Under the pieces are notes generated by a model that made no database searches, had not been told where the DNA came from, and was given only the letters and a program-made list of their open reading frames with translations. Positions 1-64,000 of a stretch of DNA of 64,000 nucleotides are shown in pieces (the stretch's first letter is position 1; each line of letters starts with the position of its first letter). The DNA lies in assembly GCF_006715145.1 (NCBI RefSeq), contig NZ_VFMR01000001.1:1612001-1676000 (forward strand). Direction: 5' to 3'. The translations under genes and the position numbers were made by a program. This DNA comes from Microbacterium sp. SLBN-146. Lineage in GTDB: Bacteria > Actinomycetota > Actinomycetes > Actinomycetales > Microbacteriaceae.

Positions 1-140
1 CGTTCGTCAACGCCCCGACGACGCCGGATCCGGCCCTCGCCTACACGGCGGAGCGGGGTCAGCCGCGGCCTGCCACTGAGGCGGAGCGTGCCGATCCTCG
101 GGTGCTCATCGCCGGCACGACCCTGGAGGTGCGCCGGTGA
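1..140 (+). CDS. nirB: Nitrite reductase [NAD(P)H] large subunit NirB, C-terminal end only
   Basis: Only the last 45 codons lie in the window, read in frame from base 3 to the TGA at 138-140. The tail begins FVNAPTTPDP and ends LIAGTTLEVRR, which matches my memory of actinobacterial NirB C-termini. NirB is the cytoplasmic sirohaem and 4Fe-4S subunit that reduces nitrite to ammonium. The stop overlaps the GTG of nirD (GTGA), so the two are translationally coupled. The domains that would prove identity lie upstream of the window, so the call rests on the tail and on the nirD and sirohaem genes that follow. Confidence 0.75.
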   Translation, partial: FVNAPTTPDPALAYTAERGQPRPATEAERADPRVLIAGTTLEVRR

Positions 141-523
141 CTCTCGTGCAGCAGCAGCCCGCGGAGGCGAGGACGGCGCACAGCGCATGGGTGCGCGTGT
201 GCGCTGTCGCCGATCTCGAAACCGAGCGAGGTCGTGCAGCTCTCGTCGGCGACGTGCAGATCGCGCTCTTCCTTCTGCACTCGGGTCGAGTGCACGCGGT
301 GTCGAACCTCGATCCCTACAGCGGTGCGCACGTCATCTCGCGCGGCATCGTCGGTACGAGGCAGGACGTTCCGACCGTGGCATCCCCCATGTACAAGCAG
401 GTGTTCGACTTGCGCACGGGAGTGTGCATCGATCCGCGAGGCAAGGACCCGCAGATGCTGCAGGTGTGGCCCGCCGCCGTCGATGACGGGCACGTGCTGA
501 TCCGGATGGAGGGAGCGCGATGA
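137..523 (+). CDS. nirD: Nitrite reductase small subunit NirD
   Basis: This 128-residue protein has the Rieske-like fold of assimilatory NirD, with motifs such as VCAVADLE, ALVGDVQIALF and SPMYKQVFDLRTG. As usual for NirD it lacks the paired Cys-His motifs of a true Rieske centre; the only cysteines (in VCAV and GVCIDP) are not arranged to bind a cluster. It partners NirB in the cytoplasmic reduction of nitrite to ammonium. The GTG start overlaps the nirB stop, and its own TGA overlaps the next ATG, so it sits inside one polycistronic unit. Length and motifs fit the family well. Confidence 0.9.
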   Translation: MTLVQQQPAEARTAHSAWVRVCAVADLETERGRAALVGDVQIALFLLHSGRVHAVSNLDPYSGAHVISRGIVGTRQDVPTVASPMYKQVFDLRTGVCIDPRGKDPQMLQVWPAAVDDGHVLIRMEGAR

Positions 524-1752
524 CGACGATGCTCGGGGTCTCGCTGACGGGACGTCGCGTGGTCATGGTCGGAGGCGGAGCCGTCTCCGCGCGGCGCCTC
601 GCCCGCTTTCTCGCTGACGGCGCCGACGTCGTGGTCGTGGCGCCGGAACTCATCGACGGTATGCGTGAACTCGTCGAGGCTCACGGCGTGGACTGGTACC
701 CGCGAAGGGTGCGCGAGTCCGACCTCGACGAGGCGTGGCTCACTCACACCGCGACCGGTGACGCGCGTGTGGATGCCGCGGTCGCGGGCTGGTGCGAGCG
801 TCGCCGCATCCTGTGCGTCAACGCGTCCGACGGTGCCCACGGCAGCGCGCGCCTCGCGGCCGAGAGCCGCGCCGGTGATGTCGTCGTCGGCGTCGTGTCG
901 GACACCGGTGTCGACCCGGGGCGGGCAGCTCGCGTGCGGGATGCCGTCGCTGCCCGTCTGCGCGACGGTTCGCTGCCCCTCCGACGTCGTCGCCGACAGG
1001 GCTCTGGGCGCGTCGATCTCGTCGGCGGCGGTCCGGGTCCCATCGACCTCATGACGGTTCGTGGGCGCAGGCTGCTCGCTGAAGCCGACGTCGTCGTCGC
1101 CGACCGGCTCGGCCCGACCGATGTGCTGACCGAACTGGAAGACGGCGTCGAGGTCATCGACGTCGGCAAGCGTCCCGGGCACCATCAGATGACGCAGGAC
1201 CAGATCAACGCGCTCATCGTCGAGCTCGCGCTGGAGGGCAAGCGTGTCGTTCGGCTGAAGGGCGGCGATCCCTTCGTGTACGGGCGTGGCGGTGAAGAGG
1301 TTGCCGCGTGCCTCGCGGCAGGCGTCGCCGTCGAGGTCGTGCCAGGCCTCACGAGCGTCGTTTCGGTGCCGCAGGCAGCGGGCATCCCCGTGACTCACCG
1401 TGGTGTCTCGGCGGGAGTCCATGTCGTCAACGGTCAGGCCGAGATCACGGCGTCGACGCTCGCAGCACTTGCGGACGACTCCGTCACCACCGTCGTGCTC
1501 ATGGGTGTCGCGGCGCTCCCTCGGCTTGTCGAGGCCGCGCGCACCGCGGGCGTGTGCGCCGATCGGCCGATGGCCATCATCGAACGCGGACACACTCCGA
1601 CGCAGCGCACGACGCGGTCGACGCTCGCCAGGGTCGTGGAGGATGCGGCGAGGGCAGACGTGCGCAATCCTGCCGTCATTGTGATCGGCGATGTCACCCG
1701 AGCCGATCTCCTGATGTCCGTTCCCGAAATGGCAGGTGATCCCGCTCTTTGA
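520..1752 (+). CDS. cobA: Siroheme synthase: precorrin-2 dehydrogenase domain fused to uroporphyrinogen-III C-methyltransferase
   Basis: The 410-residue protein has two parts. Residues 1 to about 155 form a Rossmann domain with VMVGGGAVSARR, as in the precorrin-2 dehydrogenase part of CysG. From about 167 follows a tetrapyrrole methylase with VDLVGGGPGP, VRLKGGDPFVYGRGGEE and VVPGLTSVVSVPQAAG. It methylates uroporphyrinogen III twice with SAM and should oxidise precorrin-2 to sirohydrochlorin. At about 410 residues it is shorter than E. coli CysG (about 457). An arginine-rich linker (LPLRRRRRQG) joins the domains. Sirohaem is the NirB cofactor, so this gene supplies the reductase of its own operon. 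ATGA overlap with nirD. Confidence 0.9.
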   Translation: MTTMLGVSLTGRRVVMVGGGAVSARRLARFLADGADVVVVAPELIDGMRELVEAHGVDWYPRRVRESDLDEAWLTHTATGDARVDAAVAGWCERRRILCVNASDGAHGSARLAAESRAGDVVVGVVSDTGVDPGRAARVRDAVAARLRDGSLPLRRRRRQGSGRVDLVGGGPGPIDLMTVRGRRLLAEADVVVADRLGPTDVLTELEDGVEVIDVGKRPGHHQMTQDQINALIVELALEGKRVVRLKGGDPFVYGRGGEEVAACLAAGVAVEVVPGLTSVVSVPQAAGIPVTHRGVSAGVHVVNGQAEITASTLAALADDSVTTVVLMGVAALPRLVEAARTAGVCADRPMAIIERGHTPTQRTTRSTLARVVEDAARADVRNPAVIVIGDVTRADLLMSVPEMAGDPAL

Positions 1753-2909
1753 CCGACCCGACCCGCCCCGCACTCTCGGCCGCACTCGCCGGTACGTCGA
1801 TCGTCATCGCTGTCGATAGACGGTCGTCCGAGCTCGCTGCCGCGCTCGAGAGGCATGGAGCGCTCGTGCGCCACGCGCCGGCACTCACGATCGTCCCCCA
1901 CATCGATGACGAAGCGCTCATCTCGGCGACGCGCGCCCTCATCCAGACCCGTCCGGACGTCGTCGTCGCTACGACAGGGGTGGGATTTCGCGGGTGGATG
2001 GAGACGGCCGAAGAAGCAGGGATGCTCGACGAGCTGTACGCTGCGCTCGCGGGCGCTCAGATCGTGGCGCGCGGTCCGAAGGCGCGGGGCGCGATCCAGC
2101 AGGCGGGTCTCTCAGCCGACTGGGTGGCGGAGTCGGAGACCTCAGCCGAGCTCGGTGAATTCCTCCTCGCGGAGGGACTGGCCGGGCGGCGCGTCGCGGT
2201 ACAACATCACGGTTCTGGGGCGGACGGCCTGGACGACCTCTTCGCGGCCGCAGGCGCTGACGTGGTGAGCCTCACGGTCTACCGGTGGGGGCCGCCGCCC
2301 GACCCGGCGCTCGTCTCCCGTTCGGTCATCGCGACGGCGCACGGGGAGGTGGATGCCGTGCTGTTCACGTCCGCTCCGGGAGCTGCGGGATGGCTGGCTG
2401 CAGCGGAAGAGTGCGGCGTTCGCGAGCGGATCGTCGAGCTGTCGTCGATGCGGCGGCTCTTGCTCGCGGCCGTCGGGCCCATCACCGCCGCACCGCTTGC
2501 CGAAGTAGGAGCGAAGGTTCTCGTCGCCGAGCGCGGGCGACTCGGGTCCCTCGTGCGCGGCGTCGTGACCCACTTCGGAGGAGGTCACGCGCCATCCCTG
2601 CAGACCGGGTCGGGCCGCCTCGAGCTGCGCAGCACGGGCGCGCTGCTCAACGGGTCGATCGTTCCCCTGTCTCCGTCGGGGAACGCGGTGCTCCGTGCAC
2701 TGTTCGACGCGGCAGGGGGCGTCGTCTCGCGCCCGGAGCTGCAGTCCGTCCTTCCGCGGTCGATCGAAAATGCCCACGCCGTCGATGTCGCCGTCGGACG
2801 ATTGAGGGAGGCGCTCGGTGACCCGCGGCTGATCCGCACGGTCGTCAAACGCGGGTACCGACTCGATGTCGTCGAATCGGGGCTCGACGCGACGGAGCAG
2901 GAGTCGTGA
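1749..2909 (+). CDS. nnaR: NnaR-like regulator: HemD (uroporphyrinogen-III synthase-like) domain plus C-terminal winged helix
   Basis: The TTG start overlaps the previous stop (TTGA). Residues 1 to about 265 look like HemD (VIAVDRRSSELAAALERHG, VVATTGVGFRGWME, FTSAPGAAGWL). Residues about 285 to 380 are an OmpR-type winged helix (VAVGRLREALGDPRLIRTVVKRGYRL). This architecture is that of NnaR, the actinobacterial activator that works with GlnR on nitrate and nitrite assimilation genes. The position between sirohaem genes downstream of nirBD supports a regulator that could sense a tetrapyrrole intermediate. Whether the HemD half keeps catalytic activity cannot be read from sequence; a bifunctional HemD is the alternative reading. 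Confidence 0.8.
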   Translation: MTDPTRPALSAALAGTSIVIAVDRRSSELAAALERHGALVRHAPALTIVPHIDDEALISATRALIQTRPDVVVATTGVGFRGWMETAEEAGMLDELYAALAGAQIVARGPKARGAIQQAGLSADWVAESETSAELGEFLLAEGLAGRRVAVQHHGSGADGLDDLFAAAGADVVSLTVYRWGPPPDPALVSRSVIATAHGEVDAVLFTSAPGAAGWLAAAEECGVRERIVELSSMRRLLLAAVGPITAAPLAEVGAKVLVAERGRLGSLVRGVVTHFGGGHAPSLQTGSGRLELRSTGALLNGSIVPLSPSGNAVLRALFDAAGGVVSRPELQSVLPRSIENAHAVDVAVGRLREALGDPRLIRTVVKRGYRLDVVESGLDATEQES

Positions 2910-3598
2910 GCACGACGCTTGTCGCCTGCTCCCACGGCACGAACTCCTCGGCGGGTCGCCTCGCGGTGACGACGCTCGTGGAGGGAGTGGCCGCCCTCCT
3001 TCCCGACGTGCGAGTGCGCGAGGCGTTCGTCGACGTGCAGGATCCCCACGTCGCCGAGGTCGTCGATGCTGCGCTCGCCTCGGGGACGGCTGTCGTGGTG
3101 CCGCTGCTGCTCTCCACCGGGTATCACACGAAGGTCGACATCGCTCGGGCTGTCGGTGCGCATCCGGGGCGGGCCGCGGCGACGCGGGGTCTCGGTCCGC
3201 ATCCTCTGCTGACGGACATCCTGTGTGATCGACTGCGGGACGTCGGTCTCGTGCAGACGGATGCCGTCGTACTGGCCGCCGCGGGGTCGAGCGATCCCGA
3301 GGCGGCTGTCGATACGCGCGCGACGGCCGCGGATCTCGCACGACGCCTCGATCGGCCCGTCACGGTGGGTTTCGCCGCCGGTGCGGGGCCCGACATCGGC
3401 ACGGCGGTCAGTGAAGCGCGTTCGCGGGGAGCGTCTCGCGTCGTCGTTGCCAGCTACGTCCTGGCCCCGGGCTACTTCGCCGACCTCATCGCACGCAGCG
3501 GTGCCGATGTGGCGACGATGCCGCTCGCGCCAGACTCGCGCTTGGCGGAGATCGTCGCTCAGCGGTTCCGTGACTCACCGGGGCGCCATCACCTGTAA
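2906..3598 (+). CDS. Sirohydrochlorin chelatase (CbiX/SirB family)
   Basis: The 230-residue protein begins with LVACSHGTNSS; His10 fits the metal-binding histidine of class II chelatases. It has two tandem half-domains typical of single-chain CbiX/SirB proteins; the second starts near AAAGSSDPEA and lacks the histidine. It should insert ferrous iron into sirohydrochlorin, the last step of sirohaem synthesis, which completes the pathway begun two genes upstream. GTGA overlap with nnaR. It is the last gene of the operon; the next gene is convergent and ends 14 bp away. Confidence 0.85.
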   Translation: MSTTLVACSHGTNSSAGRLAVTTLVEGVAALLPDVRVREAFVDVQDPHVAEVVDAALASGTAVVVPLLLSTGYHTKVDIARAVGAHPGRAAATRGLGPHPLLTDILCDRLRDVGLVQTDAVVLAAAGSSDPEAAVDTRATAADLARRLDRPVTVGFAAGAGPDIGTAVSEARSRGASRVVVASYVLAPGYFADLIARSGADVATMPLAPDSRLAEIVAQRFRDSPGRHHL

Positions 3599-3612
3599 CG
3601 AGCAGCCGTACG

Positions 3613-4107
3613 TCAGCCCGCTGACGCTGCCGTCCGGCCGTCGGCGAATCGCGCCCGTGCGCGGTCGTGCCGGCGAGGAACGTCCACCCGCTCGGTCGCG
3701 AGGGAGAGGCCCATGGACGGCGTCCCGACATACATCGACTCGGCGGTGTCGACGAGGAACGTCTCGTGCCAGACGCCGACGGCGCCGGGCGCTTTGCGGG
3801 CGGCCTTGTTGAAGCGGGTCCACGCCGGCCGGTGTTCCTGCGTGGGAGAGGAGGCATACGCGTAGAGCTTCTCGACCGACGACCAGTACTGCACGACGTA
3901 GGGTCCGCGGGCCCCGACGAGAAGAGCGTGCCCGAGGAGACCCGAGTCGGGATCAGTGCTGAGCTCGCGCAGCATCCGGGGCATCGCCATGAAGGCGGGA
4001 CCCCACAGATCGGGCCGCCACCACTTGTTGATCGTCATTCCGATGTGGAAGACGACGAGTTCTCCGTCGTACTTGTGGGTCATGCGCCCCGGGTCGATCG
4101 TGGACAT
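3613..4107 (-). CDS. DUF4188-like protein (probable monooxygenase-type family)
   Basis: The 164-residue soluble protein contains VVFHIGMTINKWWRPD, a GHALLVGARGPYVVQYW segment, a region with HRPAWTRFNKAAR, and GVWHETFLV. These match what I recall of the DUF4188 family, sometimes named as monooxygenase; no reaction is assigned. It is divergent from a MerR-family gene, and the 73 bp between the two start codons carry two dyads that look like the MerR operators, so its transcription is probably controlled by that neighbour. The ATG at 4107 is preceded by an AAGGAG-type ribosome site in the antisense reading of 4108-4120. Confidence 0.6.
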   Translation of the reverse strand: MSTIDPGRMTHKYDGELVVFHIGMTINKWWRPDLWGPAFMAMPRMLRELSTDPDSGLLGHALLVGARGPYVVQYWSSVEKLYAYASSPTQEHRPAWTRFNKAARKAPGAVGVWHETFLVDTAESMYVGTPSMGLSLATERVDVPRRHDRARARFADGRTAASAG

Positions 4108-4124
4108 CGCCTCGCTCCTTGATG

Positions 4125-4162
4125 GATAGTGCTGCTATCTAGTGTTGGATAGTATCACTATC
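4125..4162. promoter_or_regulatory. Two dyad operators between divergent DUF4188 and MerR genes
   Basis: GATAG-N5-CTATC lies at 4125-4139 and GATAGT-ATC-ACTATC at 4148-4162, centred 23 bp apart, about two helical turns. They lie between the two starts, in an unusually AT-rich patch for this genome, so they probably overlap both promoters. MerR proteins bind such dyads; the assignment to the adjacent regulator is inference from position. Confidence 0.6.
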
Positions 4163-4180
4163 GAGTCAAGAGGTGAGTGG

Positions 4181-4792
4181 ATGCGGATTTCGGAACTGTC
4201 GGCCGCGAGCAGTGTGCCGGTGGCGACCATCAAGTACTACCTGCGCGAGAGACTCCTTCCCGAGGGGCGGCGTTCCTCGGCGACGCAGGCGACGTACGGT
4301 GACGCCCACGTCGCGAGGCTCGGGGTGATCCGAGCTCTCGTCGACTCCGGGGTCGGGATCGCCGGGGTGCGCAAGGTGATCGCCGTCCTCGACGATCCGC
4401 CCGACGATCCGTACGAGATCCTGGGTGCCGCGAACGGCGCCGTCACGCCGGAGGCGCCCGACGACATCGACCTCGGCGCGGCGAGCGCTCTCATCGACAG
4501 GATGGGCGGCGATGCCGATGCGTGCTTTCCCGAGCAAGTCGCGGCGGTCGCCCACGCGCTGGCGACACTCGAGCGGGCCGGCTTCGTCGTTCCTCCCGAC
4601 GTCATGACGGCCTACCTCAGGGGGCTCACGTCGATGGCGGATGCGGAGCTCGCCGCCACACCCATCGACTCGCCGGAGGAGTCGGTGCGCTACGTCGTGC
4701 TCGGCACGGTGCTCGTCGAGCCCCTCATCCTCGCCCTCCGTCGCGTCGCGGAGCAGATCGCCGCCGCCCGCCAATTCGGCGCCCGCCGCTGA
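4181..4792 (+). CDS. MerR-family transcriptional regulator
   Basis: The N-terminus MRISELSAASSVPVATIKYYLRE is a standard MerR winged helix, followed by a dimerisation helix and a C-terminal all-helical region of about 120 residues with no obvious metal-binding cysteine cluster (a single Cys in DACFPEQ), so an organic ligand is more likely than a metal. I chose the ATG at 4181 because AGAGGTG lies 6 bp upstream; an in-frame ATG-less extension to 4142 would run through the operator. The divergent DUF4188 gene is its likely target, and it probably represses or activates itself too. 203 residues. Confidence 0.8.
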   Translation: MRISELSAASSVPVATIKYYLRERLLPEGRRSSATQATYGDAHVARLGVIRALVDSGVGIAGVRKVIAVLDDPPDDPYEILGAANGAVTPEAPDDIDLGAASALIDRMGGDADACFPEQVAAVAHALATLERAGFVVPPDVMTAYLRGLTSMADAELAATPIDSPEESVRYVVLGTVLVEPLILALRRVAEQIAAARQFGARR

Positions 4793-4882
4793 CCACGGCC
4801 CCGGGCTGCGGCATCCGGACCCGCCATCCCCGGGCGCACGCCCCCTCGGATCGGCGTGCGGGCTGAGTGGCTCCTGCGGGTT

Positions 4883-4943
4883 GCCGAGAAGACGCGAACT
4901 GCTGGCAACCGGCCGGAAATCGTGCAGTTCAGGTCTTCTCGGC
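4883..4943. repeat. Dispersed palindromic element, copy 1
   Basis: Left arm 4883-4902 and right arm 4924-4943 pair at 18 of 20 positions around a 21-nt loop; the two mismatches form one internal bubble. The arms carry the core CGAGAAGAC and GAACTG shared with three other loci in this window. It follows the merR stop by 90 bp. No T-tract follows, so it is not a classical terminator. Confidence 0.85.
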
Positions 4944-4990
4944 GGATGGGTGCCGGGGTGGGCGGCCGCTGCGGGTTGACGCTGCGGGTT

Positions 4991-5051
4991 GCCGAGAAGA
5001 CGCGAACTGCGCGTTGCTGGCCCAAGACGGGACAGTTCGGGTCTTCTCGGC
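4991..5051. repeat. Dispersed palindromic element, copy 2
   Basis: Left arm 4991-5009 and right arm 5033-5051 pair at 18 of 19 positions around a 23-nt loop. The flank (GCTGCGGGTT before the left arm) resembles the flank of copy 1 (CTCCTGCGGGTT), so copies 1 and 2 look like a tandem duplication of a larger unit of about 108 bp whose loops have diverged. Confidence 0.85.
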
Positions 5052-5107
5052 GATGGGCGAGGGGCGATGGGCGAGGGGCGATCGGCGATAGGAGATGGGC
5101 TATGGGC
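5052..5107 (+). repeat. Degenerate 14-bp tandem repeat, four units
   Basis: Units at 5052-5065, 5066-5079, 5080-5093 and 5094-5107. The first two are identical (GATGGGCGAGGGGC); the last two diverge at 3 to 5 positions. It abuts the right arm of palindrome copy 2. Confidence 0.75.
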
Positions 5108-5165
5108 GGTGCGCGGGGGGTTTACATGGGGCGTGCGGGGTGCCGCAAGCGGTTGCAGGCGGCGA

Positions 5166-5206
5166 CGCCATCGGTTTTGATCGACGAACGATCCAATCCG
5201 ATGGCG
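5166..5206. repeat. Nested inverted repeat upstream of the radical SAM gene
   Basis: Outer arms CGCCATCGG (5166-5174) and CCGATGGCG (5198-5206) are perfect; inner arms GATCG (5179-5183) and CGATC (5189-5193) close on a 5-nt loop. Over 18 bp per arm 16 positions pair. It ends 65 bp before the radical SAM start, so it could be an operator or a 5' leader hairpin. Confidence 0.65.
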
Positions 5207-5271
5207 CGAGCCTGACGAACGAGACGTGAGAGCTCGCGCGCCGCGCGCGGCCACGGCGACGAGAGGGCACG

Positions 5272-6756
5272 ATGGGCATCGCGACCACACTGCGGCGGTT
5301 CGAATTGGACACCCGACCTATCCATCCCGACACGAGGCGGGCGCTGGACCGGCGGTGGGCGGAGCTCCCCGAGCACGCGAAGACCCCGAACCAGCTGCTG
5401 GGACGCTGCGCCGTCGGATGCGAGGGGACGCACGGCGTCTTCCCCAAGTGCAACCTCACCTGCTCGCCCTGCTACCACTCGGCCGACGCCAACAAAGTGC
5501 GCATCGACGGCGACCACACGGTCGACAACGTCAAGACGCAGATGGCGCTCCTGCGCGAGATCCGCGGGCCCCGCGCACACGCGCAGCTCATCGGCGGTGA
5601 AGTGAGTCTCCTCTCCGCCGAGGACCACGCGCAGGCGCTCCTCGCGATGCGCGCCGTCGGCCGCGAGCCGATGTCGATGACCCACGGCGATTTCGACTAC
5701 GACTACCTGCTCGACACGGTTCTCGACGCCGACGGTCGTCCGCGCTTCGACAAAGTGTCCTTCGCCGCCCACTTCGACTCGCTCATGCGTGGACGCCGCG
5801 GTGCTGTCCGTCCGCGCAACGAAGCCGAGCTCAATCCGTTCCGCGAGCGGTTCGGGCAGATGTTCGTCGACCTCAAGCGCGACCACGGCGTCAACAGCTA
5901 CCTCGCGCACAACATGACGGTCACTCCGTCGAACGTCGACGAGGTCGAGCAGGTCACTCGGGACGTCCTGGAGATGCCGTTCGACATGATGTCTTTCCAG
6001 CCGGCGGCGTTCATCGGCGACGACCGGCGGTGGCGCGAAGACTTCGGCGAGGTGACGATCGACGCCGTCTGGGAGCGCATCGAAAAGGGCGTCGGGCAGA
6101 AGCTTCCATGGCAGGCGACGCAGTTCGGCGACCCGCGCTGCAACCGTTCGACAGTCGGCGTGCGGGTGGGCGGAACGTTCGCGCCTCTCCTCGATGCCGA
6201 CGACCCGAAGGACATCGCGGCGCGCGACCGCTTCCTCGACCACTTCGGAGGGATGATCTTCGGCGATGTCCCCAAGGGGATCCTCGCCGTCAAGGTGCTG
6301 CGCGCGATCGCGGCGCACCCCGGTGACATCCCGCCCCTCATCGGTCTCGCGAGTCGCGTGCTGCGTCGTGCTGGGGGGCTCCGCCGCGTCGTCCGTGCCG
6401 CACGCCGTGGCAAGGTCTCGTTCAAGACGTTCGTGATCCATAACTTCATGGATGCCGAGCAGGTCGCACCCGCGTGGGACCTCATGGAGAAGGGCATCGT
6501 CGCCGAGGATCCGCTGCTGAAGGAGACGCAGGAGCGCCTCGGTGCGTGCATGTACGCGATGTCGCATCCCGAGGACGGCCGGCTCGTGCCGGCGTGCGTG
6601 CAGCACTCGGTGCTCGATCCGATCGAGAACGTCGAGCTCCGCCGCATCCTGCCGCTGCCGACCCCGCGGGACGGGATCGCGCCGCAGGTCGTCGCGCGTC
6701 CTTCGGGGCTGACGGCTGTCCGCTCGACGGGGTCGAAGGCTCCCGCCGCGACCTGA
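5272..6756 (+). CDS. Orphan radical SAM protein of unknown function
   Basis: The 494-residue protein carries the radical SAM cluster motif CNLTCSPC (C-x3-C-x2-C) around residues 61 to 68 and an IGGEVSLL segment that fits the SAM-binding GGE motif. Further cysteines lie just before it (GRCAVGCEGTHG) and near the C-terminus (GACMYAMSH and VPACVQHS), which could bind an auxiliary cluster. A 4Fe-4S cluster should cleave SAM to a 5'-deoxyadenosyl radical. There is no maturase, peptide or substrate gene beside it, so I cannot name the reaction. The ATG at 5272 has GAGAGGG upstream. Flanked on both sides by the dispersed palindromes. Confidence 0.8.
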   Translation: MGIATTLRRFELDTRPIHPDTRRALDRRWAELPEHAKTPNQLLGRCAVGCEGTHGVFPKCNLTCSPCYHSADANKVRIDGDHTVDNVKTQMALLREIRGPRAHAQLIGGEVSLLSAEDHAQALLAMRAVGREPMSMTHGDFDYDYLLDTVLDADGRPRFDKVSFAAHFDSLMRGRRGAVRPRNEAELNPFRERFGQMFVDLKRDHGVNSYLAHNMTVTPSNVDEVEQVTRDVLEMPFDMMSFQPAAFIGDDRRWREDFGEVTIDAVWERIEKGVGQKLPWQATQFGDPRCNRSTVGVRVGGTFAPLLDADDPKDIAARDRFLDHFGGMIFGDVPKGILAVKVLRAIAAHPGDIPPLIGLASRVLRRAGGLRRVVRAARRGKVSFKTFVIHNFMDAEQVAPAWDLMEKGIVAEDPLLKETQERLGACMYAMSHPEDGRLVPACVQHSVLDPIENVELRRILPLPTPRDGIAPQVVARPSGLTAVRSTGSKAPAAT

Positions 6757-6763
6757 ACGCGAC

Positions 6764-6790
6764 CTCCGCGAGCTCCGCGAGCTCCGCGAT
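6764..6790 (+). repeat. Three tandem 9-bp units after the radical SAM gene
   Basis: CTCCGCGAG, CTCCGCGAG and CTCCGCGAT follow each other directly, 8 bp after the stop codon and 15 bp before palindrome copy 3. Confidence 0.7.
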
Positions 6791-6805
6791 ACCCCGACCT
6801 CGACT

Positions 6806-6868
6806 CGCCGAGAAGACGCAAACTGCGCGAAATCGCCGCGGAGACGAGCGGTTGGGGTCTTCTCGGCG
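6806..6868. repeat. Dispersed palindromic element, copy 3
   Basis: Left arm 6806-6825 and right arm 6849-6868 pair at 17 of 20 positions, with the core CGCCGAGAAGAC perfectly conserved. It sits between the convergent 3' ends of the radical SAM gene and the ABC ATPase gene, where a bidirectional transcript-end structure would be expected. Confidence 0.8.
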
Positions 6869-6890
6869 GGTTGGCGTGCGGGATTCCGCG

Positions 6891-7946
6891 TCAGCGCGCC
6901 ACGACGTGGACCGCGGCGAGGGGGATCGCGACGGCGACGCGCTCTCCGGGCGTGCGGGGCAGGGTCGTCGACGTCTCGGCGTGAAGACGGATGCCGCCGC
7001 GGCAGCTCACCACGACGTCGGTGCGCGCCCCGGCGGAAGACACCGCCTCCACGACCCCCTCGACCCTGACGACGTCGGCCGCGAGGGGCGCATCGGCGTC
7101 GGCGAGCGAGAGATCCTCCTGGCGGACGACGAGGATACCGTCGCCCTGAGCGGTCCCGTCCGGAACGGGAAGGGCACCGAGTTCGCTGTGATGGATGCCG
7201 GTGCGCACCGTGCCCGCGACCTCATTGCGCCCACCCATGAGCTGAGCGACGCGCCGTGTGCGGGGCCGACGGTACGCATCGGCGACCGAGCTCTCGTGGA
7301 GGAGCACACCGTGCTCCATGAGGGCGATCCGGTCAGCGACCCGCGACGCCTCATCGCGATCGTGCGTCACGAGGACGATCGTCGGTGAGACTGCGCGCCG
7401 GACGGCGTCGAGGAGGTCGTGCATGTCGCCGCGCAACGCGGGATCGAGCGCGCTGAACGGCTCGTCCAGGAGCAGGACGGCGGGCTCAGCAGCCAGGGCG
7501 CGCGCGATCGCGACGCGCTGCTCCTGCCCGCCCGAGAGCTCACCCACGCGGCGGTCGCCGAACCCGCCCAGCTGGACCATCTCGAGGTAGGTGTCGGCCC
7601 GCCCGCGCGCGGCGCCCTTCGGCATCCCTGCGACGCGGTCGGCGAACGCGACGTTGTCCCGCACCGAGAGGTGGGGGAACAGCAGCGAGCGTTGGAAGAC
7701 CATGCCGACGCCGCGTCTCTCGGCGACGATCCCGCCGACGTCGACGCCGCCGATGCGCACGTCGCCCGCGTCGGGGTCCTCGAGGCCTGCGACGACGCGG
7801 AGCAGCGTGCTCTTCCCCGATCCGCTGGGGCCGAGGACGGCGGTGCACGTGCCGGCGGCGACCGTCAGCGACAGGTCGTCGAGGGCGTGTGGTCCGCCGC
7901 CGGGAAAGCTCTTGGTCAGGCGGTTCAGGGCGAGTTCGGCGCTCAC
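6891..7946 (-). CDS. ABC importer ATP-binding protein, YnjD-like
   Basis: The 351-residue ATPase has Walker A GPSGSGKS (39-46), a Q-loop MVFQRS, signature LSGGQ (137-141), Walker B with DE at 161-162 and the H-loop VTHDRDE. A C-terminal TOBE-like regulatory domain follows residue 235. It energises the importer encoded by the three genes upstream on the same strand. The GTG start at 7946 overlaps the permease stop (GTGA). The Fbp/Pot-type ATPase with two single permeases and a YnjB-like binding protein suggests the ynjBCD type; the substrate is unknown. Confidence 0.85.
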   Translation of the reverse strand: MSAELALNRLTKSFPGGGPHALDDLSLTVAAGTCTAVLGPSGSGKSTLLRVVAGLEDPDAGDVRIGGVDVGGIVAERRGVGMVFQRSLLFPHLSVRDNVAFADRVAGMPKGAARGRADTYLEMVQLGGFGDRRVGELSGGQEQRVAIARALAAEPAVLLLDEPFSALDPALRGDMHDLLDAVRRAVSPTIVLVTHDRDEASRVADRIALMEHGVLLHESSVADAYRRPRTRRVAQLMGGRNEVAGTVRTGIHHSELGALPVPDGTAQGDGILVVRQEDLSLADADAPLAADVVRVEGVVEAVSSAGARTDVVVSCRGGIRLHAETSTTLPRTPGERVAVAIPLAAVHVVAR

Positions 7947-8815
7947 GCGATGACTCCATCTCGGGAAAGGCGACGGGATGCCGCGACGCGACGCTCACGC
8001 GTGACGGGAGGCCTGCGGCCCAGCGACAGGGTCGCGACGAGCAGCAGGATCGGGGGCACGATCGCCGAGAGGGACATGACCGCGACCGCCGCGTCGTTGC
8101 CGACGCCCGCGGCGGCACCCGCGACGACGAGCGGGAGGGTGACGATCTCACCGCCCCCGACGATGACGGTGACGATGTAATCGCTCCAGGCGACGAGGAA
8201 CGCCAGAAACGCCGCGCGCGCGAGAGCGGGGGCGATCATCGGCAGCTGCACACGACGCAGCACGTGCCGGCGGGTCGCGCCGAGCAGCCGGGCTTCCTCC
8301 TCGTACGAGAGGTCGTAGGCGCCGTAGGCCGTGCGCATGACGAACGTCGTATAGGGCAGCGCGAGAACGACGAGGACGACGACGACCCCGACGACGGGCG
8401 GCACGTACGCGCGCAGGAGAACGACGTTGACGCCGAGCACGGCGGCGAAGGGCGGAAGGGCGATCGGAGCGAGCAGGAGCGCGGAGACGACGCGCGGGAA
8501 GGGGACCGACCCGTAGGTCAAGGCGCGCGCGGCGAGGGCCCCGAGCGGTGTCGCGATGAGTGCGACGACGAGACCGAGAAGTGCCGAGTGGGCGAAGGCG
8601 GGCAGCATCCCGAACCCGAGCGCCGACGCGACGCCATCCCACCCCCATGCGGTCGGAAGTGCCGACGGAAACGACCACGCGTCGGCGAAAGACCAGAGGA
8701 CGAGGGGAAGGAAGGGGAGCGCGAACCACACGACGAGGAGGAGCGTCACCGCGACGCGCATGACGCGTCCGGCGCCGCGGGATCGCGACAGGGCTCCGCC
8801 GCTCGTGCCCGTCAT
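7943..8815 (-). CDS. ABC importer permease 2 (YnjC C-terminal half-like)
   Basis: The 290-residue protein has about six hydrophobic segments and the EAA loop, seen as DLSYEEEARLLGATRRHVLRRVQLPMIAP, which contacts the ATPase. The start is the ATG at 8815, which overlaps the upstream permease stop (ATGA); a longer reading that begins near 9247 would overlap that permease and is rejected. In E. coli the YnjC permease is one long fused protein; here the two halves are separate genes. Confidence 0.85.
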   Translation of the reverse strand: MTGTSGGALSRSRGAGRVMRVAVTLLLVVWFALPFLPLVLWSFADAWSFPSALPTAWGWDGVASALGFGMLPAFAHSALLGLVVALIATPLGALAARALTYGSVPFPRVVSALLLAPIALPPFAAVLGVNVVLLRAYVPPVVGVVVVLVVLALPYTTFVMRTAYGAYDLSYEEEARLLGATRRHVLRRVQLPMIAPALARAAFLAFLVAWSDYIVTVIVGGGEIVTLPLVVAGAAAGVGNDAAVAVMSLSAIVPPILLLVATLSLGRRPPVTRERRVAASRRLSRDGVIA

Positions 8816-9687
8816 CGCCACGCCGCCGTCCGTCGAAGCGTCGCGAACGCGAGACCCACGACGAGGAGCGCGATCGCCGATGTCACGACGGCGACGGCCG
8901 CTGCTTCGGGCCGCGAATCGAGCGACACCCCCTGGAAGAGCCGAACCGCCAGGACGGGGAGCGGCTCGGGGTACGTCCGCCCGAGCAGCCAGGCCACTTC
9001 GTACGACCCCAGCGCGTAGACGAAGCTGATGGCCCCCGAGATGACGATCGAGGGAGCCGTCAGCGGCAGGAGTACGTGCCGGAACCGTCGCCACCTCCCC
9101 GCGCCGAGGAGCGCCGCCGTCTCGTCGTAGGTGGCGACGCGCGTCGCGAGCGTTCCCGTCACGACGAGCGCGACGAAGGCGGACTCCTTCCAGGCGAACT
9201 CCGCGATGACCGCCGCCCACCACGGGCCGCCCACCAACGCGGGCCATGCCTCGGACGAGATGCCGAGGAGGCGCGGGAGGACGCCGGCATCCGCGAGCAG
9301 GAGTCCGATCGTCGCGGCCCCGATGAGGTGCGGAACCGTCACGGTCACCGCTCCGATCGCCCCCACGATCCGCCCCCCGAGTCGCCCGGAAACGATCACG
9401 ATCGCGGCAGCCGTTCCCACGACGACGGCGATGAGCGTCGACGCCGCCGCGATCCAGAGCGAGACGCCGACCGCCGCGAGCAGATCGTCGGGATGCGCGG
9501 AGTAGGCGTCGAGGCTCGGTGTCGCAGGCCCGACGACCGGCAGGAGCCCGACGGACTGCAGAACCGCCGCCCCGAGTCCACCGCCCACGACGACCACCGT
9601 CACGAGCACGGCCGGAAGGACGAGCAGGACGCTCCGTCGACGCTCGGCTGTGTCTCCCGGACGGCGGGCGACGGGGGCGAAGCTCAT
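8812..9687 (-). CDS. ABC importer permease 1 (YnjC N-terminal half-like)
   Basis: This 291-residue inner-membrane protein has about six membrane segments and an EAA-type loop (YDETAALLGAGRWRRFRHVLLPLTAP). The ATG at 9687 overlaps the stop of the binding-protein gene (ATGA), which fixes the start; an upstream in-frame start at 9735 would lie inside that gene. It pairs with the downstream permease to form the channel of the YnjBCD-like importer. Confidence 0.85.
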   Translation of the reverse strand: MSFAPVARRPGDTAERRRSVLLVLPAVLVTVVVVGGGLGAAVLQSVGLLPVVGPATPSLDAYSAHPDDLLAAVGVSLWIAAASTLIAVVVGTAAAIVIVSGRLGGRIVGAIGAVTVTVPHLIGAATIGLLLADAGVLPRLLGISSEAWPALVGGPWWAAVIAEFAWKESAFVALVVTGTLATRVATYDETAALLGAGRWRRFRHVLLPLTAPSIVISGAISFVYALGSYEVAWLLGRTYPEPLPVLAVRLFQGVSLDSRPEAAAVAVVTSAIALLVVGLAFATLRRTAAWR

Positions 9688-10922
9688 CGCGTCAGGACGT
9701 TCGTGCGCCAGCCCTCGTCGAGTGCGGGCACCCATTCCGCCGACAGCTCGCCGTGCGCGTTGCGCGAGAGCACGTCGTATCCGGGCACGACGGGCGACTG
9801 CGGCAACTCATCGAAGAGCGCGCGATCTTCGGCATCCAGTCCCTCGATGTCGAGGACGGTGAACTGTCCCCACACGTCCGGATGGGCCTTCGCGACCTGC
9901 TGCTCGACGGAGAGGGCAACATTGGCGACGACCATCGCACCGGCCACCGCGTCGGAGTTCGCGGGAAGCCCCAGGAAGCTCGCGTTCCCCACCGTGCCGT
10001 CCTCGAGCGGAAGCACCGTCGTCCCGGGCGGGTAGGTGCCGTCGGCGACGAGGTCGGTCAGCGTCGCGGGACCGTACGTCATCATGAGGTCGATCTGCCG
10101 ATCGGCGAAGAGCTGGCCGAGCTCGGCCTCGTTGGCGGGGTACGTGTCGCCGCCGCGCCACAGACTCGGGGCGAGGGCCGCAAGCCGGTCGTAGAGCGCG
10201 GGCGTCAGCTCGTCGAAGGCGTCGTCGGAGTAGGCCGCGGGCACCTCGTCGGCGCCGCCCGAGACGCTCGCGAGCACTTCGCGCACGAACACCGATCCCG
10301 TGAAGTCGGGCGGGGCCGGATAGGTGAAGCGGCCCGGGTTCTCCTCAGCCCACTCGAGCACGCCCTCGAGGGTCGTTGGGGGGTCGGGGATCGCGTCGGC
10401 GTTGTAGGCGAGCGTGAACTGCGCCTTGTGCCACGGGGCCTCGCATCCGTCCACGGGCGTCCCGAAGTCGGATTCGAGGAGCGGATCGTCGGAGTCGGTG
10501 TTCGCCATCTCGGGGAGGACGTCCGTCCATCCGCAGAGCCACGCGTCGGCTTCGCGTCCCGTCCGGAAGTTGTCGCCGTTGACCCAGATGAGATCGACCG
10601 TGCCGTCGGCGCGACCGGCCTGCAGCTCGGTGAAGACGCGGTTGAGTGCGTCGCGCGTGTCGGTGACGGGAACCCGCTCGAGTGTCACGCCGAACTCGGC
10701 GACAGCGGGTGCGAGCACGTCGTCGACGTACGCGTTCCCCTGATCGTCGCCGCCGTACATCCACAGCTGGACGGTCTGTCCCTCCGCGTCGTCGATGACG
10801 GCGTTCCAGTTGTCGTACGACACCGGATTCGTTGCGGGCGAGGAGCACCCGGCCAGTACGAGGAGCGGAAGCGCGAGTCCGGCGGACAGGGCGCGCAGGG
10901 GTCGGGGGCGGATGCTGCTCAC
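9684..10922 (-). CDS. ABC importer solute-binding lipoprotein, YnjB-like
   Basis: The 412-residue protein starts with a lipoprotein signal ending LVLAGC (Cys26 is the acylation site). The mature part carries features I associate with E. coli YnjB: GQTVQLWMYGGDDQGNAYVDD, a VTDTRDALNRVFTELQAG segment and VDLIWVNGDNF. It should deliver an unknown solute to the two permeases. It is first in a four-gene operon with 4-nt overlaps throughout. The divergent TVP38 gene starts 71 bp away, so both promoters lie in that gap. Confidence 0.85.
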   Translation of the reverse strand: MSSIRPRPLRALSAGLALPLLVLAGCSSPATNPVSYDNWNAVIDDAEGQTVQLWMYGGDDQGNAYVDDVLAPAVAEFGVTLERVPVTDTRDALNRVFTELQAGRADGTVDLIWVNGDNFRTGREADAWLCGWTDVLPEMANTDSDDPLLESDFGTPVDGCEAPWHKAQFTLAYNADAIPDPPTTLEGVLEWAEENPGRFTYPAPPDFTGSVFVREVLASVSGGADEVPAAYSDDAFDELTPALYDRLAALAPSLWRGGDTYPANEAELGQLFADRQIDLMMTYGPATLTDLVADGTYPPGTTVLPLEDGTVGNASFLGLPANSDAVAGAMVVANVALSVEQQVAKAHPDVWGQFTVLDIEGLDAEDRALFDELPQSPVVPGYDVLSRNAHGELSAEWVPALDEGWRTNVLTR

Positions 10923-10993
10923 GGAACTCCTCTGGGGCAGGCGATCCGTCTGGAACGCGCTGGACTAGGGTATGGGAGACCGGAGGGGATGCC

Positions 10994-11692
10994 GTGGAGC
11001 TTGACAACCCGGACCCGCAACCGGTCCTGACGAAGACCTCGGCGATCACTCGCCTCGTCCTTCTCCTTCTTTTCGTCGCCCTCGCCGCAGCGGTTGGGTT
11101 TTTTCTCGCGCCGTCCGATGTCGACGCGATCAGGGCATGGGCAGCCGACATCGGCTGGGGCGGTGCCGTGCTCTTCTTGTTCGGGTACGCCGCGCTCACC
11201 CTGACCCCCGTGCCGAAGAACCTCCTGGGGATTGCCGCGGGTGTCGTGTGGGGCTTCGGCATCGCGCTCGTGCTCGTCTACGTGGGAGCCCTCATCGGCG
11301 CGGCCGCGTCGTTCGTCATCGGTCGCCTGCTGGGACGCGAAGCCGTCGAGCGCCTCACGGGCGCGCGCATCGCCCGCCTCGACGATCTCCTCGCCCGTCG
11401 TGGCTTCCTCGCTGTGCTGGGCGTCCGGCTCGTCCCGGTCATCCCGTTCACGCTCATCAACTACGGCGCCGGGCTCACCTCGGTGCGCACGCGCGACTAC
11501 GCGCTCGGGACGGCGATCGGCATCCTGCCCGGATCTGCCGCCTACGTCGCGCTCGGCGCGTTCGGTTTCGAGTTCGGGCCGCCCTTCTGGATCGCGCTCA
11601 CGGTGCTCGGAGTTCTGGCGCTCGCGGGTGTCGTGGCCGCCGCCGTGCTGCAGCGGCGCAAGCGCGTCGACGAAGCAGGCGCGGATGCTTGA
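10994..11692 (+). CDS. TVP38/TMEM64-family (DedA/SNARE-associated) membrane protein
   Basis: The 232-residue polytopic protein carries the family motif GVRLVPVIPFTLINYGAGLT and a first membrane helix at about residues 20 to 38. The family includes YdjX and YdjZ of E. coli and proteins thought to move lipids across membranes. I chose the GTG at 10994 because GGAGGGG lies 5 bp upstream; longer in-frame readings run into the divergent gene. It overlaps the phosphatidyltransferase gene by 8 bp, so the two are co-translated. Confidence 0.85.
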   Translation: MELDNPDPQPVLTKTSAITRLVLLLLFVALAAAVGFFLAPSDVDAIRAWAADIGWGGAVLFLFGYAALTLTPVPKNLLGIAAGVVWGFGIALVLVYVGALIGAAASFVIGRLLGREAVERLTGARIARLDDLLARRGFLAVLGVRLVPVIPFTLINYGAGLTSVRTRDYALGTAIGILPGSAAYVALGAFGFEFGPPFWIALTVLGVLALAGVVAAAVLQRRKRVDEAGADA

Positions 11693-12326
11693 CCGGTCGC
11701 TCCGCGCTGTTCTCGCCCGCCCGCTCGAGGCCGTCGCAGGGGCCCTCGACCGGCCCGGGATCACTCCCGACGGGCTGACTCTCACGGGCCTCGTCCTCGG
11801 TCTCGGGTCTGCCGTCGCCGCCGCCTTCCAGCTGTGGTGGGTCGCGCTCGCCCTGTGGCTCGTGTCGCGGATCGCGGACGGGCTCGACGGCACGCTCGCC
11901 CGCCGTCGACGGGCCGCCGAGGTCGCGGCGGGGCGCGCCGCTCCCGCATCCCACGCCGGCGGGTTCCTCGACATCACGGCCGACTTCGTCGTCTACGGAG
12001 CGACCGTCCTCGGTGTCGCGATCGGCGCGACGGCGGAATTCTCGGCACCCTGGTGGCCGTTCCTCGTCGTGCTGCTGGCCTACTACATCAACGGCACGGC
12101 GTTCCTGGCGTTCTCGTCGATCGCCGAGCGGTCGGGCCGCACGATCGACGATGGGCGCTCTCTGTCGTTCCTCGGCAGAATCGCCGAGGGCACCGAAACG
12201 ATCGCGGTGCACGCCCTCTGGCTCATCCTGCCGTTCTGGGCGTGGCAGATCGCGATCGTGTGGGCGGCCTTCGTCGGCGTCAGTGCGCTGCAGCGCATCG
12301 TCGCGGGATACCGCGCGCTGCGCTGA
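11685..12326 (+). CDS. CDP-alcohol phosphatidyltransferase, YnjF-like
   Basis: The 213-residue membrane protein has the family signature in the form D65-x2-D68-G69-x2-A72-R73, then G92-x3-D96-x3-D100. In the canonical motif the arginine and glycine are 8 residues apart; here there are 18, rich in Ala and Arg. The metal-binding aspartates are all kept, so activity is plausible. It would transfer a phosphatidyl group from CDP-diacylglycerol to an unknown alcohol. The ATG at 11685 lies inside the end of the TVP38 gene. In E. coli the relative YnjF ends the ynj operon. Confidence 0.8.
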   Translation: MLDRSLRAVLARPLEAVAGALDRPGITPDGLTLTGLVLGLGSAVAAAFQLWWVALALWLVSRIADGLDGTLARRRRAAEVAAGRAAPASHAGGFLDITADFVVYGATVLGVAIGATAEFSAPWWPFLVVLLAYYINGTAFLAFSSIAERSGRTIDDGRSLSFLGRIAEGTETIAVHALWLILPFWAWQIAIVWAAFVGVSALQRIVAGYRALR

Positions 12327-12335
12327 GGCCGTCGC

Positions 12336-13808
12336 TCACCCCCATCGGCGGTGCACGGCCGCGAGCAGACGGATCGCGGCGCCCACGATGCCCGTCCGAA
12401 GACCCCGCTGTGCCTCTTTCACGACGGCGTTCCACCCCGCGTCGGAGTAGGTCGGGTAGGCGTGCGTCGTCGTTGCGAGTCGGCGGACGTCGAGTCCCGC
12501 CCGGACAGCCGTCGTGTACTCGGCGAGCGACTCGCCCGCTCTCGGGCCGATGATGCTGGCGCCCGTCACACGACCTCGGCGGTCCACGACGATGCTCGTG
12601 CGGCCGGCGGTGTCTGACTCGCTGATCGCACGGTCGACGTGCGCATGATCCTGGACGAGGACGCGCATGCCGAGGGCGTGCGCATCGCCCGGCGCGACAC
12701 CGACGGCGCCGACCTCGGGTGATGTGAACGTCACGCGTGGGACGACGTCGAGGTCGGCCTTGCGCGAAAGGCCCAGCACGGCGTTCGTGGCAGCCGTGCT
12801 CCCGAACACCCCCGCCGTATGGGTGAAGCGCGGGAGCGGCGTGACGTCGCCGGCGGCCCGGACATGCGGATTGGACGTGCGGAGGGCGGCATCCACGGCG
12901 ACGGATCCGCCATCGTCGAGACGGATGCCGGCCGAATCGAGCCCGAGGTCGGCCGACGCCACTCGGCGGCCGAGAGCAGCCAGCATCCGATCGAAGCCGA
13001 CCTCGCTCCCGTCGGACAGGCGCGCGACCCCGCCGGAGGCCGCGGGCTCGAACGCGTCGGCGGTCGCGTTCAGCCGCACGTCGACGCCGTCGGCTCGGAG
13101 GGCCGTGAGGACGAGGGCGCTCGCCGCGGGCTCCTCTTTCGGCAGGAGGCGCGGGCCCCGGTGGACGAGCGTGACGGCACTGCCGAGGCGCGCCATCGCC
13201 TGCGCGAGTTCGCAGCCGATCGCTCCGCCGCCGAGCACGAGGAACCGCGCAGGAAGGTCTTCCAGCTCCCAGAAGGTCTCGTTCGTGAGGATCTCCACCG
13301 CGCCCGCCCCCGGCACGTCGGGCAGCACGGGTGAGCTCCCCGTCGCGAGGACGGCATCCCGGAACCGGATGCGGCCGCCGTCCACGACGAGCGACCGTTC
13401 GCCGTCGAAGCGCGCGCGACCCGCGAGGGTGTGGATGCCGTCACGCGTGAGGGCGTCGGGCGAGTCGACCGGCTCGATCGTGCGGATCGCTTCGCGGACG
13501 TGCGCCATGACGGCGGAGAAGTCGACGGTGACGTCGTCGACGTGGACGCCCACGCGACCGCTCGTGCGCGCCGTGTGCGCCGCGTGGGCTGCCGCGATGA
13601 GGGCCTTCGAGGGGACGCAACCGGTGTGCAGGCACTCGCCGCCGAACCGGCCCGACTCGATCAGGAGAACCCGCGCGCCCAGCACGGCGGCGCTGCGTGC
13701 CGCGACGAGTCCGGCGCTCCCGGCGCCGATCACGACGAGGTCCCACGTCGTGGCGGCGGCTTCCCGCGCCGTGAGTGTGCGTCCGGGGCGGCGATGCGAA
13801 GCGGTCAT
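12336..13808 (-). CDS. FAD-dependent pyridine nucleotide-disulfide oxidoreductase (mercuric reductase-like)
   Basis: The 490-residue flavoprotein has the FAD dinucleotide motif VVIGAGSAGLVAA, the redox-active disulfide in GGECLHTGCVPSKAL (Cys59 and Cys64), the NAD(P) motif VLGGGAIGCELA, and the second FAD contact RAAGDVTP. There is no N-terminal heavy-metal domain and no C-terminal Cys pair as in true MerA, so the substrate is not mercury by default. Proteins of this type are found fused to TVP38 domains in other bacteria, which supports a shared role with the gene two positions away. The promoter appears leaderless: TAGGCT ends 6 nt before the ATG. Confidence 0.8.
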   Translation of the reverse strand: MTASHRRPGRTLTAREAAATTWDLVVIGAGSAGLVAARSAAVLGARVLLIESGRFGGECLHTGCVPSKALIAAAHAAHTARTSGRVGVHVDDVTVDFSAVMAHVREAIRTIEPVDSPDALTRDGIHTLAGRARFDGERSLVVDGGRIRFRDAVLATGSSPVLPDVPGAGAVEILTNETFWELEDLPARFLVLGGGAIGCELAQAMARLGSAVTLVHRGPRLLPKEEPAASALVLTALRADGVDVRLNATADAFEPAASGGVARLSDGSEVGFDRMLAALGRRVASADLGLDSAGIRLDDGGSVAVDAALRTSNPHVRAAGDVTPLPRFTHTAGVFGSTAATNAVLGLSRKADLDVVPRVTFTSPEVGAVGVAPGDAHALGMRVLVQDHAHVDRAISESDTAGRTSIVVDRRGRVTGASIIGPRAGESLAEYTTAVRAGLDVRRLATTTHAYPTYSDAGWNAVVKEAQRGLRTGIVGAAIRLLAAVHRRWG

Positions 13809-13845
13809 GCCGGAAGCCTAGAGTGGTCCGGGGACGGGGGGCCGG

Positions 13846-14547
13846 ATGGCGACGCTGCTGAAGCGCTATGGCGCGGGCGCGCGGTGGTACGACGTCCTGT
13901 CGGGGGAGCGCTGGATCTACGGCGCCGGACGCGCAGCGGGCATGGATCTCCTGGCTCCTCAGCGCGACGAGGTCGTCGTCGATCTCGGGTGCGGAACCGG
14001 CTTGAACTTCCCGGCCCTCGCGGACGCCGTGGGCCCCGAGGGACTCGTGGTGGGTATCGACCGCAGCGGCGACATGCTCGCGATGGCCGAGCGCCGCATC
14101 GACGCTCACGGATGGCGGGACCGCGTACGGCTTGTGACGGCGGATGCCGCGACGCTGGATCCCGCGCTGGTCGGCGACGTCATCGCGGCCGAACGCGGAC
14201 GCAGGCACGCCGACGCGCTCCTCACGACCTACGCCCTCAGCGTCATCGACGAGCGCGAGGAGGCGTGGCGGCGCGCCCGCTCGCTCCTGCGCATCGGCGG
14301 GCGCGCGTGCGTCGTCGACATGCAGCCGCCGACAGGACGCTGGCGGATCCTCTCGCCGCTCGCACGGCTCGCGTGCGCCGCGGGCGGCTCCGACATCCGC
14401 TCGCGCGCGTGGCGACTCGTCGAGCAGGATGCTGCACCGGGCAGCATCCGACGGACCGAGCGCAAAGGCGGCCACATCGTCGCGCTAGCGGGAGTGTTGT
14501 CGCCCGGCCCGCGAGAAGACCCGAACTGCGAGATTTCGGCTCCCTAG
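13846..14547 (+). CDS. Class I SAM-dependent methyltransferase
   Basis: The 233-residue protein has motif I VVDLGCGTGLNFPALADA, an acidic residue after strand 2 (VVGIDRSGDMLAMA), and the sequence ALLTTYALSVIDERE typical of UbiE-like small-molecule or lipid methyltransferases. It is divergent from the flavoprotein gene across 37 bp. The last dozen or so codons, including the stop, lie inside palindrome copy 4, so the C-terminal tail (PGPREDPNCEISAP) is encoded by the repeat rather than by an ancestral gene end. Confidence 0.75.
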   Translation: MATLLKRYGAGARWYDVLSGERWIYGAGRAAGMDLLAPQRDEVVVDLGCGTGLNFPALADAVGPEGLVVGIDRSGDMLAMAERRIDAHGWRDRVRLVTADAATLDPALVGDVIAAERGRRHADALLTTYALSVIDEREEAWRRARSLLRIGGRACVVDMQPPTGRWRILSPLARLACAAGGSDIRSRAWRLVEQDAAPGSIRRTERKGGHIVALAGVLSPGPREDPNCEISAP

Positions 14548-14572
14548 CGTGCGGTTTGAGTCTTCTCGCGGG
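14508..14572. repeat. Dispersed palindromic element, copy 4, overlapping a gene end
   Basis: Left arm 14508-14529 and right arm 14551-14572 pair at 19 of 22 positions, and two of the three mismatches would be G-U pairs in RNA. The core CGAGAAGAC matches copies 1-3. It supplies the end of the methyltransferase reading frame and lies between convergent genes. Confidence 0.85.
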
Positions 14573-14604
14573 TCGGAGCCCGACACGGCGCGGACGCCGA
14601 GGGA

Positions 14605-15441
14605 TTACGCGAGGTCGACGAGCTCGGCGCTGCGCTGCCACAGCGCTTCGGCGAGGGCGGCGTCGGTCGCCTGCGGATTGATCTTGTCGGTCCGCTTCTT
14701 CCGGTCGTAGTACTCGCCCGAGATCCACGTGGCATCCGGCGTGCCCTCGATGAACCACACGAGATTCTCGCCGCCCTTGTCGGTGCCGATGAGGAAGATC
14801 TTGCCGAGGAAGCCCCGGTAGACGACGCGCATGCGGCTCGTCGTATCGGCGGCGAAGTTCGTCCGCACGGTTCCCGGGTGGAACGCGACCGACGAGATCC
14901 CTTCCGCGTGGAACTTGGCGTGCAGGCTCTTCGTGAAGAGGATGTTCGCGAGCTTGGCGTCTCCGTAGGCCTTGTTGGCGCTGAACGCGCGGTGGTTGTC
15001 GAGGTCGTCGAGCGAGAGGTGCGCGAAGAGCCGGTTCGCGACGCTCGACGTGTTGATGATCGCCGCGCGAGCTCGGCAAAGCTCCGGCATGAGGAGGTTC
15101 GTCAGCAGGAAGGGGGCGAGGTGGTTGACCTGGAACGTCTTCTCGTAGCCGTCGAAGGTCGGGGTCCGGTCGCCGAAGATCCCGCCCGCGTTGTTGGCGA
15201 GCACGTGGATGCCGTCGGGTCCGGCTGCATCCCGCAGCTGCTCCGCGAGCGCGCGCACGTCGTCGAGGCGCGCGAAGTCCGCGACGAAGGGCTCCGCACC
15301 GGTGTCGCGCGCGACCGTCTCGGTCTTCGTCCGGTCGCGCCCGACGACGAGAAGCCGGTGCCCGGCCGGTGCGAGTTGCCGGGCGGCCGCCGCTCCGATC
15401 CCGTCGGAGGCGCCCGTGATGACGATGGTCTTCGGGGTCAT
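14605..15441 (-). CDS. Short-chain dehydrogenase/reductase, retinol dehydrogenase-like
   Basis: The 278-residue protein has the cofactor motif [12 protein letters not shown] at 83-86, and the catalytic residues in SS (132-133), Tyr159 and Lys163 (YGDAK). GRDR after strand 2 suggests NADP(H). The C-terminal half ([21 protein letters not shown]) is like the SDRs annotated as retinol dehydrogenase-like. The ATG at 15441 overlaps the LuxR gene stop (ATGA), so it is co-transcribed with that regulator. The substrate is unknown. Confidence 0.8.
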
Positions 15442-16457
15442 GGTCTCTCCTGGGTGTCGCGGAGCTGCGCTCCGTAGACGGCGGCCTGTGTTCGGCGTTC
15501 CATGCCCATCTTGCGAAGGAGCGCGGTGACGTTGTTCTTGACGGTCTTCTCGCTGAGGAACAGTCGCTCGGCGATCTGTCGATTCGACATCCCGTCGGCG
15601 ATCAAGAGCAGCACGTCCCGTTCGCGGGGCGTGAGTTCTTCGAAGAGCCCGGGGTCGGCGGCATCCGGAGTCGACGCACCGGCGGCTTCGTCGACGAGTT
15701 CGCTCAGACGCTCGATGTCGTCGGCATCGAGGGATGCCGCGTCTTCGGGCCGCACGACGACGACGGCCGTCCCCGGCTCTCCCGAGGGGAGCACGAGCGC
15801 CTCGCCCGAACCGGGGACGCGCGTCAGGACGTTGCGCGGAACGACGGTGACGTCGCCCGCGCGGACAGCCGTCGTGAGGGGATGGTCGGCCGGGAGCCGC
15901 TGCAGGGGGACGGTGCTCGGGGCGTCGAAGACGAGCGACCGGTCGACGTCGACGCGCGCCCGAACGGCGAACTCGGCGCGGGCGAGATCGGGCAGCGCTC
16001 CGAGGAGAATGCCGATCGCGTCGTCCGGCGAGGCGGCGGCGCGGACATCGGCTTTCGCCTGGGCCCAGCGCTCGCGCTGGCGCGTGGCCTCGTACGTGCG
16101 CGCCTTGTCCAGGGCGATCCCCGCCGTCGCGGCGAGAGCGTGGAGCAGCTCGATGTCGTCGTCGCTCCAGTGCCCGGCGGGCGGGCCGGTGACCGCCAGG
16201 TGCGCGAAGACTTCGCCTCGCACCGACAGGGGGACGTCGACGGTCTCTCCCGCGGGATCGGAGGAGGTGGGGTGGGAGCTGCGTGCCTCGATCGGAGGGC
16301 CCGGATCGCCCTGGACGCGGGCGGAGGCGGAGGCGGCACCCGTGAGCTCGAGTGCCGACGCCGTGAGTCGTGTCAGCACCGACCGCACGTGGAGGTGCCC
16401 CACGACGGCGGCATTCACCTTCAGGAGGCGGCGCAGCCTCACCTCGATGTCGGCCAT
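15438..16457 (-). CDS. GAF-domain LuxR-type transcriptional regulator
   Basis: Residues about 10 to 120 resemble a GAF sensor domain ([33 protein letters not shown]). A second, weaker GAF-like region may follow at 140 to 255. The C-terminus holds a LuxR helix-turn-helix: [22 protein letters not shown] followed by [13 protein letters not shown]. There is no receiver domain, so it likely responds to a small ligand or redox signal directly. It is upstream of and coupled to an SDR gene and divergent from a second SDR gene; either could be a target. Confidence 0.8.
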
Positions 16458-16529
16458 CGCCGTCTGCCACCTCTCGAAAAGCCTCCGGACAGTCTACGAG
16501 GGGCCGGGACCAGCGCTGCACGAGGGCTC

Positions 16530-16554
16530 TTCCATGTGGTCAGACCACATGGAA
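16530..16554. promoter_or_regulatory. Perfect 25-bp palindrome, FadR/GntR-type operator
   Basis: TTCCATGTGGTC-A-GACCACATGGAA is a perfect 12-bp inverted repeat with one central base. Its core TGGTC-A-GACCA fits the FadR-subfamily GntR consensus TGGTnnnACCA. It lies between the divergent LuxR and SDR starts, 61 bp before the SDR ATG. No GntR gene is in the window, so the protein that binds it must be encoded elsewhere. Confidence 0.7.
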
Positions 16555-16615
16555 GGATGGAGGCAGGGAGAGCGTCCTCCCCCCGGAGGGCCGTCCTCGT
16601 GACGAAGGGAACACC

Positions 16616-17398
16616 ATGTCTCGGACAGTTGTCATCACCGGATCGGCGAGCGGAATCGGCAAGGCGACGGCAGAGCTTCTCAGTGATCGCGGCTATCGCG
16701 TCATCGGAGTCGACATCGCCCACGCGGATGTCGAGGTCGATCTCACGACGGCTGACGGGAGGGCGGCGCTCGTATCGGGTGTCACCGACCTTTCGGGCGG
16801 CACCGTCGACGCCGTCATCGCCAACGCCGGCCTCGCATCGCCGACCGTCGCGACGGCCGCCGTCAACTACTTCGGCGCGGTGGCGACCCTGACGGGACTG
16901 CGTCCGCTCCTCGCCGAGTCGCCGTCTCCCCGCGCTGTCGCGACGGCATCCATGGCGTCCCTGTATCCGCCCGACGAGGCGCTGCTCGACGCGTTCCTCG
17001 CCGACGACGAAGACGCGGCACTCGCGCGCGCGGCCGCGCTCGCAGGCGGGACACCGGAGGAGGCGAACCTCATCTACGGGACATCGAAGCGTGCGCTCGC
17101 CCGCTGGGTGCGGCGCCACGCGCCGACGCCGGAATGGGCGGGTGCCGGGATCGCGCTCAACGCCGTTGCGCCGGGAGTCGTCTCGACCCCGATGACCGCC
17201 GACCTCACGACGACCGACGAGGCGAAGGCCGCGCTCCTCCAGATGGTCCCGATGCCCCTCAACGGCATCTTCGGGCCCCGCGATGTCGCCGAGCTCATGG
17301 CGTTCCTCGTGAGCGTCGAGAACGCGCACCTCTGCGGCCAGGTCGTCTTCATCGACGGGGGGTCCGACGCCGTCATCCGCGGCGACTCGACCTGGTGA
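16616..17398 (+). CDS. Short-chain dehydrogenase/reductase, 3-alpha-hydroxysteroid dehydrogenase-like
   Basis: The 260-residue SDR has TGSASGIG (9-16), an acidic Asp after strand 2 (GVDIAHAD) that favours NAD(H), NAG at 70-72 and the Tyr154-x3-Lys158 pair (YGTSK). The long loop around 117-150 and the end VFIDGGSDAV resemble the bacterial 3-alpha-hydroxysteroid dehydrogenase/carbonyl reductase type, though the true substrate is open. The ATG at 16616 has GAAGGG upstream. The perfect FadR-type palindrome in its upstream region suggests regulation by a distant GntR protein. Confidence 0.8.
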   Translation: MSRTVVITGSASGIGKATAELLSDRGYRVIGVDIAHADVEVDLTTADGRAALVSGVTDLSGGTVDAVIANAGLASPTVATAAVNYFGAVATLTGLRPLLAESPSPRAVATASMASLYPPDEALLDAFLADDEDAALARAAALAGGTPEEANLIYGTSKRALARWVRRHAPTPEWAGAGIALNAVAPGVVSTPMTADLTTTDEAKAALLQMVPMPLNGIFGPRDVAELMAFLVSVENAHLCGQVVFIDGGSDAVIRGDSTW

Positions 17399-17528
17399 CA
17401 CGGCCTCGGGATGCGCCCTCCCCGGACGAAACCCTCGCGTGAAGCGGCCCTCTTCTGGCATCCTCACGAGGAGGGATCGGCGCCGCCGTCGAACTCGCAG
17501 ACGGTAGCGCTATCTGGGGAGGGTGCCC

Positions 17529-20500
17529 GTGTTCCTCGGCCTCATGCTGGCGTTCGCCGGCGAGACGATCTTCGGGATCGTCGTGGATCGGGTGTCCAAC
17601 AGAGCCACGGATGCCGCCGTCAAGGCCATCACGACGCGTTTGGGCAACGGCCGCATCCGGCTCCCGGAGAACCACGACATCGAGCGTGCCCACCGCGAGA
17701 GCACGCGATTCGCGTTCGAGTACCTCATCGCGCAGGCACTCCCGAAGCTCGAGGGCGAGCCGTCCGCGTCACGCTCGCTCTTCAGCCGCGCGATCCTCGC
17801 CCGCCCGCCGGCGACGGCGGGGTTCGGTGCGGCCGAGCCCCGCTCTGTCCTCGAATGGTGCCGCAGTCTCGAGCGCCTGCTCGAGGACGACGACTGGATC
17901 GACGGCTGGAGCGCTGATCCGCTCGCGCTTCACGCGCTCGAGAGCGTCGCGGCGGCGAAGATCGACGGCGACCTCTTGGATGCCTTCCACGAAAGCGCCC
18001 TCGGTGCGCTCCGGGAGTCGCGGCTTCCCCCCGTCCCGGCCCTCATCGACGAGGCGGTGCGACACGGCTGGTCGGCGGTCGATCCGCGAACCGATGCCAT
18101 CGAACAGATCACCCTGTACGGGGCCTACTGCCTGAGGTTCCAGGCGCTCATCGCCCACGACAGCGTTCTCGCGCAGAAGGTCGAGATGAACAGCCGCGCG
18201 GCGCTCGCCGATCGGCTCGATACCCTCGCGGCATCCGCAGCATTCGATCCCGATGTCGTGCGCGACGCCGTCCGCAACGAAGTCGGGCCCGCCTCTGCGC
18301 TTCTCGTCGAGCACCTCGAGAGCATCGAGCGGGCCGTCGAGCGCGTCGCCGTCGAGATCGATGCGCTCTCGGCGCTCCTGGCCGACGTCGACCGCACGAC
18401 CCGGCGCACGGAGTCCGTCGCGATCGACATCAAGCTCGAGGTCGCGCAGCACGGCGAGATCCTTCGCCGTCTCGCGGTCTGGGCGGATGCCTCGACGACA
18501 CCGGCGATGTCGGGCACGGGCGCTGCCGACGGCGAACCCATCGACGTCGAGGCCCTTCTGGCCGAGCTCGCACTCCGACTCGGCGAGTCCACCGCCACGA
18601 TGCCGCACGTCGGCATCGACCTCGCCACCGATCAGTCCGCCGTCGACGCGATGCCGCTCGCGCGGCGCCGGACGGACGGCAAGGCGCCCGACGCGATGAC
18701 CGTCGGGTCGCTCGATCGGGGGGAGAGCTTCGTCCTGACGGGAGGTCCCGGCACCGGCAAGTCGACGATCCTCCAGTGGCTCGTGCGCCGCGAGCTCGTC
18801 GAGCCGTCCGGAGTCCCCGTCTATGTTCTGTGCCGCACCCTTCCGGACGCCGTGCTCGACGGCTCCACCGACCTGCTCGGTGCGCTCGTGGAGAACGCGG
18901 CGAGTGCGATCCCCGACCTGCCCGGTCGGGAGCGGGCGGCGCTGCGGGAGCGAATGGTCGACGATCTCGTGACGGGTCGAGCCCTCCTCGCCCTGGACGG
19001 CCTCAACGAGATCGCCGACGGGGCGCGACGCTCGCAGTTCACGGCGCGCCTCACGTCAACGCTCTCGGAACGCTCTCGCGTCGTCGTGACGACACGGGAG
19101 CCCGGCTCCGAGGGTGCGGTCATGCGTCTCGCTGAGCGTCTTGCGCGTCTCTCGGGCGAAGGAGGACTCGGCCGGCGACCTTCGCGCCAGTACTCGATCG
19201 CAAGCCTCGACGGCGCGGCGCAGCGTGCGCTCCTGGATGCGTGGGCGGATGCCGATCCGGACCGCGCCGAACTGTACGCGGGCCTTCGCGACGCGCTGGC
19301 GGCCGGCGGTGCGTCAGCGGGCCTGGCCGACACTGTCTTCGCCCTCTCGCTGCTGGTGGAGGAGATGGATGCGGGCGGCCGGCTCCCGGACAAGCTGCGC
19401 GAGCTCTATCGGAAGATCCTGGAACGCACCATCGAGCGAGAACGCGACGTCACTCCGCCTCTCAGGGTCGACGAGGTCTTCCCGCGGCTCGAACACGTCG
19501 CACTGGGTATGGCCCGGCGCGGCATCGTGGAGGTGGCGGAGTCGGACATCGCCGCGATGCTGCGCCGCTTCGATGCCCTCGAGCTGGACGATTTCCCTTC
19601 GGTCGCGCCCCGTCGCACGCCCTACGCGTTCCTCGCCGCCGTCCTGTCGACGGGCCTGCTCGTCGACGTCGGCGACGGGCCACGACGGCGCGGTATCCCG
19701 CAACGCATGTTCGCGTTCTTCCACCAGTCGTTCCAGGGGTACTTCGCCGGACGCGCAATCGTGCACCGCTGGGCCGAAAGCGGCCGCGCGGTCGACGACG
19801 TCCGCGACGTCGTCGGCCCCTCCTTCGATGGGAGCGACCTCCCGCCCCAGTGGATGGAGACGCTGCCGCACGTGATCGACGCGGCCGAGTCAGCGAGCCT
19901 CGACGCGCGCTGGTTCGGTGTCGAGCCCGCGGCATCCGTCGACGAGCTCCTGTCGGTCTTCATCACCCGCCCCTCGGGCGACACATCGCAGGGGACGCTC
20001 GACGTTCTCGGGGTGGGGCTCACGGGTCTCGCGTCGGCGAGTCCGCTCACGGTGTCGCCCGAGGTCTCCCACCGCCTGATCGAGACGGCAGTGGATGCGC
20101 TCGAGGGAGCCCGTCGGCCAGCGGGATGGTCCGAGGCCATCCGAAGGCTACTCGCGTCGCCGTGGCGTGACGACGTCATCGGGATCCTGCGCGGTGCCGA
20201 CAGTCGCCCGGCGAGGAACTGGGCCGCGGGTCTCTCGGAGCACATCTTTCGGGCCGATCTGCCGCTCGATGACGTCTCGCGTCTTCTCGCGACGAGTCTG
20301 CAGCGCGCGCTGACAGCGCAGACCGATATCCGGCGGAGCGAGGCGCTCCTTGAGATCGTCGAACTCGCCTTCCGCGCCCACGGGACGCTCGGGGGCGCGG
20401 AAACCCCCGACGCGATCCAGCCGGCCGGCGTCGGCGGTCTCGCCGCCGAAGACAAGGCGACGGTGTGGGATGCGCTCATCGGGTTGCATACCGGGGGCGC

Positions 20501-21284
20501 CGACCCGAGACTCGTCGCTTGGGCGCTCGTGTGGATGTCCGGCGCCCGCACACCTGTCGGCGATGTCGACGGACTCTCGCTGCGGCACCGCGAGTGGGTT
20601 GCGGAGCGGATCCTCGCGCTCGTCGAGGATCCGGTGGCCGACGCGAGCATCGTCGCCGATGTCTCGCTCCTCGCGGTGCTCCCGTGGGGCGGGATGACTT
20701 CCGCGTATGCCCAGGCGGACTGGGTCTACCACTGGGCGGTCGTCGCCGACGGCGCGGTTCCGCGCCGAGCGATGCCACCGCTCTCGGGCGGCATCGACGA
20801 GCCGCTCGCATCCGTGCTGGTCGGGTTGCTCGGGAAACTGCCGCCGTGGGCTGCGGGGTGGGTGGCGATCGCCGCGTCGCGAGCCGGTTCGCGCGATGCC
20901 GCCCTGGTGGATCCGCTGTGGGCGGTCGTCGTCGACCAGCAGGAGTGGGACGCGGTGCGCGACGAGGCGTGGTTCACGCTCCTGGGGATCGGAGGGGAGC
21001 GCGTGGCATCCCTTCTCCGCGCCGCCATCGCCGCGGAGGACGAGTTCGTGCAGTTGCGTGGCGCGATCGGGACCGTCGCGATCGCGAGCGTGCCGGAGCT
21101 GGTCGCACTCGCGGAACCGTGGGAGCACTACGACGACGCCTACGTCTTCGCCCTCTACGGTCACGACGACCCGCGGGGCCCCGAGGAGGCGCGACGGCTC
21201 GCGCGGGAGCATCCGGATGCCGCGCACCGCGCCCGCATCGCGGATGCGATCGCTCGCGCGGACACCGCCTGGGCCGACGCCTGA
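17529..21284 (+). CDS. NACHT/STAND NTPase with N-terminal effector-like and C-terminal helical repeat regions
   Basis: This 1,251-residue protein has Walker A TGGPGTGKST near residue 405, Walker B ALLALDGLNE with Asp near 490, a sensor-1 arginine in VVVTTRE near 523, and the winged-helix motif FFHQSFQGYFAG at 730, the hallmark order of NACHT proteins. About 390 residues precede the NTPase: a hydrophobic start (FLGLMLAFAGETIFGIVV), then helices with a likely coiled coil at 260-325. Residues 760 to 1251 look all-helical, HEAT-like. Such proteins act as NLR-like sensors, many of them anti-phage. The GTG at 17529 sits 6 bp after GGGGAGG; GTG at 17523 would abut it. Its composition matches its neighbours, so no recent transfer is visible. 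Ligand and effector activity are unknown. Confidence 0.8.
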   Translation: MFLGLMLAFAGETIFGIVVDRVSNRATDAAVKAITTRLGNGRIRLPENHDIERAHRESTRFAFEYLIAQALPKLEGEPSASRSLFSRAILARPPATAGFGAAEPRSVLEWCRSLERLLEDDDWIDGWSADPLALHALESVAAAKIDGDLLDAFHESALGALRESRLPPVPALIDEAVRHGWSAVDPRTDAIEQITLYGAYCLRFQALIAHDSVLAQKVEMNSRAALADRLDTLAASAAFDPDVVRDAVRNEVGPASALLVEHLESIERAVERVAVEIDALSALLADVDRTTRRTESVAIDIKLEVAQHGEILRRLAVWADASTTPAMSGTGAADGEPIDVEALLAELALRLGESTATMPHVGIDLATDQSAVDAMPLARRRTDGKAPDAMTVGSLDRGESFVLTGGPGTGKSTILQWLVRRELVEPSGVPVYVLCRTLPDAVLDGSTDLLGALVENAASAIPDLPGRERAALRERMVDDLVTGRALLALDGLNEIADGARRSQFTARLTSTLSERSRVVVTTREPGSEGAVMRLAERLARLSGEGGLGRRPSRQYSIASLDGAAQRALLDAWADADPDRAELYAGLRDALAAGGASAGLADTVFALSLLVEEMDAGGRLPDKLRELYRKILERTIERERDVTPPLRVDEVFPRLEHVALGMARRGIVEVAESDIAAMLRRFDALELDDFPSVAPRRTPYAFLAAVLSTGLLVDVGDGPRRRGIPQRMFAFFHQSFQGYFAGRAIVHRWAESGRAVDDVRDVVGPSFDGSDLPPQWMETLPHVIDAAESASLDARWFGVEPAASVDELLSVFITRPSGDTSQGTLDVLGVGLTGLASASPLTVSPEVSHRLIETAVDALEGARRPAGWSEAIRRLLASPWRDDVIGILRGADSRPARNWAAGLSEHIFRADLPLDDVSRLLATSLQRALTAQTDIRRSEALLEIVELAFRAHGTLGGAETPDAIQPAGVGGLAAEDKATVWDALIGLHTGGADPRLVAWALVWMSGARTPVGDVDGLSLRHREWVAERILALVEDPVADASIVADVSLLAVLPWGGMTSAYAQADWVYHWAVVADGAVPRRAMPPLSGGIDEPLASVLVGLLGKLPPWAAGWVAIAASRAGSRDAALVDPLWAVVVDQQEWDAVRDEAWFTLLGIGGERVASLLRAAIAAEDEFVQLRGAIGTVAIASVPELVALAEPWEHYDDAYVFALYGHDDPRGPEEARRLAREHPDAAHRARIADAIARADTAWADA

Positions 21285-21299
21285 CGAGGCCGCGGCGGT

Positions 21300-21944
21300 T
21301 CACGCGGGCGGCTGGGCCGTTCCTCTCACGCCCGTGATGGCCGCCTCCACGACGGCCGCCGCGAGCGCGTCGATGACCGGCTCGGGCTGCCAGCGCACGG
21401 GTCCGTGGACGGCGATGTCGGCGAACCCGTGGACGGATGACCAGCACGCCCACTCGGCGAGGGGTCGGCGGGCAGGATCGAGGGCGCCCGCGGCGACCAT
21501 TCCGTCGAGCGTGTCCATCAGCAGCCGGAAGGGCGCCACGACCTCATCGTCGAGTGTCACGATGCCGTCGTTGGCCTGCGTGTCCTGCGTGAAGAACGCC
21601 AGCTCGAACCATCCGCGCTCTTCTCGTGCGAAGTCGATGTAGGCGAGGCCGACCCGGCGGAGCCGCTCGATCGACGCTTCGGCGGGGCCGAGGCCCGGGG
21701 GCGTGTTCGCGACCCGGTCAGAGATCGCGCGCGCGAGGGCGAGCTGCGACCGGCCGGCGACCGTCCGGACGAGATCGTCGCGGTCGGCGAAGTGGCGGTA
21801 GGCAGCGTTCGGAGCGACGCCGACGGCCCGCGTCACCTCACGGAGCGTGACGGCGGAGGGCCCGCCCTCGCGGGCGCGGGAGAGGCCCTCGGCGATGAGC
21901 GCTTCCTTGAGGTCGCCGTGGTGATACGTCCGCGCCTCGCTCAA
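21300..21944 (-). CDS. TetR-family transcriptional regulator
   Basis: The 214-residue protein has an N-terminal helix-turn-helix (VTLREVTRAVGVAPNAAYRHFADRDDL) and a TetR C-terminal ligand domain of the type named TetR_C_13-like or WHG. I chose the TTG at 21944, with GAAGGG about 9 bp upstream, because longer in-frame readings would translate through the operator region. It is divergent from an MFS transporter, and the shared intergenic DNA contains two copies of a 14-bp direct repeat, so the usual repressor-of-efflux arrangement is likely. Confidence 0.8.
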   Translation of the reverse strand: MSEARTYHHGDLKEALIAEGLSRAREGGPSAVTLREVTRAVGVAPNAAYRHFADRDDLVRTVAGRSQLALARAISDRVANTPPGLGPAEASIERLRRVGLAYIDFAREERGWFELAFFTQDTQANDGIVTLDDEVVAPFRLLMDTLDGMVAAGALDPARRPLAEWACWSSVHGFADIAVHGPVRWQPEPVIDALAAAVVEAAITGVRGTAQPPA

Positions 21945-21972
21945 ACCGTTGCGTGCCCTTCTCAGAGTGTGT

Positions 21973-22008
21973 ACGGTGTCCACATCAGATGTGAACGGTG
22001 TCCACATC
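21973..22008. promoter_or_regulatory. TetR operator region with a 14-bp direct repeat and a central palindrome
   Basis: ACGGTGTCCACATC occurs at 21973-21986 and 21995-22008, exactly 22 bp apart. Between and overlapping them lies the palindrome CACATC-A-GATGTG (21981-21993). It sits between the divergent TetR and MFS genes and is the likely binding site of the TetR protein. Confidence 0.65.
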
Positions 22009-22056
22009 GAGGATAGCCCACCGTCCCGCGAGCACCCGCCCAGCCCGAGGAGTGTC

Positions 22057-23496
22057 ATGACGACCGAGCACACGTCAGCGCTGCCGGGGGCGCGCACGCT
22101 GCGCAACTTCTACCAGGTGCTCGTCAACACGGCCGTCGCGAACGTCACGTCCAGCTATCTGTGGTGGGCGCTCACGTTCTGGGCGTATCTCGAGACACGC
22201 TCCGTGCTCGCGACGGCGATCATCGGCGGCTCGTACATGCTGCTCGTCGCGGTCTTCGGCGTCGGCTTCGGCGTCCTCGTCGACCGCATGAAGAAGAAGG
22301 CCGTCATGGTGCTCTCGAGCATGGTGACCCTCATCGCCTACCTCCTCGCCGGCGCGCTCTACCTCTCCTTCCCCGAGTCCGTGCTCGTCAACTGGGGTGG
22401 ACCGTGGTTCTGGGTCTTCGCGGGGGTGATCCTCATCGGCGGCGTCGTGGAGAACCTCCGCAACATCGCTCTGTCGACGACCGTCACGCTGCTCGTTCCC
22501 GCCGACCGCCGCGACCGCGCGAACGGCCTCGTCGGCGCCGTCCACGGCATCGCCTTCATGGTGACGAGCGTCTTCTCGGGACTCTCGATCGGTCTCCTCG
22601 GCATGGGCTGGACGGTCGTCATCGCGATCGTCGCGACGGGCCTCGCGCTCGTCCACCTGCTCTTCGTCCCGATTCCCGAACGTGGCATCGCGCACGTCGA
22701 GGGAGGTCCCGCCCGCGCGGGTTTCCGTGGTGTCATCCCCGCCGTCGTCGCGGTGCCGGGCCTTCTCGCCCTCATCCTGTTCTCGACGTTCAACAACCTC
22801 GTCGGGGGCGTCTTCATGGCGCTCATGGACCCCTATGGCCTGACGCTCTTCGACGTCGAGATCTGGGGGATCGTGCTGGGCATCACGAGCTTCGGATTCA
22901 TCATCGGCGGCGCCCTCGTGGCGAAGTTCGGGCTGGGCAAGAACCCCGTGCGCACACTCCTCCTCGTCAACATCGGCATCGCCCTGCTCGGCATGACCTT
23001 CGCGATCCGCGAAGTGTGGTGGCTCTACGCCCTCGGCATCCTCGTCTTCATGTGCCTCATGCCGATCGCGGAGGCCTCGGAGCAGACCATCGTGCAGCGC
23101 GTCGTCCCGTTCGAGAAGCAGGGGAGGGTCTTCGGCTTCGCCGCGAGCATCGAGTCGGCCGCCGCCCCCGTCTCCTCCTTCCTCGTGGGGCCCATCGCGC
23201 AGTTCTGGCTGATCCCGTACATGCAGACCGATGCCGGCAGTGCGACGTGGGGCTGGCTGCTCGGCGCGGGCGAGGCGCGGGGCATCGCGCTCGCCTTCGT
23301 CGGTGCGAGCGCCCTGCTCCTCGTCGTCGTGCTGCTCGCCTTCGTCTCGAAGCCGTATCGCGCGCTGTCGCGGGCCTATGCCGAGGCGCCGCCGTCGATC
23401 GAGGCGGAGGCCGAGCACGAGGGCCGGAGCGGGGATACGGGCGCGGCATCCGCGATCTCGGATGCGGGGGACGACCTCAGATCGAGCGTGCGATAG
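22057..23496 (+). CDS. MFS transporter
   Basis: The 479-residue protein has about 12 membrane segments and the loop 2-3 motif GVLVDRMKKK, a clear MFS motif A variant. The family is the MFS_3/enterobactin-exporter-like type with a wide unstructured C-terminal tail rich in Glu, Ala and Ser. The ATG at 22057 follows CGAGGAG. It is divergent from the TetR gene, which probably represses it, and is followed after 22 bp by a DUF899 gene, probably in the same transcript. Substrate unknown; a drug or siderophore export role is plausible. Confidence 0.8.
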   Translation: MTTEHTSALPGARTLRNFYQVLVNTAVANVTSSYLWWALTFWAYLETRSVLATAIIGGSYMLLVAVFGVGFGVLVDRMKKKAVMVLSSMVTLIAYLLAGALYLSFPESVLVNWGGPWFWVFAGVILIGGVVENLRNIALSTTVTLLVPADRRDRANGLVGAVHGIAFMVTSVFSGLSIGLLGMGWTVVIAIVATGLALVHLLFVPIPERGIAHVEGGPARAGFRGVIPAVVAVPGLLALILFSTFNNLVGGVFMALMDPYGLTLFDVEIWGIVLGITSFGFIIGGALVAKFGLGKNPVRTLLLVNIGIALLGMTFAIREVWWLYALGILVFMCLMPIAEASEQTIVQRVVPFEKQGRVFGFAASIESAAAPVSSFLVGPIAQFWLIPYMQTDAGSATWGWLLGAGEARGIALAFVGASALLLVVVLLAFVSKPYRALSRAYAEAPPSIEAEAEHEGRSGDTGAASAISDAGDDLRSSVR

Positions 23497-23518
23497 CGCG
23501 CGGGACGGAGAAGAAGAG

Positions 23519-24211
23519 ATGACGGATGCCACGGCACTCCCGCCGATCGTTGATCAGGCCACCTGGCGGCGCGAGCTCGACGCCCTGCGCGTGCGCGAGA
23601 AGGCCGCGACGCGCGAGCTCGATGCCATCGCGGCGCAGCGCCGCCGGCTCCCCATGGTCGAGCTGCCCGACTACACCCTCGTGGGACCCGATGGGCCCGT
23701 GCGTCTCGTCGACGTCTTCGAAGGGCGCTCGCAGCTCATCGTCTACAACCACATGTGGTCGCCCGGAAAAGAGTGGCAGTGCGGCGGGTGCACCGGATTC
23801 ACGTCGCAGTACACGCGTCTGGACTTCCTCGAGCGGTACGACGCGCGTTTCGTGATCGTCACGCAGGGCACGATCGACGAGGCGCTCGCGTATCGCGAGA
23901 AGGTCGGGAACCGCATGGACTGGTACTCGACGGCCGACAGCCCGTTCGGTGAGGACATGGGTGCCCCCCTGGGCGGCGGCTTCGCCGTCAACGTCTTCCT
24001 GCGCGACGGCGACACCGTCTACCGCACGTGGCACACCGACGGTCGAGGGACCGAGCAGCTGAGCCACGAGTTCCCGCTCATCGACCTTCTGCCGTGGGGC
24101 CGGCAGGAGGAATGGCAGGACTCGCCGGTCGGATGGCCGAGCCGGCCCACCTACGAAGGGTGGTTTGACTCGCCCGACATCGCCCGGTTGTACGGGGCCG
24201 CACCAGTCTGA
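23519..24211 (+). CDS. DUF899 thioredoxin-like protein
   Basis: The 230-residue soluble protein belongs to the DUF899 group: LPDYTLVGPDGPVRLVDVFEG, then LIVYNHMWSP and CGGCTGF, a CxxC that could be redox active, and an end typical of the family (VYRTWHTDGRG, LLPWGRQEEWQD). The fold is thioredoxin-like; no reaction is established. The ATG at 23519 has GGAGAAG upstream, and the gap to the MFS gene is 22 bp, so the two are likely an operon under the TetR protein. Confidence 0.8.
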   Translation: MTDATALPPIVDQATWRRELDALRVREKAATRELDAIAAQRRRLPMVELPDYTLVGPDGPVRLVDVFEGRSQLIVYNHMWSPGKEWQCGGCTGFTSQYTRLDFLERYDARFVIVTQGTIDEALAYREKVGNRMDWYSTADSPFGEDMGAPLGGGFAVNVFLRDGDTVYRTWHTDGRGTEQLSHEFPLIDLLPWGRQEEWQDSPVGWPSRPTYEGWFDSPDIARLYGAAPV

Positions 24212-24217
24212 CGCGCG

Positions 24218-24697
24218 TCACCCGTCGAGGAGGCTCTGCCACCCGGGTGCGTCGGCGTGCTCGAACACGAGGTTCGTCTCGGTGTGCGCGACGGCGGGGT
24301 GGCCCGTCAGGTACGTCAGGACGAACTCGCGCAGCTCGTCGGCGTCGCGCGCCAGGACGTGGAGGAGGAAGTCGTCGGCGCCCGCCATGTGGAAGAGGCC
24401 CATGACGCCAGGGTAAGAGGGGGCTGCGCGCCGGAACGCCTCGATCTCGGCGCGCGCGTGCTTGACGAGCCGGATGGCGATGAGCGCCTGGACGGTCGCT
24501 CCGATGCGCGACGTATCGAACTCGGCGCGGTAGCCGCGGATGACGCCTTCGCGCTGCAGGCGGCGCAGGCGCAGCGAGACCGTGGACTCCGCGACACAGA
24601 GGGCTGAGGCGAGGGCAGCGCCCGACGCGCGGGCGTTCTCGGACAGGGCGCGCAGAAGCGCGCGATCCGTTCCATCGAGCTCGATCTTTCGTGCCAT
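24218..24697 (-). CDS. Lrp/AsnC-family transcriptional regulator
   Basis: The 159-residue protein has the Lrp helix-turn-helix (IELDGTDRALLRALSENARASG, SESTVSLRLRRLQREGVIRGY-like segment) and a RAM ligand-binding domain (VMGLFHMAGADDFLLHVLARD). It is divergent from a methionine gamma-lyase-type gene, the usual arrangement for an amino-acid-responsive activator of a catabolic gene. I chose the ATG at 24697; an in-frame ATG at 24760 would add 21 residues rich in Lys and is possible. Neither start has a strong ribosome site. Confidence 0.8.
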   Translation of the reverse strand: MARKIELDGTDRALLRALSENARASGAALASALCVAESTVSLRLRRLQREGVIRGYRAEFDTSRIGATVQALIAIRLVKHARAEIEAFRRAAPSYPGVMGLFHMAGADDFLLHVLARDADELREFVLTYLTGHPAVAHTETNLVFEHADAPGWQSLLDG

Positions 24698-24808
24698 GGA
24701 GGCGAGGTTTCCCTTCTTCTTTCGCAGAACCTTCGATGATTCAGCATCCACAGATGCCATCCTTGAACGATGATTGCAGACGATGCCAGGATCTGTTGAT
24801 CTGAGCAT

Positions 24809-26044
24809 ATGCAGCATGAGCAACACCACTGGGAGACCCGCGCCGTCCACGGAGGAAACGCGGGCCTCCGCGACGCCGGTTCGCACGTTCCGCCCATCGA
24901 TCTGTCGACGACCTTCCCTCTTCCCGACGTCGAGCGCGGCGGGCAGTCCTACGAAGAGCTGGCCGGGGGCGGCGACCTCCCGCGAGAAGGGAGCGCCGTC
25001 TACCAGCGTCTGTGGCAGCCCGGTGTCGCCCGCTTCGAAGAGGCGCTCGCCGATCTCGAGGGAGCGGACGGCTCGGTCGCCTTCGCGAGCGGGATGGCCG
25101 CGCTCACGGCGTGCCTCATCGCGACCGTCTCGGCGGGGAAGCCGCACGTCGTCGCGGTGCGTCCCCTCTACGGCGGCACCGACCACGTCCTGGAGAGCGG
25201 TCTGCTCGGCACCGAGGTCAGCTGGACGACTCCCGACGACATCGCTCGGCACCTCCGGCCCGACACGGGCCTCGTGATCGTGGAGACCCCCGCCAATCCG
25301 ACGCTCGAGCTCGTCGACATCGCCGCCGTCGCGGTTCAGGCGGGCGATGTTCCCGTGCTCGTCGACAACACGTTCGCCACTCCCGTCCTGCAGCGCCCGA
25401 TCGAACACGGCGCGACGCTCGTGCTGCACAGTGCGACGAAGTACCTCGGTGGTCACGGCGACGTCATGGGCGGGGTCATCGCGGGCCCGCGCGACTGGGT
25501 CGAGCGGCTGCGGCGGGTCCGCGCGCTGACGGGGGCGCTGCTGCATCCGTTCGCCGCGTACCTCCTGCACCGCGGTCTTCGGACGCTCGCCGTTCGCGTG
25601 CGTGCGCAGCAGGAGACGGCGGGCATCCTCGCGGAGCGCATGAGCGCGCACGACGCCGTCGCCCGTGTGTTCTACCCCGGCCTCCCCGGGCAGGATCCGC
25701 GCGGACTCCTCGGGCGCCAGCTCGCGGGGCCCGGCGCGATCATCGCGATCGATCTCGCGGGCGGATACGACGCCGCGGCCCGCTTCACGGAAGCCTGCGA
25801 CCTCGTCACCCACGCCGTCTCTCTCGGCGGAGTGGACTCGCTCGTGCAGCATCCGGCATCCCTCACCCACCGTCCTGTCGCGGGTGAAGCCAAGCCCGGC
25901 GCGGGAATCGTGCGGCTGTCGATCGGACTGGAGCACGTCGACGATCTCGCCGCCGATCTCTTCCGCGCTCTCGACGCGGCGCAGTCCCTCACGCCTGCCG
26001 CATCGGTCGTAGAGTTCCCGAGCGACGTCGTCGAGCACGCGTAG
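24809..26044 (+). CDS. PLP-dependent sulfur amino acid enzyme (methionine gamma-lyase / cystathionine gamma-lyase type)
   Basis: The 411-residue enzyme has the Cys/Met metabolism fold: [12 protein letters not shown], the aspartate segment [15 protein letters not shown], and the PLP lysine Lys211 in [12 protein letters not shown]. The C-terminus [16 protein letters not shown] is typical. It catalyses gamma- (or beta-) elimination or replacement on sulfur amino acids; the divergent Lrp gene favours a catabolic methionine or cysteine lyase rather than a biosynthetic synthase. The ATG at 24809 is followed by a histidine-rich start ([16 protein letters not shown]). The call within the family is uncertain. 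Confidence 0.8.
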
Positions 26045-26069
26045 GCACGGCCGGCCGACGGAGGCCGCG

Positions 26070-26111
26070 GCTCAGCGCAGCGCGAGGGCGGCTCAGCGCA
26101 GTGCGAGGGCG
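26070..26111. repeat. 21-bp tandem duplication at the end of the ROK gene
   Basis: Two units (26070-26090 and 26091-26111) differ at one base. The unit encodes the last residues of the ROK kinase (ALALR and stop, on the minus strand) so the gene end is present twice and the second stop is never reached. Confidence 0.8.
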
Positions 26112-27046
26112 GCAGCGCCGACGAGGGGGCCGCGGCCGTCGAGACCGGATGCCACGATCCGCACGCGCTTCGCGTAGGAGAACACCGTGCTCGCGTCGGC
26201 CGACGCCCGCACGAGATCCAGGTAGTCGGGAGCGACGGCGGCGAACCCGCCCGCGATGACGGCGACATCGAGGTCGAGGAGCGTCGAGGTGCTCGCGATG
26301 GCTTCGCCGACGGCACCGGCCGAACGGCGGACGGCGGCGACCGCGATCGGGTCGCCCGCGCCGTATGCCTCCGCGAGGGCCTCGCCCGTGTCACCGTGCC
26401 ACCCCTGCGATCGCGCCCACACGACCGACGACGGGCCGGAAGCGATCGCTTCGAGCGTCCCGACTGTCGCGGGTTCGGACTCGCTCCGTCCGCGGAGGCG
26501 CGTCTGGCCGAGGTGGCCCGCGTTTCCCGAGACGCCGGTCACCGGCATCCCGTCGATGATGAGCCCGCCGCCGACGCCCGTCGATACGACCATCGCGAGC
26601 GCATTGCGCGCCCCCCGGGCGGCACCGAAAGCATGCTCGGCGAGAGCGATGCACGTGCCGTCGAGTGCCAGGCGCACGGGCGCGTCGACGAGCCCCCGGA
26701 CGAGCGTCACGAGCGGGAGGCCTTCGGCGGCGGGGAGGTTGAGGGGTGATGCGGTTCCCGCGACGAGGTCGACGGGCCCCGCCGAGCCGATCCCCGCGCC
26801 GACGAGCCGGTCAGACGTGCGGCGGGCGGACAGGGCGGATGCCGCGACCCGCCCCACGGCGTCGAGGATCTCGTCGGCGCTGCGCTCGCGGCCCGTCGGC
26901 GCACGATGCACGCTCTCGGTCCTCACGTCGCCGTCGGCGGTGACGAGTCCGGCCTCCACCTTCGTGCCGCCGAGGTCGACCGCGAGGACGACCCGATCGC
27001 CGTCGGCGTCGGCGTCGTCGCGGAGGGGATGCTGCACTGCGGTCAT
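26093..27046 (-). CDS. ROK-family sugar kinase, zinc-motif-less
   Basis: The 317-residue kinase has the phosphate-1 motif AVDLGGTKVEAG, the sugar-binding region VSTGVGGGLIIDG and the conserved GNAGHLGQ histidine. ROK kinases normally have a CxCG-x2-GC-xE zinc site right after that histidine; here the segment reads TRLRGRSESEPATVGTLEAIASG with no cysteine. The protein probably phosphorylates glucose or an amino sugar using ATP, but loss of zinc binding is noteworthy. It is divergent from an aldo-keto reductase gene across 76 bp. Confidence 0.75.
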   Translation of the reverse strand: MTAVQHPLRDDADADGDRVVLAVDLGGTKVEAGLVTADGDVRTESVHRAPTGRERSADEILDAVGRVAASALSARRTSDRLVGAGIGSAGPVDLVAGTASPLNLPAAEGLPLVTLVRGLVDAPVRLALDGTCIALAEHAFGAARGARNALAMVVSTGVGGGLIIDGMPVTGVSGNAGHLGQTRLRGRSESEPATVGTLEAIASGPSSVVWARSQGWHGDTGEALAEAYGAGDPIAVAAVRRSAGAVGEAIASTSTLLDLDVAVIAGGFAAVAPDYLDLVRASADASTVFSYAKRVRIVASGLDGRGPLVGAAALALR

Positions 27047-27122
27047 CCGCGCATCCTCCCATGCTCGCGTCTTCGCGTCGATCTCGACGCCGTTCGACGA
27101 GGGGGAGGAGCAAGATGGAGAC

Positions 27123-27956
27123 ATGCTGAACATCCCCACCGTGACACTCAACGACGGCCAGTGGTTCCCCGAGCTCGGTCTCGGCACCTACAAGCTCACG
27201 GGCGACGACGGCATCGCCGCGATGGTCGCCGCAACGGAAGCGGGTTACCGACTGCTCGACACGGCCGTCAACTACGGCAACGAGCGGGAGGTCGGCGAAG
27301 CGGTGCGACGGAGCGGCCTCGATCGCAACGAGCTCCTCGTGACCTCGAAGGTCCCCGGCAGGCACCATGGGCGGCAGGAGTCCGTGCGCAGCATCGAGGA
27401 GTCGCTCGCGACCCTGGGGCTCGATCGCATCGACCTGCAGCTCATCCACTGGCCCAACCCGAGCGTCGGAAAGTGGCTCGAGACGTGGGAAGGCCTGATC
27501 GAGGCGCGCGAGAAGGGACTCGTGAGGTCGATCGGCGTCTCGAACTTCACTCCGGAGATGCTCACGCGCCTCATCGACGAGACGGGCGTCACTCCCGCCG
27601 TCAACCAGGTCGAACTGCACCCGTACTTCCCGCAGGGGGAGCTCCGCGCCTTCCACGCCGAGCACGGCATCCGCACGGAGAGCTGGAGCCCGCTCGCGCG
27701 CCGTTCGGAACTCCTCACGGAGGACGTCATCGGCGAGATCGCGGCCGCGCACGATGTGACGCCGACGCGCGTCGTCCTGCGCTGGCATGTCGAGCTCGAC
27801 GCGACCCCGATCCCGAAGTCGGCCGACCCCGAGCGTCAGCGCGAGAACGCCGACGTCTTCGACTTCGCGCTCACCCCCGCCGAGATCGACGCCATCTCGG
27901 CGCTCGAGCGGGGGCGGCTGTGGGACGGCGACCCGAACCACCACGAGGAGATGTAG
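27123..27956 (+). CDS. Aldo/keto reductase
   Basis: The 277-residue TIM-barrel reductase has the full catalytic tetrad: Asp46, Tyr51 (LLDTAVNYGNE), Lys76 (VTSKV) and His109 (LIHWP). The signature GVSNFTPEML and the NADPH-binding end IPKSADPERQRENADVFDF are intact. It resembles 2,5-diketo-D-gluconate reductase-like AKRs that reduce a range of aldehydes and ketones with NADPH. The ATG at 27123 has GGAGGAG upstream. It ends 1 bp before the convergent NmrA-like gene. Confidence 0.85.
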   Translation: MLNIPTVTLNDGQWFPELGLGTYKLTGDDGIAAMVAATEAGYRLLDTAVNYGNEREVGEAVRRSGLDRNELLVTSKVPGRHHGRQESVRSIEESLATLGLDRIDLQLIHWPNPSVGKWLETWEGLIEAREKGLVRSIGVSNFTPEMLTRLIDETGVTPAVNQVELHPYFPQGELRAFHAEHGIRTESWSPLARRSELLTEDVIGEIAAAHDVTPTRVVLRWHVELDATPIPKSADPERQRENADVFDFALTPAEIDAISALERGRLWDGDPNHHEEM

Positions 27957-27957
27957 C

Positions 27958-28707
27958 TCACACGTTCGGGAGAGCGTCGAGCCACTCGGCGAACGTCTGA
28001 CGTCCGATCTGGGCGTCGGGGCCCGGTAGGAGAGCGCCGCGGCGCATCGCGCGCCCGATCGCGCCCGGCAGGGGCACCGGCGGAAGCCAGCCGCGGTGCC
28101 CGATCGCGCGAGCGTAGGCGCGCACCATCGCGGCGAGGCTCTCCTCCCGCGGCCCCGCCAGGTCGGGAGCCCGCCCCTGCGGCCCCGCCTCCGCGAGCGC
28201 GACAAGCCGCTCGGCGACTTCGCGGGCCGCGATCGGCTGCACGCGACCGCCCGGGGCGACATGCAGACCGCCGACGACGGCGCGCGCGAACACCTGCGCG
28301 GAGAACTCGTGGAACTGCGTCGTGCGCTGGAGCGTCCACGGCACGTCGCCCTCGGCGATGATCCGCTCCTGGGCGAGCTTCCCCGCGTAGTACTCCTCGG
28401 GCGCGGCATCCACGTTGACGATCGACACCGCGACGTGATGCGACACCCCCGCGCGACGTTCCGCCGCGAGAAGCGACCTCGTCGCACCGGCGAAGAAGCC
28501 GATGACCTCTTCCGTCGACGTCGCCGACGGATTCGACATGTCGATGACGACCTCGGCGCCCGTGATCGCCCGTCGAAGTCCCGCCCCCGACAGAAGATCG
28601 ACGCCGTGCTCGCGCGTGAGAAGGACGACGTCGTGCCCGTTCTCGCGTGCGACGTCGACGACGTGCGTGCCGGAAATGCCCGTGCCACCTGCGACGGCGA
28701 TCCTCAT
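27958..28707 (-). CDS. NmrA-like NAD(P)-binding oxidoreductase/epimerase
   Basis: The 249-residue atypical SDR begins MRIAVAGGTGISGTHVVDVA, a GxxGxxG dinucleotide motif, and lacks the Tyr-x3-Lys pair of classical SDRs. Segments YYAGKLAQERIIAEGDVPWTLQR-type and HEFSAQ fit the family that PGAP names NAD(P)H-binding or SDR family oxidoreductase. It is adjacent to an ECF41-type sigma gene; ECF41 factors are typically linked to oxidoreductase, epimerase or carboxymuconolactone decarboxylase genes, so this is the probable target. Its ATG overlaps the stop of a short upstream ORF (ATGA). Confidence 0.8.
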   Translation of the reverse strand: MRIAVAGGTGISGTHVVDVARENGHDVVLLTREHGVDLLSGAGLRRAITGAEVVIDMSNPSATSTEEVIGFFAGATRSLLAAERRAGVSHHVAVSIVNVDAAPEEYYAGKLAQERIIAEGDVPWTLQRTTQFHEFSAQVFARAVVGGLHVAPGGRVQPIAAREVAERLVALAEAGPQGRAPDLAGPREESLAAMVRAYARAIGHRGWLPPVPLPGAIGRAMRRGALLPGPDAQIGRQTFAEWLDALPNV

Positions 28708-28832
28708 GAGCGCACCGCGTCGTGCACATCCGTCGCCGCCAACCCGTGTCGCACGATCGAGAGTCTAGGGCGGGCCCGTTGCCCGCCACCCGGTGAGGAG
28801 GCGGCGATGGCGGTGGCGGTGGCGATTCTCAT
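28704..28832 (-). CDS. Short upstream ORF coupled to the NmrA-like gene
   Basis: This 42-residue reading frame starts at ATG 28832 with GGAGGA 7 bp upstream, the best ribosome site in the neighbourhood, and its TGA overlaps the ATG of the NmrA-like gene. It starts MRIATATAIAASS, sharing MRIA with the downstream protein, so it could be a duplicated and decayed gene start or a coupling leader. The peptide matches nothing I recognise. Confidence 0.4.
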   Translation of the reverse strand: MRIATATAIAASSPGGGQRARPRLSIVRHGLAATDVHDAVRS

Positions 28833-28860
28833 GAGGTGTTCCTCCACGGTCGGTGATGAC

Positions 28861-28887
28861 TGTCACTTCACCGACGATGCAGGCGAC
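28861..28887 (+). promoter_or_regulatory. Candidate ECF41-type promoter before the sigma gene
   Basis: TGTCACT (28861-28867), 16 bp, then CGAC (28884-28887) resembles the ECF41 promoter TGTCACA-N16-CGTC with one mismatch in each box. It reads toward the sigma gene and ends 80 bp before its start, which suggests autoregulation. Confidence 0.4.
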
Positions 28888-28967
28888 GGGAACGTGAGGC
28901 TCACGATCCGGACGGCTACGTCGTCGGTGGGGGAGGAGTGGATACTGTGCTCGAAGGGAACCTCCGC

Positions 28968-29861
28968 ATGACCGACGACCTCGACCCGCGCGCGCTCGAC
29001 GCCGAGCGGCATCAGCTCCTGGGGCTCGCCTACCGCATGCTCGGCACGGTCGCCGACGCGGAGGATGCCGTCCAAGAGACGTATGCGCGCTGGTACCGGA
29101 TGCCGGAGGCCGAGCGCGCTGCGATCCGCTCTCCCGGCGCGTGGCTGACACGCGTCGCGAGCCGCGTCTGCCTCGACATGCTGGGCTCCGCGCGCGCTCG
29201 GCGGGAGAGGTATGTGGGTGAGTGGCTCCCCGAACCCGTGCCGGGTGAGACTCCGTTCGGCGGTGCGGCTGCGGCATCCGACCCCCTCGACCGCGTGACG
29301 CTCGACGACTCGGTCTCGACGGCGCTCCTCGTCGTGCTCGAGTCACTGACCCCCGCGCAGCGGGTCGCGTTCGTGCTCCACGACGTGTTCGGGATGCCGT
29401 TCGCCGAGATCGCCGCCTCCGTGGGACGCTCGGTCGAGGCGACGCGCCAGCTCGCGTCGCAGGCGCGCACGCAGGTCCGCGAGCGGCGAGCAGGGGCGGC
29501 GAGCCGCGCGACGCACGATGCGCTCGCGCAGGCGTTCGCCGCTGCATGCGCGACAGGGGACGTCACGGCCCTCGTCGCCGTCCTCGACCCCGACGTCGTG
29601 CTCCGCGCCGACGGGGGAGGCCACGTGTCGGCCGCGCGACGCCCCGTCGTCGGCGCAGACCGGGTCGCGCGGTTCATGCTCGGCATTCCGCGACTCGCGC
29701 CCGCCGCTCAGGTAACGCCGACCCTCACTCCTGACGGACTCGGGTTCGCGGTCACTCTCGACGGCGCACCGCACAGCGTCATCACACTCGGCGTGCGCGG
29801 CGAGCGCATCACCGATGTGTGGATCATGCGCAACCCCGAGAAGCTCAGCCGGTGGGGCTGA
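28968..29861 (+). CDS. ECF41-type RNA polymerase sigma factor (SigJ-like)
   Basis: The 297-residue protein has sigma-2 (LLGLAYRMLGTVADAEDAVQ, TRVASRVCLDMLGSARARRE) and sigma-4 regions (LTPAQRVAFVLHDVFGMPF, EIAASVGRSVEATRQLAS). The C-terminus is a SnoaL-like domain that ends WIMRNPEKLSRWG; NPEKL is a variant of the NPDKL motif that marks ECF41 proteins, whose C-terminal domain controls their activity without an anti-sigma protein. I chose ATG 28968, with GAAGGGAA 7 bp upstream. The adjacent NmrA-like gene is the likely regulon member. Confidence 0.85.
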   Translation: MTDDLDPRALDAERHQLLGLAYRMLGTVADAEDAVQETYARWYRMPEAERAAIRSPGAWLTRVASRVCLDMLGSARARRERYVGEWLPEPVPGETPFGGAAAASDPLDRVTLDDSVSTALLVVLESLTPAQRVAFVLHDVFGMPFAEIAASVGRSVEATRQLASQARTQVRERRAGAASRATHDALAQAFAAACATGDVTALVAVLDPDVVLRADGGGHVSAARRPVVGADRVARFMLGIPRLAPAAQVTPTLTPDGLGFAVTLDGAPHSVITLGVRGERITDVWIMRNPEKLSRWG

Positions 29862-29876
29862 ACCTCTCTCGCCGGA

Positions 29877-30677
29877 TCATGCGCTCAGCAGGAGCGAGGG
29901 ATCGGTAGGCGATGTCGTGACTTCGCACGCGTCGATCCACCGGCGCACACGGCCGTCGGGCGCGACCAGGATCCCCGTCGTCTGCGGGGCGCGCGCGATC
30001 CAGGCGAGATCGTCGAACCCGGCGACGACGCCCGCCGTCGCCCACACGTCGGCATCCGTGAGGGTCTCTGCGATGACAGTGGCCGACTCGGCGCTCGTTG
30101 CGGGACGCCCCGTGCGCGGGTCGAGAATGTGCTCTCCGCGCTCGGCGGTTCCCGATGTCGCGATGCCGGCGTCTCGCACGGTGACTGTCGCGAGAACACG
30201 GGACCGGTCGCGGGGGTCGACGATCCCGACGTTCCAGTTCCAGTCCGCGTGATCGGAGGTGAACACCCTCACGTCGCCTCCGACACCGATGGCCGCCGCA
30301 ACCGCCTCGCCCCTCTCGGTCAGCGGGTGCAGATGCCTCTGTGCCGCCCGCTCGACTCCCCAGCCCTTCACGAGACCCGTCGGGTCGAAGCCGCCTCTCC
30401 ACGACGCGGTGAACAGGCCGCCGGTCTGCCGCTCGGCGCGCAGACACGCGGCCTCGACTTCGCGGACGAGGGGGTCAGCCTCGCCGGGGAGCAGCTCCCC
30501 GCGCCGGATGCGCGACACGTCGGAGTCGGGCAGGTAGGGCGAGAAGATGCGATCGATCTGCCGCAGGTCGGCGACGCAGGCGTCGGCGGCGCGGTCGGCA
30601 GCGGCTTCCGAGCATCCGACGAGATGCACGCTCACGATCGTCCCCAAGACGTCAGCCGTGCGCACGATCCGGTTCAC
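29877..30677 (-). CDS. apbE: FAD:protein FMN transferase ApbE
   Basis: The 266-residue protein has the ApbE features ADVLGTIVSVHL, a GLVKGWGVERA substrate-binding segment and GEHILDPRTGRPA. It transfers FMN from FAD to a threonine of an acceptor protein, and the upstream gene encodes exactly such an acceptor. The GTG at 30677 overlaps that gene's stop (GTGA). I see no signal peptide, so flavinylation may take place before or during export, or the start may differ. Part of a three-gene electron transfer operon. Confidence 0.9.
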   Translation of the reverse strand: MNRIVRTADVLGTIVSVHLVGCSEAAADRAADACVADLRQIDRIFSPYLPDSDVSRIRRGELLPGEADPLVREVEAACLRAERQTGGLFTASWRGGFDPTGLVKGWGVERAAQRHLHPLTERGEAVAAAIGVGGDVRVFTSDHADWNWNVGIVDPRDRSRVLATVTVRDAGIATSGTAERGEHILDPRTGRPATSAESATVIAETLTDADVWATAGVVAGFDDLAWIARAPQTTGILVAPDGRVRRWIDACEVTTSPTDPSLLLSA

Positions 30678-31174
30678 GATTGCGCCTGATCGATCGCGCT
30701 CTGGAGAGAGTCGAGATAGCCCCGGCTCGTGAACGTCGCACCCGACACCATGTCGATGTCGGAGCTCTGGGCCGAGAGGGTCTCCGAGACGAGCACCGGC
30801 AGTGCGCGTTCGTTGATCTGGCGGTCGCGGCCGTTGCCATCGGGATACTCGAGGACCTGCACGTCCGTGATCGCGCCGCCGGACACCGTGACCTCCACCT
30901 GCACCGGACCGTACCGGGTGCTCGCCGCCCCACCGGTGTACGTCCCGTCGGCGAGGGTGCTCGTGCCGGTGCCGTCCGTCGTGCCGGAGGAGATCGTGCC
31001 GGTGCCGTCCGCCGCGCCGGAGGAGGTCGCGCCGGCACTCGTGGTGGATCCCGACGCGGCGGCCGGTGCGAGGTCGGCGCTCGACGCCGCGACCGCTTCG
31101 TGCGAGGTGCGGTAGCCGAACAGCAGCACGACACCGCTGATCGTCGCGAGAAGGCCGAACAGGATCTTCTTCAT
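30674..31174 (-). CDS. Membrane-anchored FMN-binding domain protein (flavinylation substrate)
   Basis: The 166-residue protein has an N-terminal membrane anchor or signal (ILFGLLATISGVVLLFG), a low-complexity Ser/Gly/Thr linker (about 30-75), then an FMN-binding domain with YGPVQVEVTV and the flavinylation motif SGATFTS, Thr149 being the expected FMN site. It resembles the outer domain of RnfG/NqrC and the electron carriers of extracytoplasmic flavin transfer. ApbE follows and a ferric-reductase-like membrane protein precedes it, giving a complete chain. The linker contains a 33-bp tandem repeat. Confidence 0.85.
   Translation of the reverse strand: MKKILFGLLATISGVVLLFGYRTSHEAVAASSADLAPAAASGSTTSAGATSSGAADGTGTISSGTTDGTGTSTLADGTYTGGAASTRYGPVQVEVTVSGGAITDVQVLEYPDGNGRDRQINERALPVLVSETLSAQSSDIDMVSGATFTSRGYLDSLQSAIDQAQS
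30963..31028. repeat. 33-bp in-frame tandem repeat in the linker
   Basis: Two imperfect units (30963-30995, 30996-31028), identical except for a few bases, encode an 11-residue Ser/Gly/Thr/Asp unit (like SSGTTDGTGT). It should vary the spacer length between the membrane anchor and the flavin domain. Confidence 0.75.
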
Positions 31175-31201
31175 GATGTCTCCGTGACCGTTCGAGTGCT
31201 G

Positions 31202-32614
31202 TCAGATCGAGAAGGACTCGGTATGGATGCGGGATGCCGGCAGCCCTGCCGTGCGCAGGTCGCCGCAGACGGCATCCATCCATGCGGCAGGACCGCAGAC
31301 GAACGCGTCGTAGTCCTCGAGGTCGGGTGCGACGTGGCGGAAGACGTCGGGCCCGCTCCAGGCAGCGTGCGTCGCGGGCAGCCACGGCGCCCCCGTGCTC
31401 GCCCGATGACCCGGGAGGCCGACGTGGACGACGCCGCGCGTGCGGACGAGGTCAGCGACGGCATCGCGGCGGAGGGCCTCGTCCGGACTCGAGTCGCGGA
31501 CGATCAGCGTCGCCTCACCCGGGGCGTAGGCCTCCGACTCGAGCAGCGCCACGAGGGGAGCGACGCCCGCCCCGGCGCCGATCATGAGCAGCTTCGCTCC
31601 CGTCCGCCGGTCACCCGTCATCCCGCCGTAGGGGCCTTCGATCAGCACGCGCGTGCCGCTCGCGAGGGTCGACAGACGAGACGTGCCGTCTCCGACGATG
31701 CGAGCCGAGATCATCAGCTCGTCATTCCGCGGGGCTGCGGCGAGGGAGAGGGGATGTCCCCGTGACCAGCCCGGGCCGTCGAGAAAGCGCCACACCAGGA
31801 ACTGTCCCGGGCGCGCGCCGAGCCGGCTCACGTCGCGCCCGCGCATCCGCACGCTCACGCCGCTCGTTCCGTCGGGACGCACCTCCGCGACGCGGAGGTC
31901 GTGGCGGATCGAACGCCACAGCGGCACCGCGATCCGGAAGACGATGACCGATGCTGCTGCGGTCACCCACAGCATCCACCAGTACGCCGTCGCGGCGGGC
32001 GACGAGAGGAAGTCGGCTCCCGTCCACAGCTGATGCGGCACCGCGAGGCCCACGCCGAGGTAGGCGTACAGGTGCAGCAGATGCCATGACTCGTACCGCA
32101 GCTTCCGCCGCGCGCGGCGGATCGACGTCACCGTGACGAGGACGAGGAGTCCCGTGCCGGCCGTCGCGAGGAGCATCCCCGGGTAGTCCCAGACGAATTC
32201 CCACAGCTGTGTCAGTGGATCCAGTCCCGCTGCGACGGCGTAGCCGGCGACGAGCAGTGCGATGTGCGCCAGCAGCAGGGTGAACGACCAGAAGCCGACG
32301 AGGCGATGCATCCGGGTGATCGCATCCCGGCCGAATCCGCGCTCGAAGAGCGGCACGCGGGCCATCAGCAGGACTTGGTAGAGCAGGAGATTGGAGGCCA
32401 CGAGCCCCGTCAGCCTTCCCGCGCTGTCGAGGGCCTCAGCGGGGCCGCCGGCAAGTGCATCGACTCCGCCGCCGGCGACCCACAGGAACACGACGAAGAG
32501 GCTCGTGGCCCACAGCGCGAGGATCGCTCCGAAGCGCCACAGACCGGGGGCGAGTCGAGACCGTCGCCGTACCGCGGTCGGTCGGACTCGCGCCGGCGGC
32601 ACCAGCGTCACCAT
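31202..32614 (-). CDS. Ferric-reductase-like transmembrane protein with FAD/NAD(P) reductase domain
   Basis: The 470-residue protein has about six membrane helices with haem-ligand-type histidines (MHRLVGFWSFTLLLAHIALL, YESWHLLHLYAYLGVG), then a ferredoxin-reductase domain: GQFLVWRFLDGPGWSRGHPLSLA for flavin, LLMIGAGAGVAPLVALLE for NAD(P), and VCGPAAWMD near the end. It should carry electrons from NAD(P)H across the membrane through haem to the flavinylated outer domain. I chose ATG 32614 with GGAGG 7 bp upstream; an ATG at 32629 is in frame but less well placed. Confidence 0.85.
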   Translation of the reverse strand: MVTLVPPARVRPTAVRRRSRLAPGLWRFGAILALWATSLFVVFLWVAGGGVDALAGGPAEALDSAGRLTGLVASNLLLYQVLLMARVPLFERGFGRDAITRMHRLVGFWSFTLLLAHIALLVAGYAVAAGLDPLTQLWEFVWDYPGMLLATAGTGLLVLVTVTSIRRARRKLRYESWHLLHLYAYLGVGLAVPHQLWTGADFLSSPAATAYWWMLWVTAAASVIVFRIAVPLWRSIRHDLRVAEVRPDGTSGVSVRMRGRDVSRLGARPGQFLVWRFLDGPGWSRGHPLSLAAAPRNDELMISARIVGDGTSRLSTLASGTRVLIEGPYGGMTGDRRTGAKLLMIGAGAGVAPLVALLESEAYAPGEATLIVRDSSPDEALRRDAVADLVRTRGVVHVGLPGHRASTGAPWLPATHAAWSGPDVFRHVAPDLEDYDAFVCGPAAWMDAVCGDLRTAGLPASRIHTESFSI

Positions 32615-32643
32615 GACCTCGCCTCCCATCCGCCGTCGAGGCT

Positions 32644-33165
32644 CTACGAGTCGGAGTCCGGCGTGTCCGTACCCGAGCCGTCGTCGCCATCGTCGGTGTC
32701 GGAGCCCTCGTCATCGCGTCCCGGCCGCGTCCCGGGGGCGCCCGGCTGCACGCCCTGTCCCCGATCGGAGCCGTCTCCGCGGCCCGGCACACCACCGCCG
32801 GGCATTCCGCCCTCCGGCGCGTCGCCGTCGTCCCACGGGGCGACGCCGGGGCCGCCGTTCTCGGCGAATCCGGACCGGGCCATCGACGCTCCCGAGGCGG
32901 CGACCCACCCGGCGCCGAACCCGCCGCCGAGCAGGAGAACCGCGACGAGGGATGCCGCCGCGACGCGTGCGCCTGTGCGCTTCCACAGCGGTCGGTGCTC
33001 GGTCGCTCCCGCGGGCTGCGTCGGCTGCGTCGGCTGGAGGGGGAGCGTCGCGGCGGCAGGCTCCGCCGACGGTGCAGGGGGAGCGTCCGCGGCTTCGGGC
33101 GTCGCGGGAGCGGCACCGCCGTCGGCGGGCGTTTCAGCAGGGATCTTGTCGTTGTTGTCGGACAT
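32644..33165 (-). CDS. Single-pass membrane protein with disordered, acidic ends; function unknown
   Basis: The 173-residue protein has a proline/alanine-rich cytoplasmic N-terminal half, one hydrophobic segment (VAAASLVAVLLLGGGFGAGWVAA, about 68-90) and a C-terminal tail rich in Gly, Asp and Ser. Sequence is low complexity, so homology is of little use. It lies between the ferric-reductase-like gene and a histidine kinase gene on the same strand and may be part of that transcript. No catalytic motif is visible. Confidence 0.7.
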   Translation of the reverse strand: MSDNNDKIPAETPADGGAAPATPEAADAPPAPSAEPAAATLPLQPTQPTQPAGATEHRPLWKRTGARVAAASLVAVLLLGGGFGAGWVAASGASMARSGFAENGGPGVAPWDDGDAPEGGMPGGGVPGRGDGSDRGQGVQPGAPGTRPGRDDEGSDTDDGDDGSGTDTPDSDS

Positions 33166-33249
33166 GCCGTCAGCGTCGCGGGCGGATTCAAAGGGAGCGC
33201 CAAGAACCGGGTCTTCCCAGTGACCTCATAGCGTCGCCTGGTGCACCAC

Positions 33250-34266
33250 TCAGTCGGGTGCTTCTCGCGTCGCGCGCCCGAGGGGGAGCGTCAACAGGAA
33301 CGTCGTCCCCGCCGCCGACGTCTCTTCGACCTCGACGCTGCCCCCGAACCTCATCGCGACGTCTCGCACCAGCGCGAGTCCGAGGCCGAATCCGGGCCTC
33401 TCGCGCGTATCCGCGGCGCGCGCGAAGCGCTCGAAGAGCCGGTCCGGGTCGATCCCGCGGATCCCGGGCCCGTGGTCTCGCACGCGGAGCTCGATCGTCT
33501 GGCCGGCCCTGCGCGCATCGATCCGCACCGCCGTCGTCGCGGGGGCGTACCGCACCGCGTTGTCCAGCAGCGCCACGAGAGCGCGGCGAAGTGCTCGGCG
33601 GTCGGCGGCGGCGATGAGTCCCCGCGGTGCATCCTGCTCGATCCGGATGCCGCCCGCCTCGGCCACCGGGCGGATGATGTCGGTGGCATCCTCGATCGCA
33701 TCGACGACGTCGACCCACGCCGCCGTGTCCTGTGCGCGGCTCCCCGCAGCTTCCGCCGCCGTCAGGAGATCGGTCAGGACGTCGTCCAGCACCGCAGCAT
33801 CGCGTCGCAGGTCGCGAAGCGCTCCCGTGACATCGCCCCCGCGCTCGGCGCGATGCTCCGCGAGCTGGATCCGGCTCGTCAAGGTCGTGAGAGGCGTCCG
33901 CAGCTCGTGGCTCGCATCCGCCACGAACGCGCGCTGCACCTCGAGGGCTTCCGCGAGAGGCGCAGCAGCGCGGCGCGCGACGTACCACGCGATCACCCCG
34001 AGCGCGATGACCCCGATGACTCCCAGAGCGATGGCGATGGGCAGCGCATCATCGAGGTCGACGACCCGGCCGAGTTCATCGCCGTCGCCCGGGCGAGGAG
34101 GGCGCCGGTCGGGGCGTGACGTGGCGATCAAGGCCGCAATGCTCACGACCGTGATGATCGTGAGGATCGCCGCCGAGGCTCCGCCGACCCACAGCCCCGC
34201 ACGCACCGCCGACCTCTGGACGCGACGGCGGTCAGCGGCGATGGCGGCGTGGGCGCGTCCGCTCAT
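33250..34266 (-). CDS. Sensor histidine kinase
   Basis: The 338-residue kinase has two membrane helices (about 24-48 and 76-97) with a short extracytoplasmic loop of about 27 residues, and the phospho-acceptor His120 in FVADASHELRTPL. The ATPase domain has the N box (LVALLDNAVRYAP), G1 (DHGPGIRG) and G2 (GFGLGLALV). There is no HAMP domain. The ATG at 34266 overlaps the response-regulator stop (ATGA), so the two form a two-component system. Position next to the flavin electron-transfer genes suggests a redox or iron-related stimulus, which is inference. Confidence 0.85.
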   Translation of the reverse strand: MSGRAHAAIAADRRRVQRSAVRAGLWVGGASAAILTIITVVSIAALIATSRPDRRPPRPGDGDELGRVVDLDDALPIAIALGVIGVIALGVIAWYVARRAAAPLAEALEVQRAFVADASHELRTPLTTLTSRIQLAEHRAERGGDVTGALRDLRRDAAVLDDVLTDLLTAAEAAGSRAQDTAAWVDVVDAIEDATDIIRPVAEAGGIRIEQDAPRGLIAAADRRALRRALVALLDNAVRYAPATTAVRIDARRAGQTIELRVRDHGPGIRGIDPDRLFERFARAADTRERPGFGLGLALVRDVAMRFGGSVEVEETSAAGTTFLLTLPLGRATREAPD

Positions 34267-34946
34267 GTCGGCTGGCCCGCGCGGTATCCCCGCGCCCGTA
34301 CCGTCTCGATGATCTCGGGACTGGACTTGCGGCGGACGTAATGCACGTAGGTGTCGACAGTCGCTCCCGAGCCGCCCGGGAACACCGACGCGAGGATCTC
34401 GTTGCGAGAGAAGACATGCTCCGGACTCGACGTCAGCAGTTCGAGGAGGTCCGTCTCGGCACGCGTGAGGCTCACACGCCCCTCCGCGGGGCCGTACAGA
34501 GCCTGTGCCTGCGGAGTGAAGACCCACGCGCCGATCTCGCGCCGCTCTCCCGCGCTGCGATTGCGACGCAGCGCTCGCAGCCGTGCGAGAAGCTCGGCGA
34601 AGTCGAAAGGCTTGACGAGATAGTCGTCGGCACCGCCGTCCAGACCGCTCACGCGATCCTCGACCGCACCCAACGCCGTCAGCATGAGAGCCGGAGTGGA
34701 GATGCGGGCCGTGCGGACCGCGGTGAGGAACTCGACACCCGACATGCCAGGAAGGCGGCGATCCACGAGCAGCACGTCGTAGCGCTCGCCGAGCGCGCGA
34801 CGCAACGCCGTCTCGCCGGAGTCGGCGCGGTCGATCTCGTAGTCGTCCTCGAGCATCTCGATGACGATCTCGGCGATCTCCTGCTCATCCTCGACGTAGA
34901 GGAGCCGCGGCTTTCCCGTGCGTTCCGCCCTGCTCGCTGCCGTCAC
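34263..34946 (-). CDS. OmpR-family response regulator
   Basis: The 227-residue protein has a receiver domain with acidic pocket (VEDEQE), phospho-acceptor Asp62 (LLVDRRLPGM) and Lys112 (YLVKPF), then a winged helix (LTRAETDLLELL, VDTYVHYVRRK, IETVRARGYR). It is upstream of and coupled to the histidine kinase gene. Targets are unknown; the adjacent electron-transfer operon is the nearest candidate. The promoter should lie at 34947-35008, an otherwise empty 62 bp. Confidence 0.85.
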   Translation of the reverse strand: MTAASRAERTGKPRLLYVEDEQEIAEIVIEMLEDDYEIDRADSGETALRRALGERYDVLLVDRRLPGMSGVEFLTAVRTARISTPALMLTALGAVEDRVSGLDGGADDYLVKPFDFAELLARLRALRRNRSAGERREIGAWVFTPQAQALYGPAEGRVSLTRAETDLLELLTSSPEHVFSRNEILASVFPGGSGATVDTYVHYVRRKSSPEIIETVRARGYRAGQPT

Positions 34947-35008
34947 GCGCTCAGTATGTCAGCGGCAACCCGCGGTGGCGCTGTGAGATCGTCGCGCTGC
35001 GACGAGGC

Positions 35009-35233
35009 TCAGAGTCGGGCGCCGTCGTCGTCGCGGTTCTCGAGACCGACGCCCCGGCCGCGCCACGACTCGTAGGCGATGAGCCATCCGATCGAGACGA
35101 CGCCCGCGAGGAGGATCCCGAGCCAGACGTTGCCCCAGACGAGACCGAACAGGATCCCGAGGGTGAACATGAGTGCAGTGCCGAAGGCCCAGCCGGTGTG
35201 TCCGCGCTGCCAGCCGCCTCGTCTCGTCGCCAT
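35009..35233 (-). CDS. Small two-helix membrane protein
   Basis: The 74-residue protein has two hydrophobic segments (FGTALMFTLGILFGLVWG and LGILLAGVVSIGWLIAYE) and charged ends. It starts at ATG 35233 because TAGGCT (antisense of 35241-35246) ends 7 nt upstream, the leaderless pattern seen elsewhere here. No family motif; it is typical of conserved actinobacterial DUF-type membrane proteins. Confidence 0.75.
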   Translation of the reverse strand: MATRRGGWQRGHTGWAFGTALMFTLGILFGLVWGNVWLGILLAGVVSIGWLIAYESWRGRGVGLENRDDDGARL

Positions 35234-35257
35234 GCTGCTCAGCCTAGGGGGTCGGTC

Positions 35258-35287
35258 TTGACGTGCGGGAAAAGATGACGCTATCGT
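35258..35287 (+). promoter_or_regulatory. Sigma-A-type promoter for the rtcB leader transcript
   Basis: TTGACG (35258-35263) and TATCGT (35282-35287) are 18 bp apart, giving a start near 35294, about 278 nt before the rtcB ATG. Confidence 0.55.
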
Positions 35288-35340
35288 CGCAGAGCTGTGC
35301 CGCCGGCACGGCAGCACGAGGTGAACCGAAAGGGCGACGG

Positions 35341-35433
35341 ATGCGCGCGTATCGCGAACTCCGCTTCTCGCCGGTCCTGGGCAATCAGCCCATGGACCGC
35401 GACGAGTCGACCCTTCCGGCGCCGGTCGTGTAG
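35341..35433 (+). CDS. Short leader ORF upstream of rtcB
   Basis: A 30-codon ORF begins with ATG 35341 after GAAAGGG (6 bp spacing) and reads MRAYRELRFSPVLGNQP and on to a TAG. I do not recognise the peptide. It lies inside the rtcB leader, 16 bp before a strong hairpin, an arrangement like an attenuator leader, though it has no run of one codon. Confidence 0.4.
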   Translation: MRAYRELRFSPVLGNQPMDRDESTLPAPVV

Positions 35434-35449
35434 CAGCATCCGCTCTTCA

Positions 35450-35476
35450 CGCCCCGCACCGCTCAGGTCCGGGGCG
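35450..35476 (+). terminator. Terminator-like hairpin in the rtcB leader
   Basis: CGCCCCG (35450-35456) and CGGGGCG (35470-35476) pair perfectly around a 13-nt loop and are followed by TTTCCTCGTTT, a partial T-tract. It would end the short-ORF transcript before rtcB unless antiterminated. Confidence 0.5.
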
Positions 35477-35571
35477 TTTCCTCGTTTGCGGGGGATGCCG
35501 TGGGCCCGAGGTCACCGCTTCACCGCGCCCAGGGAAGAACATCCCGGGGCGCACACGCAAGGAAAGAGATC

Positions 35572-36738
35572 ATGGAGAGGCTCTCCAACCGGCTGCTCTC
35601 GTGGGCGAGCTTGATCGACGAGAAGACCGTCGAGCAGGCACGTACGTCGAGCCGCATGCCGTTCATCCACCCGCACCTGGCGCTCATGCCCGATGCCCAC
35701 CTCGGAAAGGGGGCAACGGTCGGGTCGGTCATCCCGACGCTCGGTGCCATCATGCCCGCCGCCGTCGGTGTCGACATCGGATGCGGGATGATCGCCGTTC
35801 GCACGCAGTTCACGAGGTCGCAGCTTCCGTCCGACCTCGCGCCGCTGCGTGAGCAGATCGAGCGGGCGATCCCGCTCTCGGCCGGTCGCGACAACCGGAA
35901 GATCGTCGCCACCGCCGAGCCGCGCGTCGCCGAGCTCGAGCTGCTCGCCGAGAAGGCCGAGTTCGACCCGGAGACGTACGCGGGACGCTGGCGCCTGCAG
36001 CTCGGCTCGCTCGGATCGGGCAACCACTTCATCGAGGTGTCCGTCGACGAGCTCGATCGGGTGTGGATGTTCCTCCACTCCGGATCGCGGGGTGTCGGCA
36101 ACAAGATCGCGACGCATCACATCGCGGTGGCCCAGCGCCTCGCGAAGCAGTGGTGGATCGAGCTGCCCGACCCCGATCTCGCGTACCTCGTCGAGGGGAC
36201 GCCAGAGTTCCGGCGCTACATCCGGGAGCTCCGGTGGGCGCAGCACTTCGCCCTCCTCAACCGCGAGGAGATGATGGACCGCGTCGCACGGCAGGTGTCG
36301 GAGTTCCTCGGTGAGACCGTCGTCGAGCATGAGCGGATCAACTGCCACCACAACTTCACGGAGTCCGAGAAGCACTTCGGAAAGCAGGTGTGGGTGTCGC
36401 GGAAGGGTGCCATTCAGGCGGATGCCGGACGGCCGGGCCTCATCCCCGGCTCGATGGGGACCGCGTCGTACGTCGTCGAGGGCCTCGGCAATCCGCTGTC
36501 GCTCAACTCGTCGCCGCACGGGGCGGGTCGCGAGTACTCGCGCTCGGCTGCCCGGCGCACCTTCTCGCACGAGCAGCTGCGTGAGGCGATGGTCGGCATC
36601 GAGTTCCGCGACACCGACGCGTTCATCGACGAGATCCCTCAGGCCTACAAGCCGATCGATCGCGTCATGGCCGACGCCGGCGACCTTGTGGCGATCCGGC
36701 ACACGCTGCGTCAGCTCGTGAACGTCAAGGGCGACTGA
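35572..36738 (+). CDS. rtcB: RNA-splicing ligase RtcB
   Basis: The 388-residue ligase has the manganese-binding cysteine in VGVDIGCGMIA, the histidines in GSGNHFIEV, HSGSRGVGNKIATHH and NCHHNF, and the guanylylated histidine in SSPHGAGREYSR. It joins RNA 2',3'-cyclic phosphate to 5'-OH ends, used in RNA repair. The ATG at 35572 follows AAGGAAAGAG. No archease gene is adjacent. A perfect hairpin follows the stop. The length is typical of the shorter bacterial RtcB class. Confidence 0.9.
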   Translation: MERLSNRLLSWASLIDEKTVEQARTSSRMPFIHPHLALMPDAHLGKGATVGSVIPTLGAIMPAAVGVDIGCGMIAVRTQFTRSQLPSDLAPLREQIERAIPLSAGRDNRKIVATAEPRVAELELLAEKAEFDPETYAGRWRLQLGSLGSGNHFIEVSVDELDRVWMFLHSGSRGVGNKIATHHIAVAQRLAKQWWIELPDPDLAYLVEGTPEFRRYIRELRWAQHFALLNREEMMDRVARQVSEFLGETVVEHERINCHHNFTESEKHFGKQVWVSRKGAIQADAGRPGLIPGSMGTASYVVEGLGNPLSLNSSPHGAGREYSRSAARRTFSHEQLREAMVGIEFRDTDAFIDEIPQAYKPIDRVMADAGDLVAIRHTLRQLVNVKGD

Positions 36739-36749
36739 CCCGCTCGGTG

Positions 36750-36777
36750 GGTGGGTGGTGCGGGTGCACCACCCACC
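36750..36777 (+). terminator. Perfect hairpin after rtcB
   Basis: GGTGGGTGGTG (36750-36760) pairs perfectly with CACCACCCACC (36767-36777) around a 6-nt loop, 11 bp after the rtcB stop. No T-tract follows, as is common in high-GC actinobacterial terminators. Confidence 0.6.
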
Positions 36778-36778
36778 A

Positions 36779-36893
36779 CTGATCGAGTGCCGGGGCGCCC
36801 CCACCGCTGATCGAGTACCGGGGCGCCCCCACCGCTGATCGAGTACCGGGGCGCCCCCACCGCTGATCGAGTAGCGCGAAGCGCGTATCGAGA
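36779..36893. repeat. 28-bp tandem repeats ending in a palindromic repeat
   Basis: Three full units of a 28-bp repeat lie at 36779-36806, 36807-36834 and 36835-36862 (CTGATCGAGTACCGGGGCGC and 8 more bases; one base differs in unit 1). The fourth begins CTGATCGAGTA (36863-36873) and then changes to GCGCGAAGCGCGTATCGAGATC, which I recall as a widely dispersed palindromic word in Microbacteriaceae genomes. No unique spacers separate units, so it is not CRISPR. Confidence 0.8.
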
Positions 36894-36931
36894 TCCGCCC
36901 CACGATCGGACCGCACCCCCGTCGCGACGCG

Positions 36932-37945
36932 TCAGCGCTCCCGATGATCCTCGGGGTGAAGCCGAGCGCCCCGCCGAGGTTCTCGGACGCCGCTCGCCTC
37001 GATGAGACGGATGACCCGCTGGCGGTGCCCGGCCCACGGGGCGAGGAGCTCCAGCATCCCGTCGTCGTCGACGCGGTGCCCTGTCAGGGCGTATCCGACC
37101 TCGTGTGCGAGGTGGTAGTCGAAGACGCTCACGGCGTCCGGGTCGCCGAAGGCGCGGATGCGGGCCTCGGCGCTCGTCCAGAGGCCGACGCCCCGAAGGC
37201 TCGTGAAGACGCGATCGCGCTCGTCACCCGAGACCGCGGCCGTCGCCGCTCGGACGATCGACTCGCCCGCGCGCGCGGCCGCGACGATCGTCCGGGATTG
37301 CGGGGGTTCGAGACCGGCTCGGTGCCACGCCCACGAGGGGATGCGTCGCCAGCCATCGATCGTGGGCGGCGCGAACATCGGGCGAGGGGTCGGCCCGGGG
37401 GCTCGCTCGCCGTGCCACGTGACGATGCGCCGCCACGCGCCGAATGCCTGCATGCCGGTGACCTTCTGCTCGAAGATCGAGCTCACGAGCGCGTCGAACA
37501 CGAGGTCGGTGCGTCCGATGCGCAGATCGGGATTGCGGTGGTGGGCGTCGGCGATGAGCGGATGCCGCGAGGGGTCGAAGCCCGTCGCGTCGTCGTTCGC
37601 TCCGCACAGTGCGGGGAGCTGGTCGAGTGCCCACTCAGCACCCGGACCCCACGCGGCGGCGCGGACGGTGCCACCCGCGCTCTGGCGGAGCGCCAGTGTC
37701 GCGACCCCGAGAGGGGTCGTGCTGGCGCGCCAGATGACGGCGCCGGCCGTCGTCATGGTGGGGTCGTCGGCTCCGCGGCGCTGATACAGCACCGTCCGTC
37801 GGAGATCGACGGCGTAGCCGAGTCGGTACTCGACCTCGCGAGGCCGCCCATGGACCGGCCGAGAATCGCGGACGGCGCCCGCCCGCTCGTTGCCCTCTGC
37901 CGCTCGAGCACCCAGCGGGGCGATCCTCGTGAGCGACATGGTCAT
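36932..37945 (-). CDS. AlkA-like DNA-3-methyladenine glycosylase
   Basis: The 337-residue protein has an AlkA-like N-terminal part (residues 1 to about 130) and a helix-hairpin-helix GPD domain: TDLVFDALVSSIFEQKVTG, then the hairpin FTSLRGVGLWTSAEARIRAFGDPDAV with an Asp in the catalytic region that follows (SVFDYHLAHEVGYAL). It would excise alkylated bases. The ATG at 37945 lies 4 bp after the ridA stop, so the genes are co-transcribed; an ATG at 37939 is an alternative. The tail is Arg/His rich. I place it in the HhH-GPD superfamily confidently, in AlkA less so. Confidence 0.75.
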   Translation of the reverse strand: MTMSLTRIAPLGARAAEGNERAGAVRDSRPVHGRPREVEYRLGYAVDLRRTVLYQRRGADDPTMTTAGAVIWRASTTPLGVATLALRQSAGGTVRAAAWGPGAEWALDQLPALCGANDDATGFDPSRHPLIADAHHRNPDLRIGRTDLVFDALVSSIFEQKVTGMQAFGAWRRIVTWHGERAPGPTPRPMFAPPTIDGWRRIPSWAWHRAGLEPPQSRTIVAAARAGESIVRAATAAVSGDERDRVFTSLRGVGLWTSAEARIRAFGDPDAVSVFDYHLAHEVGYALTGHRVDDDGMLELLAPWAGHRQRVIRLIEASGVREPRRGARLHPEDHRER

Positions 37946-37949
37946 CCGT

Positions 37950-38375
37950 TCACTGTACGCCGGGCTCGCCGGCATCCGCCCGGATCACGGCCGCAACGGC
38001 GCTCACCTCGATGAGGGCGCCCGGCACGGTGAGTCCCGCAACGCGTGCAGCCGTCACGAGCGGCGGTGCGCCGTCACGGGCGAGCGTGGGGGCGATGGCT
38101 CCGTAGGCCGCGCCGAGGTCGGCATCCGCATCGATCAGCACGGTCCACGAGATGACGTCGTCGAGCGTCGCGCCGGCCGCCTTGAGTGCGGTGATCGCGT
38201 TCTCGACGGCTCTCACGGCCTGGGACGCGACATCGGCGGCGACGACGTGGCCGGTCGCGTCGACGCCGTTCTGGCCGCCGATGTAGATCGTCGTCGCACC
38301 GGGCGGGACGATCGCGACGTGACTGTATGCGGGGCTCGCGACGAGCCCCTCGGGCTTGAGCAAGGTGATGGTCAT
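37950..38375 (-). CDS. RidA-family protein (enamine/imine deaminase-like)
   Basis: The 141-residue protein has the RidA fold features YIGGQNGVDATGHVVAAD, AVENAITALKAAGATLDDVI and the C-terminal VPGALIEVSAVAAV. RidA proteins hydrolyse reactive 2-aminoacrylate-type imines; the Rid2-7 subfamilies lack the key Arg in IEVxxxA, and here the residue before IEV is Leu, so activity is uncertain. The ATG at 38375 has GGAAGG about 8 bp upstream. First gene of a two-gene unit with the glycosylase. Confidence 0.75.
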   Translation of the reverse strand: MTITLLKPEGLVASPAYSHVAIVPPGATTIYIGGQNGVDATGHVVAADVASQAVRAVENAITALKAAGATLDDVISWTVLIDADADLGAAYGAIAPTLARDGAPPLVTAARVAGLTVPGALIEVSAVAAVIRADAGEPGVQ

Positions 38376-38408
38376 GGCGGCATCCTTCCCCGCGCCTCCG
38401 ACATCCCC

Positions 38409-38473
38409 TCGTTCACTTGTCGCGAATGGTGGGTGCGGGTGCGGGCAGGTCGCCCTTTGAGGCAAGTGAACGA
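38409..38473. repeat. Perfect 11-bp inverted repeat with a 43-nt spacer upstream of ridA
   Basis: TCGTTCACTTG (38409-38419) and CAAGTGAACGA (38463-38473) are perfect complements. They lie between the end of the winged-helix gene and the ridA start, 34 bp upstream of ridA, so they could be a looped operator pair or a transcript end. Confidence 0.6.
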
Positions 38474-38555
38474 ACCGGGCGGCGGACCTCCCGACCGCGG
38501 AGTTCGGCAGAACCTCGCGGCGCGGGGAGACCCTGGTCGCGGAAGGGCGGGCGGG

Positions 38556-39302
38556 TCAGAAGCGGTCGGGCGAAGGAGTGCCGTGGCCGTAGCGGATGGA
38601 GACGTCGGCGTGGCGGTCGAAGCGGTAGCCGATGCCGCGGACGGTGCGCACGATGTCTTCGTAGCGGCCGAGCTTCGCGCGGAGGCGGCGCACGTGCACG
38701 TCGATCGTGCGCTCGCCGGGAGCCTCGTCGTCGGTCGATCCCTGCCAGAGCGATGAGACGAGCTCGGCACGCTCGATCGTGCGTCCTTCGCGCAGGACGA
38801 GGTACTGCAGCAGCTCGAACTCCTTGAACGTGAACGCCGCCGATTCGCCGTCGATGAGGACGCGCTTGCGTGAGATGTCGACGACGACGCCGCCCGGGGC
38901 ACGGTCTTCCTCCGCGGACTCCTCCTGCTTCGTGCGGGCGACGGCCGACGGCTCGTGCAGCGCGAGGCGCACGACGTCGACGTCGCGGCCACCCGCCGCG
39001 ACGGGGGCGAGCGCGACGGTCGCGTACGTCTCGGCGGTGGGTGCGAGCTCGCTGAGCGTGCGGCGGAGGGCCTCGACGATCGTGCCGAGCGAGACCCCGG
39101 ATGCCGCGACCTTCGCCTCATCGAAGCCGACGTACAGAGCGAATCCGCGGGGGGTCGTGCCGGCGGGGAGATGACGCGCGGGGGCCTCGGGTGCTGCCGC
39201 GGGCGCCGGAGCGGCGGTCTCGACGGGGGAGGTCACAGCGCGGAGGTGGCGGGCCGGGCGGGCGTCGGCCGTGGGACGTTCGAGGAGAGCGGTGTTCGAC
39301 AT
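38556..39302 (-). CDS. Orphan winged-helix (OmpR C-terminal type) transcriptional regulator
   Basis: The 248-residue protein has no receiver domain. Residues 1-50 are Ala/Pro rich; 52-115 form a small alpha/beta region (RGFALYVGFDEAKVAASG); residues about 140-240 are a winged helix with FTFKEFELLQYLVLREG, IDVHVRRLRAKLGRYEDI and VRTVRGIGYRF. It cannot be a phosphorylation-dependent regulator in the usual way. The ATG at 39302 follows AAGGA. A leaderless cysteine-rich short ORF and a hairpin lie 200 bp upstream on the same strand, which suggests control of its expression by attenuation. Confidence 0.8.
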   Translation of the reverse strand: MSNTALLERPTADARPARHLRAVTSPVETAAPAPAAAPEAPARHLPAGTTPRGFALYVGFDEAKVAASGVSLGTIVEALRRTLSELAPTAETYATVALAPVAAGGRDVDVVRLALHEPSAVARTKQEESAEEDRAPGGVVVDISRKRVLIDGESAAFTFKEFELLQYLVLREGRTIERAELVSSLWQGSTDDEAPGERTIDVHVRRLRAKLGRYEDIVRTVRGIGYRFDRHADVSIRYGHGTPSPDRF

Positions 39303-39365
39303 GATGATGGTCCTTGCGGAAGTGAACCCGGGCGATGCGCCGAGAGCGGGTTCGGTGGGTGCTGC

Positions 39366-39398
39366 GATGCTGCCCCTGCGGGGCGGGTGAGAAGCATC
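39366..39398 (-). promoter_or_regulatory. Leader hairpin before the winged-helix regulator gene
   Basis: Outer arms GATGCT (39366-39371) and AGCATC (39393-39398) enclose the inner stem GCCCC (39372-39376) and GGGGC (39380-39384). It sits 64 bp before the regulator ATG and 108 bp after the short-ORF stop, as expected for an attenuation or sequestration structure. Confidence 0.45.
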
Positions 39399-39505
39399 AG
39401 GACTCGCGTGATCGACGCGGTGTCCGGTGCTTCGGGGGCCCGATCATCGGCTCGACGGAGAGGTGCGAGCGGCGAGGATCCGAAGGCCCGGCGGGTATCA
39501 CCGAG

Positions 39506-39607
39506 TCAGCGGCACATTCGACAACACATGGCAACGTGACCGGCCATCATCATGCCGGTCGTCCCGTTCGCCTCCAGGGCGGACAGAGAGCGTGCGTTGT
39601 CAGTCAT
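39506..39607 (-). CDS. Leaderless cysteine-rich short ORF (putative leader peptide)
   Basis: A 33-residue ORF starts MTDNARSLSALEANGTTG and ends VAMCCRMCR before TGA. The promoter places transcription start at the A of the ATG, so the mRNA has no leader. Short leaderless ORFs that end in Cys clusters act as cysteine-sensing attenuators in mycobacteria; this one fits the type but is not identical to any I know. It contains a run of three ATG codons inside the hairpin GACCGGC-N9-GCCGGTC. It reads toward the winged-helix regulator gene. Confidence 0.6.
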   Translation of the reverse strand: MTDNARSLSALEANGTTGMMMAGHVAMCCRMCR

Positions 39608-39614
39608 GCGCCCG

Positions 39615-39644
39615 ATTATGTCGGAGTGCGTCGGAGTGCGTCAA
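39615..39644 (-). promoter_or_regulatory. Promoter of the leaderless short ORF
   Basis: On the minus strand TTGACG (39644-39639) and CATAAT (39620-39615) are 18 bp apart, and the ATG begins 7 nt after the -10 box. The spacer is made of a 10-bp direct repeat. Confidence 0.65.
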
Positions 39645-39793
39645 ATCATGTCGTCGGGCAGTCCGCTGTGTGACGAAATATGACGACGGCGATCGGTGGC
39701 GCGCATCCCGCGGCATCCGAATTGTTGTCGGATGCCACAAACCTCTTGCGCTCTGCGACGTTTCGTCGTAACGTCTCCGTCGAAGCGTTTCCG

Positions 39794-39805
39794 CGAAGCG
39801 CTTCG
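39794..39805. promoter_or_regulatory. LacI-family operator upstream of its own gene
   Basis: The palindrome CGAAGCGCTTCG lies 33 bp before the lacI ATG, with a half-site CGAAGCGTTTCC at 39781-39792. An identical palindrome occurs before the binding-protein gene. Confidence 0.7.
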
Positions 39806-39838
39806 ATCATCGAACTTGTGACGGACGAAGAGGTCGGC

Positions 39839-40861
39839 ATGGCGAACATCACCGAAGTGGCGGAAGCCGCGGGTGTCTCCATCAGCACCGTGTCGTACGC
39901 CCTCAGCGGCAAGCGACCGGTCTCGGTCGACACGCGCCGTCGTATCGAAGAAGCCGTCGCGGCACTGGGATACAGCCCGAATGCGGGGGCGCGGATGCTC
40001 GCGGGTCGGCGGACGCAGATCTTCGCGCTCACCGAACCGCTGCGGAGCGACACGCACGCTCCCACCCACATGCAGTTCGTCCTCGCGACGGCGATCGCCG
40101 CACGGCGCCACGACTACGACATCCTCCTCCTCACCGACGAAGAGGCGCAGGCGGGGATGCGCCGGGTCGCTTCCAACGGCCTGGTCGACGCGATCCTCGT
40201 GCTCGACGTCGCCCCCGACGACCCGCGGGTGGCGCTGGCTCGGCAGATCCCGACTCCGACGGTGTTCATCGGCATCCCGAACGACAACGCGGGACTCGTG
40301 TGCGTCGACCTCGACTTCGAGGCCGCCGTGAAGCAGGCGGTGGATCTCCTCGCCGATGCGGGCCACGCCTCGATCGGACTCGTCGGACAGGCCGAGACGG
40401 CGTACGCGAAATCCAACTTCCCACCGCGCGTGCGAGCGGGCTTCCTCGATCGTGCCGCGGAGCGCGGCGTCGCGGCGGGCCACGGCACGTCGGGCGGCAA
40501 GATCGCCAGCCGCACCGCGGCGCGCAAGACGGCGGGGGCACTTCTCGACGGGGGAGCCACGGCGCTCATCCTGCACTGCACGGAAGAGGCGCACGGCTCG
40601 GTGCTCGCCCTCATCGCGGAGCGCGGTCTGCGCGTTCCCGAGGACGTCTCGGTCATCAGTGTCGGTGCGTCCTTCGACACGGCCGTCCTCTCGACCCCCC
40701 TCGACGTGATCCCGCTCGTGCCCGAGGCCTCGTGCGATCTCGCCGTGTCCCTCGCCGTGCAGGCGCTCGACGAGGATCCGCCCGAACCCGGGCTCCGTCT
40801 CGTTCCGCCGACCTTCGTGTCGCGCGGCTCGATCGCCGCCCCTCCGGGGGCCTCCGTCTGA
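39839..40861 (+). CDS. LacI-family transcriptional repressor of the sugar operon
   Basis: The 340-residue protein begins MANITEVAEAAGVSISTVSYALSG, a textbook LacI helix-turn-helix with hinge (NAGARMLAGRR), followed by a periplasmic-binding-protein-like sensor domain (VDAILVLDVAPDDPR, GLVGQAETAYAKSNFPPRVRAGF). I chose ATG 39839 over an in-frame ATG at 39680 because the HTH must be at the N-terminus. It should repress itself and the downstream transporter and glycosidase genes through identical CGAAGCGCTTCG operators, with release by an alpha-xyloside or beta-glucoside. Confidence 0.85.
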   Translation: MANITEVAEAAGVSISTVSYALSGKRPVSVDTRRRIEEAVAALGYSPNAGARMLAGRRTQIFALTEPLRSDTHAPTHMQFVLATAIAARRHDYDILLLTDEEAQAGMRRVASNGLVDAILVLDVAPDDPRVALARQIPTPTVFIGIPNDNAGLVCVDLDFEAAVKQAVDLLADAGHASIGLVGQAETAYAKSNFPPRVRAGFLDRAAERGVAAGHGTSGGKIASRTAARKTAGALLDGGATALILHCTEEAHGSVLALIAERGLRVPEDVSVISVGASFDTAVLSTPLDVIPLVPEASCDLAVSLAVQALDEDPPEPGLRLVPPTFVSRGSIAAPPGASV

Positions 40862-40900
40862 CGCCGAGGCTGCGACCATCCGCTTTCGCACGACCGCAGT

Positions 40901-40912
40901 CGAAGCGCTTCG
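40901..40912. promoter_or_regulatory. LacI-family operator before the sugar ABC operon
   Basis: CGAAGCGCTTCG, flanked by T and AT, is identical to the site before lacI. It lies 68 bp before the binding-protein start. Confidence 0.7.
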
Positions 40913-40979
40913 ATAACTCCATATCCCGCACCACACCCGCACCAGACCAACGCAGGTCACCAGGAAAGGAATGCCACCG

Positions 40980-42293
40980 ATGGCACGAATCACACGCACG
41001 CACACCCGACGCGGCCTCGCCGCGATCGGGGCTCTCACGGTGGGCGCCCTTGCGCTCGCCGGCTGCTCCGGCGGCTCCGGCGGCGGAAGCGACAGCAACA
41101 CGCTCAAGCTCTGGCACTACGAAGGCGCCGACAGCGCCATGGGCAAGGCGTGGGCCGAAGCCATCAAGATCTTCGAAGACGAGACGGGTGCGACGGTCGA
41201 GTTCGAGGAGAAGTCCTTCGAGCAGATCCAGAAGACCGCGAGCCAGGTCCTCGACACGGATGCCGCGCCCGACCTCATGGAGTTCAACAAGGGCAACGCG
41301 ACGGCGGGCTTCCTCGCCTCGACGGGCCTCATCGCCGACATCGGCGACGCCGTGGAAGAGTACGGCTGGGCCGACAAGCTCGCGCCCTCGCTCCAGACGA
41401 CCGCGAAGTACTCCGACGCCGGCGTCATGGGCGGCGACACCTGGTACGGCATCCCGAACTACGGCGAGTTCGTCGGCGTCTACTACAACCTCGACGCCTT
41501 CGAGGCTGCGGGCCTCGAGATCCCCACGACGTACGACGAGTTCATCGCGGTGCTCGACGCCTTCGTCGCGCAGGGTGTCACCCCTCTCGCCGAGGCCGGT
41601 GCCGAGTACCCGCTCGGACAACTCTGGTACCAGCTCGCCCTGACGCAGGCCGACCGCCAGTTCGTCAACGACTACCAGCTGTACGAGAACCCGGTCGACT
41701 GGCAGGGTCCCGAGCTCACGTACGCGACCGAGACGCTGCAGGACTACGTCGACGCCGGCTACATCGCCTCCGACGTCTCGTCGATCAAGGCAGAGGATGC
41801 CGGTGTCTCGTGGATCAACGGCACATCGCCCATCTTCGTCTCGGGCTCCTGGTGGTTCGGCCGGTTCACCGCCGAGGCCACCGACTTCGACTGGACGATG
41901 ACGGCCTTCCCCGAGAGCGACCTGTCGCTCGGTTCGTCGGGCAACCTGTGGGTCGTTCCCGAGAACGCCGCCAACAAGGAGCTCGCGTACGAGTTCATCG
42001 ACATCACGATGCGTCCCGAGATCCAGGCGATCATCGGCAACAACGGCGGCGTCCCCGTCGCGGCCGACCCGGCCGACATCACGGATGAGAAGAGCAAGCT
42101 CCTCATCGAGACGTTCAACGGGATCCTCGACGCCGACGGACTGTCGTTCTACCCCGACTGGCCCGCACCCGGGTTCTACGACGTCATCGTGCAGGAGCTC
42201 CAGGGTCTCGTCACGGGCGTTCAGGATGCCGCGACGACGAACGACAACCTCGGCGTCCAGTACGACGAGGGCACGGCCGAGTTCCGCGGCTGA
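40980..42293 (+). CDS. Sugar ABC transporter substrate-binding lipoprotein
   Basis: The 437-residue protein has a lipoprotein signal ending LALAGC (Cys29) and the family 1 binding-protein features LKLWHYEG, PDLMEFNKGNATAGFL, GIPNYGEFVGVYYN and WINGTSPIFVSGSWW. It should bind an oligosaccharide in the cell wall space and hand it to the two following permeases. I chose ATG 40980, 9 bp after AAAGGA; ATG 40971 lies too near that site. Under the LacI operator at 40901. An MsmK-type ATPase is not encoded here and is probably shared. Confidence 0.85.
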   Translation: MARITRTHTRRGLAAIGALTVGALALAGCSGGSGGGSDSNTLKLWHYEGADSAMGKAWAEAIKIFEDETGATVEFEEKSFEQIQKTASQVLDTDAAPDLMEFNKGNATAGFLASTGLIADIGDAVEEYGWADKLAPSLQTTAKYSDAGVMGGDTWYGIPNYGEFVGVYYNLDAFEAAGLEIPTTYDEFIAVLDAFVAQGVTPLAEAGAEYPLGQLWYQLALTQADRQFVNDYQLYENPVDWQGPELTYATETLQDYVDAGYIASDVSSIKAEDAGVSWINGTSPIFVSGSWWFGRFTAEATDFDWTMTAFPESDLSLGSSGNLWVVPENAANKELAYEFIDITMRPEIQAIIGNNGGVPVAADPADITDEKSKLLIETFNGILDADGLSFYPDWPAPGFYDVIVQELQGLVTGVQDAATTNDNLGVQYDEGTAEFRG

Positions 42294-42362
42294 CCCGAGT
42301 GGCTCACCGGGCGGGGCGGCATCCCCGGATGACCGCCCCGCCCTCCACAGGAAGACCCCATC

Positions 42363-43334
42363 ATGGCTCTCACGACACGTGAACCGCGCGCGAAGCGCGC
42401 CAAGCTCCCTCCCGAGGAGCCGTCGATCCCGCAGCGCGGGGGCGGTACCGCGGGGTACTGGATGTACCTGCTGCCGGGGTTCGTCCTGCTCATCGTCATC
42501 GTCATCGTCCCGCTCGTGTGGAACGTGTACCTCACGTTCACCTCGTGGCGCGGCGTCCGCGATCCCGAGTTCATCGGCCTCGACAACTGGACCAAGCTGC
42601 TCACCGACAGCGACTTCTGGACGTCGTTCGCGAACTCCGTATGGATGGTGCTCGCGATGGTCGTCGTGCCGACGATCATCGGCCTCATCGTCGCGGCCCT
42701 CCTCTTCGACGTCGTGGGACGCAAGTTCGGCGGCCGCGTGGGGAGCTTCCTGCGGGCCACGTACTATCTGCCGCAGATCCTCCCCGTCGCCGTCGCCGGC
42801 ATCGTCATCGGGTGGATCGTCCGTCCGGGGTCGGACGGTGCGCTCAACCAGATCCTGGGGGCGGTCGGCATCGGTCCCGTCGATTGGCTCGGCCAGATGC
42901 CGTCGGCGCTCATCGTCCTGATGGTCGTGCTCGTGTGGGTGCAGATCGGCTACCCCGTCGTCATCTTCATGGCGGCGCTCCAGCGCGTCGACCCGGAGCT
43001 GTACGAAGCCGCCGAGCTCGACGGCGCGAACTGGTTCCAGCGCTTCTCCGCCATCACGATGACGATCATCCGGCCGGAGATCTTCGTCGTGACGCTCACG
43101 TCGACGATCGCGGCGCTCAAGGTCTTCGGGCCCGTCTACGTCATTACGCGTGGTGGCCCCGCCGGTGCGACCCTCGTGCCCGCGTACTACGCCTACCAGG
43201 AGTTCTTCACGAAGCGGAACGTCGGCTACGGCGCGACGATCGCGACGGTGCTGACGATCCTCGTCGTCATCGTCTCGATCATCTTCATCCGCGTGCAGAA
43301 CTCGCTCGAGCGCAAGGAAAGGGCGGGACTCTGA
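42363..43334 (+). CDS. Sugar ABC transporter permease (MalF type)
   Basis: The 323-residue protein has six membrane helices after a charged N-terminus and the EAA motif in LYEAAELDGANWFQRFSAITMTIIRP. It forms the channel with the next gene product. The ATG at 42363 lies 69 bp after the binding-protein stop. Its TGA overlaps the ATG of the second permease (TGATG). Confidence 0.9.
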   Translation: MALTTREPRAKRAKLPPEEPSIPQRGGGTAGYWMYLLPGFVLLIVIVIVPLVWNVYLTFTSWRGVRDPEFIGLDNWTKLLTDSDFWTSFANSVWMVLAMVVVPTIIGLIVAALLFDVVGRKFGGRVGSFLRATYYLPQILPVAVAGIVIGWIVRPGSDGALNQILGAVGIGPVDWLGQMPSALIVLMVVLVWVQIGYPVVIFMAALQRVDPELYEAAELDGANWFQRFSAITMTIIRPEIFVVTLTSTIAALKVFGPVYVITRGGPAGATLVPAYYAYQEFFTKRNVGYGATIATVLTILVVIVSIIFIRVQNSLERKERAGL

Positions 43335-44245
43335 TGGCCGTCGGCACTGTGGACGCCCCCCTCGCGACGCGCGACGCGGGCACGAAGCCCCCCAAGGCGC
43401 CGCGGGCGCGCGGCGGCATGACGAAGAAGCGCGGCGTCGACTGGCTGTTCCTCGCCCTCGTGATCGTGGGCGCACTCCTCGTGCTGGCGCCGTTCTACCT
43501 CGTCCTGGTGAACTCCTTCAAATCCCCCGTCGACTACGCCACGTCGGGGCCCCTCGCCTTCCCGCAGGAGCTGGACTTCACCGGCATCGCGAAGTTCTGG
43601 GAGCGCGTCAACTTCCCCGAGAAGGTCTGGAACTCGATCTTCATCTCGGGCGTCGTCGCGGTGCTCGCGGTGCTCATCTCGATGCTCAACGCCTTCGCGA
43701 TCGGCATCGGCCGGGTGCGGGGACGCTCGTGGATCGTCCTGCTGTTCCTCCTGGCGAACCTCCTCCCGCAGGAGGCCCTCCTCTACCCGCTGTACTACAT
43801 GTTCAAAGAGGTCGGCCTCTACGACAACGTCTGGTCGGTCATCATCGTCTTCACGGTCGTGCAGGCCGCGTTCGGCACGTATCTCCTCTCGGCGGTGTAC
43901 GGCACGTTCCCCAAGGAGATCCTCGAAGCCGCCTCGATCGACGGCGCGGGGCGCTGGAAGATCCTGTGGCGGGTCGTCTTCCCGATCAGCCGCCCGACCC
44001 TGTCGGTGCTGCTCATCTTCTTCTTCATCTGGACGTGGAACGAGTTCCTCATCCCGCTGACGTTCCTCGCCTCGAACGCGAACCAGACGGTCCCGGTCGC
44101 GATCAGCGTCCTCCAGGGCGACCGACTCATGGACGTCACGACGACGAGCGCGTCGGCCCTCCTCGGCATCATCCCCACGCTCATCTTCTTCCTCATCTTC
44201 CAGCGCACGCTGACACGCGGCATCACGGCAGGAGCAGTCAAGTAA
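43334..44245 (+). CDS. Sugar ABC transporter permease (MalG type)
   Basis: The 303-residue protein has six membrane helices and the EAA motif ILEAASIDGAGRWKILWRVVFPISRP, and ends RGITAGAVK as is usual in this family. The start codon overlaps the upstream stop, and its TAA overlaps the ATG of the alpha-xylosidase gene (TAATG), so transport and hydrolysis genes are coupled. A longer in-frame reading from 42518 would overlap the first permease and is rejected. Confidence 0.9.
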   Translation: MAVGTVDAPLATRDAGTKPPKAPRARGGMTKKRGVDWLFLALVIVGALLVLAPFYLVLVNSFKSPVDYATSGPLAFPQELDFTGIAKFWERVNFPEKVWNSIFISGVVAVLAVLISMLNAFAIGIGRVRGRSWIVLLFLLANLLPQEALLYPLYYMFKEVGLYDNVWSVIIVFTVVQAAFGTYLLSAVYGTFPKEILEAASIDGAGRWKILWRVVFPISRPTLSVLLIFFFIWTWNEFLIPLTFLASNANQTVPVAISVLQGDRLMDVTTTSASALLGIIPTLIFFLIFQRTLTRGITAGAVK

Positions 44246-46482
44246 TGAAGTTCACCGACGGGTTCTGGCAACTGCGTCCCGGCGTCACGGCACTGTACGC
44301 ACAGGAGGCGTACGACATCTGGCCGACGGATTCCACGGCGGACGGCCCCGGCATCGTCGTGACGGCTCCGACGTCCGTCATCGCCAAGCGCGGCGACACG
44401 CTCAATCGGCCCGTCCTCACCACGACGCTGTCCTCGCCGATGGAAGGCGTCGTGCGCGTGCGCATCGCTCACCACGAGGGCGGATCGTGGCACGGCGGCT
44501 TCGACCTGCCGGGCGCTGCCGAGGGCGGTGCGGGGACGATCGCCGCGACCGAAGACGGGGGAGTGCTCGAGACCGGACCCCTCACGGCGCGCATCGCGCC
44601 GGGGGCGCCGTGGGACCTCTCGTTCGAGGTCGAGGGGAGCCGGGTCACGGGGAGCGGCCACAAGGCGCAGGGGTACATCCAGCTCACCGACGACGCGCAG
44701 GTCGACTCCGGCATCGTGGGCAACGCCCGCGCCGGGACGGCCGCGCCCCGACCGCACGCGTTCGTACACGAGCAGCTCGACCTCGGCGTCGGAGAGCTCG
44801 TGTACGGCCTGGGCGAGCGGTTCGGCCCGCTCGTGAAGAACGGACAGTCCGTCGAGATCTGGAACGCCGACGGCGGCACGTCGAGCGAGCAGGCCTACAA
44901 GAGCATCCCCTTCCACCTCTCCAACCGGGGCTACGGCGTCCTCGTCAACGACCCGGGTCACGTGTCGTACGAGATCGGTTCGGAGGCCGTCGAGCGGGTG
45001 CAGTTCTCCGTCCCGGGTGAAGTGCTGGAGTACTTCGTCATCGCGGGCCCCACCTCCAAGGACGTGCTCTCGCGCTACACGGCGCTCACCGGCCGGCCGC
45101 CCGTCGTGCCCGCGTGGTCGTACGGCCTCTGGCTGTCGACGTCGTTCACGACCGACTACGACGAAGAGACCGTCACGTCGTTCATCGACGAGATGGCCGC
45201 GCGCGAACTCCCCGTATCGGTCTTCCACTTCGACTGCTTCTGGATGCGCGAATTCAACTGGTGCGACTTCGAATGGGACCCCCGCACCTTCCCGGATCCC
45301 GATGGCATGCTCGCGCGCCTTCACGAGAAGGATCTTCGCGTCTGCGTGTGGATCAACCCCTACATCGGCCAGCGTTCGCCGCTCTTCCGCGAAGCGGCAG
45401 ATCAGGGGTTCCTCGTGACGCGCCCCGACGGATCGGTCTGGCAGTGGGATCTCTGGCAGGCCGGGATGGGTCTCGTCGACTTCACGAACCCCGACGCGAC
45501 CGCGTGGTACCAGGGACATCTCCGCCGACTCATCGCCCAGGGTGTGGACTGCTTCAAGACCGACTTCGGCGAGCGGATCCCCCTCGAGGTCGACTACTTC
45601 GACGGGTCCGACCCGTCGCGCATGCACAACCTCTACACGCAGCTGTACAACAAGGCCGTCCATGACGTCCTCGTCGAGACGCGCGGCGAAGGCGATGCCG
45701 TGCTCTTCGCGCGCTCGGCCACGGCGGGTGGGCAGTCGATGCCCGTGCACTGGGGCGGCGACTCGACGTCGACCTTCGCCTCGATGGCCGAGACGCTCCG
45801 CGGAGGACTCTCGCTGGCCCTCAGCGGCTTCGCCTTCTGGAGCCACGACATCGGCGGATTCGAGGGCACACCGGATGCCGCGGTCTACAAGCGCTGGACG
45901 GCGTTCGGCCTGCTCGGCTCGCACTCCCGCTTCCACGGGTCGCAGTCCTATCGCGTGCCGTGGATGTTCGACGAAGAAGCCGTCGAGGTCACGCGCGTCT
46001 TCACGCACCTGAAGATGCGGTTGATGCCCTACCTCTATCGTGTGGGGCTCGACGCGGCGGCATCCGGTGTCCCGCTCCTGCGGCCGATGCCGCTGGAGTT
46101 CCCCGACGACCCCGCCGTCGCGTACCTCGACCGCCAGTACATGCTCGGATCGGAACTGCTCGTCGCGCCCGTCTTCACCGAGACAGGAGAGGTCGAGTTC
46201 TATCTGCCCGACGGCCCGTGGACGTCGCTCCTGACGGGCGAGACGATCGAGGGAGGCCGGTGGGTGCGCGAGACGCACGGTTTCGACTCGCTGCCCCTGT
46301 ACGCTCGGGCGGGCGCGGTGATCCCCTGGGGTGTGCGTTCCGACCGACCTGATTACGACTATCTCGACGGGCTGACGATCCGGGTGTTCCCCGGCGGCGC
46401 CGGCACGAGGGACATCGTCGTGACGACCCCCGAGGGCGTCTCCGAGACGTTCTCGGTCGATCTCTCCGAGGTGACGAAATGA
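44245..46482 (+). CDS. yicI: Alpha-xylosidase, glycoside hydrolase family 31 (YicI-like)
   Basis: The 745-residue enzyme has the GH31 nucleophile Asp440 in [10 protein letters not shown] and the acid/base Asp506 in [16 protein letters not shown] rather than KTD-F-N or WxDMNE is the form found in YicI-type alpha-xylosidases; [11 protein letters not shown] and [19 protein letters not shown] are also typical. No signal peptide, so it acts in the cytoplasm on imported oligosaccharides, releasing alpha-xylose, as from isoprimeverose or xyloglucan fragments. Substrate is inferred from family and from the adjacent beta-glucosidase. Confidence 0.9.
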
Positions 46483-47909
46483 CGCAGGGAAACTCCGACT
46501 ACCGCGACTCGGGTCTCGTGTTCCCTCCGGGCTTCACGTTCGGCTCGGCGACCGCGTCCTATCAGGTGGAGGGCGCGGCATCCGAAGACGGCCGTCTCCC
46601 CTCCATCTGGGACACCTTCAGCAAGACCCCCGGCAAGGTCTGGAACGGCGACACGGGCGACGTCGCGTGCGATCACTACCACCGGTGGGAGTCCGACCTC
46701 GACCTCATGAAGGACCTCGGCCTCGGGGCCTACCGCTTCTCGATCGCGTGGCCCCGCGTCATCCCCACGGGAACGGGCGAGATCAATCAGGCGGGCATCG
46801 ACTTCTACTCGCGTCTCGTCGACGGCCTCCTCGAACGGGGCATCGAGCCCGTCGCGACGCTGTACCACTGGGACCTGCCGCAGCCGCTCGAAGACGCGGG
46901 CGGCTGGCCCGCGCGAGCGACGGCCGATGCGTTCGAGCGCTACGCCGAAGTGATGGGGACGGCGCTCGGCGACCGCGTGCACACGTGGACGACGCTCAAC
47001 GAACCGTGGTGCTCGGCGTATCTCGGGTACGGGCAGGGCGGTCACGCACCGGGTCGCCACGAACCGGATGCCGCGCTCGCCGCCGTCCATCACCTCAATC
47101 TCGCGCACGGGCGAGCCCTCCAGGCGCTCCGCGCGACGTCGACGGGGACGCCGGAGTATTCCGTGACGCTCAACTTCCACGTCCTCCGCGGTGTCGGCGA
47201 CGGTGCGGCCGAGGCGATGCGCCGGATCGACGCCCTGGCCAATCGCGCCTTCACGGGGCCGATGCTGCACGGCGAATACCCCGCCGATCTGCTCGAGGAC
47301 ACGGCATCCGTCACGGACTGGTCGTTCGTGCACGACGACGATCTCGCCGCCATCCACCAGCCGATCGACGTCCTCGGCGTCAACTACTACTCGACGGCCA
47401 CCGTGCGACTGTGGGACGGCGTCTCGCCCAAGCAGATGAACGACGGGCACAAGGGCGCGGCGGGTGGCACGGCATGGCCGGGCAGCGACCAGGCCGTCGA
47501 GTTCGTCGAGCAGCCGGGCCCGCACACGGCGATGGGCTGGAACATCGCGCCCGAGGGCCTCGAAGAGCTCCTCATGGCGTTGTCGGCGGAGTTCCCGCAG
47601 CAACCGCTCATGGTGACCGAGAACGGCGCCGCGTTCGACGACGTCGTCGCGGCCGACGGCTCGGTCCCCGACCCCGAACGCCTCGACTACCTCCGACGCC
47701 ACTTCAGCGCGGCGCACCGGGCGATGCAGCGCGGTGTCGACCTCCGCGGCTACTTCGTGTGGTCGCTCCTGGACAACTTCGAGTGGGGCTACGGCTACGC
47801 CAAGCGGTTCGGCATCGTGCGGGTCGACTTCGACTCGCTCGAGCGCACCATCAAGGACAGCGGCCGCTGGTACTCGGAGCTCGCGCGCTCCGGCGTCCTC
47901 CCGGAGTGA
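46479..47909 (+). CDS. Beta-glucosidase, glycoside hydrolase family 1
   Basis: The 476-residue enzyme has the acid/base Glu175 in TLNEPW and the nucleophile Glu381 in VTENGAA, with the start [19 protein letters not shown] as in other bacterial GH1 proteins. It cleaves terminal beta-glucosyl residues in the cytoplasm. The ATG at 46479 overlaps the alpha-xylosidase stop (ATGA). Together with the xylosidase it would take apart a xylosylated glucan oligosaccharide. It is the last gene of the LacI-controlled operon. Confidence 0.9.
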
Positions 47910-47975
47910 GGGTTCGCGGCAAACGTTCGGCGTTCCGCGCGTCCGGGCTCGGCTAGACGGGTTTAGCCTGTCGGG

Positions 47976-48275
47976 GTGACCGAGCTGCACTTCACCCACG
48001 AGACGGATGCTTCGCGCTACACGCTCCACAGAGGCGACGACCTCGTGAGCGTCCTCGACTACCGCGACGACGGCCGAACGGTGGCCATGACGCGGGCCTA
48101 TACGGTGCCGACCTTCCGTGGTCACGGCTACGCCGGCGAGGTCGTCGAGCGGGCCGTCGCCGAGCTCGAGCGGGCGGGTGACCGGACGGTCATCCCGGTG
48201 TGCTGGTACGTCGCCGACTGGTTCTCCGCGCACCCCGACCGCAGCGGCATCCTGGCCGAGCGCCGCTCCGCGTAG
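47976..48275 (+). CDS. Small GNAT-type N-acetyltransferase (YjdJ/Gtn family)
   Basis: The 99-residue protein fits the short GNAT group: VLDYRDDGRTVAMTRAYTVPTFRGHGYAGEVVERAV contains the R/Q-x2-G-x-G/A acetyl-CoA motif (RGHGYA), and CWYVADWFSAHPD is a family signature. It probably acetylates a small amine using acetyl-CoA. The gene appears leaderless: TAGCCT at 47964-47969 ends 6 nt before the GTG. Confidence 0.8.
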   Translation: MTELHFTHETDASRYTLHRGDDLVSVLDYRDDGRTVAMTRAYTVPTFRGHGYAGEVVERAVAELERAGDRTVIPVCWYVADWFSAHPDRSGILAERRSA

Positions 48276-48315
48276 CCCCACGCGCCATCGCGGCACCGAC
48301 CCCTAAGCTGGCCGC

Positions 48316-48738
48316 GTGCACATGGAAGACGTCTTCACCATCGTCGCGATCGGCTTCGAGGCGATCGGCGCCGTCGTGATGGTCGTCGGGTTCGTCATCG
48401 CCGTCGTGCTGGGAGCGCGCGCGATCGGGCGGGGCGACGGCGGCCGCGCCGCGTTCCAGGTGCTGCGCACGACGCTCGGCTCGGCGATCCTCCTGGGCCT
48501 CGAAGTGCTCGTCGCCGCCGACCTCATCCGCACGATCACCTCGAAGCCCTCGATCGAGGACGCGCTCATTCTCGGGCTCATCGTTCTCATCCGAACAGTT
48601 CTGTCGATCTCCATCCAGATCGAGATCGAGGGCGTCCTGCCCTGGCGGCGCGCGCTGCTCACGAGCGGCGGGCAGCTTCTCGGCGAAGCGGTCGCGCGCG
48701 ATCGCGACGCATCGGCATCGGCGCGCGCGACTCCCTAG
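48316..48738 (+). CDS. DUF1622 membrane protein
   Basis: The 140-residue protein has three membrane segments (VFTIVAIGFEAIGAVVMVVGFVIAVVLG region, LGSAILLGLEVLVAADLI, ILGLIVLIRTVLSISI) and matches DUF1622 in length and in the LEVLVAADLIRTI segment. Function is unknown. Leaderless: TAAGCT at 48304-48309 ends 6 nt before the GTG at 48316; an internal ATG two codons later is an alternative start. Confidence 0.8.
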   Translation: MHMEDVFTIVAIGFEAIGAVVMVVGFVIAVVLGARAIGRGDGGRAAFQVLRTTLGSAILLGLEVLVAADLIRTITSKPSIEDALILGLIVLIRTVLSISIQIEIEGVLPWRRALLTSGGQLLGEAVARDRDASASARATP

Positions 48739-48827
48739 ACACCGCTACCGGGGGGTGCTGTCGTTGTCAACGGGGTGCGCCCGCCGGGGTCGTCGCGGCA
48801 AGCTGGATACGACGAAAGGAATCGGCC

Positions 48828-49073
48828 ATGGAGCGCGATCTTCCCGAGGGCGTTATCGACGCCGACCCGCCCGGCGGCTGGGAGCAGACGCACGACGGCG
48901 AGGCGAGCGAACAGAATGCGGATGCCGCAGGATCGCCCGAGCTCGCGGACGATCCCGACGCCGAGGGCCTTCTGTCCGACACGGCGCTCGCACCCGACGA
49001 CCCGGCCGCCGGCGAGCAGGCGCGGCAGGGAGCGGACCCCGATATGAGCACAGACCGAGGAGAGGAACCCTGA
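48828..49073 (+). CDS. Small acidic hydrophilic protein, function unknown
   Basis: The 81-residue protein is rich in Asp, Glu, Ala and Pro, with no hydrophobic segment and probably no fold of its own. The start follows AAAGGAA. Its stop overlaps the ATG of the next gene (TGATG), so the two small hydrophilic proteins are co-translated. No family recognised. Confidence 0.65.
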   Translation: MERDLPEGVIDADPPGGWEQTHDGEASEQNADAAGSPELADDPDAEGLLSDTALAPDDPAAGEQARQGADPDMSTDRGEEP

Positions 49074-49474
49074 TGAGCACGACGGGCAACGAGTTCGAGC
49101 AGCAGGACGGGACAGACCAGGACGTGACGGGCCAGGCGCAGTCCGGCCTGGGGGACTCGCCCGCCGCCGAAGCGGCGGCCAGTGCCGATCACCACGGTCA
49201 GGACGGCGCGCGCGACACGCTCACGGCGGGTCAGGCGCAGGCCGAGATGAGCGGTGCGGCGGAGCAGAGCCTTCCCGCGATGTCGCAGAACAACGCGTCC
49301 GACGCCGACAAGGTCGCCGGGATCGTCGCCCAGACGCGCACCGATGTCTCGCACCTCGGGCGCGACGAGGTCGTGCGGGTCCTCGCTCAGCGGTTCGACC
49401 AGACCGGCGTCACCGTCTCCGACGACGAGCTGCAGGAGCTCGCCGATCAGGTGACGGCAGACGACAGGGGCTGA
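49073..49474 (+). CDS. Small hydrophilic protein, function unknown
   Basis: The 133-residue protein has a disordered N-terminal half rich in Gln, Ala, Asp and Gly, and a C-terminal helical part (DKVAGIVAQTRTDVSHLGRDEVVRVLAQRF). The start overlaps the upstream stop. It resembles stress-associated small proteins of Microbacterium in character only; I recognise no family. Confidence 0.65.
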   Translation: MSTTGNEFEQQDGTDQDVTGQAQSGLGDSPAAEAAASADHHGQDGARDTLTAGQAQAEMSGAAEQSLPAMSQNNASDADKVAGIVAQTRTDVSHLGRDEVVRVLAQRFDQTGVTVSDDELQELADQVTADDRG

Positions 49475-49479
49475 GGGGC

Positions 49480-50211
49480 TCAGTTCTCGAGTGAGAACTC
49501 GACGATCGCGCGGGCCGCGGGCGCGGCGTCTCTGATCATCGTCTCGTGGCCGTGGCCGCGGATCTCGACCAGGCGCGCGTCGGGGATGTCGTCGGCGACC
49601 CTTACGCACCACGCGTGCGGAGAGACGACGTCGTTCTCGCCGCGGATGACGAGCGTCGGCACTGTGACCCGGTCGAGCACCACTTCGGGCCGGTGGGCCA
49701 GCATCGCGCGGTACTTGCCGCGAAGGCGCGGCCCGGCCCGCACGTATTCGCGGGCGCCGCGGAGGATGACGCGGGGCTTCTCGACCGCGAGATCCTTCAC
49801 GAGACGCCACAGCTGTGCGCGGGCGCTGCGCGCCGTCGGGTCCGTCGACGGACCGAGCATGACGAGGGCCTGGACGACGTCGGGATGCCGCACCGCGACC
49901 TCGAGGGCGACCTGGGCGCCCATCGAGTGCCCCACGACGACGGCGGGGCGGTCGACCTCTGCGCGGAGGTAGGCGCCGACGAGGTCGGCCATCCGCTCGA
50001 TCGTGAGGATCCTCGCGGGCTCGGGGGCGTCGCCGTAGCCGGGGAGGTCGACGGCGATGACGCGACCCGTGCCGATGAGGCCCTCCGTCAGGCCGCTGAA
50101 GACCGAGCGCCCCATCCCGATACCGTGGATGAGCAGGAAGACGCCGCGACCCGATCCGCGGCGTTCGGCGACGAGTGTCGCGCCCGCGTGCGTGAACTCC
50201 TCGACGTGCAT
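49480..50211 (-). CDS. Alpha/beta hydrolase
   Basis: The 243-residue protein has the oxyanion segment LLIHGIGMGRSVFSGL, the nucleophile elbow VVGHSMGAQ, an acidic residue in VIRGENDVVSP and a catalytic His in EIRGHGHETMI. It is a cytoplasmic serine hydrolase of unknown substrate. The ATG at 50211 is leaderless-type, TACGCT (antisense of 50219-50224) ending 7 nt upstream. Longer in-frame readings run antisense to sbcD and are rejected. Confidence 0.85.
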   Translation of the reverse strand: MHVEEFTHAGATLVAERRGSGRGVFLLIHGIGMGRSVFSGLTEGLIGTGRVIAVDLPGYGDAPEPARILTIERMADLVGAYLRAEVDRPAVVVGHSMGAQVALEVAVRHPDVVQALVMLGPSTDPTARSARAQLWRLVKDLAVEKPRVILRGAREYVRAGPRLRGKYRAMLAHRPEVVLDRVTVPTLVIRGENDVVSPHAWCVRVADDIPDARLVEIRGHGHETMIRDAAPAARAIVEFSLEN

Positions 50212-50304
50212 GAGACCCAGCGTAGGACGGTCGTCGCATCGCTCTCGGCGAACCCTCCGCGGGTCTCCGCGTGCATGTCGGAGGTGCCGCCTACCGTGTG
50301 TGGC

Positions 50305-51459
50305 ATGCGCATCCTGCACACTTCGGACTGGCACATCGGGCGGTCGTTCCACGGCAACTCGACGCTCGACGCGCTGTCGACCGTGCTCGGTGCCCTCGTG
50401 CGTCAGGTGCGCGACAACGACGTCGACGTCGTCATCGTCGCGGGCGACGTCTTCGACTCCGCCGTGCCGGCCGCCGCCTGCTACACGCTCCTCTCTGACG
50501 TGCTGGGCGCGATCGCCGATGCCGGTGCCTCCGTCGTCGTCACGAGCGGAAACCACGACTCCGCCGCTCGGCTCGGGTTCACCTCGGCGCTCCTGCGCGA
50601 GGGCATCCATGTCGTGACGGACCCTCTCTCGGTCGGCACACCGGTCACGTTCACCGATGAGCACGGACCCGTGCACGTCTACGGCATCCCCTTCCTCGAG
50701 CCCGGGATGGTGCGTCACCACTGGCCCGAGGCCGAGCTCCGGACGCACGCGCAGACCCTCGACCACGCGATGGGCCTCGTGCGCGCCGACCTCGGCACGC
50801 GCGGGGGGCGTTCCGTCGCGGTCGCCCACTGCTTCGCCGCGGGCGTGAGCGCGACGCCGCTCCTCGAACGCGACATCCAGCAGGGCGGGCTCGACATCGT
50901 GCCGCTGTCCGTCTTCGACGGGCCGGACTATGTCGCGCTGGGACACATCCACGGGCGTCAGCAGCTCGCCCCGCATATCCGTTATGCGGGGGCTCCCGTG
51001 CACTACAGCTTCAGCGAGGGTGACAAGCCCCGCGGGTCGTGGCTCGTCGAGATGGATGCCGCGGGCGTCGCCTCCGTCGACTGGCTCGAGCTCCCCGTTC
51101 CGCGGCGGCTCGTGACGCTTCGGGGTCGGCTCGATGACCTCCTGACCGCGGCGGAGTACGATGCCCACGTCGATGACTGGGTGTGTGCCGTCCTGACCGA
51201 TGACACTCCGCAGCTCGAACCCATGCGCAAGCTCCGCGCGCGGTTCCCGTACGCCGCGAAGATCGAGCTCTCGCCCGCGAAGCGTCACGCGGGTGACGCC
51301 GTGACCTACGCGGAGCGCGTGGCGGGAGCCGAGACCGACCAGGAGCTCATCGCCCGGTTCCTCGCGCACGTGCGTGCCGGACGCGGGCCGAGCGAGCGCG
51401 AGCGCGAGCTCATCGACGACGTCATCTCGGCGTCGCGCGTCTCGGAGCTCAGCGCGTGA
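50305..51459 (+). CDS. sbcD: Exonuclease subunit SbcD (Mre11-like)
   Basis: The 384-residue phosphodiesterase begins MRILHTSDWHIGRSFHG (Asp8 and His10 are metal ligands), then VAGDVFDSAVP, TSGNHDSAARLG and VALGHIHGRQQL, the full set of calcineurin-like motifs. It forms the nuclease of the SbcCD complex that opens hairpins and processes DNA ends. The ATG is preceded by TACCGT at 50292-50297, 7 nt away, so it is probably leaderless. Its stop overlaps the sbcC start (GTGA). Confidence 0.95.
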   Translation: MRILHTSDWHIGRSFHGNSTLDALSTVLGALVRQVRDNDVDVVIVAGDVFDSAVPAAACYTLLSDVLGAIADAGASVVVTSGNHDSAARLGFTSALLREGIHVVTDPLSVGTPVTFTDEHGPVHVYGIPFLEPGMVRHHWPEAELRTHAQTLDHAMGLVRADLGTRGGRSVAVAHCFAAGVSATPLLERDIQQGGLDIVPLSVFDGPDYVALGHIHGRQQLAPHIRYAGAPVHYSFSEGDKPRGSWLVEMDAAGVASVDWLELPVPRRLVTLRGRLDDLLTAAEYDAHVDDWVCAVLTDDTPQLEPMRKLRARFPYAAKIELSPAKRHAGDAVTYAERVAGAETDQELIARFLAHVRAGRGPSERERELIDDVISASRVSELSA

Positions 51460-54428
51460 AGATCCATCGGCTTGAGATCGAGGGGTTCGGTCCGTTCCGC
51501 GATCGCCAGTGCGTCGACTTCGACGCCGTCGCGCACGACGGCGTCTTCCTGATCGCGGGAAAGACGGGTGCCGGCAAGTCGAGCATCCTCGACGCCATCT
51601 GCTTCGCGCTGTACGCCGACATCCCGCGCTACGACGACGGCGACCGCCGCGTCCGCAGCGATCATGCCGCACTCGATGAGCCCACCCGCGTCGTGCTGGA
51701 GTTCACGAACGGAGACCGCCGTCTGCGGGTCGAGCGCGTGCCGTCCTACGAGCGCGCGAAGAAGAGCGGCACGGGAACGACCGTGAGCGCCGCGCAGGCA
51801 CGGCTGAGCGAGTTCATCGACGGTGCCTGGGTCGACATCGCCGCCCGCTCCGTCGACGTCGCGAACGAGCTCGCCGACGTTCTGCGCGTCACGAAGGCGC
51901 AGTTCCTGCAGGTGATCCTCCTCGCGCAGGGCCGGTTCGCCGAGTTCCTGCACGCGCGCAACGACGACCGTCAGCGGCTCCTTCGCACGCTCTTCGGCTC
52001 TCATCGCTTCAGCGACTACGAAGCCCTGCTCGACGCGCGACGCAAGGAGGTCGCGGAGACCCTCGAGTTCGAGCGTCGCGCGCTCCTCCTGCAGCTCGAG
52101 ACGGCCGAGCAGCTTCTCGTCGATGCCGGTGTCGAGGTCGATCCCGACGCCGACGAAGACGCGCGTCGCGAGGCAATCGGAACAGCGAGTCTCCACGCCG
52201 CCCACGAGAGCGAGATCGCGGCCGCCGATGAGAGGGCCCTGCGCGACGCGCGTGACGCCGCCGACGCGACGTATGCGCTCGTGCGACGCCAGCGCGAAAG
52301 TCAGGAGCGTCGCGATCGTGCGCGAGCGGGTCTCGCCGCCCTCGAAGCACGCATTCCCGAGATCGAGCGAGCTCGATCCGAGCTCGCTCAGGCCGTGCAG
52401 GCCGAGGCCCTTCGCGGGATCCTCGCGTCGGAGCAGCGGGTGACGGTGAGCGCCGACGACGCCGAGGCTGCCGTCGAGGCGGCCCGCGCGGCGTGGCACG
52501 CCGCGGGCGAGCGCGCGGCGGACGACCACGAGGCCCGAATCGCCGAGCTCGCCGCCGTAGCGGGTGCGCTAGGCGAGGCACTCCGTGCCGAGGAAGCCCT
52601 GCCCGAACTCCGCGATGCTGCCGCGACGGCCGACACGGCCCTCGCGCGGATCGCTGCGCGCCGTGACGAGCACGCGACGCGCCGCGCGGCGCTCCCCGAG
52701 ACGATCGCGGGTCACCTCGAACGGGTCGCCGCGGCGGCAGCGCGGGCGGAAGGACGCGACGCGGCGACAGCGCGGGTCGCCGAGCGTCACCATCGCCTCG
52801 GCGCGGCTCGTGAGGCGACGACGCTCGCCGACTCGCTTCGTGCGGCCGAGGCGGCGGCGCTTTCCGCGGGTCGCGCGCTGACGGTGGCCTCCGCGACGCT
52901 CGATGACCTGCGCGAGCGCCGATTCCGCGACCACGCCGGTGAGCTGGCCGAGACCCTCGTCGACGGCGAACCCTGCATGGTCTGCGGAGCGGTCGAGCAT
53001 CCGTTCCCGGCCGCGCGTGGCGACGACCCCGTCACGCCGGACGACATCGATGCGGCGACGGCGGCGAAGGACGCGGCGATCGAGACGGATGCCGCGGCAG
53101 CCGTGGCGCTCCGGTCGGCGCGCGCCGCGCACGCCGACGCCGCCGCGCGCGCGGGCGGGCTCGACGTCGCAGCGGCGGAAGACGAGCTGGCCCTCGCTCT
53201 CGCGGAAGAGTCCGACGCGGATGCGGCAGCGCGCGAGCGCGACGAGCAGGAGGCGCTCCGTGCGGCCGCCGTCGCCCGGCTCGCGGTCATCGAAGACGAG
53301 CTTGCGGCGCTCGATCTGGAACTCCAGGCGGCTGACAGGGCCCGTGTGCGCGCGCAGGACGCCCTCGCGGCGGCGACAGACGAGGTCGAGCGCGCTCGTG
53401 GAGACCACCCGTCGGTTGCCGAGAGGCTCGCTGCCGTGACGCATCGCCTCGCTCTCGGTCGCAGGCGTGCCGCCGCCGAGAGCACGCTGTCGGAGCGGCG
53501 CGCGGCAGCGGCTGCCGCGACGCGCGAGGTCGACAGCGCGCTCGAACGCTCGAGCTTCGCCGATCGCGACGCGGCGCGAGCAGCCCTCCGCGACGACGCC
53601 GCTCGGGCCGCCCTCGACGCGACGGTGCGTGAGCACGAGGCCGATCTCGTGTCGCACCGCGGAACGCTCATGGACCTCGAACTCGAGGCGCTCCCAGAGG
53701 AGCCGATCGACCCGATCGGCGCGGCGATCGAGCTCGCGGAGGCGACGGAGCGCTGGCGGGCTGCGGTCGATCGACACGTGCGGCTCCGCGGCTATGCGGG
53801 TCAGCTGGCGGTGGCATCCGGTGCGGCCGACGCCGCACACGACCTCATCGCCGAGCGCGCGGGCGAGGCCGCCGTCATCACGGAACTCGCGAACGCCGTC
53901 GCGGGGCGCGCGCCCAACACGAAGAAGATGGATCTCGAGACCTTCGTGCTCGCCGCTGAACTCGAGAAGATCGTCGCCGCCGCCAACACGCGACTCACCG
54001 AGATGACCGACGGACGCTATCTGCTCCAGCACTCCGACGCGCTCGCGGCGCACGGCAGAGCGTCCGGGCTCGGGCTCGCCGTCATGGACCTCCACACGGG
54101 CCACTCGCGCCCCGTGCAGTCGCTCTCGGGTGGCGAGACCTTCCTTGCATCCCTCGCCCTGGCGCTGGGCCTCGCGCAGGTCGTCACCGCCGAGGCGGGG
54201 GGCGTGCGCCTCGACACGCTCTTCATCGACGAGGGCTTCGGTTCACTCGACCGCGACACCCTCGACATCGCCATGCGCACGCTCGACGAGCTGCGCGTCG
54301 GCGGGCGCACCGTCGGGGTCATCAGCCACGTCGAGGCGATGCAGGCCGACCTGCCGGCGGGCATCGTCGTCGAAGCGACTCCCGAAGGTCCGAGCGTCAT
54401 CCGGCAGGCGGTCGCCGCCTACGCGTAA
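51456..54428 (+). CDS. sbcC: Exonuclease subunit SbcC (Rad50-like ATPase)
   Basis: The 990-residue ATPase has an N-terminal Walker A (AGKTGAGKSSILDAICFALY), a long coiled coil split by the zinc hook CMVC at 507-510 and a C-terminal half with SLSGGETFLASLALALGLA and LDTLFIDEGFGSLD. It drives the SbcD nuclease and clamps DNA. The coils are very rich in Ala, Arg and Glu, as usual in high-GC genomes. GTG start, coupled to sbcD. Confidence 0.95.
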   Translation: MKIHRLEIEGFGPFRDRQCVDFDAVAHDGVFLIAGKTGAGKSSILDAICFALYADIPRYDDGDRRVRSDHAALDEPTRVVLEFTNGDRRLRVERVPSYERAKKSGTGTTVSAAQARLSEFIDGAWVDIAARSVDVANELADVLRVTKAQFLQVILLAQGRFAEFLHARNDDRQRLLRTLFGSHRFSDYEALLDARRKEVAETLEFERRALLLQLETAEQLLVDAGVEVDPDADEDARREAIGTASLHAAHESEIAAADERALRDARDAADATYALVRRQRESQERRDRARAGLAALEARIPEIERARSELAQAVQAEALRGILASEQRVTVSADDAEAAVEAARAAWHAAGERAADDHEARIAELAAVAGALGEALRAEEALPELRDAAATADTALARIAARRDEHATRRAALPETIAGHLERVAAAAARAEGRDAATARVAERHHRLGAAREATTLADSLRAAEAAALSAGRALTVASATLDDLRERRFRDHAGELAETLVDGEPCMVCGAVEHPFPAARGDDPVTPDDIDAATAAKDAAIETDAAAAVALRSARAAHADAAARAGGLDVAAAEDELALALAEESDADAAARERDEQEALRAAAVARLAVIEDELAALDLELQAADRARVRAQDALAAATDEVERARGDHPSVAERLAAVTHRLALGRRRAAAESTLSERRAAAAAATREVDSALERSSFADRDAARAALRDDAARAALDATVREHEADLVSHRGTLMDLELEALPEEPIDPIGAAIELAEATERWRAAVDRHVRLRGYAGQLAVASGAADAAHDLIAERAGEAAVITELANAVAGRAPNTKKMDLETFVLAAELEKIVAAANTRLTEMTDGRYLLQHSDALAAHGRASGLGLAVMDLHTGHSRPVQSLSGGETFLASLALALGLAQVVTAEAGGVRLDTLFIDEGFGSLDRDTLDIAMRTLDELRVGGRTVGVISHVEAMQADLPAGIVVEATPEGPSVIRQAVAAYA

Positions 54429-54429
54429 T

Positions 54430-54441
54430 GCCCGCGCGGGC
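54430..54441. terminator. Short perfect palindrome between convergent sbcC and DUF4190-like genes
   Basis: GCCCGCGCGGGC is a self-complementary 12-mer 2 bp after the sbcC stop and 8 bp before the end of the convergent gene. It may help transcript ending but is too short to be sure. Confidence 0.35.
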
Positions 54442-54449
54442 GGTCGACG

Positions 54450-55379
54450 TCAGTCGGCCAGGTGCTCCTGCGCGGCCGAATGCACGACGTCGTAGAACTC
54501 CGCTGCCTGTTCGGGTGTGAAGGCACCGCCGCTCGACTGAGCGAGCACCTCGACCATCGCGTCGCGTCCGGCGTCGCCCGCGAGGAGGCTGCCCTCGCCC
54601 ATCGAGATGAGGGCATCGTCGGGGAAGGCGGTCTCCATCAGCTCGAGCGTGATGGCCGGGTCGATCTCCTGGAACAGCGTCAGCAGCTCGGGCCGGACTT
54701 CGGCGAGGAAGGCCTCTTCACCACCGGCGGTGGCGGATCCCCCCTCGGACTGTTCGACTCCGGGAGGGAGACCTTCCGAGCCCGAGTCCCAGCCGGCTGT
54801 CCCCAGGCCGATGATGACGATCGACCAGATGATCGCACCGATCCATACGCCGCTGCCGAGGACGGACACGACGATGGCACCGATTCCGAAGCCCTTGCCG
54901 CCCTGCTTTTTGTTCGCGAGCGTCACGATCCCGAGGATGAGCGCGACGAGCAGGAGGAGACCGCCGACGAGGGCGAGCACGAGGGATACCCACATCATGG
55001 GGATGAAAGCGACCGACGCGAGGACGACACCGAGGATCGCGAGTCCGAGGGACACCCATCCGAGCGTCTTCGGCCGCGTGTCGGGGCCGCTGGGCTGCGG
55101 CGTCGGGGCAGCGTACCCGGCGGCCGGGGAACCGTACGGAGCGGGCTGCTGCGCGTACGCGCTCGGGGGCGCGTACTGCGGGTAGGCCGCCGTCGGCTGG
55201 GGGGCAGGCGGCGGGTAGGCCGCCGTCTGCTGGTCGTCCTGACCGTACGCCGGATTCTCGGTCGCATACGCCGCGGGCATCTCGGGAACCGGCGGATACG
55301 CTGCCGTGGGCTGCGCGTCGCTCGACTCATCGGGCACCGGAGTGGTGCCCTTCGGGGTGGGCTCTTCGGGGTGGGACAT
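54450..55379 (-). CDS. DUF4190-type membrane protein with Pro/Tyr-rich N-terminus
   Basis: The 309-residue protein has about 100 N-terminal residues of Ala/Pro/Tyr/Gln repeats (QPTAAYPPVP, QTAAYPPPAPQ), two or three membrane segments (LGWVSLGLAILGVVLAS, MMWVSLVLALVGGLLLLVALILGIV, FGIGAIVVSVLGSGVWIGAI) and a C-terminal soluble region of about 110 residues outside the membrane. The membrane part resembles DUF4190. Function unknown; the repeat tail is of a kind found in many actinobacterial envelope proteins. Confidence 0.7.
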   Translation of the reverse strand: MSHPEEPTPKGTTPVPDESSDAQPTAAYPPVPEMPAAYATENPAYGQDDQQTAAYPPPAPQPTAAYPQYAPPSAYAQQPAPYGSPAAGYAAPTPQPSGPDTRPKTLGWVSLGLAILGVVLASVAFIPMMWVSLVLALVGGLLLLVALILGIVTLANKKQGGKGFGIGAIVVSVLGSGVWIGAIIWSIVIIGLGTAGWDSGSEGLPPGVEQSEGGSATAGGEEAFLAEVRPELLTLFQEIDPAITLELMETAFPDDALISMGEGSLLAGDAGRDAMVEVLAQSSGGAFTPEQAAEFYDVVHSAAQEHLAD

Positions 55380-55484
55380 GTTTCCTCGCTCGGCGTCGTG
55401 GTGGACACGCGCCCCGGCCGGATCGCCGCGAGTCCGCAGACCCGACGATTCCGAGCGACCACGCTGCGTGTCTAGGCTATCCCT

Positions 55485-55664
55485 ATGAACAAGAACACCC
55501 TCTGGACGATCCTCGGCGTCATCGTCGCGATCGTCATCGCCTGGTTCCTCGTGAACATCCTCTTCTCGGTGCTCGCGTTCATCTTCAAGCTGCTGATCGT
55601 CGCCGTCGTCGCCGTCATCGTGTTCTTCCTCCTGCGCGGAGTCTTCGCCCGCGGGCGGGAATGA
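55485..55664 (+). CDS. Small hydrophobic two-helix membrane protein
   Basis: The 59-residue protein starts MNKNTLWTILGVIVAIVIAW and continues with a second long hydrophobic stretch (LLIVAVVAVIVFFLLRG). It is leaderless: TAGGCT (55473-55478) ends 6 nt before the ATG. A perfect hairpin follows the stop. No family known to me; it matches the many small conserved actinobacterial membrane proteins. Confidence 0.75.
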   Translation: MNKNTLWTILGVIVAIVIAWFLVNILFSVLAFIFKLLIVAVVAVIVFFLLRGVFARGRE

Positions 55665-55668
55665 CGTC

Positions 55669-55697
55669 ACGGGATGCCGCGGCGTGCGGCATCCCGT
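55669..55697. terminator. Bidirectional terminator hairpin
   Basis: A perfect 12-bp stem (ACGGGATGCCGC with GCGGCATCCCGT) and 5-nt loop lie between the convergent ends of the small membrane gene (55664) and the nucleosidase gene (55701). Confidence 0.75.
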
Positions 55698-55700
55698 CGG

Positions 55701-56258
55701 TCAGACGCCGTACTCGGCTCGGACGACCTCGCGCAGCTGCGCGCTGCACGCGGCCACCGTTTCGCGCCAATCCGTGATCGCATCGTCCTGAGCCCGGTCC
55801 GACACCGATTTCAGGACGCGGATAGGGACACCGAACTGCTGCGCCACCCAGATGTAGGCGTAGGTCTCCATGTCGACGAGGCCCGCACCGAGTCCCCGCA
55901 CCACCTCGACCGATTCGGCGCCGTCGACGAAGTGGTCGCCCGTCGCGATCGTGACCCCGTCGCGGGCCGTGTCCACTCGGCCGGGGAGTGAGATGTGCTG
56001 TCCCACGACGCCGTCGAGATCGACGACATCGTGCTGGATCGCGGCCGCGATCTCGTACACCTCGGATTCGAGTGCCGGATCGATCGCGCCGGCCGTTCCG
56101 ACGACGAGGATCTCTTCGTAGTCGGCGGCGTCGAGAGCGCGCGTCAGCGCGTAGGCGGCCTTGAGCTTTCCCGGTCCCGTGACCAGACGGGTGAAGCCGG
56201 GAAGGTCGGCGGGGAAGGCGGTCAATTCGGAGTCGAGCGCGGCGACGAGGAGTTTCAC
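55701..56258 (-). CDS. Nucleosidase of the MTA/SAH nucleosidase family
   Basis: The 185-residue protein resembles bacterial MTA/SAH nucleosidases: VVGTAGAIDP, then VDMETYAYIWVAQQFGVPIRVLKSVSD with the ME pair that contacts the ribose and the catalytic Asp in SVSDRA. It is shorter than E. coli MtnN (about 232), so substrate specificity within the purine nucleoside family is not certain. It lies between a terminator hairpin and the divergent MFS gene. Confidence 0.75.
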   Translation of the reverse strand: MKLLVAALDSELTAFPADLPGFTRLVTGPGKLKAAYALTRALDAADYEEILVVGTAGAIDPALESEVYEIAAAIQHDVVDLDGVVGQHISLPGRVDTARDGVTIATGDHFVDGAESVEVVRGLGAGLVDMETYAYIWVAQQFGVPIRVLKSVSDRAQDDAITDWRETVAACSAQLREVVRAEYGV

Positions 56259-56309
56259 TGGATCATTGTCGCAAACCCCCGAGGCTGCACGAGGGTTAGC
56301 CTGAATCCG

Positions 56310-57827
56310 ATGACTTCCTCAGCTGCGCCGGCCACCGCCGCGATCCCGCTATCGAGTGCCGCGCGCTGGCGCGCATTCTGGGTGTGCGTCGCCGTCGCGG
56401 CCATCACGATCATGGACCTGACGAAGGTCAACGTCGCGCTGCCGTCGATCGGTGAGGTCCTCGACGCGGGATCGACCGAGCTGCAGCTCATCGTGTCCGG
56501 CTTCGTCCTCACCTTCGGCCTCGCGCTCGTGCCGGCGGGGCGCCTCGGCGACCAGAGGTCGCGTCGCGTGCTGTTCGTCATCGGACTCTCGCTCTACACG
56601 CTCACGAGCATCCTCTGCGCGACCGCCCCGAATGCGACGGTGCTGCTCGTCGCGCGACTCCTGCAGGGCGTCGCCGCCGGCATCCAGATGCCCCAAGTGC
56701 TCGGAATGGCCCAGGAACTCTTCCAGGGCAAGGAGCGCGGCCGCGCGTTCGGTCTCTTCGGCGCGACGATCGGCGTTGCGACGGCGTTCGGTCCGACGCT
56801 CGGGGGCCTCCTCATCGCGATCGGCGGTCCGACCGACGGGTGGCGTCTCATCTTCTGGATGAACGTGCCGCTGTGCCTCATCGCGATCGCCCTCGTGCTG
56901 TGGCTCCTCCCCGCGACCCGCACGCGGTCTTCGCGTCGCATCCAGCTCGACCCCGTGGGCTTGCTCCTCTTCGGCGCATCCGTCGTCGCGTTCATGTGGC
57001 CGTTCCTCTTCACGACCGGTGCCCCCACCGACAATCCGGCCCGCTGGTGGCTTCTCGTCGTCTTCGCGCTCTTCGCCTCCGCGTTCCTCGCGTGGGAGCG
57101 CCGCTACGCCGCCCGCGGTGGTTCTCCGCTCGTGCCGCTCCCGCTCTTCCGAGTCGCGTCGTACCGCAACGGCACGATCCTCCAAGCCGCCTACTTCGCC
57201 GCCGCCCCCGCGCTGTTCCTCACGACGACGCTGTTCCTGCAGACGGGCCTCGGGCTCGAGCCCGTGTACGCGGGCATGGTGTCGATCGGGTTCGCGCTCT
57301 CGAGCGCCATCGCGTCGTGGGTCGGCGGAAACCTCGTCGGGCGCTACGGCCGCCCCGTCGTCGTGTGGGGACTCGTCGGCATCCTCGCGTGTGTCGGAGG
57401 CCTCGTCCTCACCGCGGTGTACGCCGACCCGGCGTGGACGCCCTACGTCATGGCGGGCGTCATGGTCATCGGCGGATTCGGCGGCGGCCTCGTGATCGCT
57501 CCGAACCAGACGCTCACTCTCGCCGAGATCCCCGTCAAGCAGGGTGGCGTCGCGGGCTCGGTCGGTCAGCTCGGCCAGCGCATCGGCACGGCGGTCGGAA
57601 CGGCGGTCGCGCTGTCGCTCTTCTACGCGACGATCTACCGCGAGACGGGCGCGAACGACGACCTCGTCGTCTACCACGACGCGTATGCGTTCGGGATGCT
57701 GTCGGTCGCGCTTTTCCTCGGAATCGCCTTCATCGTGTCGATCCTCGATTTGAGAGAGCGTCGCAAGGGGCAGTCGGAGGATGCCGAGGCCGCAGGGCTA
57801 CGCGGGGACGTCGCGCCGTCGCAGTAG
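56310..57827 (+). CDS. MFS exporter, DHA2 (14-helix) type
   Basis: The 505-residue protein has 14 hydrophobic segments, the motif A variant RLGDQRSRRVLF, and motif C-like GLFGATIGVATAFGPTLGG as in drug/proton antiporters. The start WVCVAVAAITIMDLTKVNVALPSIG is typical of the EmrB/QacA group. The ATG at 56310 is leaderless-type (TAGCCT at 56297-56302, 7 nt away). The 3' end overlaps the convergent ABC permease gene by 30 bp. Substrate unknown; probably a drug or other amphiphile. Confidence 0.85.
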   Translation: MTSSAAPATAAIPLSSAARWRAFWVCVAVAAITIMDLTKVNVALPSIGEVLDAGSTELQLIVSGFVLTFGLALVPAGRLGDQRSRRVLFVIGLSLYTLTSILCATAPNATVLLVARLLQGVAAGIQMPQVLGMAQELFQGKERGRAFGLFGATIGVATAFGPTLGGLLIAIGGPTDGWRLIFWMNVPLCLIAIALVLWLLPATRTRSSRRIQLDPVGLLLFGASVVAFMWPFLFTTGAPTDNPARWWLLVVFALFASAFLAWERRYAARGGSPLVPLPLFRVASYRNGTILQAAYFAAAPALFLTTTLFLQTGLGLEPVYAGMVSIGFALSSAIASWVGGNLVGRYGRPVVVWGLVGILACVGGLVLTAVYADPAWTPYVMAGVMVIGGFGGGLVIAPNQTLTLAEIPVKQGGVAGSVGQLGQRIGTAVGTAVALSLFYATIYRETGANDDLVVYHDAYAFGMLSVALFLGIAFIVSILDLRERRKGQSEDAEAAGLRGDVAPSQ

Positions 57828-59402
57828 TGCGAAGGCGCCGCCTGCGAAAACGGCGGCGGCCGCGAGGGGCAGTGCCAGCGCCCACGGATCGATGGGCTCG
57901 ATCGGCACGGCCGGCACATGCCGCAGAGGGCTGACGTCCTGCAGCCATTCGGGAAGACCCAGGAGGTCGCCGAACTGGCCGAGGACGAGGCCCACGGCGA
58001 GGAGGCCCCACCCGAGCGCGATCGTCTCGCGGGGAACCGTGGCGAACGCGAGCGCCGTGAGCGTCACGAAGACGGCCCCCGCGGGGAGGAAGACGCCCAC
58101 GGCGGCGAGTGACTCGGGGATCCGCTCCGCGCCTCCACCGGTCGCGGCGAGGCTCATGCCGGCCGCGAATCCGCCCGTGATCGCGACGATGATCATCGCC
58201 CCGATCGCCACCACGAGCTGTCGTCCGAGCCATCCACCGCGGGGGAGAGGGGTCGAGAGCAGGAGCTCGGCGCGCCCCTCCGCCTCGTCGGCACGCATCC
58301 GGGTCATCGCCTGGACCCCCGCTGCTGTGGCGAGTGTCGCGCTGAGCCCGAGGAGGGCGACGGTGAACGCGGCACCGGTGTCGACCTCGAGCCCCGGCGA
58401 CAGGCGTCCGATGAGCTCCGCGAGGGCGTCGTTCTCCGCTACCGCCTCCGCGACGACCGGACTGAGCAGTCCCGCGAAGAGGCCGAGGATGCCGGCACCG
58501 ATAGCCCAGCCGATCGTGGACCCCCGCTGCATCCTCACGGCGAGACGACCCGCCGACGCCCGCGCCCAGACGGGCCGACCCGTCCGCTCCGCGATGAGGC
58601 TCTCCCCGAGGTCGCGTCGGGCCCGGACGAGGATCGCGGCGACTCCGGTCACGGCGCCGAGGCCGACGACCGCGAGGAGCGGGAGCGGATCGGCCGATGA
58701 GAAGGGAGCGGTCGCCTGTGCCCAGCCGATGGGCGAGAGGAAGGAGATCCAGGACGGCGAGACCGACGTGAGATCGGTCGCCGTGCCGAGCGCGTCCCCG
58801 ATCCCGCGGATGAGATAGGCCACTCCGACGATCGCCGCCGCGAGCCCGTTCGCGCCGCGTGAACTCGGCATCACTTGCGCCGCGAGCGCGGCAATTCCGG
58901 CGAAGCACACACCGATCGCCCCGATCGCCGCCGCCATGACGACGGCCGATCGCAGCTCGTAGCCGAGAGCGAGTCCGATCCCTGCGGCACCTGCCGCGAG
59001 CAGGACGTCGGCAGCGAGCGCGATCCCGAGAGTCACCCTCAGCGGAAGAGTGCGCGCGATGGGCGTGGCCGCGATGAGCTCCGCACGGCCGCGTTCCTCA
59101 TCGGCGCGGGTGTGGCGCACGACGAGGAAGGTGTTCATGAGGCCCGTGAGGATCGCGAGGAAGGCGAACGTCTGGAAGAAGACGAGCGCACCGGTCTCCG
59201 CTCCATCGGGAAGGCCACGCAGGAAGAGGAACGCCGGATTGCCCGCCGCGACGGCAGCGAGGGCGATGCGCTCCTGCTCGTCGCCGAACTCACGCGCGAC
59301 TGCGATGCCCGACGCCGCGAGCAGACCGAGGATCCCGAGCATCCAGATGGGCAGCAGCCAGCGTTCGCGCCGCAGCTGAGCGCGAACGAGAGCGCGGGTC
59401 AC
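57798..59402 (-). CDS. ABC-type exporter permease (long, two-bundle type)
   Basis: The 534-residue protein has about 12 membrane segments, in two similar halves, with [21 protein letters not shown] in the second and [20 protein letters not shown] in the first: the repeated element shows internal duplication. This is the polyketide-antibiotic-export type found in actinobacteria. The GTG at 59402 overlaps the ATPase stop (GTGA). It pairs with that ATPase to export an unknown compound. Confidence 0.8.
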
Positions 59403-60118
59403 GACGCGTCCCTCGTGTAGTGGCTGAGGAAGAGCTCCTCGAGCGACTCCGCACCCGATCCCGTGATCTCGGCCATCGTGCTGGTCTGCACGGTGCGCCC
59501 GTCGCGGATGATCGTCACGCGGTCGCACAGTTGGCTCACTTCGCTGAGGATGTGGCTCGACAGCAGCACCGTCGCCCCGCCCGCGCGCACGCGGTCGATC
59601 TCCCGCCGGAATGCCGCCTCCATGAGTGGATCGAGCCCCGACGTCGGCTCATCGAGCACGTAGAGGCGTGCGGGGCGCGCGAGCGCCGCGATCAGCGCAA
59701 CCTTCTGCCGGTTGCCCTTCGAGTACGTCCGGGCCTTCTTCCGGGGGTCGAAGTCGAACTCCTCGACGAGTCGCTCCCGCTCGGTCGTCGAGCCGCCACC
59801 CCGCAGACGCAGGAGGAGATCGATCGTCTCGCCGCCCGTCAGGTTCGGCCAGAGCGCGACGTCGCCGGGCACGTAGGCGATGTCGGCGGTGATCTCGGTC
59901 GCGTGGCGCCACGGGTCGCGGCCGAAGACGGTCGCTGTTCCCGAGCTCGCGCGGGCGAGTCCGAGCAGGATGCGGAGAGTCGTCGACTTTCCCGCGCCGT
60001 TCGGCCCGAGGAAGCCGTGCACTTCGCCCTCCGCGACATCGAGGTCGAAGCCGTCGAGGGCCGCCGTCCGGCCGTAATTCTTGCGCAGATCGCGCACGTG
60101 GATGAGGGGAGAGCCCAT
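59399..60118 (-). CDS. ABC exporter ATP-binding protein
   Basis: The 239-residue ATPase has Walker A GPNGAGKS (38-45), a signature of the divergent form YSKGNRQKV, Walker [13 protein letters not shown] and the H-loop SSHILSEV. It is of the drug/polyketide exporter group (DrrA-like) and precedes its permease. The ATG at 60118 follows GGAGGAAG. The region 60119-60258 upstream of it has no gene and no repeat. Confidence 0.85.
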
Positions 60119-60258
60119 GGTCTTCCTCCGGTCGAGCCAGGCGCCCGAATGGTCGCCTGAGGTTGCCGCTGTGTCGCGGGCCGACCAGGCTTCCCGGCTC
60201 TCCGAGGGATGACGGTACTCCTCGCCGGGCCCCCGCGCCAGTGCCTTTCGAGCGCGTG

Positions 60259-60915
60259 TCAGACGAGCCGGTAGCCCACTCCGCGCACCGTTTCGATGCG
60301 TCCCTGGCCGAGCTTCTGCCGCAGGTACCCGACGTAGACGTCGACGACGTTCGAGCCGGGATCGAAGTCGAAGCCCCAGACGCGGCTGAGGAGCTGCTCG
60401 CGGCTCAGCACCTGTCCGGCGTTGCGCACGAACTCCTCGGCGAGGGCGAACTCCCGCGCCGACAGTTCGACGGCGCTTCCGTCGAGATGGGCTCGGCGGG
60501 TGCGGATGTCCAGCACGAGATCGCGGTGCGAGAGCACGGTCGTCGTCGACCCCGTGTCCCGCCGCATCCGCAACCGGATACGCGCGACGAGCTCGTCGAA
60601 GCGGAAGGGTTTGCCGAGGTAGTCGTCGGCACCGCCCTCGAGCCCCGCCACGGTGTCGGAGATCTCGACGCGCGCCGTCAGCATGATGACGGGCATCGTG
60701 GATCCCGACCCCCGCAAGTTCTCCAGCACGGCGAATCCGTCCATGCCCGGCAGATTGACGTCGAGGACGAGCAGATCGAACTCGCCGCTCAGCGCGAGAT
60801 CGAGCGCTTGCGGCCCCGTTGTCGCGACCGATGTCGCGTACCCGGCTGCGCGCAGTCCTTTGTCGATGAAGCCCGAGATCCGTGCTTCGTCGTCGGCGAT
60901 CAGAATGGATGCCAC
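60259..60915 (-). CDS. OmpR-family response regulator
   Basis: The 218-residue protein has a receiver with IADDEA, phospho-acceptor Asp52 ([13 protein letters not shown]), Thr80 (MLTA) and Lys102 (YLGKPF), then a winged helix ([37 protein letters not shown]). The GTG at 60915 lies one base after the end of the histidine-kinase gene. It is the partner of that kinase. Targets unknown; nearby candidates are the ABC exporter and the secreted protein gene. Confidence 0.9.
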
Positions 60916-60916
60916 G

Positions 60917-62443
60917 TCACGTCCGCCTCTCCGCTGCGCCGACGGGGGTCTGGGGGGAAGCCGCGTCCACCGGGAGCGGCGGGCGCGGGGGGATCACGAG
61001 CCCCGGGGGGAGGGATGCCGCCCCGATGAGGGGGAGGGAGATCACGAACTCGGCGCCGCCGCCCTCGGCATCCACGACGCGGACGCTGCCGCCGTGTGCC
61101 CGCGCGATGACCTGCACGATGTTGAGGCCGAGGCCGCTGCCGGCGCGCTCGCCGGCGTCGGCGCCGCGGTGGAAGCGGTCGAACACGTGCGGCTTCGACT
61201 CATCGTCGACTCCGGGCCCGAAGTCGCGAACGGACAGCTCGAGCCGTTCGCCGACGACGCGGCTGGACAGCACCATTCGGCCACCGGCATGGGTCACGGC
61301 GTTCTGGGCGAGCTGGAGGACCGCTTGCGTCACGCGCCCCGGATCGAGCGACGTCACGATCTCCGCACGCGTGCCCATCGCCGCATCCGCGCCGTCGATG
61401 CCTTCGGCCTTGCGCAGGATCTGGCGCATGAGGTCGTCGACGTCGGTCGGCACGGGGCGCACGGGAGCGGGGCCGTGGAGGGCCGCCGCCGCCGCGAGAT
61501 CCTGGACGAGGTCGGCCATGCGCTGGAGCTCGTCCACGACGAGGTCCCGCGTCTCGCGCACATCGGCGGAGTCGTCGGGGTCGACGACTTCGAGGTGACC
61601 GCGCACGATCGTCAACGGTGTCTTGAGCTCGTGCCCGACGTCGCTCAGGAGCCGTCGCTGCGAGTCGAGCGCTTCGTCGAGCCGGTCGAGCATCTCGTTC
61701 ATCGTGCGGGCGAGCTCCGAGACGTCGTCGCGCCCCTCGATCGGCAGCCGTTCGGAGAGCGATTGGGCGGAGACGCGCTCCGCCGTCTCACGCATCTGAC
61801 GGAGCGGACGCAGCAGCCGCGTCGTCACGAGAGCCGCCGCGGCCGCGATGAGGAGGAGGGTGACGAGCGAGGCGATCAGGAAGACGCGCGCGGCGCTGTT
61901 GATCTCGGCGAGCTCGGCCTCGACGTCGTACGCGATCACGAAGGTCGCGGGGGGTGCGGCATCCGTGTCGACCGAGATCGGAATCGCGAGGTACCGCCAC
62001 GTCACTCCGTCGTCGGCATACGTGCCGATGACGGGATCGGCGCCGCGTGAGGTGCTCACGACGTGGCTGACGAAACCGGGGGCGGACTGCAGGTCGACGT
62101 CGAGGGGCACCCCTGGGACGAGACGGGGCTGGCCGTCGACGAGACCGATGACGCCCGTATTGTCGTCGGGTGCCGCGCGCTGGACGACGGCTGCGAGCGC
62201 CGCCGTCGCGTCGTCCCACGCGAGCGTCTCGCCGTCGCCCTGTTCGACGAGGTAGCGGGCCGAGGCGAGGTTCGCCTCGAGGAGATCGTCGACCTGGTCG
62301 AGGATGCGCTGGCGTTCTTCGACGTAGACGACGAAACCCACGGCGATGAGGCCGAGGGCGGCGACGACCGTGATGACGGCGATGAGGCGCGTGCGGACGG
62401 ACACGACGGGAAGTCGTACGCGCGTTCCCCGTCTCCTTTCCAC
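60917..62443 (-). CDS. Sensor histidine kinase with HAMP domain
   Basis: The 508-residue kinase has two membrane helices (about 20-40 and 186-206) flanking an extracytoplasmic domain of about 140 residues, a HAMP domain (RPLRQMRETAERVS), and acceptor His271 in LLSDVGHELKTPL. Its ATPase has the N box (LQLAQNAVTHAG), G1 (DFGPGVDD) and G2 (GSGLGLNIV). The start is uncertain: GTG 62443 has CATACT 6 nt upstream, which suits a leaderless start; ATG 62494 is also in frame. Forms a two-component system with the next gene. Stimulus unknown. Confidence 0.85.
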   Translation of the reverse strand: MERRRGTRVRLPVVSVRTRLIAVITVVAALGLIAVGFVVYVEERQRILDQVDDLLEANLASARYLVEQGDGETLAWDDATAALAAVVQRAAPDDNTGVIGLVDGQPRLVPGVPLDVDLQSAPGFVSHVVSTSRGADPVIGTYADDGVTWRYLAIPISVDTDAAPPATFVIAYDVEAELAEINSAARVFLIASLVTLLLIAAAAALVTTRLLRPLRQMRETAERVSAQSLSERLPIEGRDDVSELARTMNEMLDRLDEALDSQRRLLSDVGHELKTPLTIVRGHLEVVDPDDSADVRETRDLVVDELQRMADLVQDLAAAAALHGPAPVRPVPTDVDDLMRQILRKAEGIDGADAAMGTRAEIVTSLDPGRVTQAVLQLAQNAVTHAGGRMVLSSRVVGERLELSVRDFGPGVDDESKPHVFDRFHRGADAGERAGSGLGLNIVQVIARAHGGSVRVVDAEGGGAEFVISLPLIGAASLPPGLVIPPRPPLPVDAASPQTPVGAAERRT

Positions 62444-62533
62444 GATTTCAGTATGGATGTCTGATCGGGCACGAACCGGATTGATAAGAGACATCTCATG
62501 GGTCGGGACGCTCTCCCGTGCTGTGATCGAAGG

Positions 62534-63685
62534 ATGTACATCGCACCGCCCGAGCGCGCGCTCCTCGTCGACGCGCTCGCGCTCGACCCCGCTTCGGAGA
62601 TCACACTCGTGAGTCGCGAGCCGCTCGGTAGCGGGTCGGTGGCAGGCTTCTCCGTCGCGTCCGTCGACGGCTCCCTCACCTACTACGTCGACACGTCGAC
62701 GCGTCGAGTGGTGCAGGAGACGGGCCTCCTCGTCGGCACGCCGGAGGAGCCGTCGGTGCGGATCTGGCTGCATCCCTCCGATCCGTACCTCCCCGCTCTC
62801 GCCGCCGTCGCGTTCTCGCAGGCGGCCGAGACGCTGCTGGACAGGCTCGGCGTCCGGGCGACCGGGATGCCGCAGATGGTGGCGTACCGGCCGGGTCGGC
62901 GCGCTGTCCTGCGCGTCCCTGTCGGAGACACGTTCGCGTGGATCAAGGCGGTCCTGCCGTCCCGGACGTCGGCCATCGTCGACGCGCACCGTGCCCTCGC
63001 GGACGCCGGGGTGCCCGTGCCGGCGCTCCGTGGATGGTCGGACGCGGGCCTCGTCGTGTGGGATCACGCCTTCGGCACCGCCGCGCAGGACGCCGACTGG
63101 ACGGCCGACGGGCTCCTCGACGAGGTCGACGCGCTCCGCGACCGCCTCGCGCGGGCTTCGATCGAGCGTTCCGCCCGTACGGACCTCGTTCGCCGCCTCG
63201 AGTGGTACGCCGACCGACTGGACACCGTCCTCCCCGACGCCTGGCGTCCCGTCGCCGCCGGCATCGCCGCCCGAGCGCGCGCGTCGTGGGGCGAGGAGCC
63301 GGCCGTCACGATCCACGGCGATCTGCACTTCGGGCAGGTGTTCCTCGACGCGGACCTGCGGGTGTCGAGCGTCATCGACGTCGACACGGCGGGTCGCGGC
63401 GAGCCGAGCGACGACACCGCCGCGTTCCTCTCGCACGCCATCGCGAGCGCCCTTTTGACACCTGCGCCCCGCGATCTGCGGCTCTGGGAACTCGCCGATC
63501 GAGCGATTCGCCGATGGGATGCCGCCGGCTCCGGGCTCCGAGCCCGGGCCGCGACACACCTCCTCGGCCACGCGATCGGCGCGTGGGAGCTCGGTGACCG
63601 GGAGCGTGCCGAGCTCCTCCTGCGCGCAGCGGACGACGTCTCGCTCGGTCGCGTCGAGCCTCTCCGGGCAGCCACGGAAACCTAA
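62534..63685 (+). CDS. Phosphotransferase of the APH/maltokinase superfamily
   Basis: The 383-residue protein has the Brenner-type kinase motif HGDLHFGQVFLDAD, with Gln in place of the usual Asn; Gln at this place is also seen in maltokinases, so it is not a defect. SVIDVDTAGRGEPSDD fits the metal-binding DxD/DFG-like motif. It phosphorylates a small molecule with ATP. It is not enough to call aminoglycoside resistance. The ATG at 62534 lies 2 bp after AAGG; the histidine-kinase gene is divergent. The end overlaps nothing. Confidence 0.7.
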   Translation: MYIAPPERALLVDALALDPASEITLVSREPLGSGSVAGFSVASVDGSLTYYVDTSTRRVVQETGLLVGTPEEPSVRIWLHPSDPYLPALAAVAFSQAAETLLDRLGVRATGMPQMVAYRPGRRAVLRVPVGDTFAWIKAVLPSRTSAIVDAHRALADAGVPVPALRGWSDAGLVVWDHAFGTAAQDADWTADGLLDEVDALRDRLARASIERSARTDLVRRLEWYADRLDTVLPDAWRPVAAGIAARARASWGEEPAVTIHGDLHFGQVFLDADLRVSSVIDVDTAGRGEPSDDTAAFLSHAIASALLTPAPRDLRLWELADRAIRRWDAAGSGLRARAATHLLGHAIGAWELGDRERAELLLRAADDVSLGRVEPLRAATET

Positions 63686-63787
63686 GAGGCGTCTCACGGA
63701 CTCCTTCGATACGGCTTACCGCTCGCCGTGACACTGGAAGAGTCCCGGCGGGGTCCGACCCCCCGTCGGAGTCGGAAGGAGAAGGAA

Positions 63788-64000
63788 ATGCCTGAGAAGA
63801 AGAAGTGGATCACGTACGGTGTCGCGGGTGCCCTGGGTCTCACGCTCGTCGGCGGCGCCGCAGCGGCGACCGCGGCGAACATGGACCTGCGCACGGGTGA
63901 CGGCGCCGTCGTTCCCGGTGGGGCCGTCGTCGGCTCGAAGGGGTCGGTGCTCGACAGTGGCACCGTCCAGATGCGGGCAACGGACACGTCGGCATCCGTC
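63788..64000 (+). CDS. Start of a secreted or membrane-anchored protein, cut by the window end
   Basis: The first 71 codons are present. The N-terminus MPEKKKWITYGVAGALGLTL is a signal peptide or anchor with a hydrophobic core and an AAA-x-A-type end (VGGAAAATAA), followed by MDLRTGDGAVVPGGAVV. The start follows AAGGAGAAGGA. The mature sequence in view has no known motif. It lies after the APH-like gene, 102 bp away, and could be regulated by the two-component system on the other side. Confidence 0.7.
   Translation, partial: MPEKKKWITYGVAGALGLTLVGGAAAATAANMDLRTGDGAVVPGGAVVGSKGSVLDSGTVQMRATDTSASV

Follow-up and report, generated by a model that had tools for sequence, protein, structure and literature searches.

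Canestrari et al. are said to have described, in 2020, a mycobacterial polycysteine sORF whose leader RNA was proposed to hide the downstream start site. In three reports, leaderless polycysteine ORFs are presented as cysteine-responsive attenuators in mycobacteria (PMC9031893, PMC9094748, PMC13236596), and Cys-rich uORFs were also observed in PMC4633059. Cysteine leader peptides were predicted for cys/cbs operons in Mycobacterium, P. acnes and B. longum (Seliverstov et al. 2005, PMC1262725).

Here we analyzed a 64,000-nt stretch of the Microbacterium sp. SLBN-146 genome (the window), in which a short upstream ORF (uORF) with Cys codons near its end precedes the gene of a winged-helix regulator. 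The mycobacterial polycysteine sORFs resemble this locus in the leaderless start (predicted here), the short ORF, the Cys codons near the stop, the gene directly downstream and the proposed hiding of a start site. They differ in targeting a sulfur-metabolism operon and in carrying a plain Cys run, whereas the uORF here precedes a regulator, has a mixed Cys-Cys-Arg-Met-Cys end with an invariant CGA-ATG, contains a Met-Met-Met complement of the start site and belongs to a host of the Microbacteriaceae. The leaders predicted by Seliverstov et al. are likewise short ORFs with Cys codons near the stop and no conserved terminator hairpin, but they precede cysteine operons, whereas this uORF precedes a transcription factor. 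As far as the sequence tells, the uORF would work like the polycysteine attenuators, with whose class it shares Cys codons that are clustered near the stop and conserved in relatives. A literature search of open papers returned no description of such a leader in Microbacteriaceae, and the leader is apparently undescribed.

Layout of the locus and its predicted promoter

The promoter, the 33-codon ORF, the hairpin and the downstream receiver-less regulator named in the original prediction, which gave no strand, were all found where it had placed them, and all lay on the minus strand of the single contig that makes up the window genome (Table 1). The two promoter hexamers, separated by an 18-nt spacer, matched 10/12 consensus bases and formed the sole promoter match in the region, with 0.1 expected from shuffles. 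CATAAT was followed by 7 nt and then by the A of the uORF ATG, and in 67/70 Microbacteriaceae leaders TTGAC preceded this ATG by 35-37 nt. Transcription had been proposed to be set at this A; the promoter and its spacing fit the proposal, and it is from the spacing that we infer the start point itself and hence a leaderless message. The uORF and the regulator gene were 203 nt apart, with a divergent LacI-type gene on the other side. The hairpin stem was kept in the genus through two-sided changes (GAGCCC/GGGCTC, GAATCC/GGATTC), the stems being judged by eye.

Table 1. Features of the uORF-regulator locus, in window coordinates
Feature	Position	Strand	Basis or remark
-35 element TTGACG	39639..39644	-	promoter scan and spacing conservation in the family
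-10 element CATAAT	39615..39620	-	predicts a leaderless start at the uORF ATG
Predicted leaderless uORF, 33 codons, MTDNARSLSALEANGTTGMMMAGHVAMCCRMCR	39506..39607	-	ends MCCRMCR
Met-Met-Met codons ATGATGATG	39545..39553	-	complementary to regulator spacer and start codon
Cys-Cys-Arg-Met-Cys codons	39512..39526	-	invariant CGA-ATG at 39520..39515
C-rich, G-poor leader from uORF stop to regulator	39330..39505	-	
Hairpin GAACCCG..CGGGTTC	39324..39353	-	just 5' of the regulator Shine-Dalgarno
Regulator Shine-Dalgarno, CATCATC spacer and start codon	39300..39315	-	
OmpR/PhoB-type winged-helix regulator without receiver	38556..39302	-	248 aa

Conservation of the uORF ahead of the regulator

The regulator was present in 114/119 genus genomes and 194/200 family genomes. 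We tabulated 76 uORFs ahead of it, 70 from Microbacteriaceae and 6 from a second family of the order. A further 60 leaders were searched only for a promoter suitably spaced from a start codon, which avoided choosing them by motif. This criterion alone recovered a uORF with the CRM end in 45/60 leaders, and a direct search for the end motif in the remaining 15 found the same uORF in 14, giving 59/60; the lone exception was L141, whose promoter match has a different end. The best 80 matches to the uORF in a named genome collection were nearly all Microbacterium or Microbacteriaceae records, and the regulator lay downstream in 73/73 of those that were long enough, the other 7 contigs ending nearby. 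The distance from the ATG to CGAATG ranged from 63 to 102 nt and was a multiple of 3 in 114/116 leaders, and this keeping of frame despite varying length argues that the uORF is translated. The conservation of the putative uORF ahead of the same regulator in Microbacteriaceae is more than chance.

The uORFs of the second family had an entirely different N-terminal half, their ends read CCRMHA, CCRMQA or CCCRMSS, and the conserved end with CGA-ATG occurred in about two of every three leaders examined. We regard these uORFs as looser, and at most tentatively leaderless, counterparts. The regulator relatives of L085 and L087 (family f7) are preceded, ~200-240 nt upstream of their start, by another short ORF that ends QRMPMLCVRDLTC with CGAATG and is possibly an analogous leader.

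No other Cys-Arg-Met end was found in the window genome, where the single further match to the pattern lacked a stop. The promoter criterion detected no leaderless Cys-rich uORF at the sulfate-assimilation loci of six relatives. Rfam returned no match to the leader, and NCBIfam and Pfam no credible match to the uORF. A PF01507 protein (PAPS reductase/ATP sulfurylase) was absent from the window genome and from 61/99 genus genomes and present in 38/99. Because of these 61 genomes, sulfate assimilation by the PF01507 route seems to be lacking in many Microbacterium, and the leader, which is kept while only 38 have the protein, does not appear tied to sulfate assimilation.

Conserved cysteine codons and the CGA-ATG pair

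Among the 70 family uORFs, Cys occupied the two codons before and the one after Arg-Met in 59, 66 and 66 cases, respectively, with both TGT and TGC occurring where Cys was retained. The Arg codon was always CGA and the Met codon always ATG. When all 120 distinct uORFs were considered, 116 had Arg-Met near the end and 116/116 used CGA, which is a rare codon in the window genes (4/82 Arg codons). CGA-ATG stood two codons before the stop in 66/70 leaders, and the Cys codons 2-6 codons before it. Third codon positions of the uORF were not clearly more variable than the other positions.

The Cys codons were thus not lost in relatives: Cys directly preceded the invariant Arg codon in 111/116 distinct uORFs, and single Cys losses were tolerated in L012, L059, L155 and L163. 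Since these codons are kept, the suggestion of an attenuator-like leader is well supported, while the redox-dependent control proposed along with it found no support. The invariant CGA-ATG hexamer had not been part of the original prediction, nor had the finding that the Met-Met-Met codons are complementary to the regulator start region. The invariance of CGA is not accounted for by cysteine sensing; the codon may be translated slowly, arrest ribosomes or serve as an RNA site.

Complementarity between the uORF and the regulator start

In the window, the Met codons read ATGATGATG, the complement of which is found at the regulator's spacer and start codon, CCATCATCATG. The octamer CATCATCA occurs twice in the 64 kb, both strands considered and at these two sites only, although two matches were not unusual in shuffles. 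The minimum-energy fold of the window leader paired the Met codons with the regulator start (fold z -2.5). Met-Met-Met was located 7-8 codons before the uORF end in Microbacteriaceae and was missing in a few leaders (L121, L134). In a sliding comparison against shuffled start regions, the Met segment showed excess complementarity to the start region, with z about -5.3 in the genus and -4.6 in the rest of the family, and so did a second segment around codons 8-12.

CATCATC was present near the regulator start in 39/70 leaders versus 1/42 ORF starts of the window, the one presumably being the regulator itself. It lay on either side of the Shine-Dalgarno, varying by lineage, and co-occurred with GATGATG in the uORF (36/57 versus 3/19, P = 4e-4, not corrected for phylogeny). 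A minority of genus members kept Met-Met-Met but lacked CATCATC. Ensemble pairing between the uORF and the start exceeded that of shuffles in 20/31 genus leaders and 28/45 others. When duplexes of the CGAATG segment were sought along the entire downstream leader, the results were mostly no better than shuffles, and RNAalifold revealed no two-sided covariation in the genus leader alignment.

The downstream regulator

The regulator (39302..38556) matched only Trans_reg_C in Pfam (PF00486, 72 bits), and NCBIfam matches covered its C-terminal part only, in agreement with the prediction of a winged-helix protein without a receiver. In the AlphaFold2 model, only the winged helix was reliable, and the low-confidence N-terminal region leaves room for a very diverged receiver. 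Both Pfam and the fold match identified an OmpR/PhoB DNA-binding domain, for which the closest solved structure was that of GlnR (8hig, Z 13.6, rmsd 1.8 over 90 residues, ~47% identical). GlnR is an orphan OmpR-family actinobacterial regulator; the likeness lies in the DNA-binding domain, whereas the regulator here has no recognized receiver-like domain, and the window genome encodes a separate GlnR-like paralogue (L002) that, judged from sequence, seems closer to GlnR. The description 'global regulator' is unproven, though the gene is nearly universal in the family.

The regulator was free of Cys in 112/112 distinct cores and free of Met in 111/112. At variable positions, Met and Cys together accounted for 1/384 minority residue kinds, compared to 22/614 in the neighboring AlkA control. 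Such a composition would suit production of the protein under a shortage of sulfur amino acids. We had considered it as strong support for the leader's role, but it is only suggestive, because regulator relatives in two families, where no clear uORF was found, were equally poor in Cys and Met, and the GlnR-like paralogue has no Met.

Proposed mechanism and alternative explanations

We give an even chance to the specific proposal that the ORF at 39607..39506 is a regulatory uORF that acts in cis, its translation beginning with the very first nucleotide of the mRNA, and attenuates the downstream winged-helix regulator. Most likely, it would attenuate translation through its cysteine codons, in the manner of the mycobacterial polycysteine ORFs, but with a conserved regulator as its target. 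It probably tunes regulator production to how well ribosomes read it, and it plausibly senses cysteine. In the absence of ribosomes, the uORF RNA would pair with the regulator start site and hide it. When charged Cys-tRNA is short, ribosomes would slow and queue at the Cys/CGA end and cover the Met-Met-Met segment, the regulator start would be exposed, and the regulator level would rise. When ribosomes were placed on the leader in a folding model, a single one at the Cys codons left the start site closed (0.28 to 0.28), and a queue of two opened it (window, 0.28 to 0.46; higher than in the free state in 25/31 genus leaders). The direction of the response, the ligand and the regulon are inferences. 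We hold only tentatively the wider proposal that the family-wide leader couples the supply of Cys, and possibly Met, to translation of a core regulator free of Cys and Met, that ribosome pausing feeds the regulon and that the CGA-AUG pair is a new pausing element.

Rho-dependent transcription attenuation is an alternative: ribosomes would leave at the uORF stop, Rho would load on the C-rich leader and end transcription before the regulator, and a ribosome held near the stop would shield the RNA. Such shielding, together with Rho attenuation, is known for tna. C exceeded G in 70/70 leaders, with genus averages of C 0.44 and G 0.26, all values being for these leaders alone. No intrinsic terminator, the hairpin with a U-run that a classical attenuator would carry before the regulator, was found (0), which is in line with Rho, as is the short distance from the Cys codons to the stop. 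Rho had already been suggested for mycobacterial cys leaders (PMC1262725). We consider this reading unlikely, as it leaves the complementarity to the start codon unexplained. The invariant CGA-ATG, including its rare wobble base and its usual place two codons before the stop, would suit an arrest that is not specific for cysteine, in which the C-R-M end with its slow CGA would stall ribosomes through the nascent chain or the codon pair, alone or by another signal, and the stall would control the regulator. The Cys codons are also strongly kept, but with a free wobble base, as a Cys-tRNA sensor would have them, and we judge such an arrest unlikely.

The same hexamer, being invariant at the nucleotide level, could mainly be a DNA or RNA binding site for a protein, an RNase or an RNA partner, the reading frame being incidental. 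The spacer ATTCG, complementary to CGAAT, lay just 5' of the regulator start in 8/39 non-genus leaders, but a conserved partner was missing in the genus, and the ATG frame was kept across leaders of unequal length, which makes a mere binding site very unlikely. Least probable, in our judgment, is that the uORF codes for a small Cys-containing protein with a function of its own in trans, such as a metal- or redox-binding peptide. Conservation of the peptide end across a family would agree with it, but CGA is invariant at the level of the codon, the N-terminal half is replaced in the second family, single Cys losses are tolerated and the uORF always adjoins the regulator.

If attenuation by the cysteine codons is correct, an orphan regulator of nearly all Microbacteriaceae would be controlled by translation of a cysteine-coded leader. 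This would provide the first handle on the signal of the regulator and would mean that cysteine leaders can control a regulator as well as sulfur enzymes. The CGA-ATG pair, being invariant, poses a clean puzzle on codon-level or RNA-level control.

Other features of the locus

The uORF promoter contains 10-bp direct repeats at 39611-39643 (GACGCACTCC GACGCACTCC GACATAATCG), which were partly retained in the genus and might resemble a possible OmpR-type autoregulatory site. As a regulon motif, the promoter-spacer repeats were rejected, matching only their own promoter and one site with 3 mismatches. A RidA-type gene (37953-38381) lies downstream of the regulator and adjoins it only in the window genome among the loci compared; the usual neighbor in the genus is an AlkA-like gene. 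Conserved neighbors were discarded as a clue to function, this AlkA-like gene being the only one and confined to the genus and near relatives. In one clade (L048, L052, L063, L065, L066, L098, L099, L106), an element GAAGGATCACACCCTCATCATTAGAGGCCCTTC was located ~40-75 nt 5' of the regulator start. It contains an internal CCTC..GAGG hairpin, whose loop, in some clade members, complements the Met codons of the uORF.
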